The position numbers and the translations under genes are program-made. A DNA stretch of 64,000 nt from Gordonibacter urolithinfaciens (GTDB lineage Bacteria; Actinomycetota; Coriobacteriia; Coriobacteriales; Eggerthellaceae). Of the stretch, positions 1 to 64,000 are shown one piece after another. Under the pieces are notes generated by a model. The model had not been told where the DNA came from and did not search any database. It was given only the letters and a program-made list of their open reading frames with translations. The stretch is from assembly GCF_900199375.1 (NCBI RefSeq), contig NZ_LT900217.1, positions 1,364,001 through 1,428,000 on the forward strand. The letters are read 5' to 3'. The stretch's first letter is position 1; every line of letters begins with the position of its first letter.

Positions 1-386
1 ACGGCGATGCGAAGATCATCAAGGTGGCCGGCGCCGAGGTGGCCCACCCCTTCGGCAGCGTCATGCGCTCGCTGCTGATCGCCGTGTGCGAGCTGGGCGT
101 GGAGGATATCATGGTCGTGGCGCACACGAATTGCGGGGCACAGCATATGAGCGGGGCGGCCATGATCGACAGCATGCGCCGCTTGGGCGTGTCGGAGCAG
201 CGCATCGAGTTCGCGCGCCACTGCGGCATCGACTTCGACCGCTGGCTCGCCGGCTTCGGCGACACCGAGGAGTCCGTGCGCAAGAGCGTCGACCTCATCC
301 GCAAACACCCCGTCATGCCGCCCCACGTGCGCGTAGCCGGCTTCGTGATGGACTCCGTCACCGGCGAGCTGGTGGCAGTGGCGTAG
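1..386 (+). CDS. Beta-class carbonic anhydrase, 5'-truncated by window edge
   Basis: This is the C-terminal part of a beta-carbonic anhydrase, the zinc enzyme that interconverts CO2 and bicarbonate. The open frame runs in from the window edge (GDAKIIKVAGAE...), so the true start lies outside and an internal GTG at 24 is not a start. The visible part carries the second half of the zinc site, a histidine and cysteine in VVAHTNCGAQHM, which matches the HxxC ligand pair of the family. The first Cys-Asp-Arg ligand block is missing because of the cut. The C-terminal strand VRVAGFVMDSVTGELVAV is typical of the family. It converges on the next gene. Confidence 0.88.
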   Translation, partial: GDAKIIKVAGAEVAHPFGSVMRSLLIAVCELGVEDIMVVAHTNCGAQHMSGAAMIDSMRRLGVSEQRIEFARHCGIDFDRWLAGFGDTEESVRKSVDLIRKHPVMPPHVRVAGFVMDSVTGELVAVA

Positions 387-532
387 CAGACACAAGCGAG
401 GAGCCTGGGCAAACGGCTTGTGCGCCTTCCGTATCCATCTCACCGCGCTCTCCCTCGGCGTCGCACGCCCGCTCGCATCCCGCCCGCCGGTTCGCATCCC
501 GCGTGTTCGTTCGCGTTTCCCTACCCTTCGGC

Positions 533-1843
533 CTACGGCTCGACAAGCGCCTGCTCCAACACCAGGTCACGCGTGCATTCCTCGGGCGTGAACGGCACGT
601 GCACGTCAGGCGCGAGACCCCGGCCCCGCAGGCCGCGACCCTCGTGGGCGTCCTCCGTCTTGGCTATGGGATACACGAGCGAGAATATCTCGTCGAGCGG
701 CGCGACCACGAGGTTCGCGTAGTCCAGGCTGCCCCGCGTCGCGCGGCCCACGGAGCGCACCTTGCCGCACCCCTGCGCGGCGGCGCGGCGCGCGATGGCC
801 GCCAGCCGCTCGGCCGGACCGCTCGTGCGCACGTCGGTGAGCAGCAGCGTCCTCTGCCCCGCGGGGGCCGGCGGGAACAGCATGTCCTCCTCGAGCTCCG
901 CCTCCTTCACGAAGCCTTGGCCCGCGCAGGCGGCCACGTGGTCGATCTCGGCCTGCACCCAGGCCCTCCCCGCCTCGTCGCTCATATCCAGCAGGCGCGC
1001 GAGCTGACGTGCGCGCAGCCGCGCGTTGCGCTCGGTGTAGCGCGTGTAGACGATCTGCTGGCCCATGAGGTCCCTCAGGTTGACCTCTCGGTCGAAGAAA
1101 AGCGCCATCAGGCCGAACGCGTTGCCGATCATGCCCTCCCCCGCATCGCGGATGTCCACGATCACCCGGTCGGCGCGCTGGATGTCGTCGAAGCGGAGCT
1201 GCATCGCCTGCAGCACCGACGCATCCACGAAATGGTGAGCGGCGATGACGACCGCGCGCTCGTCGCCGCGCGGTCCTGCGCCCTCATGCAGCTCGATGGT
1301 CGGAGGCCGCAGGCTCGCCGCGAGACCAGGGCGCGGGAAGCGCTCCACCGGCAGGTCCTCCTCGGCGCCGTCGGCATGGCGCACCAGCACGCGCATGCAC
1401 CGCGCGACTTCCTCGTCCCAGAGCTGGCGCTCGGGATCGTCGCCGTTCACGGGGTTGCCCGGCAGGCTTGCCAAGTGCTCGTCCGGCGTCCGACCGTCCA
1501 GCAGGCCCACGGCGTCGCCGGGCGCGAGGCGGTCGTCTTCGCGCACCTCGGTCACGTAGAGTGCGTCGCCATGGCGACGCACCGAGAAACCGCACGTCGT
1601 CGGTCGAAAATCAGCCTTTGCAGACGCCTCGAATGCCAGGCCTGGATCTTGGAACCCTGCCAAGTAGCGCCTCACGCCTTGCACGAACAGCTCGTCGTCG
1701 AGCGCACCCGCCGCTTCGGCCTCCGCGAGCGCGGCCAGCCACGACCACGCTCCACCGCACGGGGCGCACTCGGGCTGTCCCGCGTAGTCCGCCTCCATAA
1801 TATGAGCAACCGTGCGCGCAATCGCGCTGTACCCTTCCGCCAT
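533..1843 (-). CDS. S41-family peptidase-like protein
   Basis: This 436-residue protein has the plan of a tail-specific (S41/CtpA-like) protease. An N-terminal helical region is followed by a PDZ-like segment (GDALYVTEVREDDRLAPGD, about residues 90-110) and an S41-like core with the strands AVVIAAHHF, RVIVDIRDAGEGMIG and LLLTDVRTSGPAERL. The serine in RTSGPAE is where the family nucleophile sits. The usual lysine in the following GxxTxGKG motif reads GRATRGS, so the Ser-Lys dyad may be altered and activity is uncertain. No signal peptide is visible. A GA-rich ribosome-binding site precedes the ATG. It could be a pseudo-peptidase. Confidence 0.6.
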   Translation of the reverse strand: MAEGYSAIARTVAHIMEADYAGQPECAPCGGAWSWLAALAEAEAAGALDDELFVQGVRRYLAGFQDPGLAFEASAKADFRPTTCGFSVRRHGDALYVTEVREDDRLAPGDAVGLLDGRTPDEHLASLPGNPVNGDDPERQLWDEEVARCMRVLVRHADGAEEDLPVERFPRPGLAASLRPPTIELHEGAGPRGDERAVVIAAHHFVDASVLQAMQLRFDDIQRADRVIVDIRDAGEGMIGNAFGLMALFFDREVNLRDLMGQQIVYTRYTERNARLRARQLARLLDMSDEAGRAWVQAEIDHVAACAGQGFVKEAELEEDMLFPPAPAGQRTLLLTDVRTSGPAERLAAIARRAAAQGCGKVRSVGRATRGSLDYANLVVAPLDEIFSLVYPIAKTEDAHEGRGLRGRGLAPDVHVPFTPEECTRDLVLEQALVEP

Positions 1844-1945
1844 GCCGCCGCCTCTCGTTGTTGCGTTTCGCGCTCCGCCGCCACGGCCCTTCCATCGTGC
1901 GGCATGCCTTTCGGAGCCTATTATAGCGGCTCCCCGCCGCCCGCC

Positions 1946-2464
1946 TCACGCCTCCAGCAGCACCTCGCCCGTTAGCGCTTCCACACGCACGCTGTTCACG
2001 CGGCCGTCGGCCACGTCGATCTTGGCGATGCAGCGGGGAAAACCGCCGCGCGGGCGGAACGCGGCTCCGGGGCACACGACGTACGTGGCCGGCCGTGCCT
2101 CGGGGCCGGTGACGATCTCGGGCACGTGCGTATGCCCGTGGACGCACACCTGGGGAATGGGATCGCCCGGCGCGAGCGCCCCCGAGCCCGCGAAGTTTAT
2201 CTTCACGTCGCGCGGGTAGTGGGCCACCAGGAACCTCACGCCGTCGATGACGGGATGCGCGAAACGGCTGACCGCCTGCCCGTACTCGTCGAAGTCGTTG
2301 TTCCCCAGCACCGCCGTCACGGGCGCCAGCGTTTCCAGCTCGCGGAGGATGGGCGGGTTGCCGATGTCGCCCGCGTGGATGATGTGGTCGCTGTCGGCCA
2401 AGGCCGCATACGCCGCCTCCGACAGCTGTCCGTGCGTATCCGAGATGATGCCGATGACGGTCAT
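1946..2464 (-). CDS. YfcE/MJ0936-type metallophosphoesterase
   Basis: This is a small calcineurin-like phosphodiesterase of 172 residues, a normal length for the YfcE/MJ0936 family. All metal-binding blocks are visible: SDTHG near the N-terminus, GDIGN, GNND, a lone histidine in VAHYP and GHTHVP. Such enzymes hydrolyse phosphodiesters with two divalent metals in the cytoplasm, and the natural substrate is usually unknown. Its ATG overlaps the stop codon of the upstream LuxR gene (ATGA at 2461-2464), so the two are probably translationally coupled. A longer open frame upstream is only a shadow of that LuxR gene. Confidence 0.85.
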   Translation of the reverse strand: MTVIGIISDTHGQLSEAAYAALADSDHIIHAGDIGNPPILRELETLAPVTAVLGNNDFDEYGQAVSRFAHPVIDGVRFLVAHYPRDVKINFAGSGALAPGDPIPQVCVHGHTHVPEIVTGPEARPATYVVCPGAAFRPRGGFPRCIAKIDVADGRVNSVRVEALTGEVLLEA

Positions 2465-3930
2465 AGCGCACTCCTTTCCGACGCGCGCCCGCTTTCGGCG
2501 CGCTCCTCCTCCACCAGGTCGATCAAATCCTGGTGCGTGTGGATATCCAGCTTGGCGTACACGTGCTTGACGTGGGCCTTCACGGTGTTGCGCGACACGA
2601 CCAGCTGTTCTTGGATGTAGGCGCGGTCGCGCCCGCGCGCCAGCATCATGAATACCTCCAGCTCGCGCGGGCTCAAGCCGTAGCGCTCGGCCAGCGTGTG
2701 GCAACGCTCCGCGAACTCCTGCTCGGGCGACTTCGCAACCGCCTGGTCCACCGGCGTGACGCCCGCGATAGTCTCGGCGAAGCTGAAGTGCTTGAGCCCG
2801 ATGAGCGCATAGCCCACGAACACGAGGATCAGCGTGCCCGTGACGAAATCGACCGCCGGAGACCTTGCGCCGAACAGGTCGTTCGACCACACGCCCAGCG
2901 CTGCACCCGCGGTGGAACCCAGCCCGGACACACCGCGGCCCCAGGCGAACGTGGCCACGGCCGCACGCGGGTTGCGCCCCGCCACGGCAATGAGCACGAG
3001 CCACGCCACCATGTCGAACAGCGCGTTGCCGGCCGCGAGCAGCGTCACGCTTCCCACAGCCGCGTATGCGCCGCCGGCCGACACCACCAGGAACCCAGCC
3101 ACCACCAGCAGCACAGAAACCTGCGCCAGCAGATCGGCCGGAAACGTTCGGCGCGACAACAGCACATACAGCGCCACCGTCGCCACGGGAACGATACCCA
3201 GGAAGTCGGATACCGGCACGCCGCCCACCTCGCCGAAGCGCAACGAGTAGCCGAACGCCACGCGGAACAGGAACAGGCACACGAACAATTGGCTGGCCAG
3301 CGGCAGAAACGTGGAGGGCTGGGTGACGGAGAAATCGGCCGGCGCCTCGCCACACTCCGTAGCTTGAAGCACGGGCTGCGCCAAGCGCCACACCAGGGCC
3401 ACCGTGGCGAAGGGCAGCAGCGCGAACAGCACCGTGCCCGCCCCCGCCGGAATCACCCACACCAGGGCCGTCACCGCGTATTCCGCGACGAACGCCAACG
3501 CAATGCAAGCTCCCGCCTGGCGCACCTCCAAGCGCGAGGCTGCCGCACCCACCATCACGATGGCCCATCCACGCCCGATGGACAGCGCGCAAGCTGCGGC
3601 GGTAAGCGCCACCGCGCTGCCGGCGTACAGCCCTGCCGGCAGCAGTGCCGAGCCCACCGCAAGCAGCACGAGGCAACCCGCCGTGAGCGCCCGCATGCGC
3701 AGAAGCGGCGGCCTAAACGTGGCCACAAGGCCCACCGCAATGAGCGTAGCGGCATTGGCCAGCACGGACACGTCGCGAGCGTAGGTGAACACCGCGTCAA
3801 AGCGCGGGAACACCACCACATTCATGAGCGACGTGGTGAGCAGCACGCACAGAAGCGCCGCACACACCCGCCAGAACGGCGCGGCGAACAGGGAGGGGGA
3901 TTGTTCCGGGGAAGCGGTCATGCCCGCCAT
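2461..3930 (-). CDS. LuxR-type regulator with 12-helix membrane domain
   Basis: This protein of about 489 residues has a long N-terminal polytopic membrane region of about twelve hydrophobic segments, with a charged loop mid-way. It ends in a cytoplasmic LuxR/GerE helix-turn-helix (YGLSPRELEVFMMLARGRDR through TVKAHVKHVYAKLDIH). Such one-component membrane LuxR proteins are very common in Eggerthellaceae beside flavoprotein and cytochrome genes. It lies directly downstream of such a pair and is likely its regulator, which is inference. Start 3930 (MAGMTAS) is chosen over a far upstream frame without membrane character; 3921 is an alternative. Two strong stem-loops fill the 249 bases in front of it. 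Confidence 0.82.
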   Translation of the reverse strand: MAGMTASPEQSPSLFAAPFWRVCAALLCVLLTTSLMNVVVFPRFDAVFTYARDVSVLANAATLIAVGLVATFRPPLLRMRALTAGCLVLLAVGSALLPAGLYAGSAVALTAAACALSIGRGWAIVMVGAAASRLEVRQAGACIALAFVAEYAVTALVWVIPAGAGTVLFALLPFATVALVWRLAQPVLQATECGEAPADFSVTQPSTFLPLASQLFVCLFLFRVAFGYSLRFGEVGGVPVSDFLGIVPVATVALYVLLSRRTFPADLLAQVSVLLVVAGFLVVSAGGAYAAVGSVTLLAAGNALFDMVAWLVLIAVAGRNPRAAVATFAWGRGVSGLGSTAGAALGVWSNDLFGARSPAVDFVTGTLILVFVGYALIGLKHFSFAETIAGVTPVDQAVAKSPEQEFAERCHTLAERYGLSPRELEVFMMLARGRDRAYIQEQLVVSRNTVKAHVKHVYAKLDIHTHQDLIDLVEEERAESGRASERSAL

Positions 3931-3985
3931 TGTAGCATGCACGGCTTCCCCAACAGGTGCGCAGCTGCCGGCAAGGCACAGCAGA

Positions 3986-4020
3986 CGGCGACGCCCCGGA
4001 GGAGTAGCGGGGCGTCGCCG
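3986..4020. terminator. Perfect 13-bp stem-loop
   Basis: The arms CGGCGACGCCCCG (3986-3998) and CGGGGCGTCGCCG (4008-4020) pair perfectly around a 9-base loop. The hairpin lies between the flavoprotein stop at 4180 and the LuxR gene start. It can terminate or attenuate read-through on the minus strand, although no T-tract follows. Confidence 0.6.
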
Positions 4021-4032
4021 AAGGGAGGGAAA

Positions 4033-4076
4033 GCGGCAGGCTCGGGTGAAAGAGGGAAAGAGTCCGAGCCTGCCGC
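4033..4076. terminator. Second perfect 13-bp stem-loop in tandem
   Basis: The arms GCGGCAGGCTCGG (4033-4045) and CCGAGCCTGCCGC (4064-4076) pair perfectly around an 18-base purine-rich loop. Reading on the minus strand it comes just before the 3986-4020 hairpin. The pair looks like a terminator or attenuator between the flavoprotein and its presumed regulator gene. Further weaker inverted repeats lie at 4100-4170. Confidence 0.55.
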
Positions 4077-4179
4077 AGGGGTTGGTGGGTGGCACGGACG
4101 GCGCGAAAGGGAACGCGCCGCCCGGAAGCCGCGGGAAGGCCCAGCCGGCTGCGGTTGCCGGCGGGCACGGCCACAAGCT

Positions 4180-5919
4180 CTATGCCTGGCCGGTGGCGGC
4201 CAACATGCCGGCGCGGCGGCCGAAGGTCATCGTGCGACCACAGGCCAGGCCCGTGAACAGGTTCGGATAGCTCACGCTGAAGAAGCCACCCGAGCAGTCG
4301 CCGGTCAGGTACAGACCCTCCACCGGTGTGCCGTCTTCGCGCACGGGATGCATATCCGTGTCGATCATCACGCCGTCGAGCGTGGCCAGGAACCAGGCGC
4401 CGGTGCGCACGCCGTAGAACGGCGGCGTGTCCAGCTTCATCAGGCGGTACGCCTCCTTGTTGTAGTCCTCGTCGCGCCCTTGCTCGGCAAGGTGGTTGTA
4501 GCGCTGCCACGACTTCACCGTGTTCTCCACGGGGATGTTCAGCTTCTCGGCCAGCTCCTCCATGGTGTCGGCCTGCTGGATGTAACCGGCCTCGATGAGC
4601 TTCTCGAACTCGGAGGCCATGGACTCGATGGTGCGGTTCGACGGCGCGCCGTTGTCGAACGGGTACAGGCGGCAGCAGCCCACCTCGTTCATCTGGCGCA
4701 CCTGCTCGGCGTAATTCGCGTCCCAGATATCGCAGTACGTGTGGTGCGGCTGCATGTAGGCCGAATGCAGCATGTAGTCGTAGGGGCCGGACTCGTTGCA
4801 GAAGCGGTTGCCGTTCAGGTTCACCTTCATGAACGGCTGCTCGCCGAACCAGAACCACTCGCCCACCGTGCCGTTGCCAGCCGTCTGGTCGGGCTTGCAG
4901 CACGCACGGTTGAACGTGCACGCCGCGCCGATCGGGTCCATCTGGCCGCCTGCCCACAGAGCCGCCTTGATGCCGTCGCCGGTGGGGTTGCCGCCCTTGC
5001 CGGGAGCCGCGATGCGCAGCGCCTGGTTCCACGGCTGGCGGGCCTCCATCATCTCCAGGTTGTTGCCGTAGCCGCCCGTTGATAGGATGACGCCCTTGCT
5101 GGCGTTGATGCGCAGGTAGTGGCGGTCGTTCACATCGCGGGCGATCACGCCGGTCACGCGGCCGGAGCTGTCCTGCACGCACTTCACCAGCTCGGTGTTC
5201 CAGCGGAACTCGGCGCCCTTCTCCTGCGCGTATTCCATGAGCGACACGCCGAAGCTGAAGCTCTTGTCGTCCTTCGAGAGGGCAGTTTTCTCGGGACTGT
5301 GGCCGGTGGCCCACGCCTTGTCGCGCGCGCCCTGTCCCGTCGTGCCGATGGAGCCCTCGAAGTTCATGACCATGCGGCCGTCGCGCTCCACGATGCCGGT
5401 GATCCAGTCCAGCATGGGGCCGGACTCGTTCGCCCACAGCTTCACCAGGTCGTAGTTGATGAAGCCGTTGGCATAGCGGACAATGTCCTCCACGGCCTCC
5501 ATCTTGTCGATCTCGAACTGGGGATACTCTGCGAACGACGCCTTCTGCAGAGCAGAGTCGATGGCGCCGATGTCCTCGCGCGGGTTCGCCACCTTGGACA
5601 CGCGGTCGATGCCCAGCACGCGAGCGCCGTTCTCGGCGGCGGAGATGATGGCCGGCAGCCCACCGGTGCGGCAGCCCACCACCAACACCTCCACGTCCAG
5701 CGTCTCGGCGATATCGGCCTCGGGCACCTCGGGCGCCGATCCCAGCCAGGTTGGCGTGCCCGTCTCCCCGACGCGTGCGTTAGCGGGGGCTGCGGCGGCA
5801 TCCACGGCGTAGCCGTTGCCGCACCCAGCCAGCGCACCCGCTGCGGCGGCGCCGAGCGCGGTGATGCCCGCCCCCTTGAGGAAGCTGCGGCGCGAGAGCC
5901 CGCTGCGCTCGTTACTCAT
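4180..5919 (-). CDS. Tat-exported FAD-dependent fumarate reductase-like flavoprotein
   Basis: This 579-residue protein belongs to the FAD_binding_2 family (fumarate reductase, urocanate reductase, ketosteroid dehydrogenase and drug reductases such as Cgr2). It has a Tat signal (LSRRSFLKG, arginines 10-11) followed by a lipobox-like LAGC (Cys33), so an exported lipoprotein is likely. The dinucleotide-binding loop reads VVGCRTGGLPA, an odd variant of GxGxxG with Arg in place of the middle Gly. The C-terminal FAD segment is EGLYLTGDCSGGFFSVSYPN. The upstream cytochrome overlaps it by 8 bases and should deliver electrons. The terminal acceptor cannot be read from sequence; no covalent-FMN domain is present. 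Confidence 0.85.
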   Translation of the reverse strand: MSNERSGLSRRSFLKGAGITALGAAAAGALAGCGNGYAVDAAAAPANARVGETGTPTWLGSAPEVPEADIAETLDVEVLVVGCRTGGLPAIISAAENGARVLGIDRVSKVANPREDIGAIDSALQKASFAEYPQFEIDKMEAVEDIVRYANGFINYDLVKLWANESGPMLDWITGIVERDGRMVMNFEGSIGTTGQGARDKAWATGHSPEKTALSKDDKSFSFGVSLMEYAQEKGAEFRWNTELVKCVQDSSGRVTGVIARDVNDRHYLRINASKGVILSTGGYGNNLEMMEARQPWNQALRIAAPGKGGNPTGDGIKAALWAGGQMDPIGAACTFNRACCKPDQTAGNGTVGEWFWFGEQPFMKVNLNGNRFCNESGPYDYMLHSAYMQPHHTYCDIWDANYAEQVRQMNEVGCCRLYPFDNGAPSNRTIESMASEFEKLIEAGYIQQADTMEELAEKLNIPVENTVKSWQRYNHLAEQGRDEDYNKEAYRLMKLDTPPFYGVRTGAWFLATLDGVMIDTDMHPVREDGTPVEGLYLTGDCSGGFFSVSYPNLFTGLACGRTMTFGRRAGMLAATGQA

Positions 5920-6607
5920 TGGGAGCCTCCCATCCCTCGGGCGCGGTCAGCGCATGGCATTCGTTGCACACGAGCGTGCTCTTCTCATGCACCTTATGGC
6001 AGTCGCCGCATTCAAGCGCGTTGTCCTGGTGGCTGGAATGCGGGTTGTACTTCTCGTCGTTGCCCTCGAAGCCCCAAGTGCCTGCAACCACCTCGTCCAT
6101 GCTGTGGCAGCCGCTGCGCGCGCAGAACTCCTCGGAGGCGAACTCCTTGCCCGTGGCCAGCATGCCCGTGGCCTCGTCCATCGGATAGCTGTCGCTCGCC
6201 CATGCCATGGCCTCGGACACCTGCGTGGCGAACTCGGCCTCGTGGCAGCTCAGGCATGTGTCGCCGGCCGCCGCGTGCTGCGTGACCAGCTTGCCCGGGT
6301 CGCCCTCGCTGTACGTCTCCACGTACTTGTCCATGGGGCTGTGGCAGATGGCGTTGCAGAAGCTGGGCTGCTCGTGCCACACCCACGCCCCAATGCCGGC
6401 TACCAGCACCACCGCCACGATGACGCCCGCCACGATGACGCCGCGCCGCGCGCGTTTCGGCGCGGGGGCAGCCGGGTTGGCATCCTGCGAGGCACCGGCA
6501 GCCGGGGTGCCAGGGGCACTCGAGGCGCCCGGGCCGCTGTCGGCACCGGGAGCAGCCGGGGCACTCGGAGCCCCGATCGCGCCGTCTGCGCTATCCTTGT
6601 CGACCAT
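5912..6607 (-). CDS. Membrane-anchored multihaem cytochrome c
   Basis: This 231-residue protein has a disordered Ala/Pro/Gly-rich N-terminus, one membrane helix (about residues 56-78) and a periplasmic haem domain. Three canonical CxxCH sites are visible (Cys118, Cys200, Cys214), plus two with longer spacers: CNAICH (84-89, CX3CH) and CARSGCH (162-168, CX4CH). That makes up to five haems. It resembles NrfH/NapC-like quinol-to-periplasm cytochromes and Cgr1. It should pass electrons from menaquinol to the overlapping flavoprotein. The start is set by a strong GGAGGAGG ribosome-binding site just before ATG 6607, which rejects a longer frame. Confidence 0.87.
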   Translation of the reverse strand: MVDKDSADGAIGAPSAPAAPGADSGPGASSAPGTPAAGASQDANPAAPAPKRARRGVIVAGVIVAVVLVAGIGAWVWHEQPSFCNAICHSPMDKYVETYSEGDPGKLVTQHAAAGDTCLSCHEAEFATQVSEAMAWASDSYPMDEATGMLATGKEFASEEFCARSGCHSMDEVVAGTWGFEGNDEKYNPHSSHQDNALECGDCHKVHEKSTLVCNECHALTAPEGWEAPNE

Positions 6608-6910
6608 GTCCTCCTCCTTCTCCTTCTCTGGTTCGATCGATGAAACCCTTCGGCCGCATGATGCAGGCCAGCGGAGCAACCGACCATTACCCCCGTGGGG
6701 GCATTTTTACGTTTTTGCTGGTGAGAGGTTTAATTGGAAAGGGAATGGCACGGAGGGGAAACCACCCTCCGAAGAAGAAGCCGCCCGTTGCCGAGGAGAG
6801 AGCGCAGCCAAAGCCTCCCGTTGTCGGGGGGGGTGCACGGCCGAAGCCGCCCGCCACAGCGGCGGAGGGGCCTCGTTTCGCCTACGGCCGCAGGGGTGTC
6901 GACGCACCAT
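6608..6910. repeat. Gene-poor stretch with three 33-bp degenerate repeats
   Basis: Upstream of the cytochrome gene there is no convincing gene. Between 6778 and 6876 the motif AAGCCNCCCG recurs at 6778, 6811 and 6844, exactly 33 bases apart. One plus-strand frame reads this as an 11-residue repeat (KPPV...), but there is no plausible start context or family. It is treated here as non-coding repeat DNA next to the phased array that follows. Confidence 0.5.
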
Positions 6911-7064
6911 GCGGCAACTGCGCCAGAGGCGTGCAAGATAACGGCAAGGTGTGCATGGCGGATATGCAAGATACCGGCAAGATCGGAACGGCGGATACAC
7001 AAGGATTGGACAAGATCAGGGCGATTCCCCGACGGCGATATTACGGTCGCCCGGCAAGGTTGCG
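6911..7064. repeat. 11-bp-phased GCAAGRT array (copy 1)
   Basis: The heptamer GCAAGAT or GCAAGGT occurs at 6933, 6944, 6966, 6977 and 7054, with variants ACAAGGA at 6999 and ACAAGAT at 7010. Every spacing is a multiple of 11 bases. Between them lie second-type units such as ACGGCGGATAC (6988), ATGGCGGATAT (6955) and GCGGCAACTGC (6911). The same two unit types form a second array at 61678-61875, where 6988 and 61788 share nine leading bases and 6911 and 61711 match at ten of eleven positions. It ends about 100 bases before the small peptide gene at 7165. Confidence 0.7.
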
Positions 7065-7164
7065 GCGGTAGGATGGGGGAACGGAGCGCAGAGGCGGCGC
7101 GGTGCCACATCCCTCTCCAACCTTATCCCCTCTTGCAGGGCGAAACGGGAAGGGGGTGGCAACC

Positions 7165-7275
7165 ATGACCGATTTGGTTTTGCTTACGGCAATCCTTGAG
7201 CTGATCGCCAGCGCAGTGCATCTAACTGCGGCTATAATAGAAAGGCTCCCCGTCCGTAAGGACAAGGAGCGCTAA
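7165..7275 (+). CDS. Small hydrophobic peptide, candidate type I toxin (locus 1)
   Basis: This frame encodes 36 residues with one membrane-spanning stretch (LVLLTAILELIASAVHLTAA) followed by a charged tail ending RKDKER. That is the shape of TxpA/BsrG-like and holin-like type I toxins. A GGAAGGGGGTGG ribosome-binding site lies 5 bases before ATG 7165. The last codons are embedded in a hairpin that acts as a terminator on the opposite strand, and a minus-strand promoter lies downstream, so a convergent antisense RNA can be drawn. No clear promoter was found for the peptide itself. No homologue is recognised; toxicity is inferred from layout and from the similar locus at 61402. Confidence 0.5.
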   Translation: MTDLVLLTAILELIASAVHLTAAIIERLPVRKDKER

Positions 7276-7337
7276 CCAAAGCCAAACCGCCGAAGCGATT
7301 CGAGAGCCGTGGGGAGTTAGCAGCTCCCTGCGGCTCG
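7238..7337 (-). ncRNA. Candidate antisense antitoxin RNA (locus 1)
   Basis: On the minus strand an extended -10 element (TGC-TATCAT, 7352 to 7344) predicts a start near 7337. The transcript would end at the hairpin 7270-7245, whose arms GCTCCTTGTCC and GGACGGGGAGC pair over 11 bp with two G-U pairs and are followed by CTTTCTATTA. The RNA of about 100 bases covers the last 38 bases of the peptide gene and its 3' untranslated region. No good -35 box is visible. This copy is weaker than the antisense RNA at 61324. Confidence 0.4.
7304..7336 (+). terminator. 13-bp hairpin downstream of the small peptide gene
   Basis: GAGCCGTGGGGAG (7304-7316) pairs with CTCCCTGCGGCTC (7324-7336) over 13 bp, including two G-U pairs, with a 7-base loop. 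It probably ends the peptide mRNA. On the opposite strand it forms the 5' stem-loop of the candidate antisense RNA. No T-tract follows. Confidence 0.5.
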
Positions 7338-7349
7338 TCTTGCATGATA

Positions 7350-7678
7350 GCAAAAAAACCAAAGCGCGTGCCACTTATATCGAAGCCTTGGGCACGTCTA
7401 TACCCATATTTCACATCCATCTTCGGCAGCCGAATTCCCGCTGAAGCCCGAACCGTCCAAGGAGAGCCAGTCGTTGCTCGAGCGCGACCGGCAACCCCGC
7501 CTCCTATCCTTCTCCTTCATCCCAAGGGAGCATCTGCATGACAGGGATGTGGCGAGGGGTATTCGCTTTGGCGGCCCCAGATAGACGTGCGGGAAGGCAG
7601 GCGCGGCGGGGGATACTCTGGGGCGAGGGTTGCGGGCATCTCCGCTTTCGCACTCGGAAGTTGACGAAACCGTAACTT
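7350..7678. other. Non-coding stretch, nothing recognised
   Basis: No gene, repeat or RNA could be supported here. Short open frames on both strands lack a ribosome-binding site and family resemblance. The stretch ends at the hsp20 promoter. Confidence 0.5.
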
Positions 7679-7721
7679 TTAGCACTCGTTGCTTGACAGT
7701 GCTAATGCAACGTTTTATAAC
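7679..7721 (+). promoter_or_regulatory. CIRCE operator overlapping a sigma-A promoter of hsp20
   Basis: TTAGCACTC-N9-CAGTGCTAA (7679-7705) differs from the CIRCE consensus (TTAGCACTC-N9-GAGTGCTAA) at one base. CIRCE is the binding site of the heat-shock repressor HrcA. The same segment contains a -35 box TTGACA (7693-7698), a 17-base spacer and a -10 box TATAAC (7716-7721), so HrcA would cover the -35 element. The start would lie near 7728, giving a leader of about 125 bases before the Hsp20 ATG. Confidence 0.93.
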
Positions 7722-7851
7722 AGTCTCGTACAGAGAAAACCGCACAGATAGAGGCTTAGGTTTTCTCATTCGACCCGACATCCGACCGACAAGCCGGATG
7801 CGCCGCCGAAGGGAGCCCGAGCCTCGCACGACACGTAGGAGAGTGATTAGT

Positions 7852-8316
7852 ATGGCCATGATGGTACCCATGCGGAGGAACCGCAACCTGCTGAGCGAGC
7901 TGATGACCGACCCGTTCGACGCGTTCTTCAACGCGGCCTCGGCCCCGATGCAGGCGATGCAGAAGATGTCGCCCACGCTCATGCGCACCGACATCAAGGA
8001 GACGGACGGCGGCTACGAGCTGACCATCGACCTGCCGGGCTTCAAGAAGGATGACGTGCAGGCCGAACTCAAGGATGGCTACCTTACCATCAACGCGCAG
8101 ACGCAGAGCGAGTCCGAGGACAAGGACGAGGAAGGCACCTACGTGCGCAAGGAGCGCTTCAGCGGCAAGTGCAGCCGCACGTTCTACGTGGGCGACGACG
8201 TGGAGGAAGACGACATCAAGGCGAAGTTCGAGGACGGCGTGCTGAAGATCGCCGTGCCGAAGAAGCAGGAGCAGCCGAAGCTCGAGGAGAAGAAGACCAT
8301 CGCCATCGAGGGCTAG
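7852..8316 (+). CDS. Hsp20/alpha-crystallin small heat-shock protein
   Basis: This 154-residue small heat-shock protein is an ATP-independent holdase that binds unfolding proteins. The alpha-crystallin domain spans about residues 40-140, from the strand YELTIDLPGFKKDDV to the conserved GVLKIAVPK (the GVL motif). The N-terminal arm starts MAMMVPMRRNRNLLSELM, as is common in the IbpA/Hsp18 group. ATG 7852 is preceded by TAGGAGA. An upstream extension in the same frame crosses the promoter and is rejected. Expression should be heat-induced through HrcA/CIRCE. It is followed by a strong hairpin. Confidence 0.93.
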   Translation: MAMMVPMRRNRNLLSELMTDPFDAFFNAASAPMQAMQKMSPTLMRTDIKETDGGYELTIDLPGFKKDDVQAELKDGYLTINAQTQSESEDKDEEGTYVRKERFSGKCSRTFYVGDDVEEDDIKAKFEDGVLKIAVPKKQEQPKLEEKKTIAIEG

Positions 8317-8345
8317 TTCTGCGAGGTACACGGCCAGTGCGCAAC

Positions 8346-8371
8346 GGAAGGCGACCGCAAGGTCGCCTTCC
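8346..8371. terminator. 11-bp terminator hairpin after hsp20
   Basis: GGAAGGCGACC (8346-8356) pairs perfectly with GGTCGCCTTCC (8361-8371) across a GCAA tetraloop, 30 bases after the hsp20 stop. The tail TGCTATG is not T-rich. Confidence 0.7.
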
Positions 8372-8418
8372 TGCTATGATGGGACGCAAGCCATTCGCAG
8401 CACTATCGAGGAGGAACC

Positions 8419-9168
8419 ATGGACGACGAGACGCGGCGCGGGATCGAGGCGTTCCGGCGCTGGGTGGACGAGACGAAGCCGGGACGCATGGTGTTCTTCG
8501 GCGGGGCGGGCGTGTCCACCGAGAGCGGCATCCCCGACTTCCGCAGCCCTGACGGGCTGTACGCGCAGAAGTACCCCCATCCGCCCGAGCAGATGATCTC
8601 GCGCAGCTTCTTCGACGCGCATCCGGCGGAGTTCTTCGCCTTCTACAGCGACCGCATGCTCGCGCTGGACGCCCAGCCGAACCGCGCGCACCGGAAGCTG
8701 GCGGAGCTGGAGCAGGCGGGCACCTTGTCCGCCGTGGTCACGCAGAACATCGACGGCCTGCACCAGAAGGCCGGCAGCAAGCGCGTGCTGGAGCTGCACG
8801 GCAGCGTGCTGCGGAACTTCTGCATGGATTGCGGTGCGGCATACCCGGTGGACGAGCTGCTGCGCCTGCGCGACGAGGCCGCCGACGGCGTGCCGCGCTG
8901 CCCCGCGTGCGGCGGCATCGTGAAGCCCGACGTCGTGCTGTACGAGGAAGCGCTCGACGAGCGCACGCTCCAGGCATCCGTCGACGCCATCGCCCGTGCC
9001 GACCTCCTGGTGGTGGCAGGCACGTCGCTCGCCGTGTACCCAGCCGCGGGCCTCATCGACTTCTTCCAAGGCGACCACCTGGTCATCGTGAACCGCACCC
9101 CCACCCCGCGCGACCGCCAGGCCGACCTCTGCCTAGCCGCGAACGTGGGCGACGTGTTCGACTTCTAG
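8419..9168 (+). CDS. Sir2-family NAD-dependent protein deacylase (sirtuin)
   Basis: This is a bacterial sirtuin of 249 residues, which removes acyl groups from lysines with NAD+ as co-substrate. The Rossmann loop GGAGVSTESGIPDFRS is near residue 30, followed by TQNIDGLHQKAGS and the catalytic histidine in LELHGSV. The zinc ribbon uses Cys-x2-Cys pairs (CMDC and CPAC). The NAD-binding VVAGTSLAVYPAAGL lies near the C-terminus. An AGGAGG ribosome-binding site precedes the ATG. It stands alone between hsp20 and the Nudix gene, with a parS site 50 bases after its stop. Confidence 0.93.
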   Translation: MDDETRRGIEAFRRWVDETKPGRMVFFGGAGVSTESGIPDFRSPDGLYAQKYPHPPEQMISRSFFDAHPAEFFAFYSDRMLALDAQPNRAHRKLAELEQAGTLSAVVTQNIDGLHQKAGSKRVLELHGSVLRNFCMDCGAAYPVDELLRLRDEAADGVPRCPACGGIVKPDVVLYEEALDERTLQASVDAIARADLLVVAGTSLAVYPAAGLIDFFQGDHLVIVNRTPTPRDRQADLCLAANVGDVFDF

Positions 9169-9217
9169 CCGCAACCGCGACCCGTCGTCCCGCGCTCCGG
9201 CGAGCAACGCGAACGAA

Positions 9218-9233
9218 TGTTTCACGTGAAACA
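9218..9233. promoter_or_regulatory. parS centromere site (ParB binding)
   Basis: TGTTTCACGTGAAACA is a perfect 16-bp palindrome identical to a canonical bacterial parS site, the element bound by ParB/Spo0J to load SMC and segregate origins. The palindrome extends by one base pair on each side (9217-9234). It is intergenic, between the sirtuin and Nudix genes. A second identical 16-mer lies at 45829. Confidence 0.92.
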
Positions 9234-9296
9234 TCGGCGCCTGCTCCCGGAAACGTAGAGGGACGGTACGTCAAGCTACCGAGAAGGAGCAACCCT

Positions 9297-10004
9297 ATGC
9301 CCGAGACCACCCGCAATGCCCCTGCCGCCCCCACTATCGACGGCACCACCAGCGCAGCCGCCAGCGCCACAAATGCCCCCACCGCCAGCGCCGCTTCGCC
9401 CACGCCCACGTTCGCCGGCCTGCGCCAAGTATCCGACGGCTGGATAAAGAAGTACGTGCTGACGTACACGATGCCCGACGGCTCGACCTATGAGTACGAG
9501 AGCGCCTCGCGCAAGGGGCCGGAGGCGTACCGCGCCGAGCTGGAGGCGCACGCGCGCGGCGAGAGCGCGGCATCCGACGCCGTGTGCATCGTGCCGCAGA
9601 CACCCGACGGCCGGCTGCTGCTCATCCGCGAGTTCCGCTATCCGTTGAACAGCTGGTGCATCGCATTCCCCGCCGGGCTCGTGGACCCGGGCGAGGACCT
9701 GGCGGCAGCCGTGGACCGCGAGCTGCGCGAGGAGACGGGCTACGCGCTGCGCGCCGACTTGGGCGCCGCGGCGCTCGACCCCCTGCCGCAGGCGGGCTTC
9801 TCGTCCACCGGCCTCACCGACGAGACGGTGCAGGTGGTGTTCGCACAGGTGGAGCGCGTGGCCGACGCGCAACCCGAGCCGGCCGAGCTCATCGAGCCGT
9901 TCCTGCTGCCCATCGCCGACATCCCGCGCTTCCTCGCCGAGAACGACACGCCCATCGGCACCCGCGCGCAGCTCGTGCTCGAGGCGTTCGCACGCCGCCG
10001 CTAG
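9297..10004 (+). CDS. Nudix hydrolase, ADP-ribose pyrophosphatase-like
   Basis: This 235-residue protein has an intact Nudix box: Gly in AGLVDPGED, then the REL-REETGY core at about residues 145-158. It hydrolyses nucleoside diphosphate derivatives, and the layout (LLLIREFRYPLNSW just before the box) is like ADP-ribose pyrophosphatases. The first 40 residues are a low-complexity Ala/Thr/Pro extension not needed for the fold, so the start is chosen on the GAGAAGGAGC ribosome-binding site before ATG 9297. Pairing with a sirtuin, which makes O-acetyl-ADP-ribose, is suggestive but not proof of a shared pathway. Confidence 0.88.
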   Translation: MPETTRNAPAAPTIDGTTSAAASATNAPTASAASPTPTFAGLRQVSDGWIKKYVLTYTMPDGSTYEYESASRKGPEAYRAELEAHARGESAASDAVCIVPQTPDGRLLLIREFRYPLNSWCIAFPAGLVDPGEDLAAAVDRELREETGYALRADLGAAALDPLPQAGFSSTGLTDETVQVVFAQVERVADAQPEPAELIEPFLLPIADIPRFLAENDTPIGTRAQLVLEAFARRR

Positions 10005-10049
10005 GGGCGCGCGAGCAGCTGGGGCGAAGTAGCGAGCGACGCCCGCCCG

Positions 10050-12203
10050 CTACTTCGCCCTCACGCGGGCATGGATGCCGCCGCGCAGGTTCGGAACGCC
10101 CTGGGCGGGATCGAGGTTCCAATCCGCATCGGGGAACAGCATGCCGTCGTTGTGGAGGCAGGCGCCGCTCAAGCCGGCCGCGACGCCCGGGGCCGTCTCG
10201 GGCTTCCACCAGCCGTGCGGCACGCGCAGCGTGCCCTCAGGCTGCGCCTCATCCAGGTGGGACAACAGCTCCACCTGCCCGTACGCCGTCTCCACCACGC
10301 ACCAGGCGCCCTCGCCTATGCCCTCGGCCGCCGCATCGGCCGGGTTGATGAAGAACCGCGGTTCCGGCTCCTGCGCGCGCAGCTCGGGCATCTGGTGCAG
10401 GTTCGTGTTGTACGACTTCCGCTCGCGGAAGCCCGCGAACGCCACGTAAGGGTACGCTCCCTCCGGCGCGGCCTCGCAGCCGGGATCGGACGGCTCCTCG
10501 TAGGAGGGCAGCGGGTCGAAGCCCAGCTCGACCAGCACGGAGCTGGCCAGCTCCACCTTGCCCGAAGGCGTGACGAACCGTCCCGGCGCAGCCAGCTCGC
10601 GCAGGAGGGGCTCCGGCGCCCGCGCGCACGCGTCCTCCCACGTGAGGCCGAGCGGCGCCAGCCGCCAATCGTACAGCTCGTGCTCGTTCGCCCAAGGGAA
10701 CCGTTCCGCAAAGCCCAGGCGGTCGGCCAGGCCCTTCACCACGTAGTACCAGCTCTTGCACTGGCCCGCCGGCCTGCGGAACGCCTGCCCCGCCGAGAAG
10801 ACCGGCCCCACGTCGAACGGCGACCCCAACACGTCGCGCTCGGCCCACATATCGCCCGGCAGCACGTAGTCGGCCAGCTGCGCCGTGGGCGTGAGCCAAT
10901 GCTCGAAGGCCACCACGAGGTCCTGGTTCATGAGCGCGTCGACGATGCCCTGCTGGTTCGCATAGCTCATCACCGTGTTGTTCGCCACGGAGAAGAAGGC
11001 CTTCACGGGGTAGGGCCCCTCGCCGCGCATGGCGGCGAACAGCGATGCCGGATCGCAGGCGCACGACTCGGCCAGCAGGTCGGGCTCGTAGGGTACGCCT
11101 TCGCGCTCGTTGGCCTGGCGGTAGAGGTCCGAGGCCGCGAACGTGAGCAGCGGATGGGTGCCGCGCCCCAGCTGGAGGGCGCGCTTCTCGGTTGGCAGCA
11201 GCTCGAACGCGGCCAGCTCGGCGTTGCCCACGCCCCCGAGCGCCGGCCCGCACACCGCCTCGCTCTTGTTCACGAAGCCGCAGAGGGCGCGCAGGATGCA
11301 CTGCGCCTGCAATAGCGACGTGGAGTTGCGCTGCATGTCGCCCACCACGCCCCAGGGGATGATGGCCGCCTGCGCCCGCGCGTACACGCGCGCCGTCTCG
11401 CGCACGAGCTCGGCGTCGATGCCGCAGAGGGCGGCCACGCGCTCGGGAGGGTACTCCGCCGCCCGCGCGGCCAGCTCGTCGAAGCCCGTGCACGAGCCCT
11501 CCACGAAGGCGCGGTCGTAGAGCCCCTCCCCGATGACGACGTTGATCCACCCGAGCGCGAGCGCCGCATCGGTGCCGTAGCGGATGCGCAGGTGGTAGTG
11601 CGCGCGCTTCGCCGTGGCCGTCTCGCGCGGGTCGACCTCGATGAGCACCGCCCCGCGCTCGAGCGCTGCGTTCAGAGCCAGGTACTCGCCGGGCCAGCGC
11701 TCGCGGTCGCGGTCCTGCCCGAAGTAGACGATGCAGTCGGCCCGTCCCCAGTCCGCCCCGGCGAACCAGCCGTACACCGCCCGGTGCACCTGGGCGGTGT
11801 TGCCCATGCACAGCGCCACCGGCGCCGTGTAGTTGGGTGTGCCCAGGCAGTTCATCAGGCGGCGGGTGATGCCGCCGAAGCCTACGTTGAGCGGCATCTC
11901 GGCGAACGCCACAGCCTCCGGGCCGTAAGCGTCCGCCACCGCCTGCAGCCGCGCGGCTATCTCGTCGAGCGCCTGGCCCCAGGACACCTCCTGCCACTGC
12001 GGCTCGCCGCGTTCGCCCACGTTCTTCAGCGGCACGGTCACGCGGTCGGGATGCAGGCGGTACGCATCCACCATGCCCGCCTTCGGGCAGATGGCCGGGA
12101 ATGCCGGATCGGCCGGCAGCACGCTCAGCCGATCCCCGTCGACCTCGGCCTTGACCCGACAGCCCCCGTCGCAGAACACGCAGGTCGTGTACTTCGTCTC
12201 CAT
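10050..12203 (-). CDS. Cytoplasmic molybdopterin oxidoreductase (DMSO reductase family)
   Basis: This 717-residue molybdenum enzyme lacks a Tat signal, so it should act in the cytoplasm. The N-terminal [4Fe-4S] motif is visible: CVFCDGGC (Cys8, 11, 15) with a fourth Cys at 39 in AICPKAG. Cys132 (ALCMGNT) lies where the metal ligand is expected, which is inference. The C-terminal cofactor-binding domain carries YNTNLHQMPELR and the PHGWW end block. No iron-sulfur or membrane partner is adjacent, so the electron partner is unknown. Start 12203 is set by GAGGGAGA. Its 3' neighbour is convergent. Confidence 0.85.
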   Translation of the reverse strand: METKYTTCVFCDGGCRVKAEVDGDRLSVLPADPAFPAICPKAGMVDAYRLHPDRVTVPLKNVGERGEPQWQEVSWGQALDEIAARLQAVADAYGPEAVAFAEMPLNVGFGGITRRLMNCLGTPNYTAPVALCMGNTAQVHRAVYGWFAGADWGRADCIVYFGQDRDRERWPGEYLALNAALERGAVLIEVDPRETATAKRAHYHLRIRYGTDAALALGWINVVIGEGLYDRAFVEGSCTGFDELAARAAEYPPERVAALCGIDAELVRETARVYARAQAAIIPWGVVGDMQRNSTSLLQAQCILRALCGFVNKSEAVCGPALGGVGNAELAAFELLPTEKRALQLGRGTHPLLTFAASDLYRQANEREGVPYEPDLLAESCACDPASLFAAMRGEGPYPVKAFFSVANNTVMSYANQQGIVDALMNQDLVVAFEHWLTPTAQLADYVLPGDMWAERDVLGSPFDVGPVFSAGQAFRRPAGQCKSWYYVVKGLADRLGFAERFPWANEHELYDWRLAPLGLTWEDACARAPEPLLRELAAPGRFVTPSGKVELASSVLVELGFDPLPSYEEPSDPGCEAAPEGAYPYVAFAGFRERKSYNTNLHQMPELRAQEPEPRFFINPADAAAEGIGEGAWCVVETAYGQVELLSHLDEAQPEGTLRVPHGWWKPETAPGVAAGLSGACLHNDGMLFPDADWNLDPAQGVPNLRGGIHARVRAK

Positions 12204-12302
12204 AGCTCTCCCTCGCACGTCGTCCCCCGGCACGCTATCCCCCGTCTAGGCAGAATATACGCGCGCAACGCCGCAGGCGCAAGGGCGCGCCACGGTGCGC
12301 TG

Positions 12303-12860
12303 CTAGCGGTTGATCACCTGTATCTGGAGGCCTTCCATGACGTCGAGGGCCTTCTCGTGAAGGTCGGGGTCGAACGAGGCCGTGCAGGCGGCGTCCACGA
12401 TGACGGGCACCTCGGGGCAGGCGGTCTTTGCCAGCACGGCGTTCGAGATGATGCAGATGTTGGACACCAGGCCCACGATCTCTATGCTCGCGAACGGCAG
12501 CTTGCCCACCGCGTCGGCAGCACGCTGCGACTGGCGGCAGCGCTCGAAGAACGCGGCCGAGCCGAACGCCGGCTTGCAGAACACGGTGTCGGAGTCGCGC
12601 AGACAGTCCGCCACCTGGCCGTACAGGTCGTGGCCGGGCGTGCCCTCCACGCAGTGCGCCACGGGGAGGTTCTTCCCCTCCTGCGTGTCAAGGTAGTCGC
12701 GCCGGTGCGTGTCGAAGGTGAACGCCACCTCGTCGCCCGCCTCGCGGTACGCGGCGATCTTGTCGGCGATGGGCTTCTCCAGCTTCTCGGCACCGGGAAA
12801 ACCCAAGGCCCCGTCCACAAAGTCGTTCTGGTAGTCCACCACCATGAGCAAACGTTTCAT
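12303..12860 (-). CDS. Isochorismatase-like cysteine hydrolase (nicotinamidase-type)
   Basis: This 185-residue protein has the cysteine hydrolase triad: Asp in MVVDYQNDFVDGAL, Lys in VFCKPAFGS and Cys in GLVSNICIISNAV. The N-terminal block is close to nicotinamidase PncA, which releases ammonia from nicotinamide in NAD salvage. The metal-binding histidines are less clear (FDTHRRDYL carries one), so another amide substrate is possible. Start 12860 is supported by GGGGAGG. The next gene upstream on the strand is more than 60 bases away. Confidence 0.8.
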   Translation of the reverse strand: MKRLLMVVDYQNDFVDGALGFPGAEKLEKPIADKIAAYREAGDEVAFTFDTHRRDYLDTQEGKNLPVAHCVEGTPGHDLYGQVADCLRDSDTVFCKPAFGSAAFFERCRQSQRAADAVGKLPFASIEIVGLVSNICIISNAVLAKTACPEVPVIVDAACTASFDPDLHEKALDVMEGLQIQVINR

Positions 12861-12925
12861 GATCCTGTTCCTCCCCTTCATCTGGCCGTCATTATCGGCC
12901 TGGAGCGGCGCACGGTACCCGCCGT

Positions 12926-14296
12926 TCAGCCGACCGGCGCGACCGGCTCCGTCAAAGGCCCCGCCTCATGGCGCGCCAGCTGGTCCAAAAGCCAGCGGTA
13001 TTCCTGCTGCACGCGCTCGTACAACGCCGCGACGGGAAGGCATGCGCGCTGCACCACGGCCATGACCTCGTCGTAATCGCGCACCATCACCGCCACGCAC
13101 GAACCGTCGATCAACCCGCGATCGCGTTGGTCGGCCAGCACCTCCAGCACCCGCTCTTTCGGGAACGCCTCCTTGTAGCTGCGGGTGCCCACCAGCGCGC
13201 TCACGATGTCGGCCACTGCGATGATGCGGTCCGCCATCTTCAGGTCGACAGCCGCGAGGCCGCGCGGATAGCCCGAGCCGTCGAGCTTCTCGTGATGTCG
13301 GGCCGCCGCGGCGGCTATGTCGTTGGGCACGCAACCGGCCAGGATCGACTTGGTCAAGGTCACATGCGTGCGCATGACGGCCATCTCGCGGGCATCGAGG
13401 CGCCCCGGCTTCTCCAAAATGCCGAGCGGGATGCCGATCTTGCCCACGTCATGCAGCAGCGCGGCGCAGTACACACGGCCCCTCTCGGCTTCGTCGGCCA
13501 TCAGGCGGCGGGCTATCTCGTAGGCCGTCCAGGCCGTGGTCACCGTATGGGTGACGGTGTGGCGGCTGCGAAAGTCGATGACATGCACGAGCATGTCGAG
13601 GAAGGCCGCAGCGGCATCGGGATCGGCCGCAGCCGACACCTTGCGCAGCGCATCCCCCGCATCGAAACCACCGCGCAGCTGCCCGAGCAGGCCTGCGCGC
13701 CGCTCCGCTTCCTGGAACAGGGCCGTCGCCTCGAACGAGAACTGGCCCGCAGGAGCGCTCCCCAGCGCATGCGCCACCTCCTCGGTGCTTGCCCGGGGGC
13801 GCTCCAGCAACAGCATGTCCACGCGGTCGGCCACCTGCAGCACCTGCGCGAGGAAACGCACCGCCGGATCTTGGTCGGTGAACAGGCGATCGGGCATATG
13901 GTGGTAGAGCACGACCTCGGCATAGCCGGCCAACGGCGAGAGCTCCTTGAAGAAAAGGTAGCCGTAGAACGAATGCTCCCACACGTCGCATGACTCGAAC
14001 TCCACGAGCCGGTCGATCTCCTCGGTGCGATAGGCGCCGATGTCGTGCATGAGCGCCATGAGGCACGCGTCGCGGCGCCTTGCCGGCTCCCACCCCGCCG
14101 CCTCGAGCATGGCGTCCATGATCGCGCCCACCCGCAGGCCGTGATCCACCAACCGGGAATCCACGCAGTTGAGCGCCCGCTGGATCATCACGGTCGCGCC
14201 GGCTGCACCCAGGTAGTCGGACAACCGGACAGGATGGTCGAGGTGCGGGGGCACAAGGGCCACGAGGCCCTCGGCGTCATGGGCGGCCGACGACAT
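12926..14296 (-). CDS. HD-GYP domain protein, probable c-di-GMP phosphodiesterase
   Basis: This 456-residue protein has two HD-type modules. The first is short (CLMALMHDIGAYRTEEID, about residues 80-97). The second is a full HD-GYP domain: HTVTHT, YCAALLHDVGKIGIPLGIL, MRTHVTLTKSIL and HHEKLDGSGYPRGL with the GYP signature. HD-GYP enzymes cleave cyclic di-GMP to GMP with a metal centre. No membrane or receiver domain is present. The ATG lies one base after the stop of the upstream FMN reductase gene and has no obvious ribosome-binding site, so coupling is likely. Another c-di-GMP-type protein is encoded at 51438. Confidence 0.87.
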   Translation of the reverse strand: MSSAAHDAEGLVALVPPHLDHPVRLSDYLGAAGATVMIQRALNCVDSRLVDHGLRVGAIMDAMLEAAGWEPARRRDACLMALMHDIGAYRTEEIDRLVEFESCDVWEHSFYGYLFFKELSPLAGYAEVVLYHHMPDRLFTDQDPAVRFLAQVLQVADRVDMLLLERPRASTEEVAHALGSAPAGQFSFEATALFQEAERRAGLLGQLRGGFDAGDALRKVSAAADPDAAAAFLDMLVHVIDFRSRHTVTHTVTTAWTAYEIARRLMADEAERGRVYCAALLHDVGKIGIPLGILEKPGRLDAREMAVMRTHVTLTKSILAGCVPNDIAAAAARHHEKLDGSGYPRGLAAVDLKMADRIIAVADIVSALVGTRSYKEAFPKERVLEVLADQRDRGLIDGSCVAVMVRDYDEVMAVVQRACLPVAALYERVQQEYRWLLDQLARHEAGPLTEPVAPVG

Positions 14297-14297
14297 G

Positions 14298-14858
14298 CTA
14301 GTCGAGCGCGGCTATCTGGGCTCGGGCCTTGTCCATCTGGGCCTCCACATCGATACCCACGATATCCAGCCCCTCGGCGGCCACGAACCGCGTCTCGGGA
14401 ATGCCGAACATCTTGGCGATGCCGCAGAAGTACTCGTAGCCGAAGTTCGCACCCTCCACGAACCCGCCGCACGACGCGATATAGGTGAGGCGGTCCGCCT
14501 TGCAGATGCCCTCGCACCGCGCGTCCTCGGTGTAGTGGAACGCGATGTCGCACACGCTCACATGCTCCATATACACCTTGAGCGCCGCCGGGAATGACAG
14601 GTCCCAGTACGGCGCGCCGATGACGACCTCATCGGCCTCGGCGAACTGGTGCGACAGGTCGAAGATGGGATCGTCCCATGCCTTCGCCTTCTGCTTCTCG
14701 GTGCGGTAGGCCACCATCTGGGCGTCGAACGGCTTGAGGCCGAGCGTGGCCAAGTCGACTTCGACGACCTCTTCTTTGCCCTGCAGGTATTCACGGCACA
14801 GTGCGAGCGTGCGCGAGTCCTCTCCGCGCATGCAGGCGTTCACGAACAGCGTAGTCAT
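14298..14858 (-). CDS. Flavodoxin-fold NAD(P)H reductase (azoreductase/quinone reductase-like)
   Basis: This 186-residue protein has a flavodoxin-like fold of the NAD(P)H:quinone oxidoreductase / FMN azoreductase type. The N-terminal phosphate loop is LFVNACMRGEDSRTLAL. GAPYWDLSFPAALKVYMEHV is the conserved flavin and dimer segment of that family, and ASCGGF is a third flavin contact. It likely reduces quinones, azo compounds or nitro compounds two electrons at a time. GAAGGAGC precedes the ATG. It is in tandem with the HD-GYP gene, a pairing with no obvious logic. Confidence 0.8.
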   Translation of the reverse strand: MTTLFVNACMRGEDSRTLALCREYLQGKEEVVEVDLATLGLKPFDAQMVAYRTEKQKAKAWDDPIFDLSHQFAEADEVVIGAPYWDLSFPAALKVYMEHVSVCDIAFHYTEDARCEGICKADRLTYIASCGGFVEGANFGYEYFCGIAKMFGIPETRFVAAEGLDIVGIDVEAQMDKARAQIAALD

Positions 14859-14914
14859 GAAAGCTCCTTCGGTATATCATCGTGCGCCTCCGAGGGCGCC
14901 CATCCTATAATAGC

Positions 14915-14942
14915 GCACCCGCGCCGGGAGCGGCGCGGGTGC
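14915..14942. terminator. 12-bp GC hairpin terminator
   Basis: GCACCCGCGCCG (14915-14926) pairs perfectly with CGGCGCGGGTGC (14931-14942) over a 4-base loop. It lies 36 bases after the NlpC/P60 gene stop on the minus strand. The AT-rich CTATTATAGG that follows may also be the -10 region of the FMN reductase gene. Confidence 0.7.
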
Positions 14943-14978
14943 GGGCGATGCGAAAAGCGAACCGGACCGAGCGGCGGC

Positions 14979-16049
14979 CTAAAACCGCAGCGCGTGGGTG
15001 AAGCCGGCCCAGCCAAGGCCGTCGGTATCGCGCACGCGGGCGCCGAACGTGGGGGCATGCACGTAGTGGGTGCCGCCCGCATTGCAGGCGATGCCCACGT
15101 GGCCGTTGCAGCCGTCGCCGTAGCCCACCCACAGTACGTCGCCGGGCTGCGCCTGGGAAACGGGAAGGCGAGCCTTCGCCGCGTTGTACAGCGCCTCGGT
15201 CTGGTGCGGAAGCGACATGCCCACCTGCAAATACGCCCAACGAACCAGGCCCGAGCAGTCGAACGCATCCGGCCCGGCCGCACCCCATACGTAGGGGCAG
15301 CCGATGCGCGAGAGCGCGTAGTCCACCACGGAGCCCTGGGATGGCACGGGCGATGTCGTGCCCGAGTAGCCGTACGAACGCGAGCGCGCCGCGGCTATCT
15401 CGGCCTGGCGTGCCGCTTCCTGCTCCTGCGCAAGCAGCGACTGGGCCTCGGCGTCCAGCTGGGCGAGCAGCGCCTGCAGTTCCGCCACCGAGCGCTCGGC
15501 GTCCTCCTTGATGCGCTGGGCCTCGGCAGCCGCCTCGGCCGCGATCTGCTCCTGGCGCTCGAGCTCTGCCTTGGCGGCCTCGACCTCGGCGCGCAGGTCC
15601 TTCGTCTGCTGCACGAGGCTGGCGTCGTTGTCGTTCAGCTTCTCCAGCAGATCCCAATTCTGGGCGAACTCCTCGAACGTGGCGGCGCCCATGATGAAGT
15701 CGAGCACCGAGGACTGCCCGGTGCGGTACATGCTGCGGGCCCGGGAGCCCAGCTTCTCCTGCAATCCGGCGATCTGCGCGGTCGCCTCGTCGATGCGCGC
15801 CTGGGCATCGGCAACGGCCTGCTGGGCAGCCGCGTGCTCGTCGAGCGCCTTGTAGTACTGCTCCGTGACCACGTCCAGCTGCGCCTGCATGTCCACGATG
15901 CGCGCGCGGACGGCGTCGGCCTCCGCCAGCTTGTCGGCGGCGGTGGGCTCGGCGAACGCCAGAGCCGGCTTCAAAAGCACGGCCGCGCCCAGTGCGGCAG
16001 CGCCTGTCAAAAACGTGCGGCGGTCAAGGCCGCGCGTGGATTCGCTCAT
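14979..16049 (-). CDS. Tat-exported coiled-coil NlpC/P60 peptidoglycan hydrolase
   Basis: This 356-residue protein starts with a Tat signal (DRRTFLTGAAALG) ending near AFAEP. A long coiled coil (about residues 38-225) resembles the PcsB/RipA N-terminal regulator domain. It ends in an NlpC/P60 endopeptidase domain with catalytic Cys in DAFDCSGLVRW, His in NGHVGIA and a third polar position in YVHAP. Such enzymes cut D-Glu to diaminopimelate bonds in peptidoglycan during division or wall turnover. The coiled coil usually holds the enzyme inactive until it is recruited. GAGGGAGG precedes the ATG. Confidence 0.9.
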   Translation of the reverse strand: MSESTRGLDRRTFLTGAAALGAAVLLKPALAFAEPTAADKLAEADAVRARIVDMQAQLDVVTEQYYKALDEHAAAQQAVADAQARIDEATAQIAGLQEKLGSRARSMYRTGQSSVLDFIMGAATFEEFAQNWDLLEKLNDNDASLVQQTKDLRAEVEAAKAELERQEQIAAEAAAEAQRIKEDAERSVAELQALLAQLDAEAQSLLAQEQEAARQAEIAAARSRSYGYSGTTSPVPSQGSVVDYALSRIGCPYVWGAAGPDAFDCSGLVRWAYLQVGMSLPHQTEALYNAAKARLPVSQAQPGDVLWVGYGDGCNGHVGIACNAGGTHYVHAPTFGARVRDTDGLGWAGFTHALRF

Positions 16050-16188
16050 TCGTCAAACCTCCCTCGCGATCCGGGATACGCCGCCTCGCTCGGTATAATA
16101 CGAGGTCAAAGCATATAAATGCCAGGCGTTCCACAGTCAACGCGTCGGTGATGACTATAACACGCCCCGGCAACGCGCGCGCCAATCT

Positions 16189-16887
16189 TCACGCTTCGCA
16201 CGTAGCCGCAGGTGGGTTGGGGTGGCGTATCTCGTCGGGAGCGTCGAGCGGTTCCATGTCCAGGTGCAGCGCCTGCTCCACCACCTTCATGAGCGCCTCG
16301 TCGGAGATGGCGGGGTTGATCTTCACGAGGCCCACCAGGCCGAAGACGACCACGCAGAACATCTCGTACACGAACTCTATCTCCACCTGATGGTACGCCG
16401 CGTACTCGGCCACGATATTCCCGTTGATGCAGTCCACCGTCTCGCGCACGGCGCGCACGTCGAACGCGTCGCGCACTCCCAGCTCCTCCAGCACGGCTAT
16501 CATGGGGCGCTGGTTGCCCTCGGCGTCGTAGAGCGCGCGGCGGAACGTGGCGATGCACGCGCGCAGCGACCCCGACGTGTCGCCGAACCGGCGCGACTCG
16601 TTCCACACGATGACGCTCTCCACCAGGTCTTCCACGTAATCGTCCAATACGGCGTCCACGACGGCCTGCTTGTTCTCGAAGTAGTAGTACACCAGCTCGC
16701 GCGTGACGCCGGCCTCGGCGGCCACGTCCTTCACCGTGGTCTTCGCCACGCCCTGGCGCTCGAACAGGGAGCGCGCCGCCAGCATGATGTCGCCGGCCGG
16801 CCCCGTGAGGCGCCGACTCTCGGCGAGCGAGCGACCGCACTCGCGCTGCACGGGCGCGTACCTGGTCTGCCTGGTGCCCAGCCGCAT
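16189..16887 (-). CDS. TetR/AcrR-family transcriptional regulator
   Basis: This regulator of about 232 residues carries an N-terminal TetR helix-turn-helix (AARSLFERQGVAKTTVKDVA through LVYYYFENKQAVVDAV) at about residues 35-80, and an all-helical ligand domain. Start 16887 is picked for its GGGGAGGGG ribosome-binding site, and the longer frame runs through its own promoter. An inverted repeat sits at the promoter and suggests autorepression. It lies 99 bases downstream of a polytopic membrane protein gene on the same strand, which may be a target. Confidence 0.85.
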   Translation of the reverse strand: MRLGTRQTRYAPVQRECGRSLAESRRLTGPAGDIMLAARSLFERQGVAKTTVKDVAAEAGVTRELVYYYFENKQAVVDAVLDDYVEDLVESVIVWNESRRFGDTSGSLRACIATFRRALYDAEGNQRPMIAVLEELGVRDAFDVRAVRETVDCINGNIVAEYAAYHQVEIEFVYEMFCVVVFGLVGLVKINPAISDEALMKVVEQALHLDMEPLDAPDEIRHPNPPAATCEA

Positions 16888-16914
16888 GGCCCCTCCCCTC
16901 GCTCCGAAGCGCGC

Positions 16915-16952
16915 ATGGACGCGCGCGGGGTGCTCCTGCACGCGTCCATTAT
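16915..16952 (-). promoter_or_regulatory. Probable TetR promoter and operator
   Basis: On the minus strand a TATAAT box (16952 to 16947) overlaps an inverted repeat ATGGACGCG (16915-16923) / CGCGTCCAT (16941-16949) with a 17-base spacer. Placement just after the -10 box and before the TetR start fits an autoregulatory operator. The -35 box is poor. Confidence 0.5.
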
Positions 16953-16986
16953 ACGGGAGGGAAGAGGCGCCGGACATGCGCACGGC

Positions 16987-17949
16987 CTAGCGGTTCTCCT
17001 CCACGACCCGCTGGTAGGCCTTGGTGTCGGCGTACAGCTCGTCGGTGAGCGGGTTGAGCTTGCGCTGCCGGATGCGGCGGAACTGGAACACGGCCAGCGC
17101 CACGTTCGAGGCGAGCGCGAGCAGGCTGACCGCGAAGAACGCTGCGGGATTGTGCGTGGTGGGGATGGGCGCCAGCACGTCGGCGAACTGCGGTACCGTC
17201 ATCACGAACATGATCCAGAGCCCGAGCGTCTGCGCGCGATGCTGCAGCCACGCCCCCTTCTTGATGAAGAACGTGGGGATGGTGCACGCCAGCAAGAGCG
17301 CCAGGCCGCAGTACGCGGAGTGGTCGGAGATGCAGTTGTACGTGTAGGCGAAGTTCCACAGGTCGTAGGCGATGATCCACGCCCAGATCATGTCCGGCCA
17401 GATCATGTCGCGCGCGGAGTCCTTCGAGATGAAGATGCCGAACCAGCCGCAGATGGTGACGATGTTCAGGATGCCGGCAATGCCGTTCATGATGTTCCAC
17501 GGCCCGGAGATGGTCCACAGGTTCTCTACGATGCCGCCTTGCCACAAGCCGAAGCTGAACACCTGGAAGTCGCGGACCACGGCCTCGGCGATGTTGACAG
17601 CCAAGATGAGCGGCGGGAAGCAGAGCGCCCAGCGCTTCTCGTACAGGTGATGGGTGCGGCCGTCGGCCCCGCGCCACTTCACGAAGCGCAGCGCGATGAA
17701 GCCGAGGCAGCCCGCCAGCGCCGAGTACGTCTTCACCCAGTTGAACCACGTGCCCGTACCGTACGGGTTGCCCGGCGCGGCCGTGGTGGGCCACACGAAC
17801 ACGGTGAGCACGAGCGGCACCACCGCGAACAGCGCGATGCCGGCCCACAGCTTCACGCGCCCCAGCTCGTTGAACGCCATGAGTGCGAACAGGATGAACA
17901 GCCAGATGGCCCAGTACAGCGGATCTTCGGCCTGGTACAGGATACCCAC
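16987..17949 (-). CDS. Polytopic membrane protein, DUF5692-like (paralogue A)
   Basis: This 320-residue protein has about eight to nine membrane segments and no known catalytic motif. It resembles what I recognise as the DUF5692 group of Eggerthellaceae proteins. Key shared strings with the gene at 19653 are NIAEAVVRDFQ (NIAEATLRDVQ there) and a WNFAYT / WNFLYT block. A GTG start at 17949 with an AAGGGGG site gives exactly the same length as that paralogue, 320 residues, which supports the choice over an upstream frame. The upstream region contains the 37-bp repeat with the palindrome TCTTTCACA-N13-TGTGAAAGA. Function is unknown. Confidence 0.65.
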   Translation of the reverse strand: MGILYQAEDPLYWAIWLFILFALMAFNELGRVKLWAGIALFAVVPLVLTVFVWPTTAAPGNPYGTGTWFNWVKTYSALAGCLGFIALRFVKWRGADGRTHHLYEKRWALCFPPLILAVNIAEAVVRDFQVFSFGLWQGGIVENLWTISGPWNIMNGIAGILNIVTICGWFGIFISKDSARDMIWPDMIWAWIIAYDLWNFAYTYNCISDHSAYCGLALLLACTIPTFFIKKGAWLQHRAQTLGLWIMFVMTVPQFADVLAPIPTTHNPAAFFAVSLLALASNVALAVFQFRRIRQRKLNPLTDELYADTKAYQRVVEENR

Positions 17950-18034
17950 GAGGATCGCCCCCTTCTGCGAGTCCGTGCACGGATGAGCCCCTCGCCCACC
18001 GCGCGTTTGCCCGCAGTATACGGGGCGCTCGCGG

Positions 18035-18071
18035 GCGAAGTCTTTCACACGGGAGGGCGGTTTGTGAAAGA
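18035..18071. repeat. 37-bp direct repeat, left copy, with internal palindrome
   Basis: This 37-base sequence is repeated without mismatch at 19516-19552 in the same orientation. It contains the inverted repeat TCTTTCACA (18041-18049) / TGTGAAAGA (18063-18071). The copies bound the AbiEi-AbiEii cassette exactly and also lie upstream of the two divergent DUF5692-like genes. It could be a duplicated target or recombination site, a shared operator, or both. Confidence 0.85.
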
Positions 18072-18099
18072 GGTGGAATCAAATTAACCTTGTTACGAC

Positions 18100-18135
18100 T
18101 GGCAGAACAATACCGAAAATGGTATAGTTCTGCCA
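18100..18135 (+). promoter_or_regulatory. AbiEi promoter with 15-bp inverted-repeat operator; leaderless start
   Basis: TGGCAGAACAATACC (18100-18114) and GGTATAGTTCTGCCA (18121-18135) form an inverted repeat with one mismatch and a 6-base centre. It contains an extended -10 element (TG-G-TATAGT, 18120-18128), which predicts a start at about 18135, the A of the antitoxin ATG. The mRNA would therefore be leaderless, consistent with no ribosome-binding site before this ATG. AbiEi antitoxins are known to repress their own promoter at inverted repeats. Confidence 0.75.
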
Positions 18136-18662
18136 TGACTTACTATGACGACCTATACGAGCACGCCGTCGACAATTACTACCTCGTCACCACCGACGAC
18201 GCGAACAACCTGGGAATACCGCCAGTAGAGCTCGCAAAGCTCGCGAAGCGAGGGCGGCTCCAAAATCTGGGGCGGGGACTGTACCGCCTGACCCGGTACG
18301 TGCCGAGCGAGTTCGATCCCTACGCGATCGCCGTTGCGCGCGTGGGCGGCTCCGCCTACCTGTACGGGGAATCCGTGCTCGCCCTTTTGAAGCTGGCGCC
18401 GACAAATCCCGATCGAATCTTCGTCGCCACATCCGTTCGAACTCGCAAGCGGCTCCCCGAGGGTATCCAAGTGGTGTCGCGAAAAGAGCCCGCCCGCATC
18501 ACGAGCTACGAGGGAATCCCCTGCCAACGCGTCAAAGACGCCATCCTCTCTTGCCAGGACACGATTATGCTCGAACGGCTGAACGAAGCGACCCATCGCG
18601 CTCGCGCCGAAGGGTTCTTGACGAAAGCAGAGTTCGACGAACTTGAGGAGGCGCTCGTATAA
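18135..18662 (+). CDS. AbiEi-type antitoxin (type IV toxin-antitoxin)
   Basis: This 175-residue protein has an N-terminal winged helix (YYLVTTDDANNLGIPPVELA, KLAKRGRLQNLGRGLYRL) typical of the AbiEi antitoxin/repressor family. A C-terminal domain (AYLYGESVLALLKL, RIFVATSVRTRKRLPEGI) follows. AbiEi neutralises its toxin without stable complex formation and represses the operon. It is directly followed by the nucleotidyltransferase toxin with no gap (TAA then ATG). Codon use is less GC-biased than in neighbouring genes, which fits a transferred cassette. Confidence 0.87.
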   Translation: MTYYDDLYEHAVDNYYLVTTDDANNLGIPPVELAKLAKRGRLQNLGRGLYRLTRYVPSEFDPYAIAVARVGGSAYLYGESVLALLKLAPTNPDRIFVATSVRTRKRLPEGIQVVSRKEPARITSYEGIPCQRVKDAILSCQDTIMLERLNEATHRARAEGFLTKAEFDELEEALV

Positions 18663-19484
18663 ATGACAAAACAGCCAAACAGCCGAAGAAACCTCGACAT
18701 GGCTATTCACCGGATGGCCGCCTCCGACAAGGATTTCGTGAAGCTTCGCGCCCTACTGGCCAACGCGATCGTCGGCCAGATGCTTCCGAACGGAGCCGTC
18801 AAAGGCGGAACGGCCCTGAAATTCCGCTTCGGAGATGCGGCGACGCGTTTCACCACAGATTTGGACGCTGCCAGGCAAAGCGATCTCGACGCCTTTGTGG
18901 AGAAGCTCGAGGCCTCGCTTTCCTCCGGATGGAACGGCTTCGCAGGCCGACTCGTGCCGCGCAGCCAAGCTCGCCCGGCGCATGTGCCGCCCCAGTACGT
19001 CATGCGCCCATTCGACATCAAGATCGATTACCGTGGGAAACCATGGTGCACCGTCTCGCTGGAAGTCGGACACAATGAGCTGGGCGATGCCGACGAGCCC
19101 GAACGCATGCTTCCACCAGATATCGCACGCATGTTTCGAGAGCTTGGGTTTCCCGATCCCGACCCCCTGCCCCTCATGCCGCTCCACCATCAAATCGCTC
19201 AGAAATTGCACGGGGCAAGCGAACCGGGAAGCAAACGGGCCCACGACCTCATCGATCTCCAAATCATTATGCGAGGAGCGACGGTTGACTCGACCTTGAC
19301 GCGGAGAACATGCGAGAGGCTTTTCGCCTATCGAGCCATGCAGCCATGGCCCTCCGTCATCACGAAGAACGAAGGATGGGAGACCCTGTACGACGCGCAG
19401 GTGCTGCCGCCTCCCGTCCTGCAGTCGGTTGACGAGGCGGTTGCGTGGGCCAACGAGCTGGTAACTACGATAGCGAACGCCTAA
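18663..19484 (+). CDS. AbiEii-type nucleotidyltransferase toxin
   Basis: This 273-residue protein belongs to the AbiEii/AbiGii nucleotidyltransferase toxins. Family motif I appears as KGGTALKFRFG followed by the acidic pair in TTDLDAA. LMPLHHQIAQKLHG and KRAHDLIDLQIIM match the later conserved helix blocks. Characterised relatives transfer nucleotides to tRNA acceptor stems and give abortive phage infection. The GAGGAGG inside the antitoxin's last codons serves as its ribosome-binding site. The 3' end is 31 bases before the right 37-bp direct repeat. Confidence 0.87.
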   Translation: MTKQPNSRRNLDMAIHRMAASDKDFVKLRALLANAIVGQMLPNGAVKGGTALKFRFGDAATRFTTDLDAARQSDLDAFVEKLEASLSSGWNGFAGRLVPRSQARPAHVPPQYVMRPFDIKIDYRGKPWCTVSLEVGHNELGDADEPERMLPPDIARMFRELGFPDPDPLPLMPLHHQIAQKLHGASEPGSKRAHDLIDLQIIMRGATVDSTLTRRTCERLFAYRAMQPWPSVITKNEGWETLYDAQVLPPPVLQSVDEAVAWANELVTTIANA

Positions 19485-19515
19485 GGCGCGCAGTTCTTTT
19501 GCAAGCGCCGCCTAC

Positions 19516-19552
19516 GCGAAGTCTTTCACACGGGAGGGCGGTTTGTGAAAGA
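19516..19552. repeat. 37-bp direct repeat, right copy
   Basis: This copy is identical to 18035-18071 and in the same orientation. Its inverted repeat is at 19522-19530 and 19544-19552. Copy-to-copy distance is 1481 bases. It sits about 100 bases upstream of the second DUF5692-like gene. Confidence 0.85.
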
Positions 19553-19652
19553 AGCGGCATGGCCGGCGATGCTAGACTGGCGGCGTCAACGTTGCCGGCA
19601 TCGCATGCCGTTCCACGGCCGCTGCCGCTTCACCGGGGGAAGGGGTTTCGCC

Positions 19653-20615
19653 ATGACCGTGCCTGTGTGGGTCACACCGATCTCGATGGTTGTCTACACC
19701 GTGCTGCTCATGCTGCTCACCGAGTTCATGCGACGGCATTACCGCACGTCGATGTGGGTGTGGGTGGTGTCGCTCGTCACCATTCCGCTATGGATAGCCA
19801 ACATCCCCGGGGATGACTGGTTCCGCTGGGCCAAGAACCTCTCCGTCATCCTGCCGCTCATCTTCGCCGGCCTCGGGCGCATCGCCGCCGTGGAGCAGAA
19901 GGACACGCCGTTCTGGCGGACCATGCGCAAGCGCTGGGTACGCTGGGTGCTGTACGGCATCGTGTTCTGCAACATCGCCGAGGCCACGCTGCGCGACGTG
20001 CAGATGGGCAACATGATGAACGCGCTCGCCGGCTTCATCCTGTGCGTCACCATGCCGTTCGGCGACAAGTTCTGGAAGTACGACACCTCGAGCCACGGCG
20101 AGATCCTCTCCTACACCGTGCCCATGTGGAACTTCCTCTACACCACCTGGAACGCGTGCTTCGTGTACGCCGAGGGACACGAGTTCTTCGCCTCGACCTG
20201 CTGCATCCTGGCGGCAGCCGAGCTGTACCCCATTGTCATGCGCCGGCCGGAGCTCTACATCACCGGGCGCATCTACACGCTGGGCGCGCACTTGCTGCTG
20301 CGCAGCTGCTTCCCGCTGCTGTTCCCCACCATCATGAACAGCGCCGCGTGGTTCAACCCCGACTTCATGGCAGGATGGGGCCTGTTCAACGGCATCATCG
20401 GCATCCCGTTCGTGTTCTGGTACTGCTACCAGCTGCACACGGGCCGCGCCGACGTGGCGTTCCGGCGCGGCAAGGCGCGCGCGATCTACCTGGAAGGGCG
20501 TGCGAACGGCACGATCGACGAGTACGGCGACCCGGTAGCCTTGCCCGCGCCGGCCGCGGGCAAGCCGCAGGCCCCCGCGCTCCCAGACGACGACGCCGCG
20601 CCCGTCGCGGGGTGA
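19653..20615 (+). CDS. Polytopic membrane protein, DUF5692-like (paralogue B)
   Basis: This 320-residue protein has about eight membrane segments and a charged, Pro/Ala-rich C-terminal tail. It is divergent from paralogue A but shares its length, the NIAEATLRDVQ motif after the third or fourth helix and a WNFLYTTWNACFVY block. GGGGGAAGGGG stands before ATG 19653, and a longer frame through the 37-bp repeat is rejected. The two paralogues are transcribed away from each other with the AbiE cassette between them. No function is known; a sensory or transport role would be guesswork. Confidence 0.65.
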   Translation: MTVPVWVTPISMVVYTVLLMLLTEFMRRHYRTSMWVWVVSLVTIPLWIANIPGDDWFRWAKNLSVILPLIFAGLGRIAAVEQKDTPFWRTMRKRWVRWVLYGIVFCNIAEATLRDVQMGNMMNALAGFILCVTMPFGDKFWKYDTSSHGEILSYTVPMWNFLYTTWNACFVYAEGHEFFASTCCILAAAELYPIVMRRPELYITGRIYTLGAHLLLRSCFPLLFPTIMNSAAWFNPDFMAGWGLFNGIIGIPFVFWYCYQLHTGRADVAFRRGKARAIYLEGRANGTIDEYGDPVALPAPAAGKPQAPALPDDDAAPVAG

Positions 20616-20624
20616 CGGGCGCGC

Positions 20625-20927
20625 CTACCGGCTCGAGGCTTGAGCGTCGTCCAGCGCGTTGAGGGCGGCGTTGTAGCCGCCGGAGCCGTAGCTAAGGCAT
20701 TTCGACACGCGCGCGATGGTAGTGGCCGAGGCGCCCGTGGCCTCCTCGATGGCGGCGTAGGACTTGCCGGCATCCAGCAGGCGCGCCACGGCCAGCCGCT
20801 GCGAGGTCTCCTTGATCTCGCGGATGGTGAACAAGTCCTCCAGCAGCGTGTAGACGGTGTCCTCGTCGTCGAGCGCGGCGAACACGCGCAGCAGGTCCTC
20901 CACCTCCGGCGTCCTGAGATCGCTCAT
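20625..20927 (-). CDS. YerC/YecD family TrpR-related regulator
   Basis: This 100-residue protein is a TrpR-like DNA-binding protein of the YerC/YecD type. The helix-turn-helix is seen in SQRLAVARLLDAGKSYAAIE and EATGASATTIARVSKCL. The N-terminus (LRTPEVEDLLRVFAALDDED) and length are normal for the family. Targets are generally unknown, and tryptophan sensing is not established for this branch. It converges on paralogue B, with stops 9 bases apart. Confidence 0.9.
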   Translation of the reverse strand: MSDLRTPEVEDLLRVFAALDDEDTVYTLLEDLFTIREIKETSQRLAVARLLDAGKSYAAIEEATGASATTIARVSKCLSYGSGGYNAALNALDDAQASSR

Positions 20928-21080
20928 GCCAACCTACTTTCCCTTACCTGTCCACTAATGTCAGCGAGGGCTCCCGCGGTGCCCCGTATTGACGCGTTGC
21001 GCGGCCGAGCGTGCTTCGCACGTGAGGGTAAGCGCAAAAGCGGCAAGGCGGGGTGCTGCGGGAGGCCGCAGCGTCGGGCA

Positions 21081-21108
21081 GTTCCGCCGTCCGTCAGGAC
21101 GGCGGAAC
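21081..21108 (-). terminator. 12-bp hairpin across the cimA stop codon
   Basis: GTTCCGCCGTCC (21081-21092) pairs perfectly with GGACGGCGGAAC (21097-21108). The cimA stop codon (21094-21096) lies in the 4-base loop, so the terminator stem is partly coding. There is no T-tract. The hairpin at 23928 shares the GTTCCGC start. Confidence 0.65.
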
Positions 21109-22689
21109 GTTGCATCTCATCAGGCCGTACTCTATTGAGTCGACCAGTGCGTTCCATGACGCCTCGATGATGTTCTCGGAGACGCCGATGGTTCCCCAGG
21201 TGCCCTCGGCGTCGCGCGTGGTGATGACGACGCGGGTGATGGCGCCCGTGCCCACGTTCTCGTCGAGGATGCGCACCTTGTAGTCCACCAGCTCCATACC
21301 CGCCACCTCGGGGAAGAACTGCGTGATGGCCAGGCGCAGCGCGTTGTCGAGCGCGCCCACGGGGCCGGTGCCCTCGCCCGTGGCCACGAAGCGCTCGTCG
21401 CCCACGTGTATCTTGATGGTGGCCTCGCTCATGGCGTCCTTCGCGCGGGCGCCGGTGTCCTCGTGGTCGTCCACGATGACGCGGAAGCTCTCCAGCGTGA
21501 AGTGCGGCCGGTAGGTGCCCAGGTGCCACTGCAGCAGCACGGCCAGCGAGCCGTCGGCCACCTCGTAGGAGTAGCCTTGCGCCTCGCGCGCCTTGATGTC
21601 GTCGAGGATGGCCTGCGCCTGCTCGGGATGCGCGGCCAGGTCGACGCCCAGGCTGGCCGCCTTCGCCACGAGCGACGCCTTGCCCGCCAGCTCGCTCACC
21701 AGCATGCGCTGCGCGTTGCCCACGTTCTCGGGGCGCGTGTGCTCGTAGGCTTCCGGAAACCGCGCGATGGCGCTGGCGTGCAGCCCGCCCTTGTGCGCGA
21801 ACGCCGATGCGCCCGTGTAGGGATGGTGCGTGGGCACGGCCATGTTGCAGGTCTCGGCCACGAACTGCGACACGCTGGTCAGCTGGCGCAGCTTGTCGGG
21901 GCCGACGGTGGAGCAGCCCATCTTCAGCTCCAGGTCGGCGATCGTGGTGAGCAGGTCGGTGTTGCCCACGCGCTCGCCGAAGCCGTTGACGGTGCCCTGC
22001 ACCTGGGTCGCCCCGGCACGCACGGCGGCCAGCGTGTTCGCCACGGCGCAGCCCGAATCGTTGTGGCAGTGGATGCCGATGCGCTGCCCCGGCAGCTCGG
22101 CCGCCACAGCGGCCACGATCTCGCCCACCTCATGCGGCAGCGCGCCGCCGTTCGTCTCGCAGAGGTCGATAGAGTGGGCGCCGGCCTCGCTGGCCGCGCG
22201 CACGCAGGCGAGCGCGTAGGCGGGGTTGGCCTTGTAGCCGTCGAAGAAGTGCTCGGCGTCGAACACCACCTCGCGGCCCTGCGCCTTCAGGAACGCCACC
22301 GAATCGGCGATCATGCGCAGGTTCTCGTCGAGCGTGGTGAGCAGCGCGCGCGTCACCTGGGCATCCCACGTCTTGCCCACGATGGTGACGATGGGCGCGC
22401 CGCTGGCCACGAGGTCGGCGAGCCCCTGGTCGTCGGCCGCCGCCACGCCCTTCTTGCACGTGGAGCCGAACGCCGCGATGCGCGCGTGCGCAAGGGGCAG
22501 CTCCCGCACGCGCTGGAAGAACGCGATGTCTTTGGGGTTCGACGCGGGGAAGCCGCCCTCGATGGCATCGATGCCGAACGCATCGAGCCGCTCCACGATG
22601 CGCAGCTTGTCCTCGAGCGAGAGCGTGATGCCCTCGCTCTGCTCCCCGTCGCGCAGCGTGCTGTCGTAGGTGAGAATCTTCTGGGTCAT
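21094..22689 (-). CDS. cimA: (R)-citramalate synthase
   Basis: This 531-residue enzyme condenses pyruvate with acetyl-CoA to give citramalate, the first step of the threonine-independent route to isoleucine. The N-terminal TIM barrel begins with [14 protein letters not shown] and carries the metal site in [31 protein letters not shown] is the HMGL-like signature. The C-terminal LeuA-type allosteric domain ([17 protein letters not shown]) suggests feedback by isoleucine. Length and [11 protein letters not shown] favour CimA over LeuA or homocitrate synthase. It is 14 bases downstream of ilvE in the same operon. Confidence 0.9.
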
Positions 22690-22703
22690 GGCCTTTGTCG
22701 CGC

Positions 22704-23627
22704 TTATACTTCCGCGAGCCAGTCGGCGTAGTCGTCGATCTGGCCGTAGGCCACGGCGAAGTAGCGGTCCTGCAGGGCGCGGGTGACCTCGCCCGGCTTT
22801 CCGATCTCGCGACCGTCGACGCTGCCGATGGGCGTGAGCTCGGCGGCGGAACCGGTCATGAACACCTCGTCGGCGATGTAGAGGTCGCTACGGGTGAGGC
22901 TCTCCTCGATAGCGGGGATCTCCAGGTCGTCGGCCAGACAGAGCACCGTGTCGCGCGTGATGCCCTCCAGCAGGCCGTCGGACAGGGGCGGCGTGGACAG
23001 CACGCCGTCGCGCACGATGAACAGGTTCTCGCCGGTGCCCTCGCACACAAGGCCGGCCTCGTTCAGCATGATGGCCTCGGCGTAGCCATGCTCCTTGGCC
23101 TCGAGCTTCGCCAAAATGGAGTTCATGTAGGACGCCGTGCTCTTCACCGCGGGAGGGATGGCGTTGTTCGAGCGCTGGCGCCACGAGGACACGCCCACGG
23201 CCACGCCGTTCTCCAGCGCGTCGGCGCCCAGGTAGCTCTCCCACGGCCACACGGCAATGGCCACGTCGGTGGGCGAGCCGGTGGGATCGACGCCCATCAC
23301 GCCGTAGCCGCGGTACACGAGCGGGCGGATGTAGCACGACGGCAGGTTGTTCTTGCGGATGAGGTCCAGCGTGGCGTCGCACAGCTCGTCCACCGTGTAG
23401 GGCAGCTCGATGCAGGCGATCTTGCAGCTGCGATGCAGGCGCTCCATGTGGTCGCGCAGGCGGAACACATGGCTCTTGCCGTTCTCGGGGTTCTGGTAGC
23501 AGCGGATGCCCTCGAACACGCCGGAGCCGTAGTGCAGCGAGTGGGACAAGATATGCGTGGTGGCCTCGGCCCAGGGGATCATCTCCCCGTTCTTCCAGAT
23601 GTACTCCACTTCGGTGATGTCGGCCAT
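22704..23627 (-). CDS. ilvE: Branched-chain amino acid aminotransferase
   Basis: This 307-residue class IV aminotransferase converts branched-chain 2-oxo acids to isoleucine, leucine and valine with glutamate as donor. SHSLHYGSGVFEGIRCY is the substrate-binding block, VKSTASYMNSILAKLEA carries the PLP lysine, and LNEAGLVCEGTGENLFIVRDG is the family signature. The ATG at 23627 has AAGGGAC upstream, and the much longer open frame is a shadow. Co-transcription with cimA supports an isoleucine role. Confidence 0.92.
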   Translation of the reverse strand: MADITEVEYIWKNGEMIPWAEATTHILSHSLHYGSGVFEGIRCYQNPENGKSHVFRLRDHMERLHRSCKIACIELPYTVDELCDATLDLIRKNNLPSCYIRPLVYRGYGVMGVDPTGSPTDVAIAVWPWESYLGADALENGVAVGVSSWRQRSNNAIPPAVKSTASYMNSILAKLEAKEHGYAEAIMLNEAGLVCEGTGENLFIVRDGVLSTPPLSDGLLEGITRDTVLCLADDLEIPAIEESLTRSDLYIADEVFMTGSAAELTPIGSVDGREIGKPGEVTRALQDRYFAVAYGQIDDYADWLAEV

Positions 23628-23927
23628 GATCGCGTCCCTTCTCGCCTCGGGTTGGACGCCGCCGCATGCAATCGTTCGCCCCGCTCCCGGCCGTGCCGGC
23701 AATCGGGCGGGCGAACGAGCCCATGCGGTCTGACGTGCGGGTATCGTTCTTGATCGTCCGCCCATTGTACTCCAATAGGCTAAAGCGCGCCGCGGTTTCC
23801 GGCGAAGCGACAGAAAACCGGCACCGAAAGCAGGCTGGGCAGTTAGAGGCTTGCCGGACAAGATCGCACGCTGGCAAGCGAAAAAGGGGCGAGGACCGGG
23901 CGCCAAGGGCCCTCGCGGCGTCAAGCT
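23628..23927. promoter_or_regulatory. ilvE-cimA upstream region with TACAAT box and leader hairpin
   Basis: On the minus strand a TACAAT box (23769 to 23764) would give a leader of about 130 bases before ilvE. Within the leader TCGTTCGCCC can pair with GGGGCGAACGA. No T-box specifier or leader peptide rich in branched-chain codons was recognised. The rest of this interval up to the glnN terminator has no gene. Confidence 0.35.
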
Positions 23928-23954
23928 GTTCCGCGGGCCGGAGGCCCGCGGAAC
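23928..23954 (-). terminator. 12-bp terminator hairpin abutting the glnN stop
   Basis: GTTCCGCGGGCC (23928-23939) pairs perfectly with GGCCCGCGGAAC (23943-23954) over a 3-base loop, one base beyond the glnN stop at 23956. The design is like the hairpin at 21081. Confidence 0.75.
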
Positions 23955-23955
23955 C

Positions 23956-26043
23956 CTACACGTAGAACAGCATGTCGTTGTAGGTGGGCACCGGCCAGTG
24001 GTCGCGGTCGGTGACGACCTCCATCTCGTCCACGGCGGCGCGCAGCTTCTCCATGATGGGCACGATCTCGTGGGCGTACTTGTTCGCGCGCTGCTGCTGG
24101 TCGGGCAGCCCAAGGGCGGCGTGGTGCGCGGCGTCGAGCGCCTGCAGCTGGGCGTCGATCTCCTTCACGCCGGCGAGCAGCTTGTGCAGCAGGGCCTCCT
24201 GCTGGCCCACCTCGGCATCGGCGGCCGCGGCTCGGACGGCCGTGATGCCGCGCGCCACCTCGGCGGCGTAGTCGTTGATGGCGGGGAGGTAGGCGCGGCG
24301 CACCATGCGCTTCATGGTGCGGGCCTCGATGTTCAGCAGCTTGTTGTACTTCTCCAGCTTCACCTCGTAGCGGCTGCGGACCTCGGCCTCGGAAAGCACC
24401 CCGAGCCCTTCGAACAGCGCGATGCTCTTCGGGTCCACGAAGCACGGCAGCGCATCGGCCGTGGTGCGGTGGTTCGCCAGCCCGCGGCGCTCGGCCTCGC
24501 GCTCCCATTCTTCCGCATAGCCGTTGCCGTTGAAGATGATGCGCCGGTGGGCCTTGAGCGTCTTGCGGATGTAGGCGATGGTGGCCGTCTCGAACTCGTC
24601 GCCCTCCTTGCCCTCCATGGCGTCGGCGAAGTCCTTGAAGCTCTTCGCCACGGCGGTGTTCAGGATCATGTTCGCGTCGGACAGGTTCACGTTCGAGCCG
24701 GGCATGCGGAACTCGAACTTGTTGCCCGTGAACGCGAACGGCGAGGTGCGGTTGCGGTCGGTGTTGTCCTTCAGGAAGTTCGGCAGCACGTCCACGCCCA
24801 GGTCCATGGCCACTTTCTCGGCGCTCTCGTACTCGTGGTCGTCCACGAGCGCATCCACGATGGCGTCCAGCTCGTCGCCCAGGAAGATGGACACGATGGC
24901 CGGGGGCGCCTCGTCGGCGCCGAGGCGATGGTCGTTGCCGGCGGAGGCCACCGACATGCGCAGCAGCTCCTGGTAGTCGTCCACCGCCTGGATCACCGCG
25001 GTGAGGAACACGAGGAAGCGCAGGTTGTCCATGGGGCTCTCGCCCGGGTCGAACAGGTTCTTGCTGGCCGACAGCGACCAGTTGTTGTGCTTGCCGGAGC
25101 CGTTGATGCCCTCGAACGGCTTCTCGTGCAGCAGGCACACCAGGCCGTAGTGCGACGCCAGAAGGCGCATCTTCTCCATGGTGAGCAGGTTCTCGTCCAC
25201 GCCACGGTTCGCGTTCGTGAAGATGGGCGCCAGCTCGTGCTGCGCGGGGGCCACCTCGTTGTGCTTCGTGCGCGCCGGCACGCCGAGGGCCCACAGCTCG
25301 TCGTCGAGCTCCTTCATGAACTCGTTCACCGTGGGGCGGATGGCGCCGAAGTAGTGCTCCTCCAGCTCCTGGCCCTTGCACGGGGCGTAGCCGAACAGCG
25401 TGCGGCCGCACATCACGAGGTCCTGCCGCTTGGCGTAGTCCTTCTCGGAGATGAGGAAGTACTCCTGCTCGGCGCCCACCGTGGGCACGACGCGCTGCGG
25501 CTCCCAGCCGAACAGCGCGAGCACGCGGTTCGCCTGCTCCTCGATGGCGCTCATGGAGCGCAGAAGCGGCGTCTTCTTGTCGAGCGCCTCGCCGGTGTAG
25601 GAGCAGAACGCGGTGGGGATGCACAGCACCTCGTCCTTCACGAACGCATAGGAGGTGGGGTCCCACGCCGTGTAGCCGCGGGCCTCGAACGTGGCGCGCA
25701 GGCCGCCGGAGGGGAAGCTGGAAGCGTCGGACTCGCCCGAGATGAGCTCCTTGCCGGAGAAGCTCATGATGGCGCGGCCGTCGCTCACCGGGTCGAGGAA
25801 GCTGTCGTGCTTCTCGGACGTGATGCCGGAGAGCGGCTGGAACCAGTGCGTGAAGTGCGTGGCGCCCTTCTCGATGGCCCACTCCTTCATGGCGTGGGCT
25901 ACGACGTTGGCCACCTCTATCTCCAGCGGCTCGCCTTGCTTCATGGTCTTGAGCAGGCTCTTGTACGTCGCCGAGGGCAGACGCTCCTGCATCGTGTGCT
26001 CGTTGAACACCATCGAGCCGTACGTATCCGAAACTCGTGCCAT
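23956..26043 (-). CDS. glnN: Type III glutamine synthetase
   Basis: This 695-residue protein is a GlnN/GSIII enzyme that makes glutamine from glutamate and ammonium with ATP. Its size, about 700 residues, separates it from GSI (about 470). THFTHWFQPLSG and EKHDSF are N-terminal GSIII blocks. VGAEQEYFLI and AQHELAPIFTNANRGVDEN carry metal ligands, and GSGKHNNWSLS is the ammonium/ATP loop. A helical GSIII-specific C-terminal extension follows. The transcript ends at a strong hairpin. No GlnR or PII gene is nearby. Confidence 0.95.
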   Translation of the reverse strand: MARVSDTYGSMVFNEHTMQERLPSATYKSLLKTMKQGEPLEIEVANVVAHAMKEWAIEKGATHFTHWFQPLSGITSEKHDSFLDPVSDGRAIMSFSGKELISGESDASSFPSGGLRATFEARGYTAWDPTSYAFVKDEVLCIPTAFCSYTGEALDKKTPLLRSMSAIEEQANRVLALFGWEPQRVVPTVGAEQEYFLISEKDYAKRQDLVMCGRTLFGYAPCKGQELEEHYFGAIRPTVNEFMKELDDELWALGVPARTKHNEVAPAQHELAPIFTNANRGVDENLLTMEKMRLLASHYGLVCLLHEKPFEGINGSGKHNNWSLSASKNLFDPGESPMDNLRFLVFLTAVIQAVDDYQELLRMSVASAGNDHRLGADEAPPAIVSIFLGDELDAIVDALVDDHEYESAEKVAMDLGVDVLPNFLKDNTDRNRTSPFAFTGNKFEFRMPGSNVNLSDANMILNTAVAKSFKDFADAMEGKEGDEFETATIAYIRKTLKAHRRIIFNGNGYAEEWEREAERRGLANHRTTADALPCFVDPKSIALFEGLGVLSEAEVRSRYEVKLEKYNKLLNIEARTMKRMVRRAYLPAINDYAAEVARGITAVRAAAADAEVGQQEALLHKLLAGVKEIDAQLQALDAAHHAALGLPDQQQRANKYAHEIVPIMEKLRAAVDEMEVVTDRDHWPVPTYNDMLFYV

Positions 26044-26288
26044 AGGGCTTTAGCTCCTCACCTTGCCGGCCCGGCGTCTACCGGGGCCGTCGCGCCGCGT
26101 GCGCGCGGATTCAATCGCCGTATACGATACCATGCTTCGCAGGGGAAACGCACTTTCAGCATGCCGTCATCAAACTAACGGCTCATTGTTTCGGAGAGGT
26201 TACGGGCGTGGGCGCCTCCCGCCTGCGTGCCGGATACCTTCGCTGGCCCGGCGCGGCAGCGCGCGCCGCCCTCGGCTGCACGTGGAAG

Positions 26289-27518
26289 CTACCGTTCGTG
26301 CCGCTTCAGCAGGGGCAGGCACGCGAACGCGATGACGGGCACCATCACGGCCAGCACGGCGCCGAAGCCGAAGCTGGCCGTGGTTCCCAGCTGGTCGATG
26401 AGCGCGCCGCCCAGGGTGGGCCCGAACGCCAGGCCGCAGATGCTCCCGGAGTTCATCCAGGTGATGGCCTCGGTCAGGCGGTCGCCCGGCACCATGCGCT
26501 CGCAGGTGGCGTTCGCCGTGATGAAGAACGGCGCGTAGAACATCGCCGCCACGGTGGACACCACGAACAGCGACTCGATGGACCCGATGAACACCATGGT
26601 GCCGTAGGCGCACCCCACCAGAAGGCTCACGGCCGCGAGCTGGACGTACTGCGGTATGGTCAGGCGGATCATGCCGAACAGGAACCCGGACGCAATGGAC
26701 ACGCACGCGGCCACGATGAGGATGACGCTGGCGGCCGACGGGTTCCCCACGTCCTCGGCGAGCGACACGGTGGCCGTGTCGAACACCCCGTAGAACGCGC
26801 CGAGGAAGAACATAAGCGCAAACAGCACGCGCACGACCGACGAGGTGGCGATGATGCTGCGACGGTGCTTCGGGGGCTCCCCGGCGCCAACGCTTCCCAC
26901 CGTGGGCTCGGTCGATCGGGAGAGCGTGAGCACCACGACGCCCACGGCGAAGCACACGCCGCCCGCCAGCATGCCGGCCGCCGGAAAGAGGGCCGCGGCC
27001 AGGGCGATGGAGGCCGCCGGCCCCACCATGAAGGCAACGTCGTCGATGATGCCCTCGTAGGAGAACACGGTCTTCAGCGTGGGGGCGTCCTCGCCCAGCC
27101 GGCCCGAGCGCACCAGGTACGTCCAGCGGGCGCGCGTGAGCGCCTGGGCATTGGGGATGAACCCCATGAGCACGGCGGCCACGTAGCACAGCGCGATGGG
27201 CCCGCCCAGGCTCACGGTTGCCAGCATGAGGGCGAGCCCCACGAGCGTGACCACCGCCGCCTTCGGCACCACCGCGTGCTGGCCGCGCTCGTCCACCAGC
27301 TTGGAGACGCGCGGCGAGATGAGGAACGTGGCCAGCGCGATGGTGGACGACACCGTGCCCGCGAGGAAGAACGAGTACCCCGCCAGCGTCAGCATGGAGA
27401 TGGACCCGATGGTTGCCATGTAGGCGTACACGCGCATGAGGATGCCGCCCGCGTCGAACGCGTAGGCCTCCCTCACCTTGAGAACCGCGCGGTACACCCC
27501 GCGGTCGAAATTCTTCAC
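26289..27518 (-). CDS. MFS transporter
   Basis: This protein of about 409 residues has twelve predicted helices in two halves with a charged central loop (SRSTEPTVGSVGAGEPPKHR). The pattern fits the major facilitator superfamily, with the half-signatures SPRVSKLVDERGQ and FGPTLGGALIDQLGTT. Substrate is unknown. A GTG start at 27518 is chosen for the AGGGGGA in front; 27569 (GTG) is an alternative. The 245 bases between it and glnN and the 186 bases up to the response regulator gene hold no gene. Confidence 0.75.
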   Translation of the reverse strand: MKNFDRGVYRAVLKVREAYAFDAGGILMRVYAYMATIGSISMLTLAGYSFFLAGTVSSTIALATFLISPRVSKLVDERGQHAVVPKAAVVTLVGLALMLATVSLGGPIALCYVAAVLMGFIPNAQALTRARWTYLVRSGRLGEDAPTLKTVFSYEGIIDDVAFMVGPAASIALAAALFPAAGMLAGGVCFAVGVVVLTLSRSTEPTVGSVGAGEPPKHRRSIIATSSVVRVLFALMFFLGAFYGVFDTATVSLAEDVGNPSAASVILIVAACVSIASGFLFGMIRLTIPQYVQLAAVSLLVGCAYGTMVFIGSIESLFVVSTVAAMFYAPFFITANATCERMVPGDRLTEAITWMNSGSICGLAFGPTLGGALIDQLGTTASFGFGAVLAVMVPVIAFACLPLLKRHER

Positions 27519-27704
27519 CGGCACCGTCCCCCTGAACCCGACGCACGACTTCGGCCCGTCACCGAGCACACAAAGGCCTTAGGCGGGCAAACGAGTACCA
27601 CGATAACAGGTTCACGGCACTCTTCAACCTCCGACCACTGCGAAGGCTTGTTTTTCATCGAGAGGATCCCCAAGTCCAGCCGTCGATGCCGCGCTTTGCA
27701 ACCA

Positions 27705-28355
27705 CTACAAGTCGACGATCCCCTTCTCGAATGCGTAGCGGACGAGCTCGGAGCGCTTCTCGAGACCGAGTTTCGCCAGCAACCGGCTCTTGTACGTTTC
27801 CACCGTTTTCTCGCTTATGAACAAGGCTTCTCCGATCTCGCGTTGCGTGTACCCGAGCGCAAGATAGCGGAGAACCTCCTTTTCACGTGAGCTCAGCACG
27901 TCGGGGTTTGCGCTGGCCCCTTCTTCGCTTTCAGGAGAATCATCGAACAGCAGGGCGGCCAGCGTCGGATAGATGTACGTGCGGCCAACGAGAATGGCAT
28001 TCACGGCGGTGATAAGCTCCTCGTCAACAGCCTGTTTGGTCACGTAGCCGTTGGCGCCGGCTTTGAGAGCTGCCTTCAAATAGGCCTCGTCTTCGTACAT
28101 CGTAACCATGAGAATGCCCACTTTCCCATTGAAGGCACGAATGGCTTCCGCAACTTCGATGCCGTCCATGTCGGGCATGTTGATATCGAGGATCACCAGA
28201 TCGACGGCGCCGCAGGCATCGCGTACAAGCTCCACCGCCTCCTTGCCGCACGATGCCTCCCCGACGATCTCGATATCCCGGTCCTTTTCCAAGATCATCT
28301 TGAGGCCCGACCGGAAAAGCGCATGGTCATCGGCCAAAACGAGCCTACGTCTCAT
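27705..28355 (-). CDS. NarL/LuxR-type response regulator
   Basis: This 216-residue two-component regulator has a receiver domain with acidic residues in LADDHALFRSG, the phospho-acceptor Asp in DLVILDINMPDMDG, Thr in VTMYEDE and Lys in GYVTKQA. The C-terminal LuxR domain (VLSSREKEVLRYLALGYTQR) carries a helix-turn-helix. It overlaps the kinase gene by 11 bases, so they form one transcription unit. By position it controls the molybdoenzyme operon upstream on the same strand, which is inference. Confidence 0.92.
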   Translation of the reverse strand: MRRRLVLADDHALFRSGLKMILEKDRDIEIVGEASCGKEAVELVRDACGAVDLVILDINMPDMDGIEVAEAIRAFNGKVGILMVTMYEDEAYLKAALKAGANGYVTKQAVDEELITAVNAILVGRTYIYPTLAALLFDDSPESEEGASANPDVLSSREKEVLRYLALGYTQREIGEALFISEKTVETYKSRLLAKLGLEKRSELVRYAFEKGIVDL

Positions 28356-29817
28356 CCGATGCCCCCTTATCCCTCAATGGCACCTTCGCTATGATGGTGG
28401 TGCCCCCGCCGACGGACGATTCGATATCAAGCGTGCCGCCGAGTATCGAAACGCGCTCGTCCATGCCCAGCAGCCCGAGATGCTCGCCCGGCCTCAACCT
28501 TGTTACCGCGCCAACATCGAACCCAACCCCGTCGTCCTCAACCACGACGGACACGAAGGCGGCGTTCACCACCAGCATGATGCCCAACTCGCGGGCATGG
28601 GCATACTTCACCACGTTAGTGACCGCCTCCTGAACCAACCGGTATATGGTGATCTCGACATCGGGGGGCAGCGAGGCGGCATCTCCCTGAACCACCAGAT
28701 CGACGGAGAAGCTATGATGCGCCTCGATCTCCTCTACATAGCGCTCGAGGGACACCTGAAGGCCGAATTTGTCCAACACGCTCGGTCGGAGGTTCCAGGC
28801 GAGTTGGTTGATGTCCTTGAGCGCCTGGTCGATGAGCGACTTGAGCGCCACCGCATGTCCCTCTTGGTCGGCGGTGAGCGAGCCACGCCTAAGTTCCTGC
28901 AACTCTATCAGCATGGCCGTGAGAGAATGGCTCGTTTCGTCGTGTAGCTCACGCGCTATACGCTTCCTCTCATCCTCCTGCGCGTTGATGACCTTTTGGA
29001 GCAACAGGCCGAGAATCCGCTCCTTGTCTGCCAATTCCCCCACATAATCGTTGCGCTCGGCCTCGGCCATCTGCAGATCATCGAGCATGCGGTTGAACGA
29101 TTCGGCGAGCCTGCCTATCTCATCGTGGTTGTACTCGTGTGCGCGTTCCCCCAACTCCCCTTCGGATACGCGCTCGGTCAGCCCTACGAGGTCCTTGACG
29201 GGCCTCAACGTCACCTTCACGATGGCATAGGAAACGGCCATAGCCACGGCCAAAACGAGTCCGACGATAACGAGGAGCTGCGAGCTTACATCGGTCATGA
29301 ACGATCCGACCGACTCGTATCCCATACCCACACGCACCTCGGCTCCCCCCTCCTTGAACACGGGGGCGGCATTGTCCATGATGCGTCCTGCGTCGGTCTC
29401 CAAGGCCTTCGAGCTCTCGCGATACAACCCGTCTTCTGCAACGGATGCGTTCGCCGCCAAAAGCTCGTCGCTTACCGCCAAAGCCTTTTCGGAGCTCACG
29501 ATCACCTCGCCGTTTTCGCCGACAATGAACAGGTATTTCACATCCTCGTTGTTCTTGACCGTGTCGTCCACGAGCGCGTTGAGCGCGTATATGTTGTTCG
29601 TGAGCAGCGGATCGATGCTTCGAGAGGCCACGTAGGTAGCCAAAGCCCGCGCCCTGCTTTCAACCTGAAGCGAGAGCGATCCCGAGAGCGCCGACTGCAT
29701 CCAGGCGAACGAACAGGCGGCCACGGCAACAACGACCGCCGCGGTGAGGCTGAACATCTTCATCTGGAGCGAAGCGTTGCGAACGGCGCCGGTTATCGTT
29801 TTGATCACGGCTTTCAC
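28345..29817 (-). CDS. Membrane sensor histidine kinase (HisKA_3)
   Basis: This 490-residue kinase has an N-terminal membrane helix, a periplasmic sensor region (about residues 45-180), a second membrane helix near 185-205, a HAMP-like segment (LRPVKDLVGLTERVSEGELG), and a HisKA_3 dimerisation domain whose phospho-acceptor His is in IARELHDETSHSL. The ATPase domain has the N-box VQEAVTNVVKYAHA and G-box VEDDGVGFD. Its GTG start overlaps the stop of the PhnD-like gene (GTGA), so sensor protein, kinase and regulator are co-expressed as a three-component system. Confidence 0.92.
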   Translation of the reverse strand: MKAVIKTITGAVRNASLQMKMFSLTAAVVVAVAACSFAWMQSALSGSLSLQVESRARALATYVASRSIDPLLTNNIYALNALVDDTVKNNEDVKYLFIVGENGEVIVSSEKALAVSDELLAANASVAEDGLYRESSKALETDAGRIMDNAAPVFKEGGAEVRVGMGYESVGSFMTDVSSQLLVIVGLVLAVAMAVSYAIVKVTLRPVKDLVGLTERVSEGELGERAHEYNHDEIGRLAESFNRMLDDLQMAEAERNDYVGELADKERILGLLLQKVINAQEDERKRIARELHDETSHSLTAMLIELQELRRGSLTADQEGHAVALKSLIDQALKDINQLAWNLRPSVLDKFGLQVSLERYVEEIEAHHSFSVDLVVQGDAASLPPDVEITIYRLVQEAVTNVVKYAHARELGIMLVVNAAFVSVVVEDDGVGFDVGAVTRLRPGEHLGLLGMDERVSILGGTLDIESSVGGGTTIIAKVPLRDKGASDET

Positions 29818-30785
29818 CTCCGCATCTGCCGAACCGCACCCGACTCGTCCACCGCGCTTTCCCCAACGGCCGCAACAGCCTCGCGGATAACCTCATAGTT
29901 CGTGTCGTCGGGCACCTCGAACCGATCGTAGCCGAGCTCTTCGAGAACGATCCTCCCGCGCTCGTCATCGACCATGCCGAGCAGGCAATTCTGGAAAGAG
30001 CTTTTCAGGCCGTCATCGGCGAGCGCAGAGGCCACGACCGGGGGCATGCCCGCAGCCGGCCCCTTGTAGATAACATGGACGTTGCCCACCAAGTCGGATT
30101 GAGAGGCCGCCAGCTCATCGTACACGAGCCCGTCGACGGAAGCGGCATCGACGATGCCGAGGTGGACCGCATGCACGGAGGAGTCGTGGCTGTAGGTGTA
30201 GAACACCTCGCGAAAGAATCCCTCGTCGGCGCCTATCTGATCGTGAAGAAGCTTGAGCATCGAGAGCCGACCCGTGTAGGAAAGCGGATCGGTAAAGGCG
30301 AACGTCTTACCCTGAAGGTCCTCGAGCATATTGCACCCGCTGTCCGTGCGACAGATCAGGTAGGATCGGTAAAAACTGCTGCCGCCTATCACGGGAGCGG
30401 CAATGCCCGCAAGCGTGCCTTCGTCGCGCCCCATCACATACGAAAGCGAGCAGATGAACCCGAAGTCTACCTCGCCCGCCCCAAGCAAGTCGTTCACTTC
30501 TTGATAAGTCTGCCTTCTCACCACCTCGATACTGCGGCCTATCTTCTCTTCCAGGTAATTAACCAAGTTCTGGTATTTGTAGAACGACTCTTGGGGAGAG
30601 ACGAGGGCAGCGAACGCCACCTTCACCTTTTCGGCAGCGCCATCAGACGCAGCCTCATCGCCATCCTTTCGCTCTGCGAACAGGGGAATAACTTCGGAGT
30701 CTTTCCCGGCCGCGTTCGAGCAGGACGAAAGGACCGCCCCGCCCGACAGGAGCAGCATTCCAAGAAAGCACCTTCTATCGATCAT
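29814..30785 (-). CDS. PhnD-like periplasmic binding lipoprotein, sensor partner of the kinase
   Basis: This 323-residue lipoprotein has a signal ending in a lipobox (LSSC, Cys22). It belongs to the phosphate/phosphonate binding family (PhnD/AioX/TtrS-like): VKVAFAALVSPQESFYKYQN starts the fold, YQEVNDLLGAGEVDFGFI is the hinge block, and GKTFAFTDPLSYTGRLS follows. Family members beside kinases act as ligand sensors; AioX binds arsenite for AioSR, and TtrS uses a similar domain for tetrathionate. Four cysteines beyond the lipid anchor are present (in FICSLSY, ICRTDSGC and NCLLG). The ligand is unknown. Confidence 0.85.
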   Translation of the reverse strand: MIDRRCFLGMLLLSGGAVLSSCSNAAGKDSEVIPLFAERKDGDEAASDGAAEKVKVAFAALVSPQESFYKYQNLVNYLEEKIGRSIEVVRRQTYQEVNDLLGAGEVDFGFICSLSYVMGRDEGTLAGIAAPVIGGSSFYRSYLICRTDSGCNMLEDLQGKTFAFTDPLSYTGRLSMLKLLHDQIGADEGFFREVFYTYSHDSSVHAVHLGIVDAASVDGLVYDELAASQSDLVGNVHVIYKGPAAGMPPVVASALADDGLKSSFQNCLLGMVDDERGRIVLEELGYDRFEVPDDTNYEVIREAVAAVGESAVDESGAVRQMRR

Positions 30786-30815
30786 GCGAGCCCCCTCTTA
30801 ACGTTGCCCACCCTT

Positions 30816-30846
30816 CCATCGGCCGATTATAGCAACCGGCCGATGG
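30816..30846 (-). promoter_or_regulatory. Extended -10 promoter inside a perfect inverted repeat
   Basis: CCATCGGCCG (30816-30825) and CGGCCGATGG (30837-30846) form a perfect inverted repeat. The 11-base centre holds TGC-TATAAT on the minus strand (TATAAT at 30831 to 30826). This predicts a start near 30819, 34 bases before the PhnD-like gene. A repressor or the cognate regulator bound here would block the -10 element. Confidence 0.6.
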
Positions 30847-30889
30847 CCCTCCCTGAGGAACGAGCCGGCCCCGAGAATCCACGATGCCG

Positions 30890-31480
30890 CTACAAGCCGA
30901 TGGGCAGGTGCTCCAAACCAAGCTTCCCAAAGCTCTTGAAATAGCGTGTGTCCGCACCTTCTTGCATAAGTCCGAACAAGCGAGGCACCCAGCCGAGCAC
31001 ATACTCTTCCGCAAATTGGTCCATCTCACTGAAACGACCTTTGTCGCCGTTGCGTACGACCTCGAAGGCAAGATAGGAGAGGAACTCGAACAGGTAGCCG
31101 ACGTAATCGGCGGGGCGCTTCTCATCCGGCAGGAGACTCAAGCCACCTTCTGCGTATCGTCGCGCAATACGCCTCGTCACCTCGCCGTCGACCCGATCGC
31201 CCGCTTCAAGGTACAGCGAGGCATAGGGCGGTGCGATCATCTGGAAGGGGCCGATGAAAAGCCTCGCATGGTCCACTTGGAGCGCGACAAGATCGTCGCG
31301 CTCCAGCGACTCGGCCATGCCCTCGAGCAGCTCAACAGCTTCACGGTCGCCACGATAGAGTCCTTCCAAACTCTCGACAACCGGCAGCAGGGAGGGACTG
31401 GGGCCATCGAAAAGGAGGGAAAGGAGCCTGAGCGCTTCCGCCTGCGCGGCCAGCTCCTCGCACTCTCGAGAGAACACCAT
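30890..31480 (-). CDS. TorD/DmsD-type molybdoenzyme chaperone
   Basis: This 196-residue all-helical protein is of the TorD/DmsD/NarJ family, which holds a molybdoenzyme precursor until cofactor loading and Tat export. Typical blocks are LLSLLFDGPSPSLL, the DHARLFIGP motif with PPYASLYLE, and EKRPADYVGYLFEFLSYLAF. It is the last gene of the nrfD-catalytic-FeS-chaperone operon. ATG 31480 is fixed by a perfect AAGGAGG, which rejects a longer frame reading back into the FeS gene. The client should be the Tat-dependent subunit at 32180. Confidence 0.88.
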   Translation of the reverse strand: MVFSRECEELAAQAEALRLLSLLFDGPSPSLLPVVESLEGLYRGDREAVELLEGMAESLERDDLVALQVDHARLFIGPFQMIAPPYASLYLEAGDRVDGEVTRRIARRYAEGGLSLLPDEKRPADYVGYLFEFLSYLAFEVVRNGDKGRFSEMDQFAEEYVLGWVPRLFGLMQEGADTRYFKSFGKLGLEHLPIGL

Positions 31481-31493
31481 CGTCTCGACCTCC

Positions 31494-32180
31494 TTAGAAA
31501 CTCCGAATATAGTACACAGCCGGATGAGTGCCCGCCTCGGGCTTGAGCACCTGGCCTCCATGGCGTACAAGCAGGCGAGACGCATCGCTTTCTGGATCAC
31601 CGAGATCGCCGAACACGCGCGCCTGGGCCGGGCAGACCTCGGCACAGTAGGGCACGAGGCCATCCTTCACCCGATGGTCGCACATCGTGCACTTCTCAAC
31701 GGTGCCGACTTCGCGCACCCCGGGATAGGTCGCCTCACGATCCTTGTTGTAGTACGGAACCGGCACTCCCGTCTTCTCCTGTTGCTCCTTTGCGGTTGAC
31801 GTGCAGCCGGGAATGGCAGGCTCGTCATCGTCCCACGAGCGCGGCACGTCCTTGCGATTGAAGCTGACCGCGTTGTAGGGGCACGCCATCATGCAGCTCT
31901 TGCACCCGATGCAGCGGCTTGCCTCGTGCAGCGTGAGGCCGTTTTCATCCTTGTGCATGGCGCTCGTCGGGCAGACGCGCACGCACTCGGCATCGGCGCA
32001 ATGATTGCACATCGTAGGGGTGTACTCGTGGCGCACATGGGGAAACACGCCGGATTCCTCGATGATATGATGGGACCAGAACATGCCGGTATCCACGTTG
32101 TTCTCTTTCTTGCAGGCGATCTGGCAAGCGCCGCATCCGACGCACTTATGCAGATCGATCACCATTCCATAGCGAGTCAT
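31494..32180 (-). CDS. Four-cluster 4Fe-4S electron-transfer subunit (NrfC/DmsB/PhsB-like)
   Basis: This 228-residue protein carries four cysteine groups for [4Fe-4S] clusters: CVGCGACQIAC, CNHCADAECVRVC, CIGCKSCMMAC and CTMCDHRVKDGLVPYCAEVC. It has no signal of its own and should ride with the Tat-exported catalytic subunit. It links the NrfD membrane quinol subunit to the molybdenum site. Its ATG overlaps the stop codon of the catalytic gene by one base (TAATG). Confidence 0.93.
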   Translation of the reverse strand: MTRYGMVIDLHKCVGCGACQIACKKENNVDTGMFWSHHIIEESGVFPHVRHEYTPTMCNHCADAECVRVCPTSAMHKDENGLTLHEASRCIGCKSCMMACPYNAVSFNRKDVPRSWDDDEPAIPGCTSTAKEQQEKTGVPVPYYNKDREATYPGVREVGTVEKCTMCDHRVKDGLVPYCAEVCPAQARVFGDLGDPESDASRLLVRHGGQVLKPEAGTHPAVYYIRSF

Positions 32181-34735
32181 TACGCTTCCTCAACTTTCTC
32201 GATCTTCACGCAGGCGAGGCCCCCGTGGCGCGTCGTCGACGAGCTGATGCGCTCGAAGTTCGACGGGATGATCTCGTTGTTGTTGCCGCCGCGCGGCACC
32301 TTCGCCGCATAATCCTTGGTGGCGATGCGGCCGTACGCCCAGTGGCCTTGCCCGTAGCACTTGACCACGACGCCGGGGCGCGTGCCCTCCCACGCCTTGG
32401 CATGCACGACCACCGACCCCTGCACCGACGTCACGCGAATCGGATCTCCCGACGTTATCCCAAGGGCTTCGCAGTCGGCCGGATTGATCTTGAGCACATC
32501 GTCCCAAGGCTCGTCGCCCGGATCGACGTCCTTGAACTCTTGGTACCACGAGGTGTTCGCTGTCCGCCCTTCGCGATTCAGGCGCGAGCGATGCTCGCTG
32601 AATATGAAGGGATACTCCCCTTCGTCACCCTCACGGAACGCCTCCTCGTAATGGGGCACGAAGGCGATTTCGCCGCGCGCTTGGTAGTTCAGCTCATCCA
32701 TCAGCTCGTCTACCGTTTTCCCAAACCCTGAGGCGTGCTCCTCCAGAATGCTTTTAAGCGTTTCGCTGTAGAACTCGTACTTGCCCGTCTTGGTGCCGAA
32801 GTCGTCCCAATGCTCTCGGTAGCCCTGCCTCTTGCTGTTCCATATGCCCTTCTCCACGAACTCGTCCCAACCGGAGAGCTCGTCGCCGCCCTTCTTGTCT
32901 GCCGAAGGATCCCAAAGCGGTTTCGTCAGCAGCTTCGTGGCGAAAAGCGACAGGTCCTCGCCGCTTTGCGGCTCCGCATCGGTCTCGGGGTCATGGAAGC
33001 ATTCCCGGTAGTAATTGAGCACGTTCGGAAAACCCTTGTCGGCAAGCTTCTCGGCAATGAGCCACGCGATCTCGGTCTCGTCGGTCAGCGTGTCCCACAA
33101 GGGCTCGACAACCGGCTGCTCGAGCGCCGTGTAGGAGTGGAGGTCCTGCTTGTTCGTCACCGAGCCCCACCGCTCGAACATCTGATGGCGCGCCGGCAGC
33201 ACGATGTCGGCGAACTGGGACATCTCGGCGGGGTTGAGCGTGATGTGCACGAAGAAGGGGATCTTCGCGAGCGCTTCTTCCCAGCGCTGCGCGCCGGTGC
33301 ACGAGTACACCCAGTTGTTCCAATAGGAGATGGCCACCTTGATATCGTACGGCTCGCCTTCGTTCAGGCAGTCTGCGATGCGGTTCGTGACAACCTGATC
33401 GTGCAGCTTTCCCTTTGCAACTGCCGGAAAATCGAATGTGCCGCGCCGGTCGAAAAACGGCTGCTTGACACCCGCTTGGGCAACTTCATCCTGGTAAGGC
33501 TTGATGTCCGGGAGCTTGCCCGCCGGCACGGAGGGCGCGCGGTTCGGGCCGCCTACGTTCTCCACCGAGCCCACGAGCCCGTTGAGCGCGTTGGTGGCCA
33601 TGGCCATGTAGGCGCCGCGTACCTGCATGGCCACGCCCGGCGACATCCAAGACGTCGCGTTCGGGGCGGCCGCCGCGAAGCCGCGGGCCACGCGGTATAT
33701 CTGGTCGGCCGGAATGCCGCAAACCGGCTCGGCCCATTCTGGCGTCTTATCGAAAAGCTCGAGGTTCCACCACTTCACCAGCCCGTTCGTGCGGTTTTCG
33801 GCGAACGTTGCCTCGTCAACCTGCACGCGCGCGGTAAAACGGTTCTCGCCATCGGTGAAATCGCCAACAAATTCCCTGTTCCAGAGCCCTTCGACCAGTA
33901 TGACGTGCGCGATGGCAGAGGCCAGCGCCCCATCTTGGCCCGGGATGACGGGAAGCCATTCGTCGCCCTTCGCCGCCGTAGCGGAGAGGCGCGGATCGAC
34001 GACCGCCACCGTCGCGTTGTCGGTCATGTCCCCGAAATGGTTGCTGATGTTCGCGATCTGGCGGTTCGAGGCGATGGGGTCGGTTCCCCACATGATGAAA
34101 TACCGTGTGTTCGCCACGTCGTAGTCGCGGTAGTCCCAATAGCCCTCGGTCACACCGGCCCCGAGCTTCTCCGCCTCGGCGCATATCGTCGAGTGGGCGA
34201 AGCAGTTGCGGGTCCCATAGATCTGGGGCAGCGCTTTGAAGAGCACGTCGGTGTTGTTGGTGGAGCGGCCCTTGAGGAACATGAACTTGTGCGTCTCTCC
34301 CGTCTGCCGCAGCTCCATGAGCTTCTCGGCTATCGTCTCGGCCGCCTCGTCCCAGCTGATGGGAACGAAGCCCGGGTCTTCGTCGCGGCCCTTGTTCGGG
34401 TTCGTGCGCTTCATGGGACCCTTGAGCCTATCGGGGTCGTACAGCTGCTGGATGGCCAGGTGCGGACGCGGGCAGATGAAGCCGCGGTTCGCCTTCGAGT
34501 TCGGGTTGCCCTTCACCTTGACGGCACGCCCGTCCTCCACGTACACCTGCACGGCGCACCACGACGTGCAGCCCTGGCAGGCGGACGACACCCACCTGCC
34601 TCCTTCCTCGGCCTTCGCGGCGTTTTCGGACGGCGCCTCGGCGAAGGCGCGCAGCGTCGGCCCCGCCAATGCGGCCGCCGCTGCGGTCGCAGCCGTAGCC
34701 TGGACGAATCCGCGGCGCGTGATGTTGGTTTTCAT
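32180..34735 (-). CDS. Tat-exported molybdopterin oxidoreductase, catalytic subunit
   Basis: This 851-residue respiratory molybdenum enzyme begins with a Tat signal (NITRRGFVQATAA). The [4Fe-4S] ligands are Cys53, Cys56, Cys60 and Cys88. Cys185 in NCFAHSTICAEAEK is the expected molybdenum ligand, which places it with arsenate, tetrathionate, thiosulfate and polysulfide reductases rather than Ser-ligated DMSO reductases. Size fits ArrA and TtrA-type enzymes. The substrate cannot be read from sequence, but the PhnD-like sensor trio and the ArsR/GAPDH operon next door make an arsenic or sulfur oxyanion likely. Expression is likely under the adjacent regulator. Confidence 0.88.
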   Translation of the reverse strand: MKTNITRRGFVQATAATAAAAALAGPTLRAFAEAPSENAAKAEEGGRWVSSACQGCTSWCAVQVYVEDGRAVKVKGNPNSKANRGFICPRPHLAIQQLYDPDRLKGPMKRTNPNKGRDEDPGFVPISWDEAAETIAEKLMELRQTGETHKFMFLKGRSTNNTDVLFKALPQIYGTRNCFAHSTICAEAEKLGAGVTEGYWDYRDYDVANTRYFIMWGTDPIASNRQIANISNHFGDMTDNATVAVVDPRLSATAAKGDEWLPVIPGQDGALASAIAHVILVEGLWNREFVGDFTDGENRFTARVQVDEATFAENRTNGLVKWWNLELFDKTPEWAEPVCGIPADQIYRVARGFAAAAPNATSWMSPGVAMQVRGAYMAMATNALNGLVGSVENVGGPNRAPSVPAGKLPDIKPYQDEVAQAGVKQPFFDRRGTFDFPAVAKGKLHDQVVTNRIADCLNEGEPYDIKVAISYWNNWVYSCTGAQRWEEALAKIPFFVHITLNPAEMSQFADIVLPARHQMFERWGSVTNKQDLHSYTALEQPVVEPLWDTLTDETEIAWLIAEKLADKGFPNVLNYYRECFHDPETDAEPQSGEDLSLFATKLLTKPLWDPSADKKGGDELSGWDEFVEKGIWNSKRQGYREHWDDFGTKTGKYEFYSETLKSILEEHASGFGKTVDELMDELNYQARGEIAFVPHYEEAFREGDEGEYPFIFSEHRSRLNREGRTANTSWYQEFKDVDPGDEPWDDVLKINPADCEALGITSGDPIRVTSVQGSVVVHAKAWEGTRPGVVVKCYGQGHWAYGRIATKDYAAKVPRGGNNNEIIPSNFERISSSTTRHGGLACVKIEKVEEA

Positions 34736-34762
34736 ACTATGCAGCTCCTTTCCGAGGTGCGT

Positions 34763-35623
34763 TTAGCCGATGAGTATCTGTGCGGTCGAAGCCAGCAGGA
34801 ACTTGCAGGCGAAGCTGCCCGCAAGGGCGCAAACGGCTATGACAAGGAACAGGGCCGTCCCCTGCGCACGGGGTTTCGCGAGCGCCACGACCGATAGCAC
34901 CAACGGCACGACGGCCCCCACGCCGAAGGCGACCAGCCACCAGACCATGCCGGATTGGGCCATCATGACGTCGTAGCAGAAGGCCGCATCGGCCCCGGCC
35001 GGGGCCACCGTGAAGCCGAAGGCGAGCATCAGCACCGCAACGGCCAGCGATGAAGCCGACACGAACTTCGCCTCACCGGCGGATGCATCCGCGCCCGCCA
35101 GTCGCCCGATAGCGGCCGCCGCCGCGCCACCGGCGAGCACCGATGACGTCATGAACAGCGGAATGATGAGCGCGTCGGCCCAGAGCCCCCGGCCGACCGA
35201 GTTGAGCACGAGACCGTGGTATGCGAGCACGAGCGCGGCGAACCCGACGCCCGCCGCGCCGACGACCTTGAACGCAACGCCGTCGAGCAGCGCGCCCTTG
35301 CGGACGAAGAGCATCGCGCAGAGCGCAGCGTCCACAAGCAGGAACGCCACCTGCAGCACGCCGCCCCATGAAGTCACCGAGGTCGCATTGAACCCCGTCA
35401 CCGTCGACAGGATGCCGAACGGCCGGCCGAGCTCGCTCACCAGGCAGAGGGCACCTGCCCCGACCAAGGCCAGAGAGGCGATTGCGCCGATTCTGAGCGT
35501 GGAGAGGCGCCTCGCATCCCTTTCCCCGTAGCCGAACGCCATGAACAGGAAGATGCCGACGCCGATACCCCCTAAGAACAGGTCCAAGAAAATACGCACG
35601 TCCCATAGACTGGAATAATCCAT
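34763..35623 (-). CDS. NrfD/PsrC-like quinol-oxidising membrane subunit
   Basis: This 286-residue protein has about eight membrane helices. Its N-terminus DYSSLWDVRIFLDLFLGGIG is the usual NrfD/PsrC opening, and LVSELGRPFGILSTVTGFNA is the second conserved block. It should oxidise menaquinol and feed the FeS subunit. It is the first gene of the molybdoenzyme operon, 27 bases upstream of the catalytic gene. Start 35623 has GGGGAAGG in front and removes an N-terminal MRKGKD that lacks support. Confidence 0.88.
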   Translation of the reverse strand: MDYSSLWDVRIFLDLFLGGIGVGIFLFMAFGYGERDARRLSTLRIGAIASLALVGAGALCLVSELGRPFGILSTVTGFNATSVTSWGGVLQVAFLLVDAALCAMLFVRKGALLDGVAFKVVGAAGVGFAALVLAYHGLVLNSVGRGLWADALIIPLFMTSSVLAGGAAAAAIGRLAGADASAGEAKFVSASSLAVAVLMLAFGFTVAPAGADAAFCYDVMMAQSGMVWWLVAFGVGAVVPLVLSVVALAKPRAQGTALFLVIAVCALAGSFACKFLLASTAQILIG

Positions 35624-35695
35624 ATCCTTCCCCTTTCGCATCGTCAGGAAACGCTGGTTCCATCATGCGAAATTCAAGGGAAGCTGGGTATCATC

Positions 35696-35722
35696 GAAAC
35701 TCTGATTCTCTGTCAGAGTTTC
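35696..35722. promoter_or_regulatory. Perfect 10-bp inverted repeat upstream of the molybdoenzyme operon
   Basis: GAAACTCTGA (35696-35705) and TCAGAGTTTC (35713-35722) pair perfectly with a 7-base centre. It lies 73 bases before the nrfD start and 24 bases after the arsR stop. It can be an operator for the nearby response regulator or ArsR, or the terminator of the arsR operon. No T-tract supports the terminator reading. Confidence 0.5.
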
Positions 35723-35745
35723 CCCGACACCGTATGGCGAGCGCG

Positions 35746-35997
35746 TTAGAGGGAATCGACGAAGCGCCTCAGTTCTGCTACGACCTCGGTTGCGAGCGAG
35801 TAGTGCATCCACTTGCCCTCCTTGCGGCACTTCACCAGGCCGCACGAGCAAAGCACTTTCATATGATGGGAGAGCGTCGGCTGCGCGATGCCCAGCTCAT
35901 CCAATATCTTGCAAGCGCACAACTCGCCCCGCTGGGAGATCATCGTCACGATCTTCAAGCGGTTCGCGTCGGACAGCAAGCAATATCCCTTGCGCAT
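35746..35997 (-). CDS. ArsR/SmtB-family metalloregulator with arsenic-type Cys pair
   Basis: This 83-residue winged-helix repressor has the recognition segment GIAQPTLSHHMKVLCSCGLV. It carries a Cys-x-Cys pair (Cys27, Cys29) in GELCACKILDEL, the position and context of the arsenite/antimonite site of ArsR (ELCVCDL in E. coli). Further cysteines at 50, 52 and 57 could add to the site. It is the last gene of the permease-GAPDH-arsR operon, 4 bases after the GAPDH stop. Start 35997 is preferred because a longer frame overlaps GAPDH. Confidence 0.85.
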   Translation of the reverse strand: MRKGYCLLSDANRLKIVTMISQRGELCACKILDELGIAQPTLSHHMKVLCSCGLVKCRKEGKWMHYSLATEVVAELRRFVDSL

Positions 35998-36001
35998 GGG
36001 C

Positions 36002-37018
36002 TCATACGCCGCACAAATGCGCTGCCAGCTTGGCGAAGTGCGCCACATACGAGGTCTCGTTGTCAAACCAGGCCGCCACTTCCACCAGATAGCGGCCCTC
36101 TGACGCCTTCGCCACCTTGGTCTGGGTCGCGTCGAAGATCGACTCGTACTCCGTCCCGGCGATGTCCGAGGACACCAGCTCCTCGTCGGTGTACGCGAAC
36201 AGGTTGTTCGCACGCTCGCGCATGGCCGCGTTCAGCCCCTCGGCTGTGAGCGAGGCGGCCCGCACGCAGGCGTAGAGCGTGATAAGGCTGCCGCGAGTGA
36301 CGGGAACCCTGATGGCCGAACCGGACAGCCTGCCTGCCAGCTCGGGCACCACAAGGCCCACCGCCTGGGCGGCGGCCGCACTCGTGGGGATGATGTTCGT
36401 GGAGGCGGTGCGCGACCGGCGCAGGTTGCCCTTCGCCTGCGGGTCGTCAAGCGCCATCTGAGTTGGCGTGAGTGCATGAATGGTGGTGGACACGCCATGC
36501 TCGATGGGCGCGATCTCGTTGAGTGCGCGAGCGAGCGGTGCGAGGCCCACCGTTGAGCAGGACGCCCCCGATACGATGGAATCCTGCGGGTCCACGGTAT
36601 CCTCGTTGATGCCGAACACGACGGTGGGAACGTCACTGCCGACGGCTGCCGACACGAGCACCCGGCCCGCCCCCGCGCTCAGATGCGCCTCCGCCTTCGC
36701 GCGGGAGGTGTAGGCACCCGAGCACTCCAGAACGAGGTCCACGCCAAGGTCATGCCAAGGCAGCCGCGCCGCGTCCGCCTCGCGGAAGGCCGTAATCTGC
36801 GCAACGCCCAGCACGAGCGCTCCATTGGCGTACCCCACCCGCCCAGCCGCATCGAACGCGCCGTGCTCCGAGCTGTGGCGCAGCAGGTAGGCAACGGTTT
36901 CCATAGGGGCCACGTCGTTCACGGCCACCACCTCGAACCGCTCGTCGCACGCCAGCTTGCGCAGCGCCAGCCTCCCGATGCGGCCCAGCCCGTTTACTGC
37001 GATGCGTTTCTTCTCCAT
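36002..37018 (-). CDS. Divergent glyceraldehyde-3-phosphate dehydrogenase
   Basis: This 338-residue GAPDH keeps the NAD loop (VNGLGRIGRLALRKL), catalytic Cys154 in GASCSTVGLAP and His181 in TTIHALTPTQ. The canonical SCTTN is SCSTV, and the usual PHKDLRRARAAA is QAKGNLRRSRTAS, so it is unlikely to be the main glycolytic enzyme. It sits between a permease and an ArsR. In arsenate resistance, GAPDH makes 1-arseno-3-phosphoglycerate for export by ArsJ, and this context invites the same role here, which is inference. One base separates it from the permease gene. Confidence 0.85.
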   Translation of the reverse strand: MEKKRIAVNGLGRIGRLALRKLACDERFEVVAVNDVAPMETVAYLLRHSSEHGAFDAAGRVGYANGALVLGVAQITAFREADAARLPWHDLGVDLVLECSGAYTSRAKAEAHLSAGAGRVLVSAAVGSDVPTVVFGINEDTVDPQDSIVSGASCSTVGLAPLARALNEIAPIEHGVSTTIHALTPTQMALDDPQAKGNLRRSRTASTNIIPTSAAAAQAVGLVVPELAGRLSGSAIRVPVTRGSLITLYACVRAASLTAEGLNAAMRERANNLFAYTDEELVSSDIAGTEYESIFDATQTKVAKASEGRYLVEVAAWFDNETSYVAHFAKLAAHLCGV

Positions 37019-37019
37019 G

Positions 37020-38096
37020 CTATCCTCCTATGAAATAGCCTATCAGATTAACGACCTGCGGGAAGAGCGCCATGACAACAGCGGCCCGCACCACCTGCAT
37101 GATCACCACGTCGGTGTTCTTCACGTTGAGGTCGTCGATGATAAGCGCCATGTCCGACGCCCCGGCCGGCGACGCGATGAGCATGCCCTCCTTGCGCCCG
37201 TAGCCGAACAGCCTGCTTTCCAGCCAACCCGCCCCGAAGCAGTTTGCCGTGTACCCGGCAACCAGGATGAGCGCCGGCACCGCGAGGTCGACCAGCCCTG
37301 CAAGCCCCTGCGCCGTGAGCAGCGTGCCCAGATAGCACCCCGCCACCAGCTGGCAGCACTTCTTCACCCCCTTGGGAAGGTAGGCGAAGTCGAAGGCCAG
37401 CTTCAGCACGAGCACGGCCAGGATGGACGCGGTGAAGGTGAGGCCGGGGATGCCCGTTGCCTTGCCCAGCAGGCCCGCCACCACCGCAACACCGAGCGCT
37501 GCCACCGTGGACGCCGCCGACCTCTGCTTCGACTTGGCGCGCTTGGCGTGGGAAGCGGAGGTGCGGTTGCCGGGATCGGGATGGCCCTGCGCGGTGCGCA
37601 GCCGGTCGAACGCCGCGATCATGAGGGGGAACGCGCCAATGCCCAGCACCTGGCGTATGAGCTGCATGATGGTGACGGCGGGCGCGTCCGCTCCCATGTC
37701 GGCTGCCACGATGGGCGTGTCGTTGATGCCGCCCGGCACCGCGCACATGAGCGACGTCACAAGGTCGAGCGGCGATGCCGCCCAGATGGCGAAACCCAGC
37801 GCCAGGTTCAGCACGAGGAACGACGCCAGCATGAGCAGAACCGGCTTCACGAAGCCCCGCATGCGGGCGAGGTCGCTCCGCTCGAGGGAGCAGCCCACGA
37901 ACGCTCCGGCAACGATCTGCACAGCCGTCCGCGTACCGGAGGGCAGCCAAGCGAGACCCGTCGCCACGCTCATCACGGCCACGCCCGCGAAGGCACCTAT
38001 CAGGTACCCAGCCGGAACCTTAAGCTTTTTGAACAGCAGCCCGCAGCACACGCCCACGGCCAGCGTGGCGAGCAACCGCGCAACCGGTACCTCCAT
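37020..38096 (-). CDS. AbrB-family duplicated membrane permease
   Basis: This 358-residue protein has about ten helices in two repeated halves, each opening with a pattern like LLFKKLKVPAGYLIGAF and AVVAGLLGKATGIPG. MCAVPGGINDTPIVAADMGA and ASPAGASDMALIIDDLNVK are the paired PGG/PAG loops of the AbrB (formerly ammonia monooxygenase) permease family. Substrates of the family are poorly known. It heads an operon with GAPDH and ArsR, which suggests export of an arsenic species or of a glycolytic phosphoester conjugate. GAAGGGGAAGGG precedes the ATG. Confidence 0.8.
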   Translation of the reverse strand: MEVPVARLLATLAVGVCCGLLFKKLKVPAGYLIGAFAGVAVMSVATGLAWLPSGTRTAVQIVAGAFVGCSLERSDLARMRGFVKPVLLMLASFLVLNLALGFAIWAASPLDLVTSLMCAVPGGINDTPIVAADMGADAPAVTIMQLIRQVLGIGAFPLMIAAFDRLRTAQGHPDPGNRTSASHAKRAKSKQRSAASTVAALGVAVVAGLLGKATGIPGLTFTASILAVLVLKLAFDFAYLPKGVKKCCQLVAGCYLGTLLTAQGLAGLVDLAVPALILVAGYTANCFGAGWLESRLFGYGRKEGMLIASPAGASDMALIIDDLNVKNTDVVIMQVVRAAVVMALFPQVVNLIGYFIGG

Positions 38097-38125
38097 CCCT
38101 TCCCCTTCCCTTCAATTCTCGTAGG

Positions 38126-38154
38126 AGTATAATCGCCGTATCGGACGCAGGCAA
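38126..38154 (-). promoter_or_regulatory. Promoter of the permease-GAPDH-arsR operon
   Basis: On the minus strand TTGCCT (38154 to 38149), a 17-base spacer and TATACT (38131 to 38126) form a sigma-A promoter. The start would be near 38119, 23 bases before the permease ATG. The divergent HTH-PBP gene shares this 132-base region. Confidence 0.6.
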
Positions 38155-38228
38155 ACGAGGTGGTATCTGCGGGCTCGCATTCGTCCCCTTTCATCCCGCC
38201 TCGCCCCATCTCGCAGAAACGAGGCAGC

Positions 38229-39137
38229 ATGAGGAACGACGAGGCGCTCACCGTCGACGATGTGGCAGAGATACTCCAGGTGGGACGCAACACCGTCTAC
38301 GCCCTGAAGGACAAAGGCGAGCTCGGCTCCTATAAAGTGGGCCGGAAGCTGCGGTTCACCTACGCCGACGTGCAGGCCTACATCGCACGCTCGAAGGCGG
38401 CGCCCACGGCGGGGCTCGCAACCGCGCCCGCAAGCCGCGAACGATTCGTGATATGCGGCCAAGACATCATCCTCGACGTGTTGTCGAACTACGTGGCCCA
38501 GACGGGCATCGAGTCGCTGCGCGCCTACATTGGCAGCTACGATGCGCTCGCAGACCTGTACAAAGATCGCGTGCAGGTGGCTTCGTCGCATCTCTGGGAC
38601 GGCGAGACCGGCGAGTACAACGTCCCCTACGTGAGGAAGCTGCTCCCCGGCGTTGCCGTGGTGGTGGTGAACCTCACCTACCGCATGCAGGGCTTTTATG
38701 TGGCGAAGGGAAACCCGAAGAACCTGCGGACATGGGAGGACCTGCTGCGGCCGGGCGTGCGCCTGGTCAACCGCGAGAAGGGCGCAGGCTCGCGCGTGCT
38801 TTTGGACGAGCACGTCCGCCTCCTCGGCGCGGAGCCGTCGTCCATCGAGGGGTACGGCACCGAGACGCAGTCCCATATCGCGGTGGCCAGCAGCGTGGCG
38901 CGCGGCCGGGGCGACGTGGCCGTGGGCAGCGAGAAGATAGCGCGGCAGGTGGAGGGCATCGACTTCGTCCCTTTGCAAAAAGAGCGTTACGACCTAGTGG
39001 TGAAACGGGAGAACTTCGACTCACGACCGGTACAGGCCATGATGGGCGTGTTGGAGTCGGGCCTGCTCCGCGAGGAGTTCGCCGGCCTCGGCGGTTACGA
39101 CACCTCGGACATGGGCCGCATCGTGTGGATTGGATAG
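38229..39137 (+). CDS. HTH (excisionase-type) regulator fused to a periplasmic-binding-like domain
   Basis: This 302-residue protein has an excisionase/MerR-like helix-turn-helix at residues 7-55 (TVDDVAEILQVGRNTVYALK, YKVGRKLRFTYADVQAYI). A PBP-like ligand domain follows (PF12727 type), including YVAKGNPKNLRTWEDLLRPG and RLVNREKGAGSRVLLDEH. This architecture is often seen near molybdate or tungstate and molybdoenzyme genes, and a small oxyanion is a plausible ligand. It is divergent from the permease-GAPDH-arsR operon and may regulate it. ATG 38229 follows GAGGCAG. Confidence 0.82.
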   Translation: MRNDEALTVDDVAEILQVGRNTVYALKDKGELGSYKVGRKLRFTYADVQAYIARSKAAPTAGLATAPASRERFVICGQDIILDVLSNYVAQTGIESLRAYIGSYDALADLYKDRVQVASSHLWDGETGEYNVPYVRKLLPGVAVVVVNLTYRMQGFYVAKGNPKNLRTWEDLLRPGVRLVNREKGAGSRVLLDEHVRLLGAEPSSIEGYGTETQSHIAVASSVARGRGDVAVGSEKIARQVEGIDFVPLQKERYDLVVKRENFDSRPVQAMMGVLESGLLREEFAGLGGYDTSDMGRIVWIG

Positions 39138-39150
39138 CAGAGAGAAGGGC

Positions 39151-39241
39151 CTGCCCGGAATCGCGGAGTTCGGAGATTCGAATCCGCGAACTTGAGCGCT
39201 CAAGCGCTTCGGCGCTCGGCGAATCCGTTGGGCCGGCAGGC
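39151..39241. repeat. Complex nested palindromic intergenic element
   Basis: The interval between two convergent genes opens with GCCTGCC and closes with GGCAGGC. Inside are CGCGGA / TCCGCG pairs around GTTCGGAGATTCGAA and a run of GAGCGCTC / AAGCGCTT palindromes. It can act as a bidirectional terminator. Its nested structure is more like a dispersed palindromic repeat than a simple hairpin. Confidence 0.4.
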
Positions 39242-39249
39242 GCCCTCCG

Positions 39250-39789
39250 CTACAGCGCGAACTCGTACAGGACGCCGGCGCGGCCGAGGTGGGGGTAGAA
39301 GTCCTCGTAGACGCCGCAGTTCGCGAAGCCGCACGACTCGTAGAGCCCCTGGGCCCGCCCGTTGGTGGTGAAGGTGTCCAACCGCAGCGCCTTCGCGCCC
39401 GCCTCGCGCGCGGCTGCGATGGCGCCCTCCAAGAGCTGGCGCGCGTACCCGCGGCCGTGGAACTGCGGCAGCGTGGCCAGCACGTGAACCACCAGCACCT
39501 CGTCGGGTGCGGCATCCACCTGCCAGCGCACCTGGTCGTAGCCGGGGTCGCACTCCGCGTTCAGCACCAGGGCAGCGGCGAAGCGCGGCCCGTCGGCCCC
39601 GGTTCCGGGCGCCTCGACCACCAGCACCTCGCCCGCCTCGGTCGAAGCGCGCAGGAACGCCCGCGTCGGGTGCACGTCGTGCTCCCAGCACACGTCGAAC
39701 TCTGTGCCGCGCATCCCGTCGATCATGCGCGTGTAGAAATCCAGCACCTGGTCGGCCTCATCGGCCCTCGCTTTCCGAACCGTTGCCAT
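39250..39789 (-). CDS. GNAT-family N-acetyltransferase
   Basis: This 179-residue acetyltransferase has the acetyl-CoA pyrophosphate loop in LPQFHGRGYARQLLEGAIAA (motif A, R/Q-x-x-G-x-G/A) and a typical end NGRAQGLYESCGF. The N-terminus TVRKARADEADQVLDFYTRM matches GNAT strand 1 and helix 1. The acceptor is unknown. It stands between convergent and upstream genes with no partner. Confidence 0.9.
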   Translation of the reverse strand: MATVRKARADEADQVLDFYTRMIDGMRGTEFDVCWEHDVHPTRAFLRASTEAGEVLVVEAPGTGADGPRFAAALVLNAECDPGYDQVRWQVDAAPDEVLVVHVLATLPQFHGRGYARQLLEGAIAAAREAGAKALRLDTFTTNGRAQGLYESCGFANCGVYEDFYPHLGRAGVLYEFAL

Positions 39790-39823
39790 GCGCGGCTCCT
39801 TCCCCTGGCGTCCCCGTGATGTG

Positions 39824-39857
39824 AAAAAGCCCGCCTCCCGGCAAGGGGAAGCGGGCT
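39824..39857 (-). terminator. Rho-independent terminator of rplM-rpsI
   Basis: On the minus strand AAGCCCGC and GGCGGGCTT, with TCCC/GGGA inner pairs, form a stem followed by TTTTTC. It lies 32 bases after the rpsI stop at 39889 and is the most classical terminator in the window. Confidence 0.9.
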
Positions 39858-39888
39858 TGCAGAAAACGTGCTGCTCGGCAGCGCGATC

Positions 39889-40281
39889 CTAGCGCTTGCT
39901 GAACTGCGGGCGCTTGCGGGCCTTCTTCAGGCCGTACTTCTTGCGCTCCACCATACGGGCGTCGCGCGTGAGGTAGCCGGCCTTCTTGAGCTCGGCGCGG
40001 TAGTCGCCGGCCGCAAGCAGGGCGCGGGCGATGCCGTGGCGCAGCGCGCCGGACTGGCCCGAGATGCCGCCGCCGTCGATGCGGGCGATGACGTCGAAGT
40101 GGTCCATCGTGTCGGTCACCTTGAACGGCGTGAGCGCGTAGTTCACCAGCGCCTCGCGGCCGAAGTACTGCAGGGCCTCGCGGCCGTTGATGGTAACCTT
40201 GCCGGTGCCGGGAACGAGACGCACGCGAGCGACGGCGTTCTTACGACGGCCGGTGCCGTAGTACAAAGCTTCACCTGCCAT
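39889..40281 (-). CDS. rpsI: Small-subunit ribosomal protein S9
   Basis: This 130-residue protein is S9 (uS9) of the 30S subunit. [19 protein letters not shown] is the N-terminal signature, [16 protein letters not shown] is the central block, and the basic C-terminus [20 protein letters not shown] ends in SKR, whose last Arg contacts P-site tRNA. It follows rplM by 3 bases in the universal rplM-rpsI operon. Confidence 0.98.
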
Positions 40282-40284
40282 TGT

Positions 40285-40719
40285 TTAACCCTCCATCTTG
40301 ATCTCGCGGGGCTGCTGAGCCATGTGCGGATGCTCCGCACCGGTGTAGACCTTGAGCTTCTTGCCCATGGCACGGCCCAGCGTGTTCTTCGGCAGCATGC
40401 CCTTCACGGCATGCTCGATCACGCGCTCGGGATGCTTCGCCATGGCCTCGTTGAAGGTCTCGGACTTCAAGCCGCCCGGGAAACCGCTGTGGCGGTAGTA
40501 GCGCTTGTCCTCGGCCTTGTTGCCGGTCACGCGAATCTTGTCCGCGTTGATGATGACAACGAAGTCGCCGGTGTCGACATGCGGGGTGTACTGCGGCTTG
40601 TGCTTGCCCTTCAGGATGTGCGCGGCCTTCACGGCGACGCGGCCCAGAACCTGGTCCGCAGCGTCGATCAAGACCCATTCGCGCTCAACTTCCTGGGGCT
40701 TCGCGTAATACGTCTTCAC
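40285..40719 (-). CDS. rplM: Large-subunit ribosomal protein L13
   Basis: This 144-residue protein is L13 (uL13), an early assembly protein of the 50S subunit. [20 protein letters not shown] and [20 protein letters not shown] are diagnostic, as is [20 protein letters not shown]. The start codon is GTG at 40719, with GGAGGAAGC upstream. A long, structured 5' leader precedes it, which may serve autoregulation. Confidence 0.98.
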
Positions 40720-40979
40720 TTAGCTTCCTCCAAATAATCCTTCATTCCGCCGTGCGCGCAAACGCGCCCGCCGGGATCACCGCTCTCCACGCGTCCGGGC
40801 GATTCCCTTCGAGGCAGGGCCTCTCCGGCAGTCGTCCTTAGTGCGGAAGCGACACGTCGGTTTTCAAAAGTGCAGGTGGGACGGACCGTCGGGTTCCTAC
40901 GCCGACACGCGACTCGGGCCTGGACTCCTTTGTCTGCGTCTCCGTTTTCGCTGCATGCACGGGGCTTTTGAAAGCGAAC
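40720..40979 (-). promoter_or_regulatory. Structured ~260-base 5' leader of rplM-rpsI
   Basis: From the predicted start near 40979 to the rplM GTG the leader is about 260 bases with no gene. TTTCAAAAG (40973 to 40965) pairs with CTTTTGAAA (40870 to 40862), and TGCAG (40955 to 40951) with CTGCA (40875 to 40871), closing a domain. Inside it GTCGG pairs with CCGAC. Ribosomal protein operons often carry such leaders for autoregulation. Confidence 0.5.
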
Positions 40980-40985
40980 CTTTGC

Positions 40986-41015
40986 ATTGTATGTCGGAGC
41001 CGTTCGCGAAGTCAA
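40986..41015 (-). promoter_or_regulatory. Promoter of rplM-rpsI
   Basis: On the minus strand TTGACT (41015 to 41010), an 18-base spacer and TACAAT (40991 to 40986) give a good sigma-A promoter. The segment 41016-41158, between it and the next gene, holds nothing recognised. Confidence 0.65.
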
Positions 41016-41158
41016 CGGAAAACCTCCGCATTCGTCGCGATCTGCAGAAATATTCAAAAGTTTTTTCGGATGGCGGAGGGTATCCGAGGACAGCGTCCCT
41101 CGACGATCCGGCCAACGCTCCTTCCCCGAAATGCGCTGCTCCGAATTGCGACAAACCT

Positions 41159-41443
41159 CTACTTCCCGTCGAACAAACCACCCAACTTGCCGAGAAGGGC
41201 GCTCGGGTCGTTGCCGAGGAAGTCGCCGGCGGCCTTCATGACGGCGTCCAGGTTCAGCTCCTTGCCCTCCAGCAGCGGCTCGACGGCCTTCACCACGTCG
41301 GCTACCTGCTCCTCGCTCAGATCGAGGCCCGTGGCACCCTTGATGGCGGCGGCCGGGTCCACGCCGAACTGCTTGAGGCTGTCCGGGTCTTCCGCGGCCG
41401 ATTTCACCAGTTGTCCCACGATCTCCTGCACGTCCACGCCCAT
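41159..41443 (-). CDS. Small helical protein of unknown function
   Basis: This 94-residue acidic protein is predicted all-helical: VQEIVGQLVKSAAEDPDSL, LSEEQVADVVKAVEPLLEGK and MKAAGDFLGNDPSALLGKLG. No motif or family is recognised with confidence. ATG 41443 is preferred because AAAGAGGAAG stands before it, while a TTG 15 bases upstream has no site. It is monocistronic and divergent from the next gene. Confidence 0.7.
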   Translation of the reverse strand: MGVDVQEIVGQLVKSAAEDPDSLKQFGVDPAAAIKGATGLDLSEEQVADVVKAVEPLLEGKELNLDAVMKAAGDFLGNDPSALLGKLGGLFDGK

Positions 41444-41584
41444 GGCTTCCTCTTTCAACTAATGCTTGCACCCCCACAGGGAAAACCTGCTTTTCCACTG
41501 TGGGAATTATAATGGGATGCGCGAGGGGATACGGGCAAAGGCCCAGTTCAACCATAGATTGAACCGCAAGGAGACAGGGATCGC

Positions 41585-42643
41585 ATGACTACGAAGAAGC
41601 ACGACGAAGAGGCCGCCGAGGAAACGAAGGCAGCTGCGAAGCCGAAGGCGAAGAAGCCCGCGCCGGAGCCCGCATCCGGTAAGGAGGCGGTAGCCGAGAA
41701 TGGGGCCGCGACAGCCGAGCCTGCGGCGGAGCATCCCGCCAAGAAGGAGCCGAAGGAGCGCACGTTCGTCGACGCCAAGACCGGCAAGGCCATCGCGCAC
41801 CCGCACCAAGGCGGCTCGGGCGCCGAGGCCAACCAGGCCGCGCGCGAGGAGATGCACTCTGCCCGCAACGGGTCGGCGCTTCCCTTCCGCATCGGGGCCG
41901 CGGTGCTTTGGGTGCTGGGCATCGTATGCGAGATAATGGCCGTGCTCGTGATGAACGGCACGCTGTTCCTGCCCGGCCCGGGTGCTTCGACGTGGCTCAT
42001 CATCTTCCTCGTGGTCGACCTCGTGATGGTGGTCATAGGCTCGCAGCTGTGGAAGCGCGCGAACCACCTCGCGCCGGCCTCCAAGGAGAACAAGCTGTCC
42101 TACTGGGTGCAGACCGACCTGGGCGTCATCGTCGCCGCCATCGCGTTCGCCCCCGTCATCCTGCTGTTGCTGACGAACAAGGACCTGGACAAGGGCACGA
42201 AGAAGGCGGGCGCCATCGTGGCGGCCATCGCGCTCGTGGCCGCCGTGGCGAGCGGCATCGACTACCATCCGGCCACGCAGGAGGATCTCGACCAGGCCGA
42301 GGCGGGCGCGGCGGTGCTCTCCGACGACGGGCTGGCCTACTGGACGCCGTTCGGCGAGGTGTACCACTTCAATCCCGATTGCCAGCACCTCAAGAACTCG
42401 GGGACCATCTACTCCGGCACCGTGCAGGACGCGCTGGACGCGAAGCGCACGCGCGGCTGTTCGGGATGCACGGTCGAGGACGGTACCGACGTCCTGTCGA
42501 AGGCCGACCCCGCGGCCGTCGCAGCGGCGCTGGCGAACGTCGTCAAGGTGGGCGGCGACAACGGGAGCGTCGGCGGCTCCGGCGCGCAGGAACCGGGCGA
42601 AGGCGAGGATGACGCTTGGGAAGGCCTATCGGAGGCAGCATAA
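41585..42643 (+). CDS. Membrane protein with charged N-tail and C-terminal Cys/His motif
   Basis: This 352-residue protein starts with about 95 residues of Lys/Glu/Ala-rich disordered tail. Four hydrophobic helices follow (FRIGAAVLWVLGIVCEIMAV, TWLIIFLVVDLVMVVI, DLGVIVAAIAFAPVILLLL, AIVAAIALVAAVASGI). A C-terminal domain has YHFNPDCQHLKNSGTIYSG and RGCSGCTVEDG, a His/Cys pattern like small Ada-type metal or nucleic-acid binding modules seen in other secreted proteins. Function is unknown. AAGGAGACAGG lies before the ATG. Confidence 0.7.
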   Translation: MTTKKHDEEAAEETKAAAKPKAKKPAPEPASGKEAVAENGAATAEPAAEHPAKKEPKERTFVDAKTGKAIAHPHQGGSGAEANQAAREEMHSARNGSALPFRIGAAVLWVLGIVCEIMAVLVMNGTLFLPGPGASTWLIIFLVVDLVMVVIGSQLWKRANHLAPASKENKLSYWVQTDLGVIVAAIAFAPVILLLLTNKDLDKGTKKAGAIVAAIALVAAVASGIDYHPATQEDLDQAEAGAAVLSDDGLAYWTPFGEVYHFNPDCQHLKNSGTIYSGTVQDALDAKRTRGCSGCTVEDGTDVLSKADPAAVAAALANVVKVGGDNGSVGGSGAQEPGEGEDDAWEGLSEAA

Positions 42644-42663
42644 CTGCCGGCACGCCCGCAAGC

Positions 42664-42703
42664 ATCGCCAGGAGGATCTACGGATGCGGGTTCTCCTGGC
42701 GAT
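42664..42703 (+). terminator. 11-bp terminator hairpin
   Basis: ATCGCCAGGAG (42664-42674) pairs perfectly with CTCCTGGCGAT (42693-42703), 20 bases after the stop of the upstream gene. No T-tract follows. Confidence 0.65.
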
Positions 42704-42816
42704 AGGAAATAGTTGGACGCCGTTAACTCTGTGAGCCGACTTTGCTATCATGGTTCCCGACGAGAGAGCCAACGACGCCCTGCTGATGCGGGCGCCTTCA
42801 GGGGTAGAGGGGAATC

Positions 42817-43674
42817 ATGGACCCGTTCGTGTTCATCACCGTCGTCACGCTCGTTGCCGGAGCGGGCGGCACGGGGTTGGGCGGCATCGTGGGCGCGCTG
42901 TTCAGAAGCGAATCGAACCGCACCGTGAGCCTGCTGCTGTCGTTCGCAGGCGGCATCATGCTCTCCATCGTATGCTTCGACCTGCTCACCGAATCCGTCG
43001 AAGCGGCGGAGACGTTCACCAGCCAGGCCGTGCTCGTTGCGGCGGGGGCCGTCATCGCGGGCGTGGCCGTGGTGTACGGGCTGAACCTGGCCATCGACCG
43101 GCGCACGCGGCACGAGGTGCCCCATGTGGCGAGGAAGTCGCACCCCAAAACGCACGACGACCTCGACGAGCTCATCCATGCCGACCACTTGGCCGAGCAC
43201 CGCAAGCGCGATGACTCGAAGATGGCCCTGTTCGTGGCCGGCATCGTCATGGCCTGCGCCATCGCGCTGCACAACGTGCCCGAGGGCATGACCATCGGCG
43301 CGAGCTTCGTGGCATCGGACAACCTGCTGCTGGGCACCGGCATGATCATGGCCGTGCTCATTGGCCTGCACAACATCCCCGAGGGCATGGCCGTGTCGGT
43401 TCCGCTCATCAACGGCGGCATGTCGCGCGTGCGCGCTGTCGCAGCCACGGCCGCATGCGGCCTCCCCACCGTGCTGGGCGCGTGGCTTGGTTACTGGCTG
43501 GGCGACATCGGGCCCCTGGGGCTGTCGCTGTCGCTCGGCTTCGCGAGCGGCGCCATGCTGTACGTGGTGTTCGGCGAGATCATCCCGCAGTCGGTGCTCA
43601 TGTACCGCAGCAAGCTGCCCACGTTCTTCGTCATCGTGGGCATCCTGCTGGGACTGCTCATCATCTACTACTAG
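42817..43674 (+). CDS. ZIP-family metal transporter
   Basis: This 285-residue protein is a ZIP (ZupT/GufA-like) transporter that brings divalent metals, usually zinc or iron, into the cytoplasm. Eight helices are predicted. The metal-binding helix pair carries ALHNVPEGMTIG and GLHNIPEGMAVSVPLI. The loop between helices 3 and 4 is His-rich (HEVPHVARKSHPKTHDD, HADHLAEH). No zinc-sensor gene is adjacent. Confidence 0.93.
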   Translation: MDPFVFITVVTLVAGAGGTGLGGIVGALFRSESNRTVSLLLSFAGGIMLSIVCFDLLTESVEAAETFTSQAVLVAAGAVIAGVAVVYGLNLAIDRRTRHEVPHVARKSHPKTHDDLDELIHADHLAEHRKRDDSKMALFVAGIVMACAIALHNVPEGMTIGASFVASDNLLLGTGMIMAVLIGLHNIPEGMAVSVPLINGGMSRVRAVAATAACGLPTVLGAWLGYWLGDIGPLGLSLSLGFASGAMLYVVFGEIIPQSVLMYRSKLPTFFVIVGILLGLLIIYY

Positions 43675-43726
43675 GCGCCTGCGGGCACGCAAATCACCCT
43701 GCTGCCAGGCCGCCGCCCTCTGGTTT

Positions 43727-44161
43727 TCACTTGAAGTAAAGCGGGGCGGTGCTCACCTTGCGCATTTCCACAAGGTTGCCGTCGCCATAGCGCACGTAGA
43801 GCGTGCCCGTGCCATCGCAGTCGGCGACGGCGAGGTGCACCCACCCCGCCTCGGCACCGGCCTCGTCAAGCAGCAGGTAGCAGTTCGGATCATCGGTTGC
43901 GCCGATGGTGCCCCTGGCCGGCTTCGCCTCGCCGCCGTTCCACGCCTCCCATGTGCGCTCCTCGTCGAACACCTGGAACGAGAGGTACTCGCCGCGGCTT
44001 TCGGGAAGCTGGTAGGAGCCGCGCAGATCGAAGCCCTTCTCGATGCCCTGGCGAAGACGGCCGAGGTCGCCGACGGCCATGGCCACGAGGAAAACGCATG
44101 TCAGAAGAGCCACCGCCCCCACGCCGATTCCGACACGCGCATACAGCTTCTTGCGGCTCAT
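43727..44161 (-). CDS. Membrane-anchored protein of unknown function
   Basis: This 144-residue protein has one N-terminal membrane helix (IGVGAVALLTCVFLVAMAV) and a soluble exported domain rich in short strands (GEYLSFQVFDEERTWEAWNG, GTLYVRYGDGNLVEMRKV). No motif is recognised. It lies between ZIP (convergent) and metY (78 bases upstream on the same strand). It could share the metY transcript. Confidence 0.65.
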   Translation of the reverse strand: MSRKKLYARVGIGVGAVALLTCVFLVAMAVGDLGRLRQGIEKGFDLRGSYQLPESRGEYLSFQVFDEERTWEAWNGGEAKPARGTIGATDDPNCYLLLDEAGAEAGWVHLAVADCDGTGTLYVRYGDGNLVEMRKVSTAPLYFK

Positions 44162-44239
44162 GGGGCACCTCCGTGATCGAGTTCTCGTTACGACTCTGCT
44201 CGCGGGATTTCCTTGAGCCGCTATTATACCACGGTCGCG

Positions 44240-45520
44240 TCACACCGCCGCGAGCGCCTGGTCGACGTCCGCGATCAGGTCCTCGGTGGCCTCGATGCCG
44301 CACGAGAGGCGGATGAGGTCGGGCGTGATGCCGGCGGCGGCCAGCTCGGCGTCGTTCATCTGGCGATGCGTGGCGTTGGCCGGGTGCAGCACGCAGGTGC
44401 GCGCGTCGGCCACGTGCGTGGCGATCTGCGCCAGCTTGAGGTTGGCCATGAACGCCTCGGCCGCCGCGCGCCCGCCGGCCACGCCGAAGCTCACCACGCC
44501 GCTCGCGCCGCCGGGCAGGTACTTCTGCGCCAGCTCGTGCTGGGAGTCGCCCGGCAGGCCGGGGTAGCGCACCCACGCGACCTTCGGGTGCGCAGCCAGG
44601 TGCTCGGCCAGCGCCAAACCGTTCTTGTTGTGCTGCGCCATGCGCAGGTGCAGGCTCTCGAGCCCCAGGTTGATGAGGTAGGCGCTCTGCGGCGACTGCG
44701 AGCAGCCGAAGTCGCGCATGAGCTGGGCCGTGGCCTTCGTGATGAACGCACCTTCCAGCCCGAAGCGCTCGGCGTACACCACGCCGTGGTAGCTCTCGTC
44801 GGGTTGCGTGAGGCCCGGGAACCTTTCGGCATGCGCAAGCCAGTCGAAGCGGCCGGCATCCACGATGGCCCCGCCCACGCTCGCGCCGTGACCGTCCATG
44901 TACTTGGTGGTGGAGTGCGTGACGATGTCGGCGCCCCACTCGATGGGGCGGCAGTTCACCGGCGTGGGGAACGTGTTATCCACGATGAGCGGCACGCCGT
45001 GCGCGTGGGCCGCCTGCGCGAAACGCTCGATGTCGAGCACCGTGAGCGCGGGGTTGGCCACCGTCTCGCCGAAGACGGCCTTCGTGTTGGGGCGGAACGC
45101 GGCCTCGAGCTCATCGTCGGAGCAGTCGGGCGCGACGAAGGTGAACTCCACGCCCATGCGCTTCATAGTGACGGCGAACAGGTTGTACGTGCCGCCGTAC
45201 AGGGCCGACGACGCCACCACGTGGTCGCCGCAGCCCGCGATGTTGAACACGGCGAAGAAGTTTGCCGCCTGGCCCGACGACGTGAGCATGGCCGCCGCGC
45301 CGCCCTCGAGCTCGGCGATCTTGGCCGCCACGAAGTCGTTCGTGGGGTTGGCGAGGCGCGTGTAGAAGTAGCCCGACTCCTCGAGGTCGAAGAGCTTGCC
45401 CATGTGCTCGCTCGTGTCGTACTTCCAGGTGGTGGACTGATAGATGGGGATCTGGCGCGGCTCGCCGTCGCCGGGCCGGTAGCCGCCTTGCACGCAGGTG
45501 GTTCCGATGGACTCGCTCAT
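44240..45520 (-). CDS. metY: O-acetylhomoserine sulfhydrylase
   Basis: This 426-residue PLP enzyme of the Cys/Met metabolism family makes homocysteine from O-acetylhomoserine and sulfide. The cofactor lysine is in VTHSTTKYMDGHGASVGG. The N-terminal PIYQSTTWKYDTSEHMGKLF and the length above 420 residues favour MetY over cystathionine gamma-synthase (about 380). MetA in this window is predicted to supply O-acetylhomoserine. ATG 45520 follows AAGGAGC, and a 15-codon upstream extension is rejected. An inverted repeat GTTATCG-N7-CGATAAC lies about 95 bases upstream. Confidence 0.9.
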   Translation of the reverse strand: MSESIGTTCVQGGYRPGDGEPRQIPIYQSTTWKYDTSEHMGKLFDLEESGYFYTRLANPTNDFVAAKIAELEGGAAAMLTSSGQAANFFAVFNIAGCGDHVVASSALYGGTYNLFAVTMKRMGVEFTFVAPDCSDDELEAAFRPNTKAVFGETVANPALTVLDIERFAQAAHAHGVPLIVDNTFPTPVNCRPIEWGADIVTHSTTKYMDGHGASVGGAIVDAGRFDWLAHAERFPGLTQPDESYHGVVYAERFGLEGAFITKATAQLMRDFGCSQSPQSAYLINLGLESLHLRMAQHNKNGLALAEHLAAHPKVAWVRYPGLPGDSQHELAQKYLPGGASGVVSFGVAGGRAAAEAFMANLKLAQIATHVADARTCVLHPANATHRQMNDAELAAAGITPDLIRLSCGIEATEDLIADVDQALAAV

Positions 45521-45614
45521 GGGGTGCTCCTTGGTGGATCCGGGGGTTCGAAGTGTCCGGATCATTATAGGGGCAGCGGCGACGCGTCCGGTAGTGCCGA
45601 GTTTCCGATACTAT

Positions 45615-45635
45615 GTTATCGCTTAGAACGATAAC
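45615..45635. promoter_or_regulatory. Candidate metY operator
   Basis: GTTATCG (45615-45621) and CGATAAC (45629-45635) form an inverted repeat with a 7-base spacer, upstream of metY. The same half-site occurs twice, 7 bases apart, upstream of metA at 48556-48576. Confidence 0.45.
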
Positions 45636-45658
45636 GGAGCTATCGATATTACGCGTAC

Positions 45659-45799
45659 TGTCATCCTGAGCGAGAAATGCCGACCCTCTTTGTCATCATG
45701 AGCGAGCGAAGCGAGTCGCAGGATCTTCGGCAACGGGCGCCTCGCTTGGTCGAAGATCCTTCGACTACGGCGGCTTCGCCGCCTACGCTCAGGATAACA
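45659..45799. repeat. 141-bp palindromic repeat element with inverted ends
   Basis: The ends TGTCATCCTGAGCG (45659-45672) and CGCTCAGGATAACA (45786-45799) are inverted copies with one mismatch. The interior contains GCGAAGCGAGTCGC, AGGATCTTCGG / CGAAGATCCTTCG and GGCGGCTTCGCCGCC, so the whole element can fold. It looks like a dispersed MITE/REP-type repeat. It has no gene and separates metY from the aminotransferase. Confidence 0.65.
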
Positions 45800-45828
45800 A
45801 AACGGACGCATGTACTCAAACGCCTGGA

Positions 45829-45844
45829 TGTTTCACGTGAAACA
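45829..45844. promoter_or_regulatory. parS site at the centre of a perfect 36-bp palindrome
   Basis: TGTTTCACGTGAAACA is the same 16-mer as at 9218. Here the symmetry continues outward without mismatch to 36 bp (45819-45854, left arm AACGCCTGGATGTTTCAC). It lies 31 bases after the aminotransferase stop, so on RNA it is a long hairpin that could also end that transcript. Confidence 0.92.
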
Positions 45845-45885
45845 TCCAGGCGTTCGTTGCAGCCGCGGGGTTGCCGGAACGCGTT

Positions 45886-47247
45886 CTACCAGCCCTTGCC
45901 TTCGGGCACGATGCTGTCGGGCACCAGGCCGGCCTCCACCTCGCCGATCACGCGGTCGAGCACGTCGAGCGCGCGGTCCAGCTGCTCGCGCTCGATGACG
46001 AGCGGCGGCTGGAAGCGCAGCACCGATTCCGCCATGCAGATGATGACCACGCCCTCCTCGAACGCGCGGTACACCACCTTGAGCGCGTCGAGCGCGCACT
46101 TCTCGCCCGTCTCCGGGCGCACGATGTCGATGCCCAGATTGAGCCCGATGCCGTGCACGCCGCCCACGATAGCGTGGCGGGCGGCCATGTCCTCGAAGCG
46201 CTCCTTTGCGTAGGCGCCCAGCTGGGCCCCGCGCTCGAGCAGCCCCTCGCGCTCGATGACGTCGATGGTGGCGAGCGCGGCCGCGCAGCACACGGGGTTG
46301 CCGCTGGTGGTGAAGATGTGCGCCGGGAAGCTCAGGCTGTCCATGATGTCGGCTTTGCCCACGATGGCCGACAGCGGCAGGCCGCTGGCCAGCGACTTCC
46401 CCACCGACATGAGGTCGGGCTCCACGCCGAACTGCTCGATGCCCCACCACTTCCCCGTGCGGCCCATGCCCTGGTTGACCTCGTCCACGGCGAACAGGAT
46501 GCCGTTCTCGCGGCAGAACGCGGTGAGCGCGTCCACGTAGGCCTGCGGCGGCACGATGATGCCGGCGTCGCCCGCGATGGGCTCCATCACGATGCAGGCT
46601 ATCTCGTCGGCCGGCAGGTACGTCTCGCACATCTCACGCAGCGGGCGCATGAAGTGCTCCGCCTGCTCCGGCTCGCTCAAGTGCCCCACGCCCGCGCTCT
46701 GCACGTCCGGGTACGGGATGTGGTAGATGCCCGGCAGCATGGGCCCCATCTTGCGGCGCATCCCCAGGCTGAGGGCCGAGAGCGTCATCGAGCCGTAGGT
46801 GGAGCCGTGGTAGGCGCCCAGGAACGACACCACGTAGGGCCGTCCCGTGTAGGCGCGCGCGAACTTGATGATGGCGTCGTTGGCGTCGGAGCCCGACGTG
46901 CCGAACACCACTTTCTTCGGCGTGTCGCCCGGCGCGATGGCGGCCAGCTTCTCCACCAGCTCCACCTCGGGCGCGTGGTAGAAGTAGGCCGGCGAGCACT
47001 GGATGACCTTCTGCACCTGCCCGCAGATGGCCTCCACCACCGCCGGGTGCGAGTGGCCCACGTTGGCCGACGTGGCCGCCGCCAGCAGGTCGATGTACTC
47101 GTTGCCCTCCACGTCGTAGAGCAGCGCGCCGCGTGCGTGGTCCACCACCAGGTCGTAGTAGGGAATGCGCGCCGTGGGACCCATGCAGGCGCGGTCGCGC
47201 TCCACGTACTCCTGCGTGCGGGCGGGGTTTTCGCTTGCCTCTGCCAT
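45886..47247 (-). CDS. Class III PLP-dependent aminotransferase
   Basis: This 453-residue enzyme resembles 4-aminobutyrate and omega-amino acid:pyruvate aminotransferases. ANVGHSHPAVVEAICGQ, FGTSGSDANDAIIKFARAYT (amino-acid binding) and LFAVDEVNQGMGRTGKWWGI (the DE pair) are visible. The PLP lysine is in SVGKSLASGLPLSA. The substrate cannot be set from sequence; GABA, taurine or an aromatic amine are possible. It is followed closely (16 bases upstream) by a transporter on the same strand, which suggests uptake and use of an amine. Confidence 0.88.
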   Translation of the reverse strand: MAEASENPARTQEYVERDRACMGPTARIPYYDLVVDHARGALLYDVEGNEYIDLLAAATSANVGHSHPAVVEAICGQVQKVIQCSPAYFYHAPEVELVEKLAAIAPGDTPKKVVFGTSGSDANDAIIKFARAYTGRPYVVSFLGAYHGSTYGSMTLSALSLGMRRKMGPMLPGIYHIPYPDVQSAGVGHLSEPEQAEHFMRPLREMCETYLPADEIACIVMEPIAGDAGIIVPPQAYVDALTAFCRENGILFAVDEVNQGMGRTGKWWGIEQFGVEPDLMSVGKSLASGLPLSAIVGKADIMDSLSFPAHIFTTSGNPVCCAAALATIDVIEREGLLERGAQLGAYAKERFEDMAARHAIVGGVHGIGLNLGIDIVRPETGEKCALDALKVVYRAFEEGVVIICMAESVLRFQPPLVIEREQLDRALDVLDRVIGEVEAGLVPDSIVPEGKGW

Positions 47248-47263
47248 CTTCGCCTCCCTCGCC

Positions 47264-48394
47264 TTAGCGCGTGATCCCGCGGGCGCGGTCGATGCGCCAG
47301 CGGATCATCTGCACGATGACCACCACGATGAACAGCGCGCCGAAGTAGCCCACGAACGGGTAGATCAGGTTCACCAGCATGCCGAACGGCAGCTGCCCGC
47401 CCATGAAGATGACGGCGCACAGAAGCGCGATGAGGAACTGGTACTTGCGCTTGTCCTGCTTCTCGTCGACGAACTGGTTGGCCACCGTCCACACCATGGG
47501 CACGGCCGTGTTGTAGATCTCGGCCAGCAGGATGACGGCGAACAGCAGGCCCACGACCGGCGAGATCTGCTGCGCCAGGAACAGCACCGGCACCTCGTAC
47601 TGCACGGCCTCGCCGAACACCGACAGCAGCGCCAGGTTCAAAAGGAGCGCGCACACGCCGAGCGCCGCGCCGCCGAGGGCGCCGCCGAGCACGGCCTCCT
47701 TGCGCGAGCGCGCGCCGGTGCCCATCTCGGACATGAACGGCACGCCGGCCAGGATGTTGTACGCCACGTACATGAACGCGCCGAGCGCGAACCACGCGCT
47801 GCCCGATCCCACGCCGTACACCACGCTGTCGCCTGCGGCCTCCACGGCCGCGTTGGCGTCGGCCAGCCCGCCGCCATGCACGACGAGCGTGTAGACGGCC
47901 AGAATGATGAGGAACGCGATGGTCACGGGCCCGATGGAGCCGAGGATGTCCACGATGCGCTTGAGGCCGAAGAGCGCGCTCAGCAGCACGATGGCCGCCA
48001 TGAGGCCGCTGCCCACGATCTGCGGCACGCCGAAGTACTGGTTGAGCGTCGCGCCCGCGCCCGACACCATGATGATGCCCACGAGGAAGCAGAACAGGAT
48101 GGTGAACCACTCCAGGAACGTGCCCAGGTACTTGCCGCAGAAGTAGCGGAACGCCGAGAAGTCGCTTGCCCCCTTGTGCTTGAAACCGTAGCCCAGAAGC
48201 ACGCCGCTCATGCCCGCGAACAGCAGGATGGCGATGACGCACCCGATGATGCCGTTCGTTCCGTACGCGGCGAAGAACTGCATGGCCTCCTGCCCCGAGG
48301 CGAATCCCGATCCGATCAGCGTGGCGATGACCGCGCCGGCGAACTTGACGACCGTGACCGGACGCACCGCCGGCGTCTTCTGCTCTGACGCCAT
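47264..48394 (-). CDS. YkvI-type membrane transporter
   Basis: This 376-residue protein has ten to eleven helices and the opening FAGAVIATLIGSGFASGQEA, which is the unwound first helix of the YkvI family (LeuT/APC-like fold). NILAGVPFMSEMG and LLAEIYNTAVPMVWTVANQF are further family blocks. It is probably a sodium- or proton-coupled importer of a small amine or amino acid. It forms an operon with the class III aminotransferase. ATG 48394 follows GGAGAGGAAGG, and the longer frame upstream is rejected. Confidence 0.78.
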   Translation of the reverse strand: MASEQKTPAVRPVTVVKFAGAVIATLIGSGFASGQEAMQFFAAYGTNGIIGCVIAILLFAGMSGVLLGYGFKHKGASDFSAFRYFCGKYLGTFLEWFTILFCFLVGIIMVSGAGATLNQYFGVPQIVGSGLMAAIVLLSALFGLKRIVDILGSIGPVTIAFLIILAVYTLVVHGGGLADANAAVEAAGDSVVYGVGSGSAWFALGAFMYVAYNILAGVPFMSEMGTGARSRKEAVLGGALGGAALGVCALLLNLALLSVFGEAVQYEVPVLFLAQQISPVVGLLFAVILLAEIYNTAVPMVWTVANQFVDEKQDKRKYQFLIALLCAVIFMGGQLPFGMLVNLIYPFVGYFGALFIVVVIVQMIRWRIDRARGITR

Positions 48395-48555
48395 AAAAAC
48401 CTTCCTCTCCTTGCCTGAACCCCTTTTGCTTTTTGCCCTGAAGATTCTAGTACAAGATACCCGACCGCGCGAGCGCGCGATCAGGCACGACGAGATTCCC
48501 ATTGCCCTCCTGCCCTTTGCACGCCCCGTTCCCTGCGCCTCGTCGCGCGTGGCGG

Positions 48556-48576
48556 CGATAACGCGCTACCGATAAT
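48556..48576. promoter_or_regulatory. Candidate metA operator half-sites
   Basis: CGATAAC (48556-48562) and CGATAAT (48570-48576) are direct repeats with a 7-base spacer, about 80 bases before metA. They match the half-site of the inverted repeat upstream of metY at 45615, with the same spacer length. Confidence 0.4.
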
Positions 48577-48656
48577 TCAGATAGGCGGGTCATCTGCACA
48601 AAAGGTATCATGGTACGAACATTCCAGGTGCCCCGACACGGAAGGCGAGGCCTGCC

Positions 48657-49598
48657 ATGCCTATCAAAATACCCGACGCATTGCCCGCAACCGACGTCCT
48701 CGAAGGCGAGAACATCTTCGTGATGACCGAGTTCCGCGCCATGCACCAGGACATCCGCCCCCTGAAGGTGCTGCTGCTCAACCTCATGCCCACGAAGATC
48801 GTCACCGAGACGCAGATCATGCGCAAGCTGTCCAACACGCCGCTCCAGATAGAGGTGAGCCTGCTGCAAACGGCCAGCCACGAGTCCAAAAACGTGTCCG
48901 AGCAGCATCTGGAAACGTTCTACACCACGTTCGACGAGATCAAGGACCAGCATTTCGACGGCATGATCATCACCGGTGCGCCCGTCGAGCTGTTGGACTT
49001 CGAGGACGTGGACTACTGGGACGAGCTTGCGGAGATCATGGCATGGTCCGCCACGAACGTGCACTCCACGCTGCACATCTGCTGGGGCGCGCAGGCGGGC
49101 ATCTACTACCATTACGGCATTCCCAAGTACGAGCTGCCAGAGAAGCTGTTCGGCGTGTTCGAGCACGAGGTGGTGAAGCCGTCGTCGCCGCTCGTGCGCG
49201 GCTTCAACGACTTCTTCAGGGCGCCCCACTCGCGCTACACCGAGGTTCATGCGTCAGACATCGAGGCGCATCCCGACCTGGAGCTCATCGCCGTGTCCGA
49301 CGAGGCTGGCGTCTATATTGCCAAGAGCACGGACAGCCGCCACTTCTTCGTGTTCGGCCACCCCGAGTACGATGCCGGCACGCTTATGGTGGAGTACGAG
49401 CGCGACATCGCAAAGGGCCTGGACATGCCCCTGCCGTGCCACTACTTCCCGAACGACGATCCCGCACAGGCTCCCCGCGCCACCTGGCGCGCCCACGCGC
49501 AGCTGCTCTACACGAACTGGCTGAACTACTACGTGTATCAGACCACGCCCTACGATTTGGCGAAAGTAGGCACCGAGGAGGTCGGCAACCGTGGCTGA
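48657..49598 (+). CDS. metA: Homoserine O-acetyltransferase, MetA type
   Basis: This 313-residue protein activates homoserine for methionine synthesis. The catalytic Cys142 is in [10 protein letters not shown], and His in FGHPEYD and Glu in VEYERD complete the triad region. Residue 111 is glutamate ([16 protein letters not shown]). In MetA enzymes Glu111 gives acetyl-CoA use and Gly111 succinyl-CoA use, so this should be an acetyltransferase despite the MetA name. That agrees with the O-acetylhomoserine sulfhydrylase at 44240. GGAAGGCGAGG lies before the ATG. Confidence 0.93.
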
Positions 49599-49791
49599 CG
49601 AACGCGAGCCGCAACCCCGCTACCGCGTGCGACCGGTGACGACGCCGGTCGCGCCTGCGGCACCCGCGACGCCGGAACTCGCCAGCGACCCTTTCCTGCG
49701 CCCCGAAGCCGAGGACGACGACGGCTACGACCCCTACTCCGACCGCCCGGCGGACCCGGAGCCAACGTACCAGGAAGATCCGTGGCGGTAA
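49591..49791 (+). CDS. Short acidic proline-rich protein coupled to metA
   Basis: This frame starts with GTG 49591, overlapping the last 8 bases of metA. It encodes 66 residues rich in Pro, Asp and Glu ([20 protein letters not shown]), probably disordered. GAGGAGG 12 bases upstream could serve as ribosome-binding site. There is no recognised family. It may be a real coupled small protein or a chance frame, and codon use is like its neighbours. Confidence 0.45.
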
Positions 49792-49792
49792 C

Positions 49793-49859
49793 TACGCATA
49801 ATTTTACGTAATATATTTTGCATCTATATTTGTAAAATTATACGTATTCATGCTATACT
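49793..49859 (+). promoter_or_regulatory. phd-doc promoter and operator
   Basis: TACGCATAATTTTAC (49793-49807) and GTAAAATTATACGTA (49832-49846) are inverted copies with one mismatch, typical of Phd-type autorepression. The right arm overlaps a -35 box TTGTAA (49830-49835). An 18-base spacer and the extended -10 TGC-TATACT (49851-49859) follow. The stretch is strikingly AT-rich against the local background, which supports recent transfer. Confidence 0.72.
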
Positions 49860-49892
49860 GACCACAATGAAAGCCGGACCGAGGAGGACGCC

Positions 49893-50108
49893 ATGCCTAT
49901 CAGCGTCACCGCGACGGAAGTCGCCCGCAACTTCAACGGCGTGATGGAGAAGGCCCGGGCGGCAGGAAGCGTAACCGTCATCAAGAACAGCCACCCCATC
50001 GCCCAGATCATACCGATCGACGAGGTGAAGGAGGAGCAGGATATGGTAAAACTAACCGAGGAGTTCATGGACGAGTATGACGACATGTTCGTCGAACTCG
50101 CAAAATGA
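49893..50108 (+). CDS. Phd/YefM-family antitoxin
   Basis: This 71-residue protein has the Phd/YefM N-terminal DNA-binding fold (PISVTATEVARNFNGVMEKA, SVTVIKNSHPIAQIIPI) and an acidic C-terminal tail (KLTEEFMDEYDDMFVELAK) that should wrap the Doc toxin. It represses its own promoter, often with toxin as co-repressor. CCGAGGAGG precedes the ATG. Its stop overlaps the toxin ATG by four bases (ATGA). Confidence 0.9.
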   Translation: MPISVTATEVARNFNGVMEKARAAGSVTVIKNSHPIAQIIPIDEVKEEQDMVKLTEEFMDEYDDMFVELAK

Positions 50109-50491
50109 CCGGCGATATCAGGTACGTATCGCTCGAGGACGCCCTCGCGATACATGCGCGCTCGATCGATAGGTACGGAGGAATCGACGGATTGCGAGAT
50201 CAGGGCCTGTTCGAGTCTGCCATGGCACAACCTCAGCAGACGTTCGACGGCGTCGAGCTCTACCCCTCACTTGCAGAAAAAGCCGCCCGTTACGCATACG
50301 GAATCATCAAGAACCACCCCTTCGCGGACGGCAACAAAAGAACCGGCGCAGCCATGCTCGCCGTGTTTCTGAGGGCGAACGGCGTGCGATTCAAACCGCA
50401 GCTTACCGACATGCAGGAGACTATCGTCCAGATAGCCAACGGTACCCTCGGCTACGAAGAGCTGGTTTCCTGGATCGAGGAACAGCTTTAG
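50105..50491 (+). CDS. Doc-type Fic-fold toxin
   Basis: This 128-residue protein is a Doc toxin. The motif HPFADGNKR (His71 to Arg79) is the Doc version of the Fic motif (HxFx[D/N]xNKR); P1 Doc phosphorylates EF-Tu and stops translation. SLEDALAIHARSIDRYGG and the final LVSWIEEQL are family-typical. It forms a type II toxin-antitoxin pair with the Phd-like protein. The pair sits between metA and a HAD gene, apparently as a solo insertion. Confidence 0.92.
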   Translation: MTGDIRYVSLEDALAIHARSIDRYGGIDGLRDQGLFESAMAQPQQTFDGVELYPSLAEKAARYAYGIIKNHPFADGNKRTGAAMLAVFLRANGVRFKPQLTDMQETIVQIANGTLGYEELVSWIEEQL

Positions 50492-50537
50492 TCGACGACC
50501 CGACGCTTTCCCCAGAAAGCGTCGTGAGCGCTATAGC

Positions 50538-51212
50538 TTAGCAACCGTTCCAGCCGATGAACGTTTCCGCGTCCAGTTCCTCGAAGCTGTCGATGACGAC
50601 GTCGGCGTTCGCCTGCAGTTCCTCATGGGTGCCGGCATCATCGCGGTCGTAGATGCCGACAGTGCGGTAGCCGGCGTCGCGCAGGGTGCGCAGGGCGTAG
50701 GCAGAATCCTCGAAACCCCAGGTCGTATCCAACGGCGTGTCCATGAGGCGCCTCGTATGGTCGTACACCTTCGGCTCGCGCTTCGAGGACGCCACGTCGT
50801 CCACCGAGACGATCAGGCTCACATACGGCGAGAAGCCCGCCCGCTCGAGGCCCGCTTGCAGGTACTTCTGCGGGCTGGACGAGGCCACGCTCACCCGCAC
50901 GCCGCGCTCCACAAGGGCGCTCACGAAGGCCAAGGCGCCGGGACGCTCGTGCGCGCGGTTGCGGTAGTAGTCCAGCATGAGCTCGTCCATCATGCGCACG
51001 ACATCGTCTGCAGCGGCGCCCAAACCGAACCGGTCATGGAAGAATGCACCCGCCTCGGGAATGTTGAGCGTGGTGAGCTCGTCCTTGTCCGCATCCGTCA
51101 GTGTCGCGCCTGCACGGCGCGCCAGCTCGTCCTCCACTTCGCGCCACACGTCCATCGAATCGAGCAGCGTGCCGTCGCAGTCGAAGATGACGCCGATGCG
51201 TCCAGGTTCCAT
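50538..51212 (-). CDS. HAD-family phosphatase (phosphoglycolate/beta-phosphoglucomutase-like)
   Basis: This 224-residue HAD hydrolase has motif I FDCDGTLLDSM (nucleophile Asp), motif II VSVASSSPQ, the lysine region SKREPKVYDH and motif III WGFEDSAYALRTLRDAGY. A helical C1-type cap lies between motifs I and II. Such enzymes dephosphorylate sugar phosphates or phosphoglycolate. The exact substrate is not evident. It is monocistronic, and a weakly conserved 200-base gap to the next gene holds nothing recognised. Confidence 0.9.
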   Translation of the reverse strand: MEPGRIGVIFDCDGTLLDSMDVWREVEDELARRAGATLTDADKDELTTLNIPEAGAFFHDRFGLGAAADDVVRMMDELMLDYYRNRAHERPGALAFVSALVERGVRVSVASSSPQKYLQAGLERAGFSPYVSLIVSVDDVASSKREPKVYDHTRRLMDTPLDTTWGFEDSAYALRTLRDAGYRTVGIYDRDDAGTHEELQANADVVIDSFEELDAETFIGWNGC

Positions 51213-51437
51213 GATGCCTCCCGAGATGCGGGGCCGGGCCCCGTCGCGTTTTTCGTCGCGTGCCAGCTTAGCAGATGGCCCCGTCCGCGCGGCAAAGGCA
51301 TCGGGTGAATTTGCAGAACCTTTACGGCTCGCGCGACCTGGGAACCTGCGCCACGCCCCGCCCGCAACGCACGCAGGGCTCGCGGTTCGCGCACGGCTCT
51401 CGCAACCTGCACGGCTCGCCGTAGCGGGCGCGACGCG

Positions 51438-53567
51438 CTAGAGAAACCGCTGCTCGAACTGCTCGATGGGCTGCGGACGGCCGATGCGGTAGCCCTGCGC
51501 GCGGGTGCAGCCGGCTTCCCGCAGGGCGCGGTACTGCTGATCGGTCTCAATGCCCTCGGCCACCGTAGCTATGCCCAGCTCGTCGCACAGGCTCACGAGG
51601 CTGCAGATAACCTGCATGGTGCGCTTCTCGGTGCCCAGGCCCCACACGAGCGATTTGTCTATCTTCAACACGTCGAACTCCAGCTGAATGAACAGCTGGA
51701 AGTTGGCGTTGTCCACGCCGAAGTCATCGATGGACACGCGGAACCCCCGGTCGCGCAGCTCGTCCGCCACCGAGCGCAGCAGCGCCTCGTTCTCCTCGCG
51801 TGCGGACTCGGTGATCTCCAGCTCGATGAGCGACCGGTCGATGCCGTGCGACGCCACCGCGGCCGCCACGCGCTCGACGAAGCCCTCCTCGCCGATGGTG
51901 CGACGCGAGAAGTTGACCGCCAGCGGCACCGTCGGCCGTCCCTCCCGCTGCCAGCGCGCCACCGTCTCGCACGCCTTCGACAGCGCGAAGAAGTCGATGG
52001 CCGCTATCTCGCCCATATCCTCCAGCGCGGGGATGAACGACGCGGGCAGCGCCTGCATGCCGCGTTCGCGGTCGCAGTAGCGGATGAGTGCCTCGGCTCC
52101 CACGATCTCGCCCGTTCTGCCGGAGGCCTGCGGCATCAGGTGGATGGTCAGCAGGCCCGCCTCTGCGGCCTCCTGCGCGCCGCCCGGCCTAAGCAGGCTG
52201 CTCACGGCCGCGTCCGATGCCAGGTCGACACCCAGATCGACGGCGCGGTGGCGGCCGCGCTTCGCGCTGCGCATACGGTCGCCGGCCACGTCCAGCAAGC
52301 TGGTGGTGCTTGTGCACGTCTCGTGCCACGCCGGGCCGAGCGATGCGGGAATGCCCTCGTCGTGGAACTGCTGCGCAGCGCGTTCGGCCAGTTCGGCAAA
52401 GCGGTTGTAGTCGACGGACGTCGACACGGCGCAGAACTCGTCGTCGCCGATGCGGTACACGGCGTCGCCGAACACCTCCCGGAGGCAGGACGCTATACGG
52501 CACAGCATCTCGTCGCCGGCAGAATGCCCCTGCTCGCGGTTGACGACGGCCAGTCGATCGGCGTCCACCAGCACGAAGCCGATGCGCCCGAACGTGCCCC
52601 TATCGAAATCGCGGTGGAATGCCGCACGCGAATGGGCGCAGGTCAAAGAGTCGTTCCAAGTCAACTCGGCCACCTGGCGCTGGGCGATCTCGCGCTTCAT
52701 GCGGGCAGACACGAAGCTCGCGAACGCAACGAGCGGCGACTTCACCACCCCGAGCTCGCCGACGCGGCGGGGATTGTCGACGCCCAAATAGCCCGCGAAC
52801 GTACCGTCTATCTCGATCGGGGCCGCCACGAGGGAGGCGATGTCCTGGCTTTTCAGCACCTCGTACTCGGCGGCGCGCCCCAAGGACGGAAGCTGGTCGA
52901 CATCCTCGATGATCACGGCCTCGCCCGCGTCGAAGCGCTTGACCCATTCGTCTATGAGGCTTACGGGCAGATCCTGCAGGAACCGCCGCTGCGGCGCGAC
53001 GCCCAGGCCGCACCACTCGTGCGTGTTCGACATGCGGTCGCCCTCGCGCTTGAAGACGTAGGCGCGATCTGCCTCGAGGAACGTTCCCAAGATGCACAGC
53101 GCATCGTTGAGGGCGATCTCGAGCGTGCTCCCTCCCTCGAGCACCCGGATGCAGTCGACGACCATGGAGCCGGCGTTCGCCAGGAATTTGAACGACTCGC
53201 TCTCGCGCTGCCGCTCCGTCATGTCGAAGGCTATCTCCAGGCGCGCCGGCCGCCCATCCCAGTCCACGAGGCGATCGCGCAGCAGGTAATGGCGCCTACT
53301 CACCGGGTTCGTGAACTCCCATTCGAAGAAGGACTCGCCGGACAGCTGCCCGTTCGTGCAGAATGGGCATGGCTCGTCGCGTCCCTGCAGCACCTGGTAG
53401 CACAGGCGCTCGCCTCCCACCACATCGACGCCGTAGAGGCGGCGGCCCTCCTCGTTGAGGTAGAGCAACCGGTGGGTTTCCATGTCGCAGACATAGATGA
53501 GCTCGGAGAGCCCATCGAGCATGGTATGGAGGACGTCTTGCCGCAAATCCATCTCCCTCGCTAGCAT
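51438..53567 (-). CDS. PAS-GAF-GGDEF-EAL signalling protein
   Basis: This protein of about 709 residues has a PAS domain (LHTMLDGLSELIYVCDMETH), a GAF domain (about 145-300), a GGDEF-like domain whose signature reads YRIGDDEFCAV and an EAL domain with GAEALIRYCDRE, VNFSRRTIG, ELEITESA, SIDDFGV, LKIDKSL and VAEGIET. The degenerate GGDEF suggests no cyclase activity. The EAL motif is largely kept, so c-di-GMP hydrolysis is possible. No membrane helix is seen. The start is uncertain: ATG 53567 is used, 53552 is the next, and neither has a well-spaced ribosome-binding site. Confidence 0.82.
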   Translation of the reverse strand: MLAREMDLRQDVLHTMLDGLSELIYVCDMETHRLLYLNEEGRRLYGVDVVGGERLCYQVLQGRDEPCPFCTNGQLSGESFFEWEFTNPVSRRHYLLRDRLVDWDGRPARLEIAFDMTERQRESESFKFLANAGSMVVDCIRVLEGGSTLEIALNDALCILGTFLEADRAYVFKREGDRMSNTHEWCGLGVAPQRRFLQDLPVSLIDEWVKRFDAGEAVIIEDVDQLPSLGRAAEYEVLKSQDIASLVAAPIEIDGTFAGYLGVDNPRRVGELGVVKSPLVAFASFVSARMKREIAQRQVAELTWNDSLTCAHSRAAFHRDFDRGTFGRIGFVLVDADRLAVVNREQGHSAGDEMLCRIASCLREVFGDAVYRIGDDEFCAVSTSVDYNRFAELAERAAQQFHDEGIPASLGPAWHETCTSTTSLLDVAGDRMRSAKRGRHRAVDLGVDLASDAAVSSLLRPGGAQEAAEAGLLTIHLMPQASGRTGEIVGAEALIRYCDRERGMQALPASFIPALEDMGEIAAIDFFALSKACETVARWQREGRPTVPLAVNFSRRTIGEEGFVERVAAAVASHGIDRSLIELEITESAREENEALLRSVADELRDRGFRVSIDDFGVDNANFQLFIQLEFDVLKIDKSLVWGLGTEKRTMQVICSLVSLCDELGIATVAEGIETDQQYRALREAGCTRAQGYRIGRPQPIEQFEQRFL

Positions 53568-53772
53568 CGGGTCGGGCGTGTTGCCTGCCCGCGCGCGGCG
53601 CAACGGGAAGAGAGAACGCGCTGCCTGCCATTATAGAAGCAGGCGTTTACCGTTGCCAGAGGGGTGGTGAAAAGACGAAGCCCAGCGCGGCGCAGCGAGC
53701 CCTTCGGCGTGCCCGAACCTCGGGCATGGCCAAAACGCCGACGTTCCCGAAGCCCGCTGCGCCTATCGGTGC

Positions 53773-55542
<1,770 letters not shown>

Positions 55543-55572
55543 GCTTCGCTTCCTTTCAACCAGTGTGACAAA

Positions 55573-55673
55573 GGTGAGACAAGGGGACGGGGATGATGTC
55601 TCGTTCCCGGGAGCCTCGCCGCCGCCGAGCGTGTCGGGGGAACGAGACATCATCCCCGTCCCCTTGTCTCACC
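55573..55673. repeat. Perfect 36-bp inverted repeat between dnaJ-like and dnaK
   Basis: The arms (55573-55608, starting GGTGAGACAAGGGGACGGGG, and 55638-55673) are exact reverse complements around a 29-base loop. The right arm ends one base from the dnaJ-like stop codon. The hairpin would strongly reduce read-through into dnaK or process the mRNA. The size and GGGGACGGGG-rich sequence suggest a dispersed REPIN/MITE-type element. Confidence 0.85.
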
Positions 55674-56453
55674 CTAGAACCCAAACGGCACGCACATGCG
55701 GCAGAGGGCCGGTCCGCAGCACCAGATGCCGCAGCAGAGGGTCATGGGGTCGATGCCCATGCTGAATCCCTGCGCCTGCCCCTCCTGCTGATACGTTTGC
55801 CCGGCCTGCTGGAACTGGCGCTGGGCACGTTGGTAGTCCGGATTGTTCGGGTCCAGGCGCACGGCGCGTCGTATCTGCTCCAGCGCCATGAGCGAGTTGC
55901 CGGCGCCGTCGTTGGCTAGGGCGCTCAGGTAGTACCAGCGCGCGTTGCGGCCGTCGCTCGTCACGGCGTTCAGCTGGTCGATGGCCTGCTGGAACCGGCC
56001 GGCGTTGATGGCGTCGATCACGCTGCGGATAACGGGCCCGTCGGCGGCCGACGCCTCGGGATGGATGGGCCCGCGGGCGCCGCCGCCCGGGCCGCCGAAA
56101 CCGAACAGGTCGTCGAAGTCGAAGCCGAAGCCGCCCGTCCATCCGTAGGGGCCCTCGGAGCCGTAGGGGTTCTGGCCGGAGCCGCCGGCACCGCCCGAAC
56201 CCGCCGCGCCGCCCGCGCCGTAGCCGGCGCTCGGGTTGCTCGCCGCCGCGCGCCGGTCGCGCGCCGCGTACTTCTCCGGGTTCACGATGCGGTCGTACGC
56301 CTCGTTGATCTTGTTCATGCGCTCGGCGGCGGCCGCATCGTTCGGGTTCAAGTCGGGATGGTTCTCGCGCGCCTTCTTGCGGTACGCCTTCTTCACCTCG
56401 TCGAGCGAGGCGTCGCGGCTCACTCCCAACACGTCATAGGGGTTCTCAACCAC
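55674..56453 (-). CDS. DnaJ-domain protein with TPR-like repeat and Cys-rich tail
   Basis: This 259-residue protein starts with a J domain (NPYDVLGVSRDASLDEVKKA, then HPD in RENHPDLNPND). A long Gly-rich linker follows, then a TPR-like helical pair (INAGRFQQAIDQLNAV, NSLMALEQIRRAVRLDPNN) and an unusual C-terminus with six Cys (LCCGIWCCGPALCRMCVPFG). It lacks the DnaJ zinc finger and beta domains. A GTG start at 56453 with AGGAGG overlaps the upstream DUF5685 stop by 8 bases. It should stimulate the DnaK encoded next in the operon. Confidence 0.85.
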   Translation of the reverse strand: MVENPYDVLGVSRDASLDEVKKAYRKKARENHPDLNPNDAAAAERMNKINEAYDRIVNPEKYAARDRRAAASNPSAGYGAGGAAGSGGAGGSGQNPYGSEGPYGWTGGFGFDFDDLFGFGGPGGGARGPIHPEASAADGPVIRSVIDAINAGRFQQAIDQLNAVTSDGRNARWYYLSALANDGAGNSLMALEQIRRAVRLDPNNPDYQRAQRQFQQAGQTYQQEGQAQGFSMGIDPMTLCCGIWCCGPALCRMCVPFGF

Positions 56454-57348
56454 GGTGCGCCTCCTGGTGTTCCTCTTGCACGTGCGTCGTTCCCTTCGCT
56501 TGCTTCGTCCGTTTCGCGTCTTTCGCATAGTATTTCTGCCACACGCCCGCGTACAGCACGCTGCGCAGCACGCGCGCATCGCGTTCGAGCGGCAGCCTCT
56601 CGAACGCCGCGGCAGCATCGGCCGCCAGCAGCTCCAAATCCTCGCGCACGTCCTGCGGCTGTACGTCCAGCGCCACGAGCGGGTTGTAGCTGCCCGAGGC
56701 CCGGTCGTCCTCCATGTCCAGCGCAGCGTCCATCACGTATACGAGCTTCCCCAGCTTGGCTCCTAGGCTGCGAAGGCTCGCGGCCCAGAAGTCGTCGCTC
56801 CAGGCGAACACCTCGCCCAGCAGCGCGCCGAACCGGTTGGCCGCCGCGTCGGGCGGCGGCGACGCGGCGGCGTCGCCGGCCGAGGCCGCCGCCGCTGCGG
56901 CCTCCTCCAAGCGCCCGATGTCGGCCAGGCCCTCCTCGATGGCCGCGCACGCCCGCGGATGGCGTTCGCCCACCGCGCGGTACGCCTTCCCCAGCAGGGA
57001 GGCGTAGGCGCGCGCCCAGCCGCTGCGGTCGTCGCGCCAGTCGTCCAGGCACTTGTGATACACCAGCGCCACGGTCATGTCGGCCGCGTAGTCGATGCAG
57101 TCCGAGCCCAGGTACGCGTGCGGGCGCACCGGGTGAGGCGCACAGCGCCTGCTGCCCTGCCGCTCGTCCGGCTCGTAGAGCGAGCCCAGCAGCAGCGCCA
57201 AGAACGTCATGTCGTAGGTGAGCGCCACCCGGCAGCGCTGGCCGCACCGCTCTCCCAGCGCCCGGCACACGCCGCAGTACGCCGCATGGTAGCGCTCGCG
57301 CTCCTCCTGCGACAGATCCTCCATACGGGGCATCACGTAGCCGAACAT
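56446..57348 (-). CDS. DUF5685-family protein
   Basis: This 300-residue protein opens with MFGYVMPRMEDLSQEERERY and AAYCGVCRALGERCGQRCR, a cysteine-rich segment, then RRCAPHPVRPHAYLGSDCID. It appears to be of the DUF5685 group and is mostly helical with a low-complexity Ala segment at about 160-180. WSDDFWAASLRSLGAKLGKL and VYVMDAALDMEDDRASGSYN are conserved-looking acidic blocks. Its biochemical role is unknown. It is one base downstream of marR and overlaps the DnaJ-like gene, so all are in one operon. Confidence 0.72.
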   Translation of the reverse strand: MFGYVMPRMEDLSQEERERYHAAYCGVCRALGERCGQRCRVALTYDMTFLALLLGSLYEPDERQGSRRCAPHPVRPHAYLGSDCIDYAADMTVALVYHKCLDDWRDDRSGWARAYASLLGKAYRAVGERHPRACAAIEEGLADIGRLEEAAAAAASAGDAAASPPPDAAANRFGALLGEVFAWSDDFWAASLRSLGAKLGKLVYVMDAALDMEDDRASGSYNPLVALDVQPQDVREDLELLAADAAAAFERLPLERDARVLRSVLYAGVWQKYYAKDAKRTKQAKGTTHVQEEHQEAHRG

Positions 57349-57349
57349 G

Positions 57350-57790
57350 CTAGCGCCCCAGCTTCGCGGCGAAGGCGTTGAGCGCCCTGAACCCGGCGAG
57401 GATGGTCTCGAACGTCTCCGGCGGCTCGTTCTCGAACGCCGCGCCGTAGCGGCGCTTGATGTCGGCATCGATACGTGCCAGCAGCTCCCGGCCCTCGTCG
57501 GTGGCGCGCAGCTCGAAGGCGCGACGGTCGCGGTCGCTGCGGCGGCGCTCCACCAGCCCCCGTTCCTCCAGCTTGTGGCACACGCTGGAGAAGTTCGTGC
57601 GCAAGATGCCCGCACGCTCGCTGAGCTGGGTTGACGTCTGGCCCGGCGTGCCCACCAGCTCCAGCAGCACATGCATCTGCTGCAGCGTCAGCCCGTTTTG
57701 CTGGCACACGGGGGCCACCGTGTCGTGCAGCAGCTTCTGCATGTCGCAGGCCACGCCGAAGAACGCGTGCTTGAACTCGTTGAGGTCCAC
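57350..57790 (-). CDS. MarR-family transcriptional regulator
   Basis: This 146-residue winged-helix protein has the MarR core: LTLQQMHVLLELVGTPGQTS, LSERAGILRTNFSSVCHKLE and GLVERRRSDRDRRAFELRAT with the wing Asp-Arg pair. It probably controls the operon it sits in. The start is GTG 57790, with GGGGACGG in front. It lies 9 bases after the zinc-ribbon gene. A candidate operator is at 58280. Confidence 0.9.
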   Translation of the reverse strand: MDLNEFKHAFFGVACDMQKLLHDTVAPVCQQNGLTLQQMHVLLELVGTPGQTSTQLSERAGILRTNFSSVCHKLEERGLVERRRSDRDRRAFELRATDEGRELLARIDADIKRRYGAAFENEPPETFETILAGFRALNAFAAKLGR

Positions 57791-57799
57791 CGCCGTCCC

Positions 57800-58216
57800 C
57801 TACGACTTCTTCGTCGTCTCGGTCTTGCACTTCGGGCACACCACGCGCAGCGTGCCCTTCCCGCGCGGCACGGACAGCACGGTGCCGCAGCCCTGGCACT
57901 TGAAGTAGCGCGTGGTCTTGCGGTTCGCCCACGCCTTGCGCTTCAGCGCGAGCCAGCGCTTGGGCTTCTGGACGGCCTGCTCGTACGCCGCGTTCTCCTT
58001 CGAGCGCGCCACGATGTTCTTCGAGAAGCTGCGGAACAGCGCCACCGCGAGAACCGCCAGAACCACCCACGACAGCAGGTCGAGCCCCGGGATAACCGAA
58101 AGGATGAGCAGGATGAGGCCTACGCCCATGAGGAAGTTCGACAACCCGTCGACGCCGTTGCGGCCCTGCATCCAGGCAGCCATCCTCCACTGCAGACGCT
58201 CGAAGAAACCTCTCAC
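57800..58216 (-). CDS. Membrane protein with C-terminal zinc ribbon
   Basis: This 138-residue protein has two membrane helices (FLMGVGLILLILSVIPGL, LLSWVVLAVLAVALFRSF) and a cytoplasmic basic region. A zinc ribbon follows with CQGC and CPKC pairs (FKCQGCGTVLSVPRGKGTLR, VVCPKCKTET). It resembles small zinc-ribbon membrane proteins annotated only as hypothetical. It heads the operon with MarR, DUF5685, DnaJ-like and DnaK. Confidence 0.75.
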   Translation of the reverse strand: MRGFFERLQWRMAAWMQGRNGVDGLSNFLMGVGLILLILSVIPGLDLLSWVVLAVLAVALFRSFSKNIVARSKENAAYEQAVQKPKRWLALKRKAWANRKTTRYFKCQGCGTVLSVPRGKGTLRVVCPKCKTETTKKS

Positions 58217-58279
58217 GATGAACCTTTCCCTTCGCCGCCCCCGCCCGCCTTTCGGGCGCCCTTGGGCAGCGAAATCATT

Positions 58280-58298
58280 TAGTTATAAAATAAGACTA
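58280..58298. promoter_or_regulatory. Candidate MarR operator in AT-rich promoter region
   Basis: The 19-base sequence TAGTTATAAAATAAGACTA is an imperfect palindrome (TAGTTATA / TAGTCTTA arms) of the size MarR proteins bind. It lies 63 bases upstream of the first gene of the MarR operon in an AT-rich island, beside the hairpin GTGCCG-ATT-CGGCAC. Confidence 0.4.
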
Positions 58299-58390
58299 TT
58301 CGTGCCGATTCGGCACGCCGTCACCTAATCGAAACGTTACGGCCACAAGACGGCCACAGGTCTGCAACGTCGGGAGGCGGAGGAAGCAAT

Positions 58391-58417
58391 GAGGCCCCGT
58401 GCTGAGCACGGGGCCTC
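58391..58417 (-). terminator. 12-bp terminator hairpin after hom
   Basis: GAGGCCCCGTGC (58391-58402) pairs perfectly with GCACGGGGCCTC (58406-58417) over a 3-base loop, 35 bases beyond the hom stop. A short ATTGCTTCC tail follows on the minus strand. Confidence 0.75.
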
Positions 58418-58452
58418 GGACAGACGCAACTCGGCAAAACGCCAGAACCTAC

Positions 58453-59736
58453 TTAATCCTCCACGCGGATGACGCTCGGCTCCTCGCGCAGCACGTCGTC
58501 GAGCTTCGCTATGTCGGCGAGCACGGCGCGCACGCTCTTCTCGCGGGCGGTATGCGTGACGTAGGTGATGTCCACGCTGTTGCCATCCTTCTTGCCGCGC
58601 TGGATAACCGAGTGCACGCTCACGTCGTGGCTGGCGAACACGCCGGCCATGGCGGCCAGCACGCCGGAGCGGTCGGCCACGGCGAAACGGATGTAATATT
58701 TGGTCTTGAGCTCCTCCATGGGCACGAGCGGCAGCTTGTCGGTGCAGGTGCAGCCTACGAACGGCGGGATGCCCGCCTGCAGGTGGCGCGCCACCTCCAG
58801 CACGTCGCCCATGACGGCGCTCGCGGCCGGGCCGGAACCCGCGCCCTCGCCGAAGAACATCGTCTCGCCCACGGCATCGCCCACCACGTAGATGGCGTTG
58901 TACACGCCGTTCACCGTGGCCAGCTGGTGCGACAGCGGCAGCATGGTGGGATGCACGCGCACGTCGATGCCCTCGTCGGTTCGGTGCGCGTGGGCCAGCA
59001 GCTTCACGCAGTAGCCCATGTCCTTCGCTATCTCCAGGTCGAGCGGCGTGATGTGGCGGATGCCCTCGGCGTGCACGTCATCGATGGTGACGCGCGAGTT
59101 GAAGGCGATGGATGCCAGGATGGCGATCTTCGCCGCCGCATCCAGGCCGTCGACGTCGGCGGTGGGGTCGGCCTCGGCGAAGCCCTTCGCCTGCGCCTCG
59201 GCCAGCACGTCGGCATAGGGCATGTCGTCCTCGGCCATGCGGGTGAGCATGTAGTTCGTCGTTCCGTTCACGATGCCCATGACGGAGTCGATACGGTTCG
59301 CGATGAGCGAGTGCTTCATCGGGTCGATGATGGGGATGCCGCCGCCCACGCTGGCCTCGAACGCGATCTCCTTGCCGGCCTCCTCGGCCGTGCGCATGAC
59401 CTCTTCGCCGTGCGTGGCCATGAGCGCCTTGTTCGCCGTGACCACGTTCTTGCCGGCGCGCAGGGCGCCCAGCACCACGTCGCGTGCCACGGTGGTGCCG
59501 CCGATGAGCTCGATGACGATGTCGATGTCCGGGTCGTTCAGGATATCGTGGAAGTCCTGCGTGAAGATGTCCTCCACGCCGTGCTCGATAGCCTGCTCGG
59601 GGTTGCGCGAGCACACGCGCACCAGCTCCACGTCAATGCCGTAGTGGCGCTTGAATTCCTCGCGGTGGCTCTTCAGGATGTCGATGCACCCGCCGCCCAC
59701 GGTACCGGTTCCCACGAGCCCAAGTTTAACCGTCAT
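58453..59736 (-). CDS. hom: Homoserine dehydrogenase
   Basis: This 427-residue enzyme reduces aspartate semialdehyde to homoserine, the branch to threonine and methionine. The NAD(P) loop is KLGLVGTGTVGGGCIDIL. GGTTVARDVVLGALRAGKNV, VNGTTNYMLTRMAEDDMPYA and DVDGLDAAAKIAILASIAF are the catalytic blocks. A C-terminal ACT domain (YIRFAVADRSGVLAAMAGVF) suggests threonine feedback. It is 10 bases downstream of lysA, so the lysine and threonine/methionine branches share one transcript. Confidence 0.96.
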   Translation of the reverse strand: MTVKLGLVGTGTVGGGCIDILKSHREEFKRHYGIDVELVRVCSRNPEQAIEHGVEDIFTQDFHDILNDPDIDIVIELIGGTTVARDVVLGALRAGKNVVTANKALMATHGEEVMRTAEEAGKEIAFEASVGGGIPIIDPMKHSLIANRIDSVMGIVNGTTNYMLTRMAEDDMPYADVLAEAQAKGFAEADPTADVDGLDAAAKIAILASIAFNSRVTIDDVHAEGIRHITPLDLEIAKDMGYCVKLLAHAHRTDEGIDVRVHPTMLPLSHQLATVNGVYNAIYVVGDAVGETMFFGEGAGSGPAASAVMGDVLEVARHLQAGIPPFVGCTCTDKLPLVPMEELKTKYYIRFAVADRSGVLAAMAGVFASHDVSVHSVIQRGKKDGNSVDITYVTHTAREKSVRAVLADIAKLDDVLREEPSVIRVED

Positions 59737-59746
59737 GTTGCTGCTC

Positions 59747-61102
59747 CTAAATGTCTCGACTGTAAAGGTCCTCGTACGTTTCGCGGCGCGTGGTCACGCG
59801 CGCCTCGCCGTCTTTCACGAACACGACTGCCGGGCGCGGCTGGCCGTTGTAGTTGCTCGACATGGTGTGGTTGTACGCGCCCGTGCCGAACACGGCCACG
59901 ATGTCGCCCAGGTCGGGACGCTGCATGGGCATGTCGATGACCACGGCGTCGCCGCTTTCGCAGTGCTTGCCGGCGATGGTGACGATCTCGGTGCGCGGCT
60001 GCCCCGCCTTGTTGGCGACCACCGGCTCGTAGTCGGCGTGGTAGAGAGCCGTGCGGATGTTGTCGGACATGCCGCCGTCCACGGCCACGTACTTGCGGAT
60101 GTTCGGCAGCGTCTTGATGATGCCCACCGTGTACAGCGTCACGCCCGCCGTGGCAACCAGGCTGCGGCCCGGCTCCACGAGCAGCCGCGGCTCGGGCATG
60201 CCGTGCGCGGCGCAGGAGGCCTTCACGGCCGCGGTGATGGTTTCGGCGAACTCCTCGATGGAGGCGGGCTTGTCGTCGGCCGTGTAGGCCACGCCCAGGC
60301 CGCCGCCCATGTCCAGCTCCGCGAGCTCGATGCCGTACTCTTCACGGATGCGCGCCATGAGGTCCACCATGACCTCGACGGCCTCCGGATACGAGTGCAG
60401 CGCGAAGATCTGCGAGCCGATGTGGCAGTGCAGGCCCGCCAGGCGCACGTTGGGCGCCGCGAGCACGTCCTTCACGCACTTGAAGGCGAAATCCTCGCGC
60501 ATGGTGAAGCCGAACTTCGAGTCCTCGCATCCCGTGCGGATGTACTGGTGCGTGTCGGCCTCCACGCCTGGCGTGATGCGCAGGTAGATGGGCTGCTCCA
60601 CGCCCAGCTCACCGGCGATATCGGAGATGCGGTGCAGCTCTATGCGGCTGTCGATGACGATGCGGCCCACGCCGGCCTGGATGGCCTCGCGCAGCTCCTG
60701 CGGCGTCTTGTTGTTGCCGTGCATGAAGATGCGCTCGGCGGGAAAACCCGTGGCCAGCGCGCACGCCAGCTCACCGCCGCCCGACACGTCCAGGCACAGG
60801 CCCTCTTCGTTCACGATGCGCGCGGCCTCTTTGTTGAGGAACGCCTTGCTGGCATAGACGACGTCGGCGTTGCCGTAGCGGCTGCGGAACGCCTCGAGGT
60901 AGGTTTCCATGCGCGTGCGCATGTCGCGCTCGTCCATGACGTAGAGCGCCGTGCCCTGCTCGCGCGCCAGCTCAACCAGGTCGACGCCGCCGACGAACAG
61001 GTGGTCGTCGCGCACTTCGGCCGTGAGGGGGAGCACCGCGCCCAGCTCCATGGTGGTGCGGTTGTCGGGCTGCTTGCTCGTGTCTGCCGCAGGTAGGGAC
61101 AT
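59747..61102 (-). CDS. lysA: Diaminopimelate decarboxylase
   Basis: This 451-residue PLP enzyme makes lysine from meso-diaminopimelate. The cofactor lysine is in VVYASKAFLNKEAARIV. GLHCHIGSQIF, DMGGGLGVAY and VEPGRSLVATAGVTLY are the fold III decarboxylase blocks, and KHCESGD carries the catalytic cysteine. ATG 61102 has GAAAGGAA before it. A 53-codon upstream extension in frame is not supported. No lysine riboswitch was recognised upstream. Confidence 0.95.
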   Translation of the reverse strand: MSLPAADTSKQPDNRTTMELGAVLPLTAEVRDDHLFVGGVDLVELAREQGTALYVMDERDMRTRMETYLEAFRSRYGNADVVYASKAFLNKEAARIVNEEGLCLDVSGGGELACALATGFPAERIFMHGNNKTPQELREAIQAGVGRIVIDSRIELHRISDIAGELGVEQPIYLRITPGVEADTHQYIRTGCEDSKFGFTMREDFAFKCVKDVLAAPNVRLAGLHCHIGSQIFALHSYPEAVEVMVDLMARIREEYGIELAELDMGGGLGVAYTADDKPASIEEFAETITAAVKASCAAHGMPEPRLLVEPGRSLVATAGVTLYTVGIIKTLPNIRKYVAVDGGMSDNIRTALYHADYEPVVANKAGQPRTEIVTIAGKHCESGDAVVIDMPMQRPDLGDIVAVFGTGAYNHTMSSNYNGQPRPAVVFVKDGEARVTTRRETYEDLYSRDI

Positions 61103-61288
61103 ACGCGTTCCTTTCGCGTCCGTCGTGTTGCTGAGGGAATTCACCCAGTCTAGCATTGCCGCGGGAGAGGCGGTTTTCAGATGGGCTAAAAAGAGGAATA
61201 TTACACGGCGAGCAGCGTGTTTCGCGGCGCGCGGATGCGCTTGTCGACGATTGCCGGCCAACGTGTCCGAATTGCGAGGTCAAACCCG

Positions 61289-61317
61289 TTGCAGAATCGC
61301 TTGCTGCTTCGTATAAT
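61289..61317 (+). promoter_or_regulatory. Strong promoter of the antisense RNA (locus 2)
   Basis: TTGCAG (61289-61294), a 17-base spacer and a perfect TATAAT (61312-61317) point rightward. No coding sequence follows on this strand before the window end, so the promoter serves a non-coding RNA starting near 61324. Confidence 0.72.
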
Positions 61318-61323
61318 GCGGAT

Positions 61324-61421
61324 TATCGGCGGTGCCCAGGACGGCGAGTTAACGGGTTCACCATCCAGCTCGGGCGGCGCAGGTTTTACGGGAGGCCGGG
61401 ATTATTCCCGGCCTTTGCTTT
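61324..61421 (+). ncRNA. Candidate antisense antitoxin RNA (locus 2)
   Basis: This RNA of about 98 bases has its own sigma-A promoter and a rho-independent terminator: AGGCCGGG (61393-61400) pairs with CCCGGCCT (61407-61414), followed by TTGCTTT. GGTG and CACC around 61331-61362 form a 5' stem-loop. It is convergent with the small peptide gene at 61545-61402 and overlaps its last codons and 3' untranslated region, as RatA does with txpA. No known RNA family was recognised. Confidence 0.6.
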
Positions 61422-61545
61422 CAGCTCCCTTGGATCCCTTCCCACTTCGTCCGTGTTTCCTATAGTCCGTCCGCAGACCGTGGAGGAAGCTCCCGATCGT
61501 GGCCACCGCCGCTATGGCGTAAAGGATTTCAAGAACAATGTTCAT
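61402..61545 (-). CDS. Small hydrophobic peptide, candidate type I toxin (locus 2)
   Basis: This frame encodes 47 residues: a membrane-spanning start (MNIVLEILYAIAAVATIGSF) and a strongly basic tail (HGLRTDYRKHGRSGKGSKG). GGGAGTGG lies 5 bases before ATG 61545, and a promoter stands 50 bases upstream of it. The stop codon lies in the loop of the antisense terminator. Size, topology and convergent RNA all match type I toxins, although no homologue is recognised. The locus resembles 7165-7337 in ribosome-binding site, terminator placement and neighbouring repeat array. Confidence 0.6.
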   Translation of the reverse strand: MNIVLEILYAIAAVATIGSFLHGLRTDYRKHGRSGKGSKGAESKGRE

Positions 61546-61602
61546 AGGCACCACTCCCTTCATGGAAGCGCCACCCGAACACGGACACCGCCGGCACCGT
61601 GC

Positions 61603-61631
61603 ATTGTACGCTGCCCAAACGGTGATGCGAA
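61603..61631 (-). promoter_or_regulatory. Promoter of the small peptide gene (locus 2)
   Basis: On the minus strand TTCGCA (61631 to 61626), a 17-base spacer and TACAAT (61608 to 61603) predict a start near 61596, about 50 bases before the peptide ATG. Confidence 0.55.
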
Positions 61632-61677
61632 GATAGTAAATCTCCTGTTCAGATGCTATTTTTGGTATCGAAAACGT

Positions 61678-61875
61678 GTAAGGTTTCGGCAGGGATCCCG
61701 CAAGATCAACGCGGCAACCGCGCAAGATTCAAGCGGTCGGCATGCAAGGTTCTTGCGGCACCGTCACGGCAAATGTGCAAGATTCGGACGGCGGATCGGC
61801 AAGGTTTGGACGGTCGGCGTGCAAGGTTTGGGCGGTCGACCTTCGGCAAATGTGCAAGATCCGGCGCAGCGGGCG
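61678..61875. repeat. 11-bp-phased GCAAGRT array (copy 2)
   Basis: GCAAGAT or GCAAGGT occurs at 61700, 61722, 61744, 61777, 61799, 61821 and 61854, with GTAAGGT at 61678. Spacings are 22, 22, 22, 33, 22, 22 and 33, all multiples of 11. The intervening 11-mers are of a second type (GCGGTCGGCAT, ACGGCGGATCG, ACGGTCGGCGT). Mixed 22/33 spacing shifts reading frame, so the conserved feature is DNA phase, not protein. It starts about 130 bases upstream of the peptide gene and is in the opposite orientation relative to it compared with locus 1. Confidence 0.75.
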
Positions 61876-61999
61876 CGAAAAAGCCAGGGCGCCGCGTAAA
61901 AACGCAGCGCCCGATTCTTTTCCACCAAACAGGCCGAGTCCCTGAAGAGGTTTTCCACCGCGGCGCAGGCAGCCCGATAGCGCCCTTTCGGCGCTCAAA

Positions 62000-62037
62000 G
62001 CCTTCCAAGAAGACGCCGCGAGCCTCCTTGGAAAGGC
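62000..62037 (-). terminator. Terminator hairpin after the secreted repeat protein
   Basis: GCCTTCCAAG (62000-62009) pairs with CTTGGAAAGGC (62027-62037) with one bulge. On the minus strand it directly follows the stop codon at 62038 and is followed by TTTG. Confidence 0.6.
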
Positions 62038-63927
62038 CTACGCCAGCCCGAACAGCGCGAGCAGGCGATCCCAGATGCCCTGCTCGGGCTCCTCGACTGC
62101 CGGCTCCTCGTGCGTCGGGGCCTCGATGGGATCGGTGGACATGACGAACTGCACGAGCGAGACGTTGGCGTTCTTCGCGCTGGTAAAGCTCACCGGCTTG
62201 AAATCGCTCTTGTCGTAATCGGCCATCATGGCGTCGATCTCTTTCTGCACCTTGTCGGGAATGCCCTGCACTTCCTCGTACAATGTGCCGGTGCCGTTGG
62301 CCAGCTGCTGGGCGCCCGACGAAAGCTGGCTCGCGCCAGCCGCCAGCTCCCCTGCGCCCGCAGCCGCCTGGTTCGCGCCGGAGGCAAGCTCGGACGTGCC
62401 GGAGGCGAGAGCGCCTGCACCGCCGGCGAACTGGGAGGCGCCGGAGGCGAGGGCATTGGCGCCGCCTATCAAGCTGTTCGCATCTTCAATCGAGCCAACT
62501 CCGCTCGCCGCGCCCGAGAGCGCTTGGGACGAGGCACCGTAGCCGGCATTCGCCGCGTTAACGGTCACGAGATCTTCCAAAGCCGTCTGAAGGCTCGCCT
62601 GCGCTGCTGCGACAGCGGGTTTTCCCATCGCCGCAATCGAGGCGGTTTGGACAGCCGCCTTCATTGCGTCTTGGACGTCCATGCCGGCAGCTAGGTTTTC
62701 CGCATAGGCCTGCGTGTACAGAGGGGTGTACTCTCCGATGAAGGCCTGGGTGTACTGCGCCATCGCGTTTTCATAGGCGCCCTGAGCGGCAGCGGCAGCG
62801 GCTTGGTCGACCATGCCAAGCGTCTGCGCAGCTTGGGCGGCCAGCTCGTTTTGGTAAGTCGTCAACCCGCTCGCAAGCCCCTGCGCTCCCGCAGCCACGC
62901 CCTGCGCGCCTCCTGCAAGCTCATTCGCGCCGCCTACCAGTTGGCCGGCACCTGCGGCAAGGCCGTTCGCGCCGCCCGCCACCTGGCCCACGCCCGAGGC
63001 GAGCTCGCTTGCCCCGCTCGCCAAGCCATCGGCGCCCGTCTTGAGCGCGCCCACGCCGTCGCCCAGCTGGCGGAACCCGGACACGAGTTCCGTCGTGTCC
63101 GGCATCTCGATGCCCATTGAGAACGGTACGGCGGCGAAGCTGATGCCGCTCATCGAGAAACCGCTCACCTGAGCCTCGACCTTGAACGAGCCGTCCTTGC
63201 CCGGCATGCCCGTAAACGTGACCTGCGTGTTCGAGCCGGCGAGGGCGATCTGCCCGTCCTCGGTCGCCACGTCCTTCACCTGGTCCGACACGAACGGGAC
63301 CGTAATCTGCAGCAGGTAGTTGTCGAAGAACGCCGGGTCGACCGACGTGTTCTTCTTCGTGGTAACGAAGATGGCCAGCTTGCCGCTCGCACCGCCCAGA
63401 TCGGCCGCGTCCACGCGCTTGCCGTCAAGCTCGTACTCCACCGACACGTCCCACGGCAGCGCCGCCGCGCCCAGGTCGCCCTGATAGCTTAGCGAGTCGC
63501 CGGCAACGTCCACCGACACGGCATCGCCCTGCTGCTCGACGCCGCTCGCGTCGGTAAGGTTCTGCACAGCGGTGTACGGGCCGTAATCGACCACCTTCCC
63601 CGGCGCGTCCGGGTTGAGCACGTTCACCACGTACACGTTGTCCACAGCCCCCGCCGCAGACAACCGCGCGTACACCACTTCTTCCTTGGGCGTATCGTTG
63701 ACGGCTGCTCCGGTCGCCGCAGCGCTCGCCGAACCCGCGGAGCCCGCTTCGCCTGCACTCGCCGCAGCGCCGCCCTCCGCCGCCAAGGCCGCGAGCGTCG
63801 CAGGCGAGCCGCCGCATAGCCCGATAGCCAACGTACCCGCCAGCACGAGTGAGAACGCCGCGCACAAACGCGCCCGCGCCTTCCGCGCGCAGCGAGCCGG
63901 TCGCTCCGCCTTCGCTTCTTCAACCAT
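62038..63927 (-). CDS. Secreted protein with YhgE-like Gly/Ala heptad repeats
   Basis: This 629-residue protein has a signal peptide (LCAAFSLVLAGTLAIGLCGG). An N-terminal beta-rich region follows (residues 60-270, VVYARLSAAGAVDNVYVVNV and similar). Two blocks of heptad-like repeats of the form GAxxLASGAxxLAGG flank an Ala/Gln-rich helical stretch. Similar repeats occur in YhgE/Pip proteins and in proteins beside MMPL transporters. A C-terminal membrane domain and LPxTG are absent, and it ends in an amphipathic WDRLLALFGLA. Start 63927 is chosen for AGGGCGAC and the signal. The frame stays open to the window edge. Confidence 0.6.
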   Translation of the reverse strand: MVEEAKAERPARCARKARARLCAAFSLVLAGTLAIGLCGGSPATLAALAAEGGAAASAGEAGSAGSASAAATGAAVNDTPKEEVVYARLSAAGAVDNVYVVNVLNPDAPGKVVDYGPYTAVQNLTDASGVEQQGDAVSVDVAGDSLSYQGDLGAAALPWDVSVEYELDGKRVDAADLGGASGKLAIFVTTKKNTSVDPAFFDNYLLQITVPFVSDQVKDVATEDGQIALAGSNTQVTFTGMPGKDGSFKVEAQVSGFSMSGISFAAVPFSMGIEMPDTTELVSGFRQLGDGVGALKTGADGLASGASELASGVGQVAGGANGLAAGAGQLVGGANELAGGAQGVAAGAQGLASGLTTYQNELAAQAAQTLGMVDQAAAAAAQGAYENAMAQYTQAFIGEYTPLYTQAYAENLAAGMDVQDAMKAAVQTASIAAMGKPAVAAAQASLQTALEDLVTVNAANAGYGASSQALSGAASGVGSIEDANSLIGGANALASGASQFAGGAGALASGTSELASGANQAAAGAGELAAGASQLSSGAQQLANGTGTLYEEVQGIPDKVQKEIDAMMADYDKSDFKPVSFTSAKNANVSLVQFVMSTDPIEAPTHEEPAVEEPEQGIWDRLLALFGLA

Positions 63928-64000
63928 GCACGTCGCCCTGTGAGAAACCGCCGTGCCGCCGTATTTCCTCGCCGCTTCGTCAGGCGTGCCCGACCGCATC

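Follow-up and report, generated by a model that had tools for sequence, protein, structure and literature searches.

The convergent type I toxin-antitoxin pairs txpA/RatA and bsrG/SR4, which have the same layout, are among the described systems closest in arrangement to the locus reported here. In txpA/RatA, the 3′ overlap of the two RNAs leads to decay by RNase III. The mRNAs of type I toxins are commonly, if not universally, closed structures, with a hidden Shine-Dalgarno sequence and pairing between 5′ and 3′ regions being typical of them; in hok, pairing of this kind keeps the full-length mRNA inert. A review of type I systems describes txpA/RatA as convergent genes in which the RNA reaches into the 3′ part of the toxin mRNA, and the RNAs of par/Fst of pAD1 as pairing through direct repeats and having a terminator in common (PMC4147584). 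For timP, another paper reports a covarying distant helix that controls translation, in this case an activating pseudoknot within the 5′ UTR (PMC11228461). According to the abstract of a 2025 paper, type I systems were known from three phyla only (Proteobacteria, Firmicutes and Tenericutes) until Cyanobacteria were proposed to join them (PMC12390103). In open-licence PubMed Central text, mostly in the form of listings, we found neither an Actinomycetota type I case nor any literature linking Collinsella-1 or the Coriobacteriia with type I systems. Collinsella-1 itself is among the candidate RNAs tabulated in Weinberg 2010, where it is assigned to Actinobacteria and the human gut (PMC2864571).

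The stretch of DNA analysed here, hereafter the window, comprises 64,000 nucleotides from Gordonibacter urolithinfaciens (contig NZ_LT900217.1), a member of the class Coriobacteriia whose 3.29-Mb genome is a single contig. A preliminary description had read one of its loci as a type I toxin-antitoxin-like system. The conserved convergent pair described below supports that reading, with the toxin role putative, and we consider it probable, at roughly four chances in five as judged from sequence comparison, that the unit belongs, as one of its copies, to a chromosomal family in Coriobacteriia that resembles type I toxin-antitoxin systems. A small hydrophobic peptide gene faced by an overlapping RNA, the usual mark of type I, is found both in the anatomy of the window and for 75 of the 95 peptides detected in the class.

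As in txpA/RatA and bsrG/SR4, the genes are convergent, the peptide is small and hydrophobic then basic, and the RNA lies on the 3′ end of the mRNA, this overlap being present by anatomy; the window peptide differs in matching no family in four profile libraries. The resemblance to txpA/RatA proposed in the preliminary description holds as one of layout only. Two features go beyond it, namely the hairpins shared by the 5′ ends of both RNAs and the predicted pairing between the leader and a 3′ element; to our knowledge, neither has been described for txpA/RatA or bsrG/SR4. With par/Fst (RNA I/RNA II) the locus shares convergent RNAs that overlap at the 3′ end and repeats in both RNAs. Here, however, the repeats are inverted, both RNAs have a hairpin of the same sense, complementary 5′ parts are absent and the terminator is mostly one-sided. 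The proposed control of the toxin mRNA by alternative structure, with a leader segment that pairs at a distance, would recall hok/Sok and timP/TimR, but the partner sits where the coding region ends or beyond it, not in the 5′ UTR as in timP, and the window-type peptides have no Hok family match.

Organization of the locus

The unit is flanked by lysA (59747-61102, minus strand), which encodes decarboxylase domains, and by a gene for a 653-aa protein (62038-63999, minus strand). Its features are collected in Table 1. The minus-strand promoter, ribosome site and 47-codon gene of the preliminary description are all readable, the encoded peptide passing from a hydrophobic stretch into a basic tail. 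In the promoter scan, the toxin mRNA promoter matches 9 of 12 consensus positions, with TTCGCA as a −35-like element. On the plus strand the proposed promoter, RNA and terminator were also found. The promoter combines a perfect −10 box with a −35 box that matches at only 3/6 positions and, since the scan requires four positions in the −35 box, it is absent from the scan list. The terminator has a weak, interrupted T tail and falls below the detection level of the terminator scan. The preliminary description had the locus extend over 61289-61875; the unit itself stands, but the part up to 61875 is the region upstream of the toxin gene with its phased repeats and belongs to neither RNA. A strong intrinsic terminator at 61887-61912 (minus strand), probably that of the gene at 62038-63999, separates this gene from the toxin promoter.

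Table 1. Features of the unit, in window coordinates.
Feature	Position	Strand	Remarks
Peptide gene	ORF 61405-61545; stop 61402-61404	−	47 aa, MNIVLEILYAIAAVATIGSFLHGLRTDYRKHGRSGKGSKGAESKGRE; start ATG 61545-61543
Shine-Dalgarno GGGAG	61554-61558	−	Sequence reading
Toxin mRNA promoter	61603-61631	−	TTCGCA - 17 nt - TACAAT; −10 at 61603-61608
Small RNA promoter	61289-61317	+	TTGCAG (61289-61294) - 17 nt - TATAAT (61312-61317)
Small RNA, putative antitoxin, Collinsella-1 homologue by sequence	~61324 to ~61420/61422	+	~98 nt; ends placed from promoter and terminator
S hairpin of small RNA	61326-61380	+	Conserved arms TCGGCGGTGCCC and CGGGCGGCGC, long variable loop
Small RNA terminator	61394-61422 (stem 61394-61413)	+	Stem overlaps toxin stop codon and last codons
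Hairpin B	61546-61576	−	Predicted fold; hides Shine-Dalgarno (61554-61558)
L element of mRNA leader	61568-61594	−	Inverted-repeat twin of S hairpin
Leader segment GUCCGUGUU	61578-61586	−	Predicted to pair with element E
Element E AACACGGAC	61449-61457	−	Close to 3′ end of coding region; predicted partner of leader
AAYCTTGC-like repeat array	61675-61864	−	Steps are multiples of 11 bp; upstream of toxin promoter

The peptide and the small RNA

Searches with 28 members of the peptide family against Pfam, NCBIfam, PHROGs and PADLOC found no family, and none of Fst/par, Hok or TxpA/Hol-Tox, as far as these have profiles in the same four libraries, was listed for the 28 peptides. ComGE was rejected as a chance match, the lowest E-value being 0.0096 and only 4 of the 28 members being involved. 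Pooled pN/pS over codons 2-26, in pairs that are not independent, is 0.51 for the Gordonibacter/Eggerthella group (21 pairs), 0.60 for group g66 (21 pairs) and 0.70 for a third group (3 pairs), which suggests moderate constraint on the peptide. Group g2 (10 pairs, pooled 0.99) was left out because N-termini of unequal length had been compared without gaps, and the Collinsella-type group consists of one, uninformative pair.

The small RNA does have relatives. In a search of the 3.29-Mb genome, the Rfam model of Collinsella-1 (RF01700), whose span takes in both promoter region and RNA, matched the window at 61228-61413 with 24.2 bits (E 4.2e-4), the sole match in the whole genome at E ≤ 0.001. 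This score is below the gathering cut-off of 35 bits, and by the Rfam rule the window copy therefore falls outside the family. Across the class, RF01700 matches 51 of 296 genomes at E ≤ 0.1 and 29 of 296 above the cut-off; the best copies, at up to 221.9 bits, are without a detected peptide. We also built a covariance model, R1, from 23 RNA cores, four of them from genus g52. Its core structure was named by hand since RNAalifold on the MAFFT alignment of the cores was unhelpful, yielding 5 invariant pairs only and no covariation. R1 gives the window copy, which is among its 23 training cores, an E-value of 8.1e-10. Since an R1 match lies inside 31 of the 36 above-cut-off RF01700 matches, one homologous core joins the window to the high-scoring copies. 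A profile peptide faces 14 of these 36 matches, including one of 212.4 bits (G279), and is lacking in the other 22.

The window copy and RF01700 share the RNA core, the placement of the promoter and the terminator. They differ in the score of the window copy and in that Collinsella-1 is catalogued as a candidate RNA of no assigned function; its marks in the 2010 table, ‘y n n’, presumably stand for RNA likely, not cis-regulatory and not a switch. By these sequence comparisons, the small RNA and Collinsella-1 are homologous. The earlier statement that no family could be recognised in Coriobacteriia survives for the peptide, as far as the four libraries go, and fails for the RNA. Two further candidates for the RNA, SorY (19.2 bits against a cut-off of 111) and P17 (11.8 bits against 45), were set aside as chance matches.

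The arms of the RNA core are nearly invariant across units. The loops of the S hairpin are enriched in UUAA, which occurs in 36/86 of them against a mean of 4.2 in shuffled loops; YUNR is present in 74/86, a raw count without background on which no claim rests. At five loci of genus g52 (L059, L064, L067, L070 and L074) there are high-scoring Collinsella-1 RNAs with neither a twin leader (see below) nor a profile peptide, which we regard as candidate orphan antitoxins; in L059 and L070 the sequence beyond the terminator looks unrelated to that of L065. In each of L188 (G053) and L189 (G068), a pair of RF01700 matches converges at a distance of about 260-310 bp, and no peptide was recognised in the interval.

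Conservation of the convergent pair

A profile built from the 28 peptides and applied at E ≤ 0.01 found 95 matches in 49 of 296 class genomes, and R1 found 147 matches in 71 of the same genomes. For 75 of the 95 peptides an RNA match lies on the opposite strand, 27-75 nt beyond the end of the peptide match; as the two models share seed units, at most 23 of these pairs were in training and at least 52 lie outside it. Within 600 nt, none of the peptides (0/95) is accompanied by an RNA match on its own strand. The preliminary description had made its case depend on the peptide frame being conserved together with the facing promoter and terminator, and comparison of the genomes bears this out.

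The remaining 20 peptides were inspected by eye. An RNA-like core was seen on this looser inspection for 12 of them (L117, L128, L136 twice, L140, L153, L155, L156, L164, L165, L168 and L172), one (L170) has only 120 bases to the contig end and another (L149, in G010) is followed by foreign sequence. In the last case there are 480 bases beyond the peptide, with other sequence from base 704 that by eye contains a transposase-like frame, and the unit has probably been split by an insertion. Another contig of G010 carries an RNA match at its end. No RNA was recognised for the other six (L022, L115, L154, L163, L166 and L171), of which three or more, L022, L166 and L171 among them, seem to be fragments or questionable peptide matches. 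The RNA is accordingly kept in a fixed convergent place for 87/95 peptides, 75 by model and 12 by looser inspection. In the other direction, 72 of the 147 RNA matches are without a peptide detected by the profile. Among 29 such matches examined (25 loci), several have a divergent peptide behind a leader of the same type (MPIEEILVALAVAALAADS..) and others have none. Peptides without a recognised RNA are rare (6/95) and RNAs without a recognised peptide are common, the pattern expected of an antitoxin.

The G. urolithinfaciens genome has three peptides and three RNAs, all paired. There are up to 5 copies per genome elsewhere, and tandem units occur in G232, G303, G331 and G350. Within the genus, the peptide is found in this genome and in four others, including G068, where the first search gave E 0.06 and the 28-peptide profile 6.6e-15. 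In 4/5 genus genomes (G000, G066, G067 and G068) a unit lies between the same two flanking genes. The unit at this site in G068 (L028) is divergent, with 70% identity over 107 nt to window positions 61290-61620, while its flanks are 75% and 83% identical, which suggests cassette exchange. In G066, L020 and L026 are 97% identical over 312 bp, in a match whose ends each fall a few bases at most from one of the −10 boxes and which has no continuation in the flanks.

A survey of 396 phylum genomes gave matches in 8 outside the order, all with E-values of 0.0025 or worse. They were judged to be chance. In the three examined more closely (L203-L205), no core with a −10-like box was found. Nothing was found in viral contigs with one peptide alignment as query, nor in phages or plasmids with one 331-base DNA query each.

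Twin hairpins of the leader and the small RNA

At their 5′ ends, the leader of the mRNA and the small RNA carry the same hairpin arms, which appear in the DNA as inverted repeats. A twin leader is present in the expected place, on the opposite strand and 135-218 nt away, for 86 of 127 distinct RNA cores, compared with 8/127 in control placements downstream on the same strand and 4/124 and 10/124 upstream. This count takes distinct cores with a −10-like box, allows the pattern at most one mismatch and has reverse complements of the hairpin removed. A looser count, of 244 cores and allowing two mismatches, failed to separate the expected place (151) from the controls (99, 128 and 160) because reverse-complement hairpins were counted as cores and the pattern was loose.

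Choosing units by pattern forces part of the likeness between the L and S arms. At one position, where the pattern admitted both bases, the twins show a fixed difference, with C in the RNA (84/86) and U in the leader (84/86). At 21 other positions, twins of the same unit agree on average at 19.16/21, against 18.21/21 for twins taken from different units of one genome. In 51 units from 21 genomes, comparison within genomes gives 31 wins, 17 ties and 3 losses for the cis pairing, and 0/5000 within-genome shuffles do as well; the arms of a unit agree in cis. Folding of the leader into a twin hairpin of its own found no support, the predicted probability exceeding 0.5 in 4/62 isolated leaders and in 0/62 full mRNAs. 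In these models a helix of the leader's own arms does not account for what keeps the twin arms alike.

A predicted closed fold in the toxin mRNA

A start was recognised in 81 of the 86 units; these encode 77 distinct peptides, 62 of them with a clear ATG context, and folding counts refer to these 62 units, one per distinct peptide. A hairpin running from the 3′ arm of the leader to the start codon has a mean z-score of −3.87 relative to dinucleotide shuffles, with z < −2 in 61/62 units, and in the predicted folds the Shine-Dalgarno bases are mostly paired in 61/62 leaders.

A second conserved segment, element E (CGGAUGACG.., in the window CGGACGAAG), lies on the mRNA just past the terminator of the small RNA. 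It is read in all three frames, for example as RMTKGE, TDDEGR or NG-stop, and also occurs after the stop codon. A longer form of the motif, with at most three mismatches, is present in 52/86 units, and the 50 of these with a start use frames 0, 1 and 2 in 13, 25 and 12 cases. Since the element occurs in every frame and past the stop, it is evidently conserved as RNA.

Selected by likeness to its own consensus and not to the leader, E pairs well with leader positions 9-13 (GUCCG). Among the 77 distinct peptides 365 of 385 pairs are possible, against a shuffled mean of 357.5, and 0/20000 shuffles reach 365, a global test that is inflated by relatedness among units. When shuffles are made only within genomes (18 genomes), 85/5000 reach the observed number, a modest signal. 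The twin arm of the small RNA makes only 277 pairs with E; the better pairing of the leader would explain the fixed C/U difference between the twins. All five pairs are present in 58/77 cases, four in 18/77 and three in one (L112). Comparison of units reveals compensatory changes at three of the five pairs (GUCCC/GGGAY, GUCUG/CAGAU and GUUCG/CGAAU), and in the Gordonibacter/Eggerthella group the compensation reaches into the loop (GUCCGUGUU/AACACGGAC, GUCCGCAUU/AAUGCGGAC and GUCCGCGU/ACGCGGAC). Contiguous leader-E pairing sums to 419, against a mean of 383 and a maximum of 408 in 5000 shuffles. Uncompensated changes are also present, for example in L041, L099 and L112.

When the mRNA is folded from leader to E, the leader-E helix has a probability above 0.5 in 42/62 units (median 0.93, without a shuffled control). 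In the predicted fold of the window copy its mean pairing probability is 0.99, alongside the Shine-Dalgarno hairpin. Prediction and covariation together suggest that the toxin mRNA is structurally closed, by a hidden Shine-Dalgarno sequence and by long-range pairing.

At least four T in the 8 nt after the stem are found on the RNA strand in 47/62 units and on the mRNA strand in 6/62; no toxin mRNA terminator was apparent in the terminator scan and T-tail count of the 62 units. With a terminator so one-sided, the toxin mRNA may run across the RNA gene, and the overlap would then be complete.

Proposed mechanism and alternative explanations

Transcription, toxicity, silencing and the order of refolding are what we infer from these comparisons. 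The minus strand would give rise to a short membrane peptide and the plus strand to the Collinsella-1 homologue of about 98 nt which, overlapping the 3′ end of the mRNA, should silence it. The toxin mRNA would be born closed, hairpin B covering the ribosome site and the GUCCG.. segment of the leader pairing with element E, and would be inert until refolded or trimmed, as in hok. Repression would most likely rest on antisense pairing with the 3′ part of the mRNA. The twin hairpin, whose arms match those of the leader and could exchange strands with them, may contribute as well. The closed fold would delay translation until the small RNA can act.

Counting against this reading, some of the peptide-less RNAs look like true orphans, and the RNA may have a function apart from the peptide. 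It could be the working part of the unit, either a trans regulator or a protein-binding RNA, with the peptide a non-toxic regulatory membrane protein tuned by it. The near invariance of the core arms goes beyond the needs of plain antisense and fits such a role, as do the UUAA enrichment of the loops and the 22 of 36 above-cut-off RF01700 matches that no profile peptide faces. We nevertheless think it improbable, given that 87 of 95 peptides keep the RNA in its convergent place, that the units are multi-copy and sometimes in tandem, and that a closed mRNA with hidden Shine-Dalgarno sequence and 5′-3′ pairing is a typical trait of toxin mRNAs. Less probable still is that the unit is a MITE-like mobile repeat whose inverted ends with −10 boxes are transposition ends, the peptide being incidental. 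Inverted repeat ends, several copies per genome and the G066 pair, which is alike from −10 box to −10 box between unlike flanks, would all suit such an element. The two ends, however, differ in a fixed way; a MITE would have no use for a conserved Shine-Dalgarno hairpin, a terminator, a peptide or leader-E covariation; and the site is kept in 4/5 genus genomes. As to the G066 pair, L026 has a flanking gene end in common with L021 of G000, and gene conversion explains the likeness equally well.

Within the type I reading, a more specific module can be imagined, which we put forward tentatively as a possibility with the odds against it. The antitoxin RNA, here Collinsella-1, would be an inverted twin of the leader whose hairpin arms are kept alike in cis, and silencing would proceed by exchange of arms, or by competition for one shared binding protein, rather than by plain antisense. 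Through the single C/U difference, pairing with the 3′ element of the mRNA would be confined to the mRNA itself, and units would move as cassettes between fixed sites.

Upstream repeats and implications

For phased repeats similar to AAYCTTGC, a pattern derived from the window itself, the 300 bp preceding the toxin promoters were examined in the 86 units, and the mRNA strand gave 19 matches; 17 of these are in five Gordonibacter units, and three control placements give 2, 0 and 1. The array is present in both orthologous and paralogous Gordonibacter units. Phasing by 11 bp is typical of response-regulator sites. A review mentions that type I toxin genes of Bacillus are preceded by putative ResD sites (PMC4147584). 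The repeats may possibly be regulator sites, which we offer as a lead rather than a result.

If the unit is what we take it to be, type I systems would extend to another phylum through a family that is multi-copy in many Coriobacteriia, which are gut Actinomycetota, and a role would be suggested for Collinsella-1, an RNA family without one since 2010. The family would also provide a comparative data set in which the refolding of a toxin mRNA can be read from covariation and put to direct test, and the phased repeats hint at an identifiable regulator of the toxin promoter.
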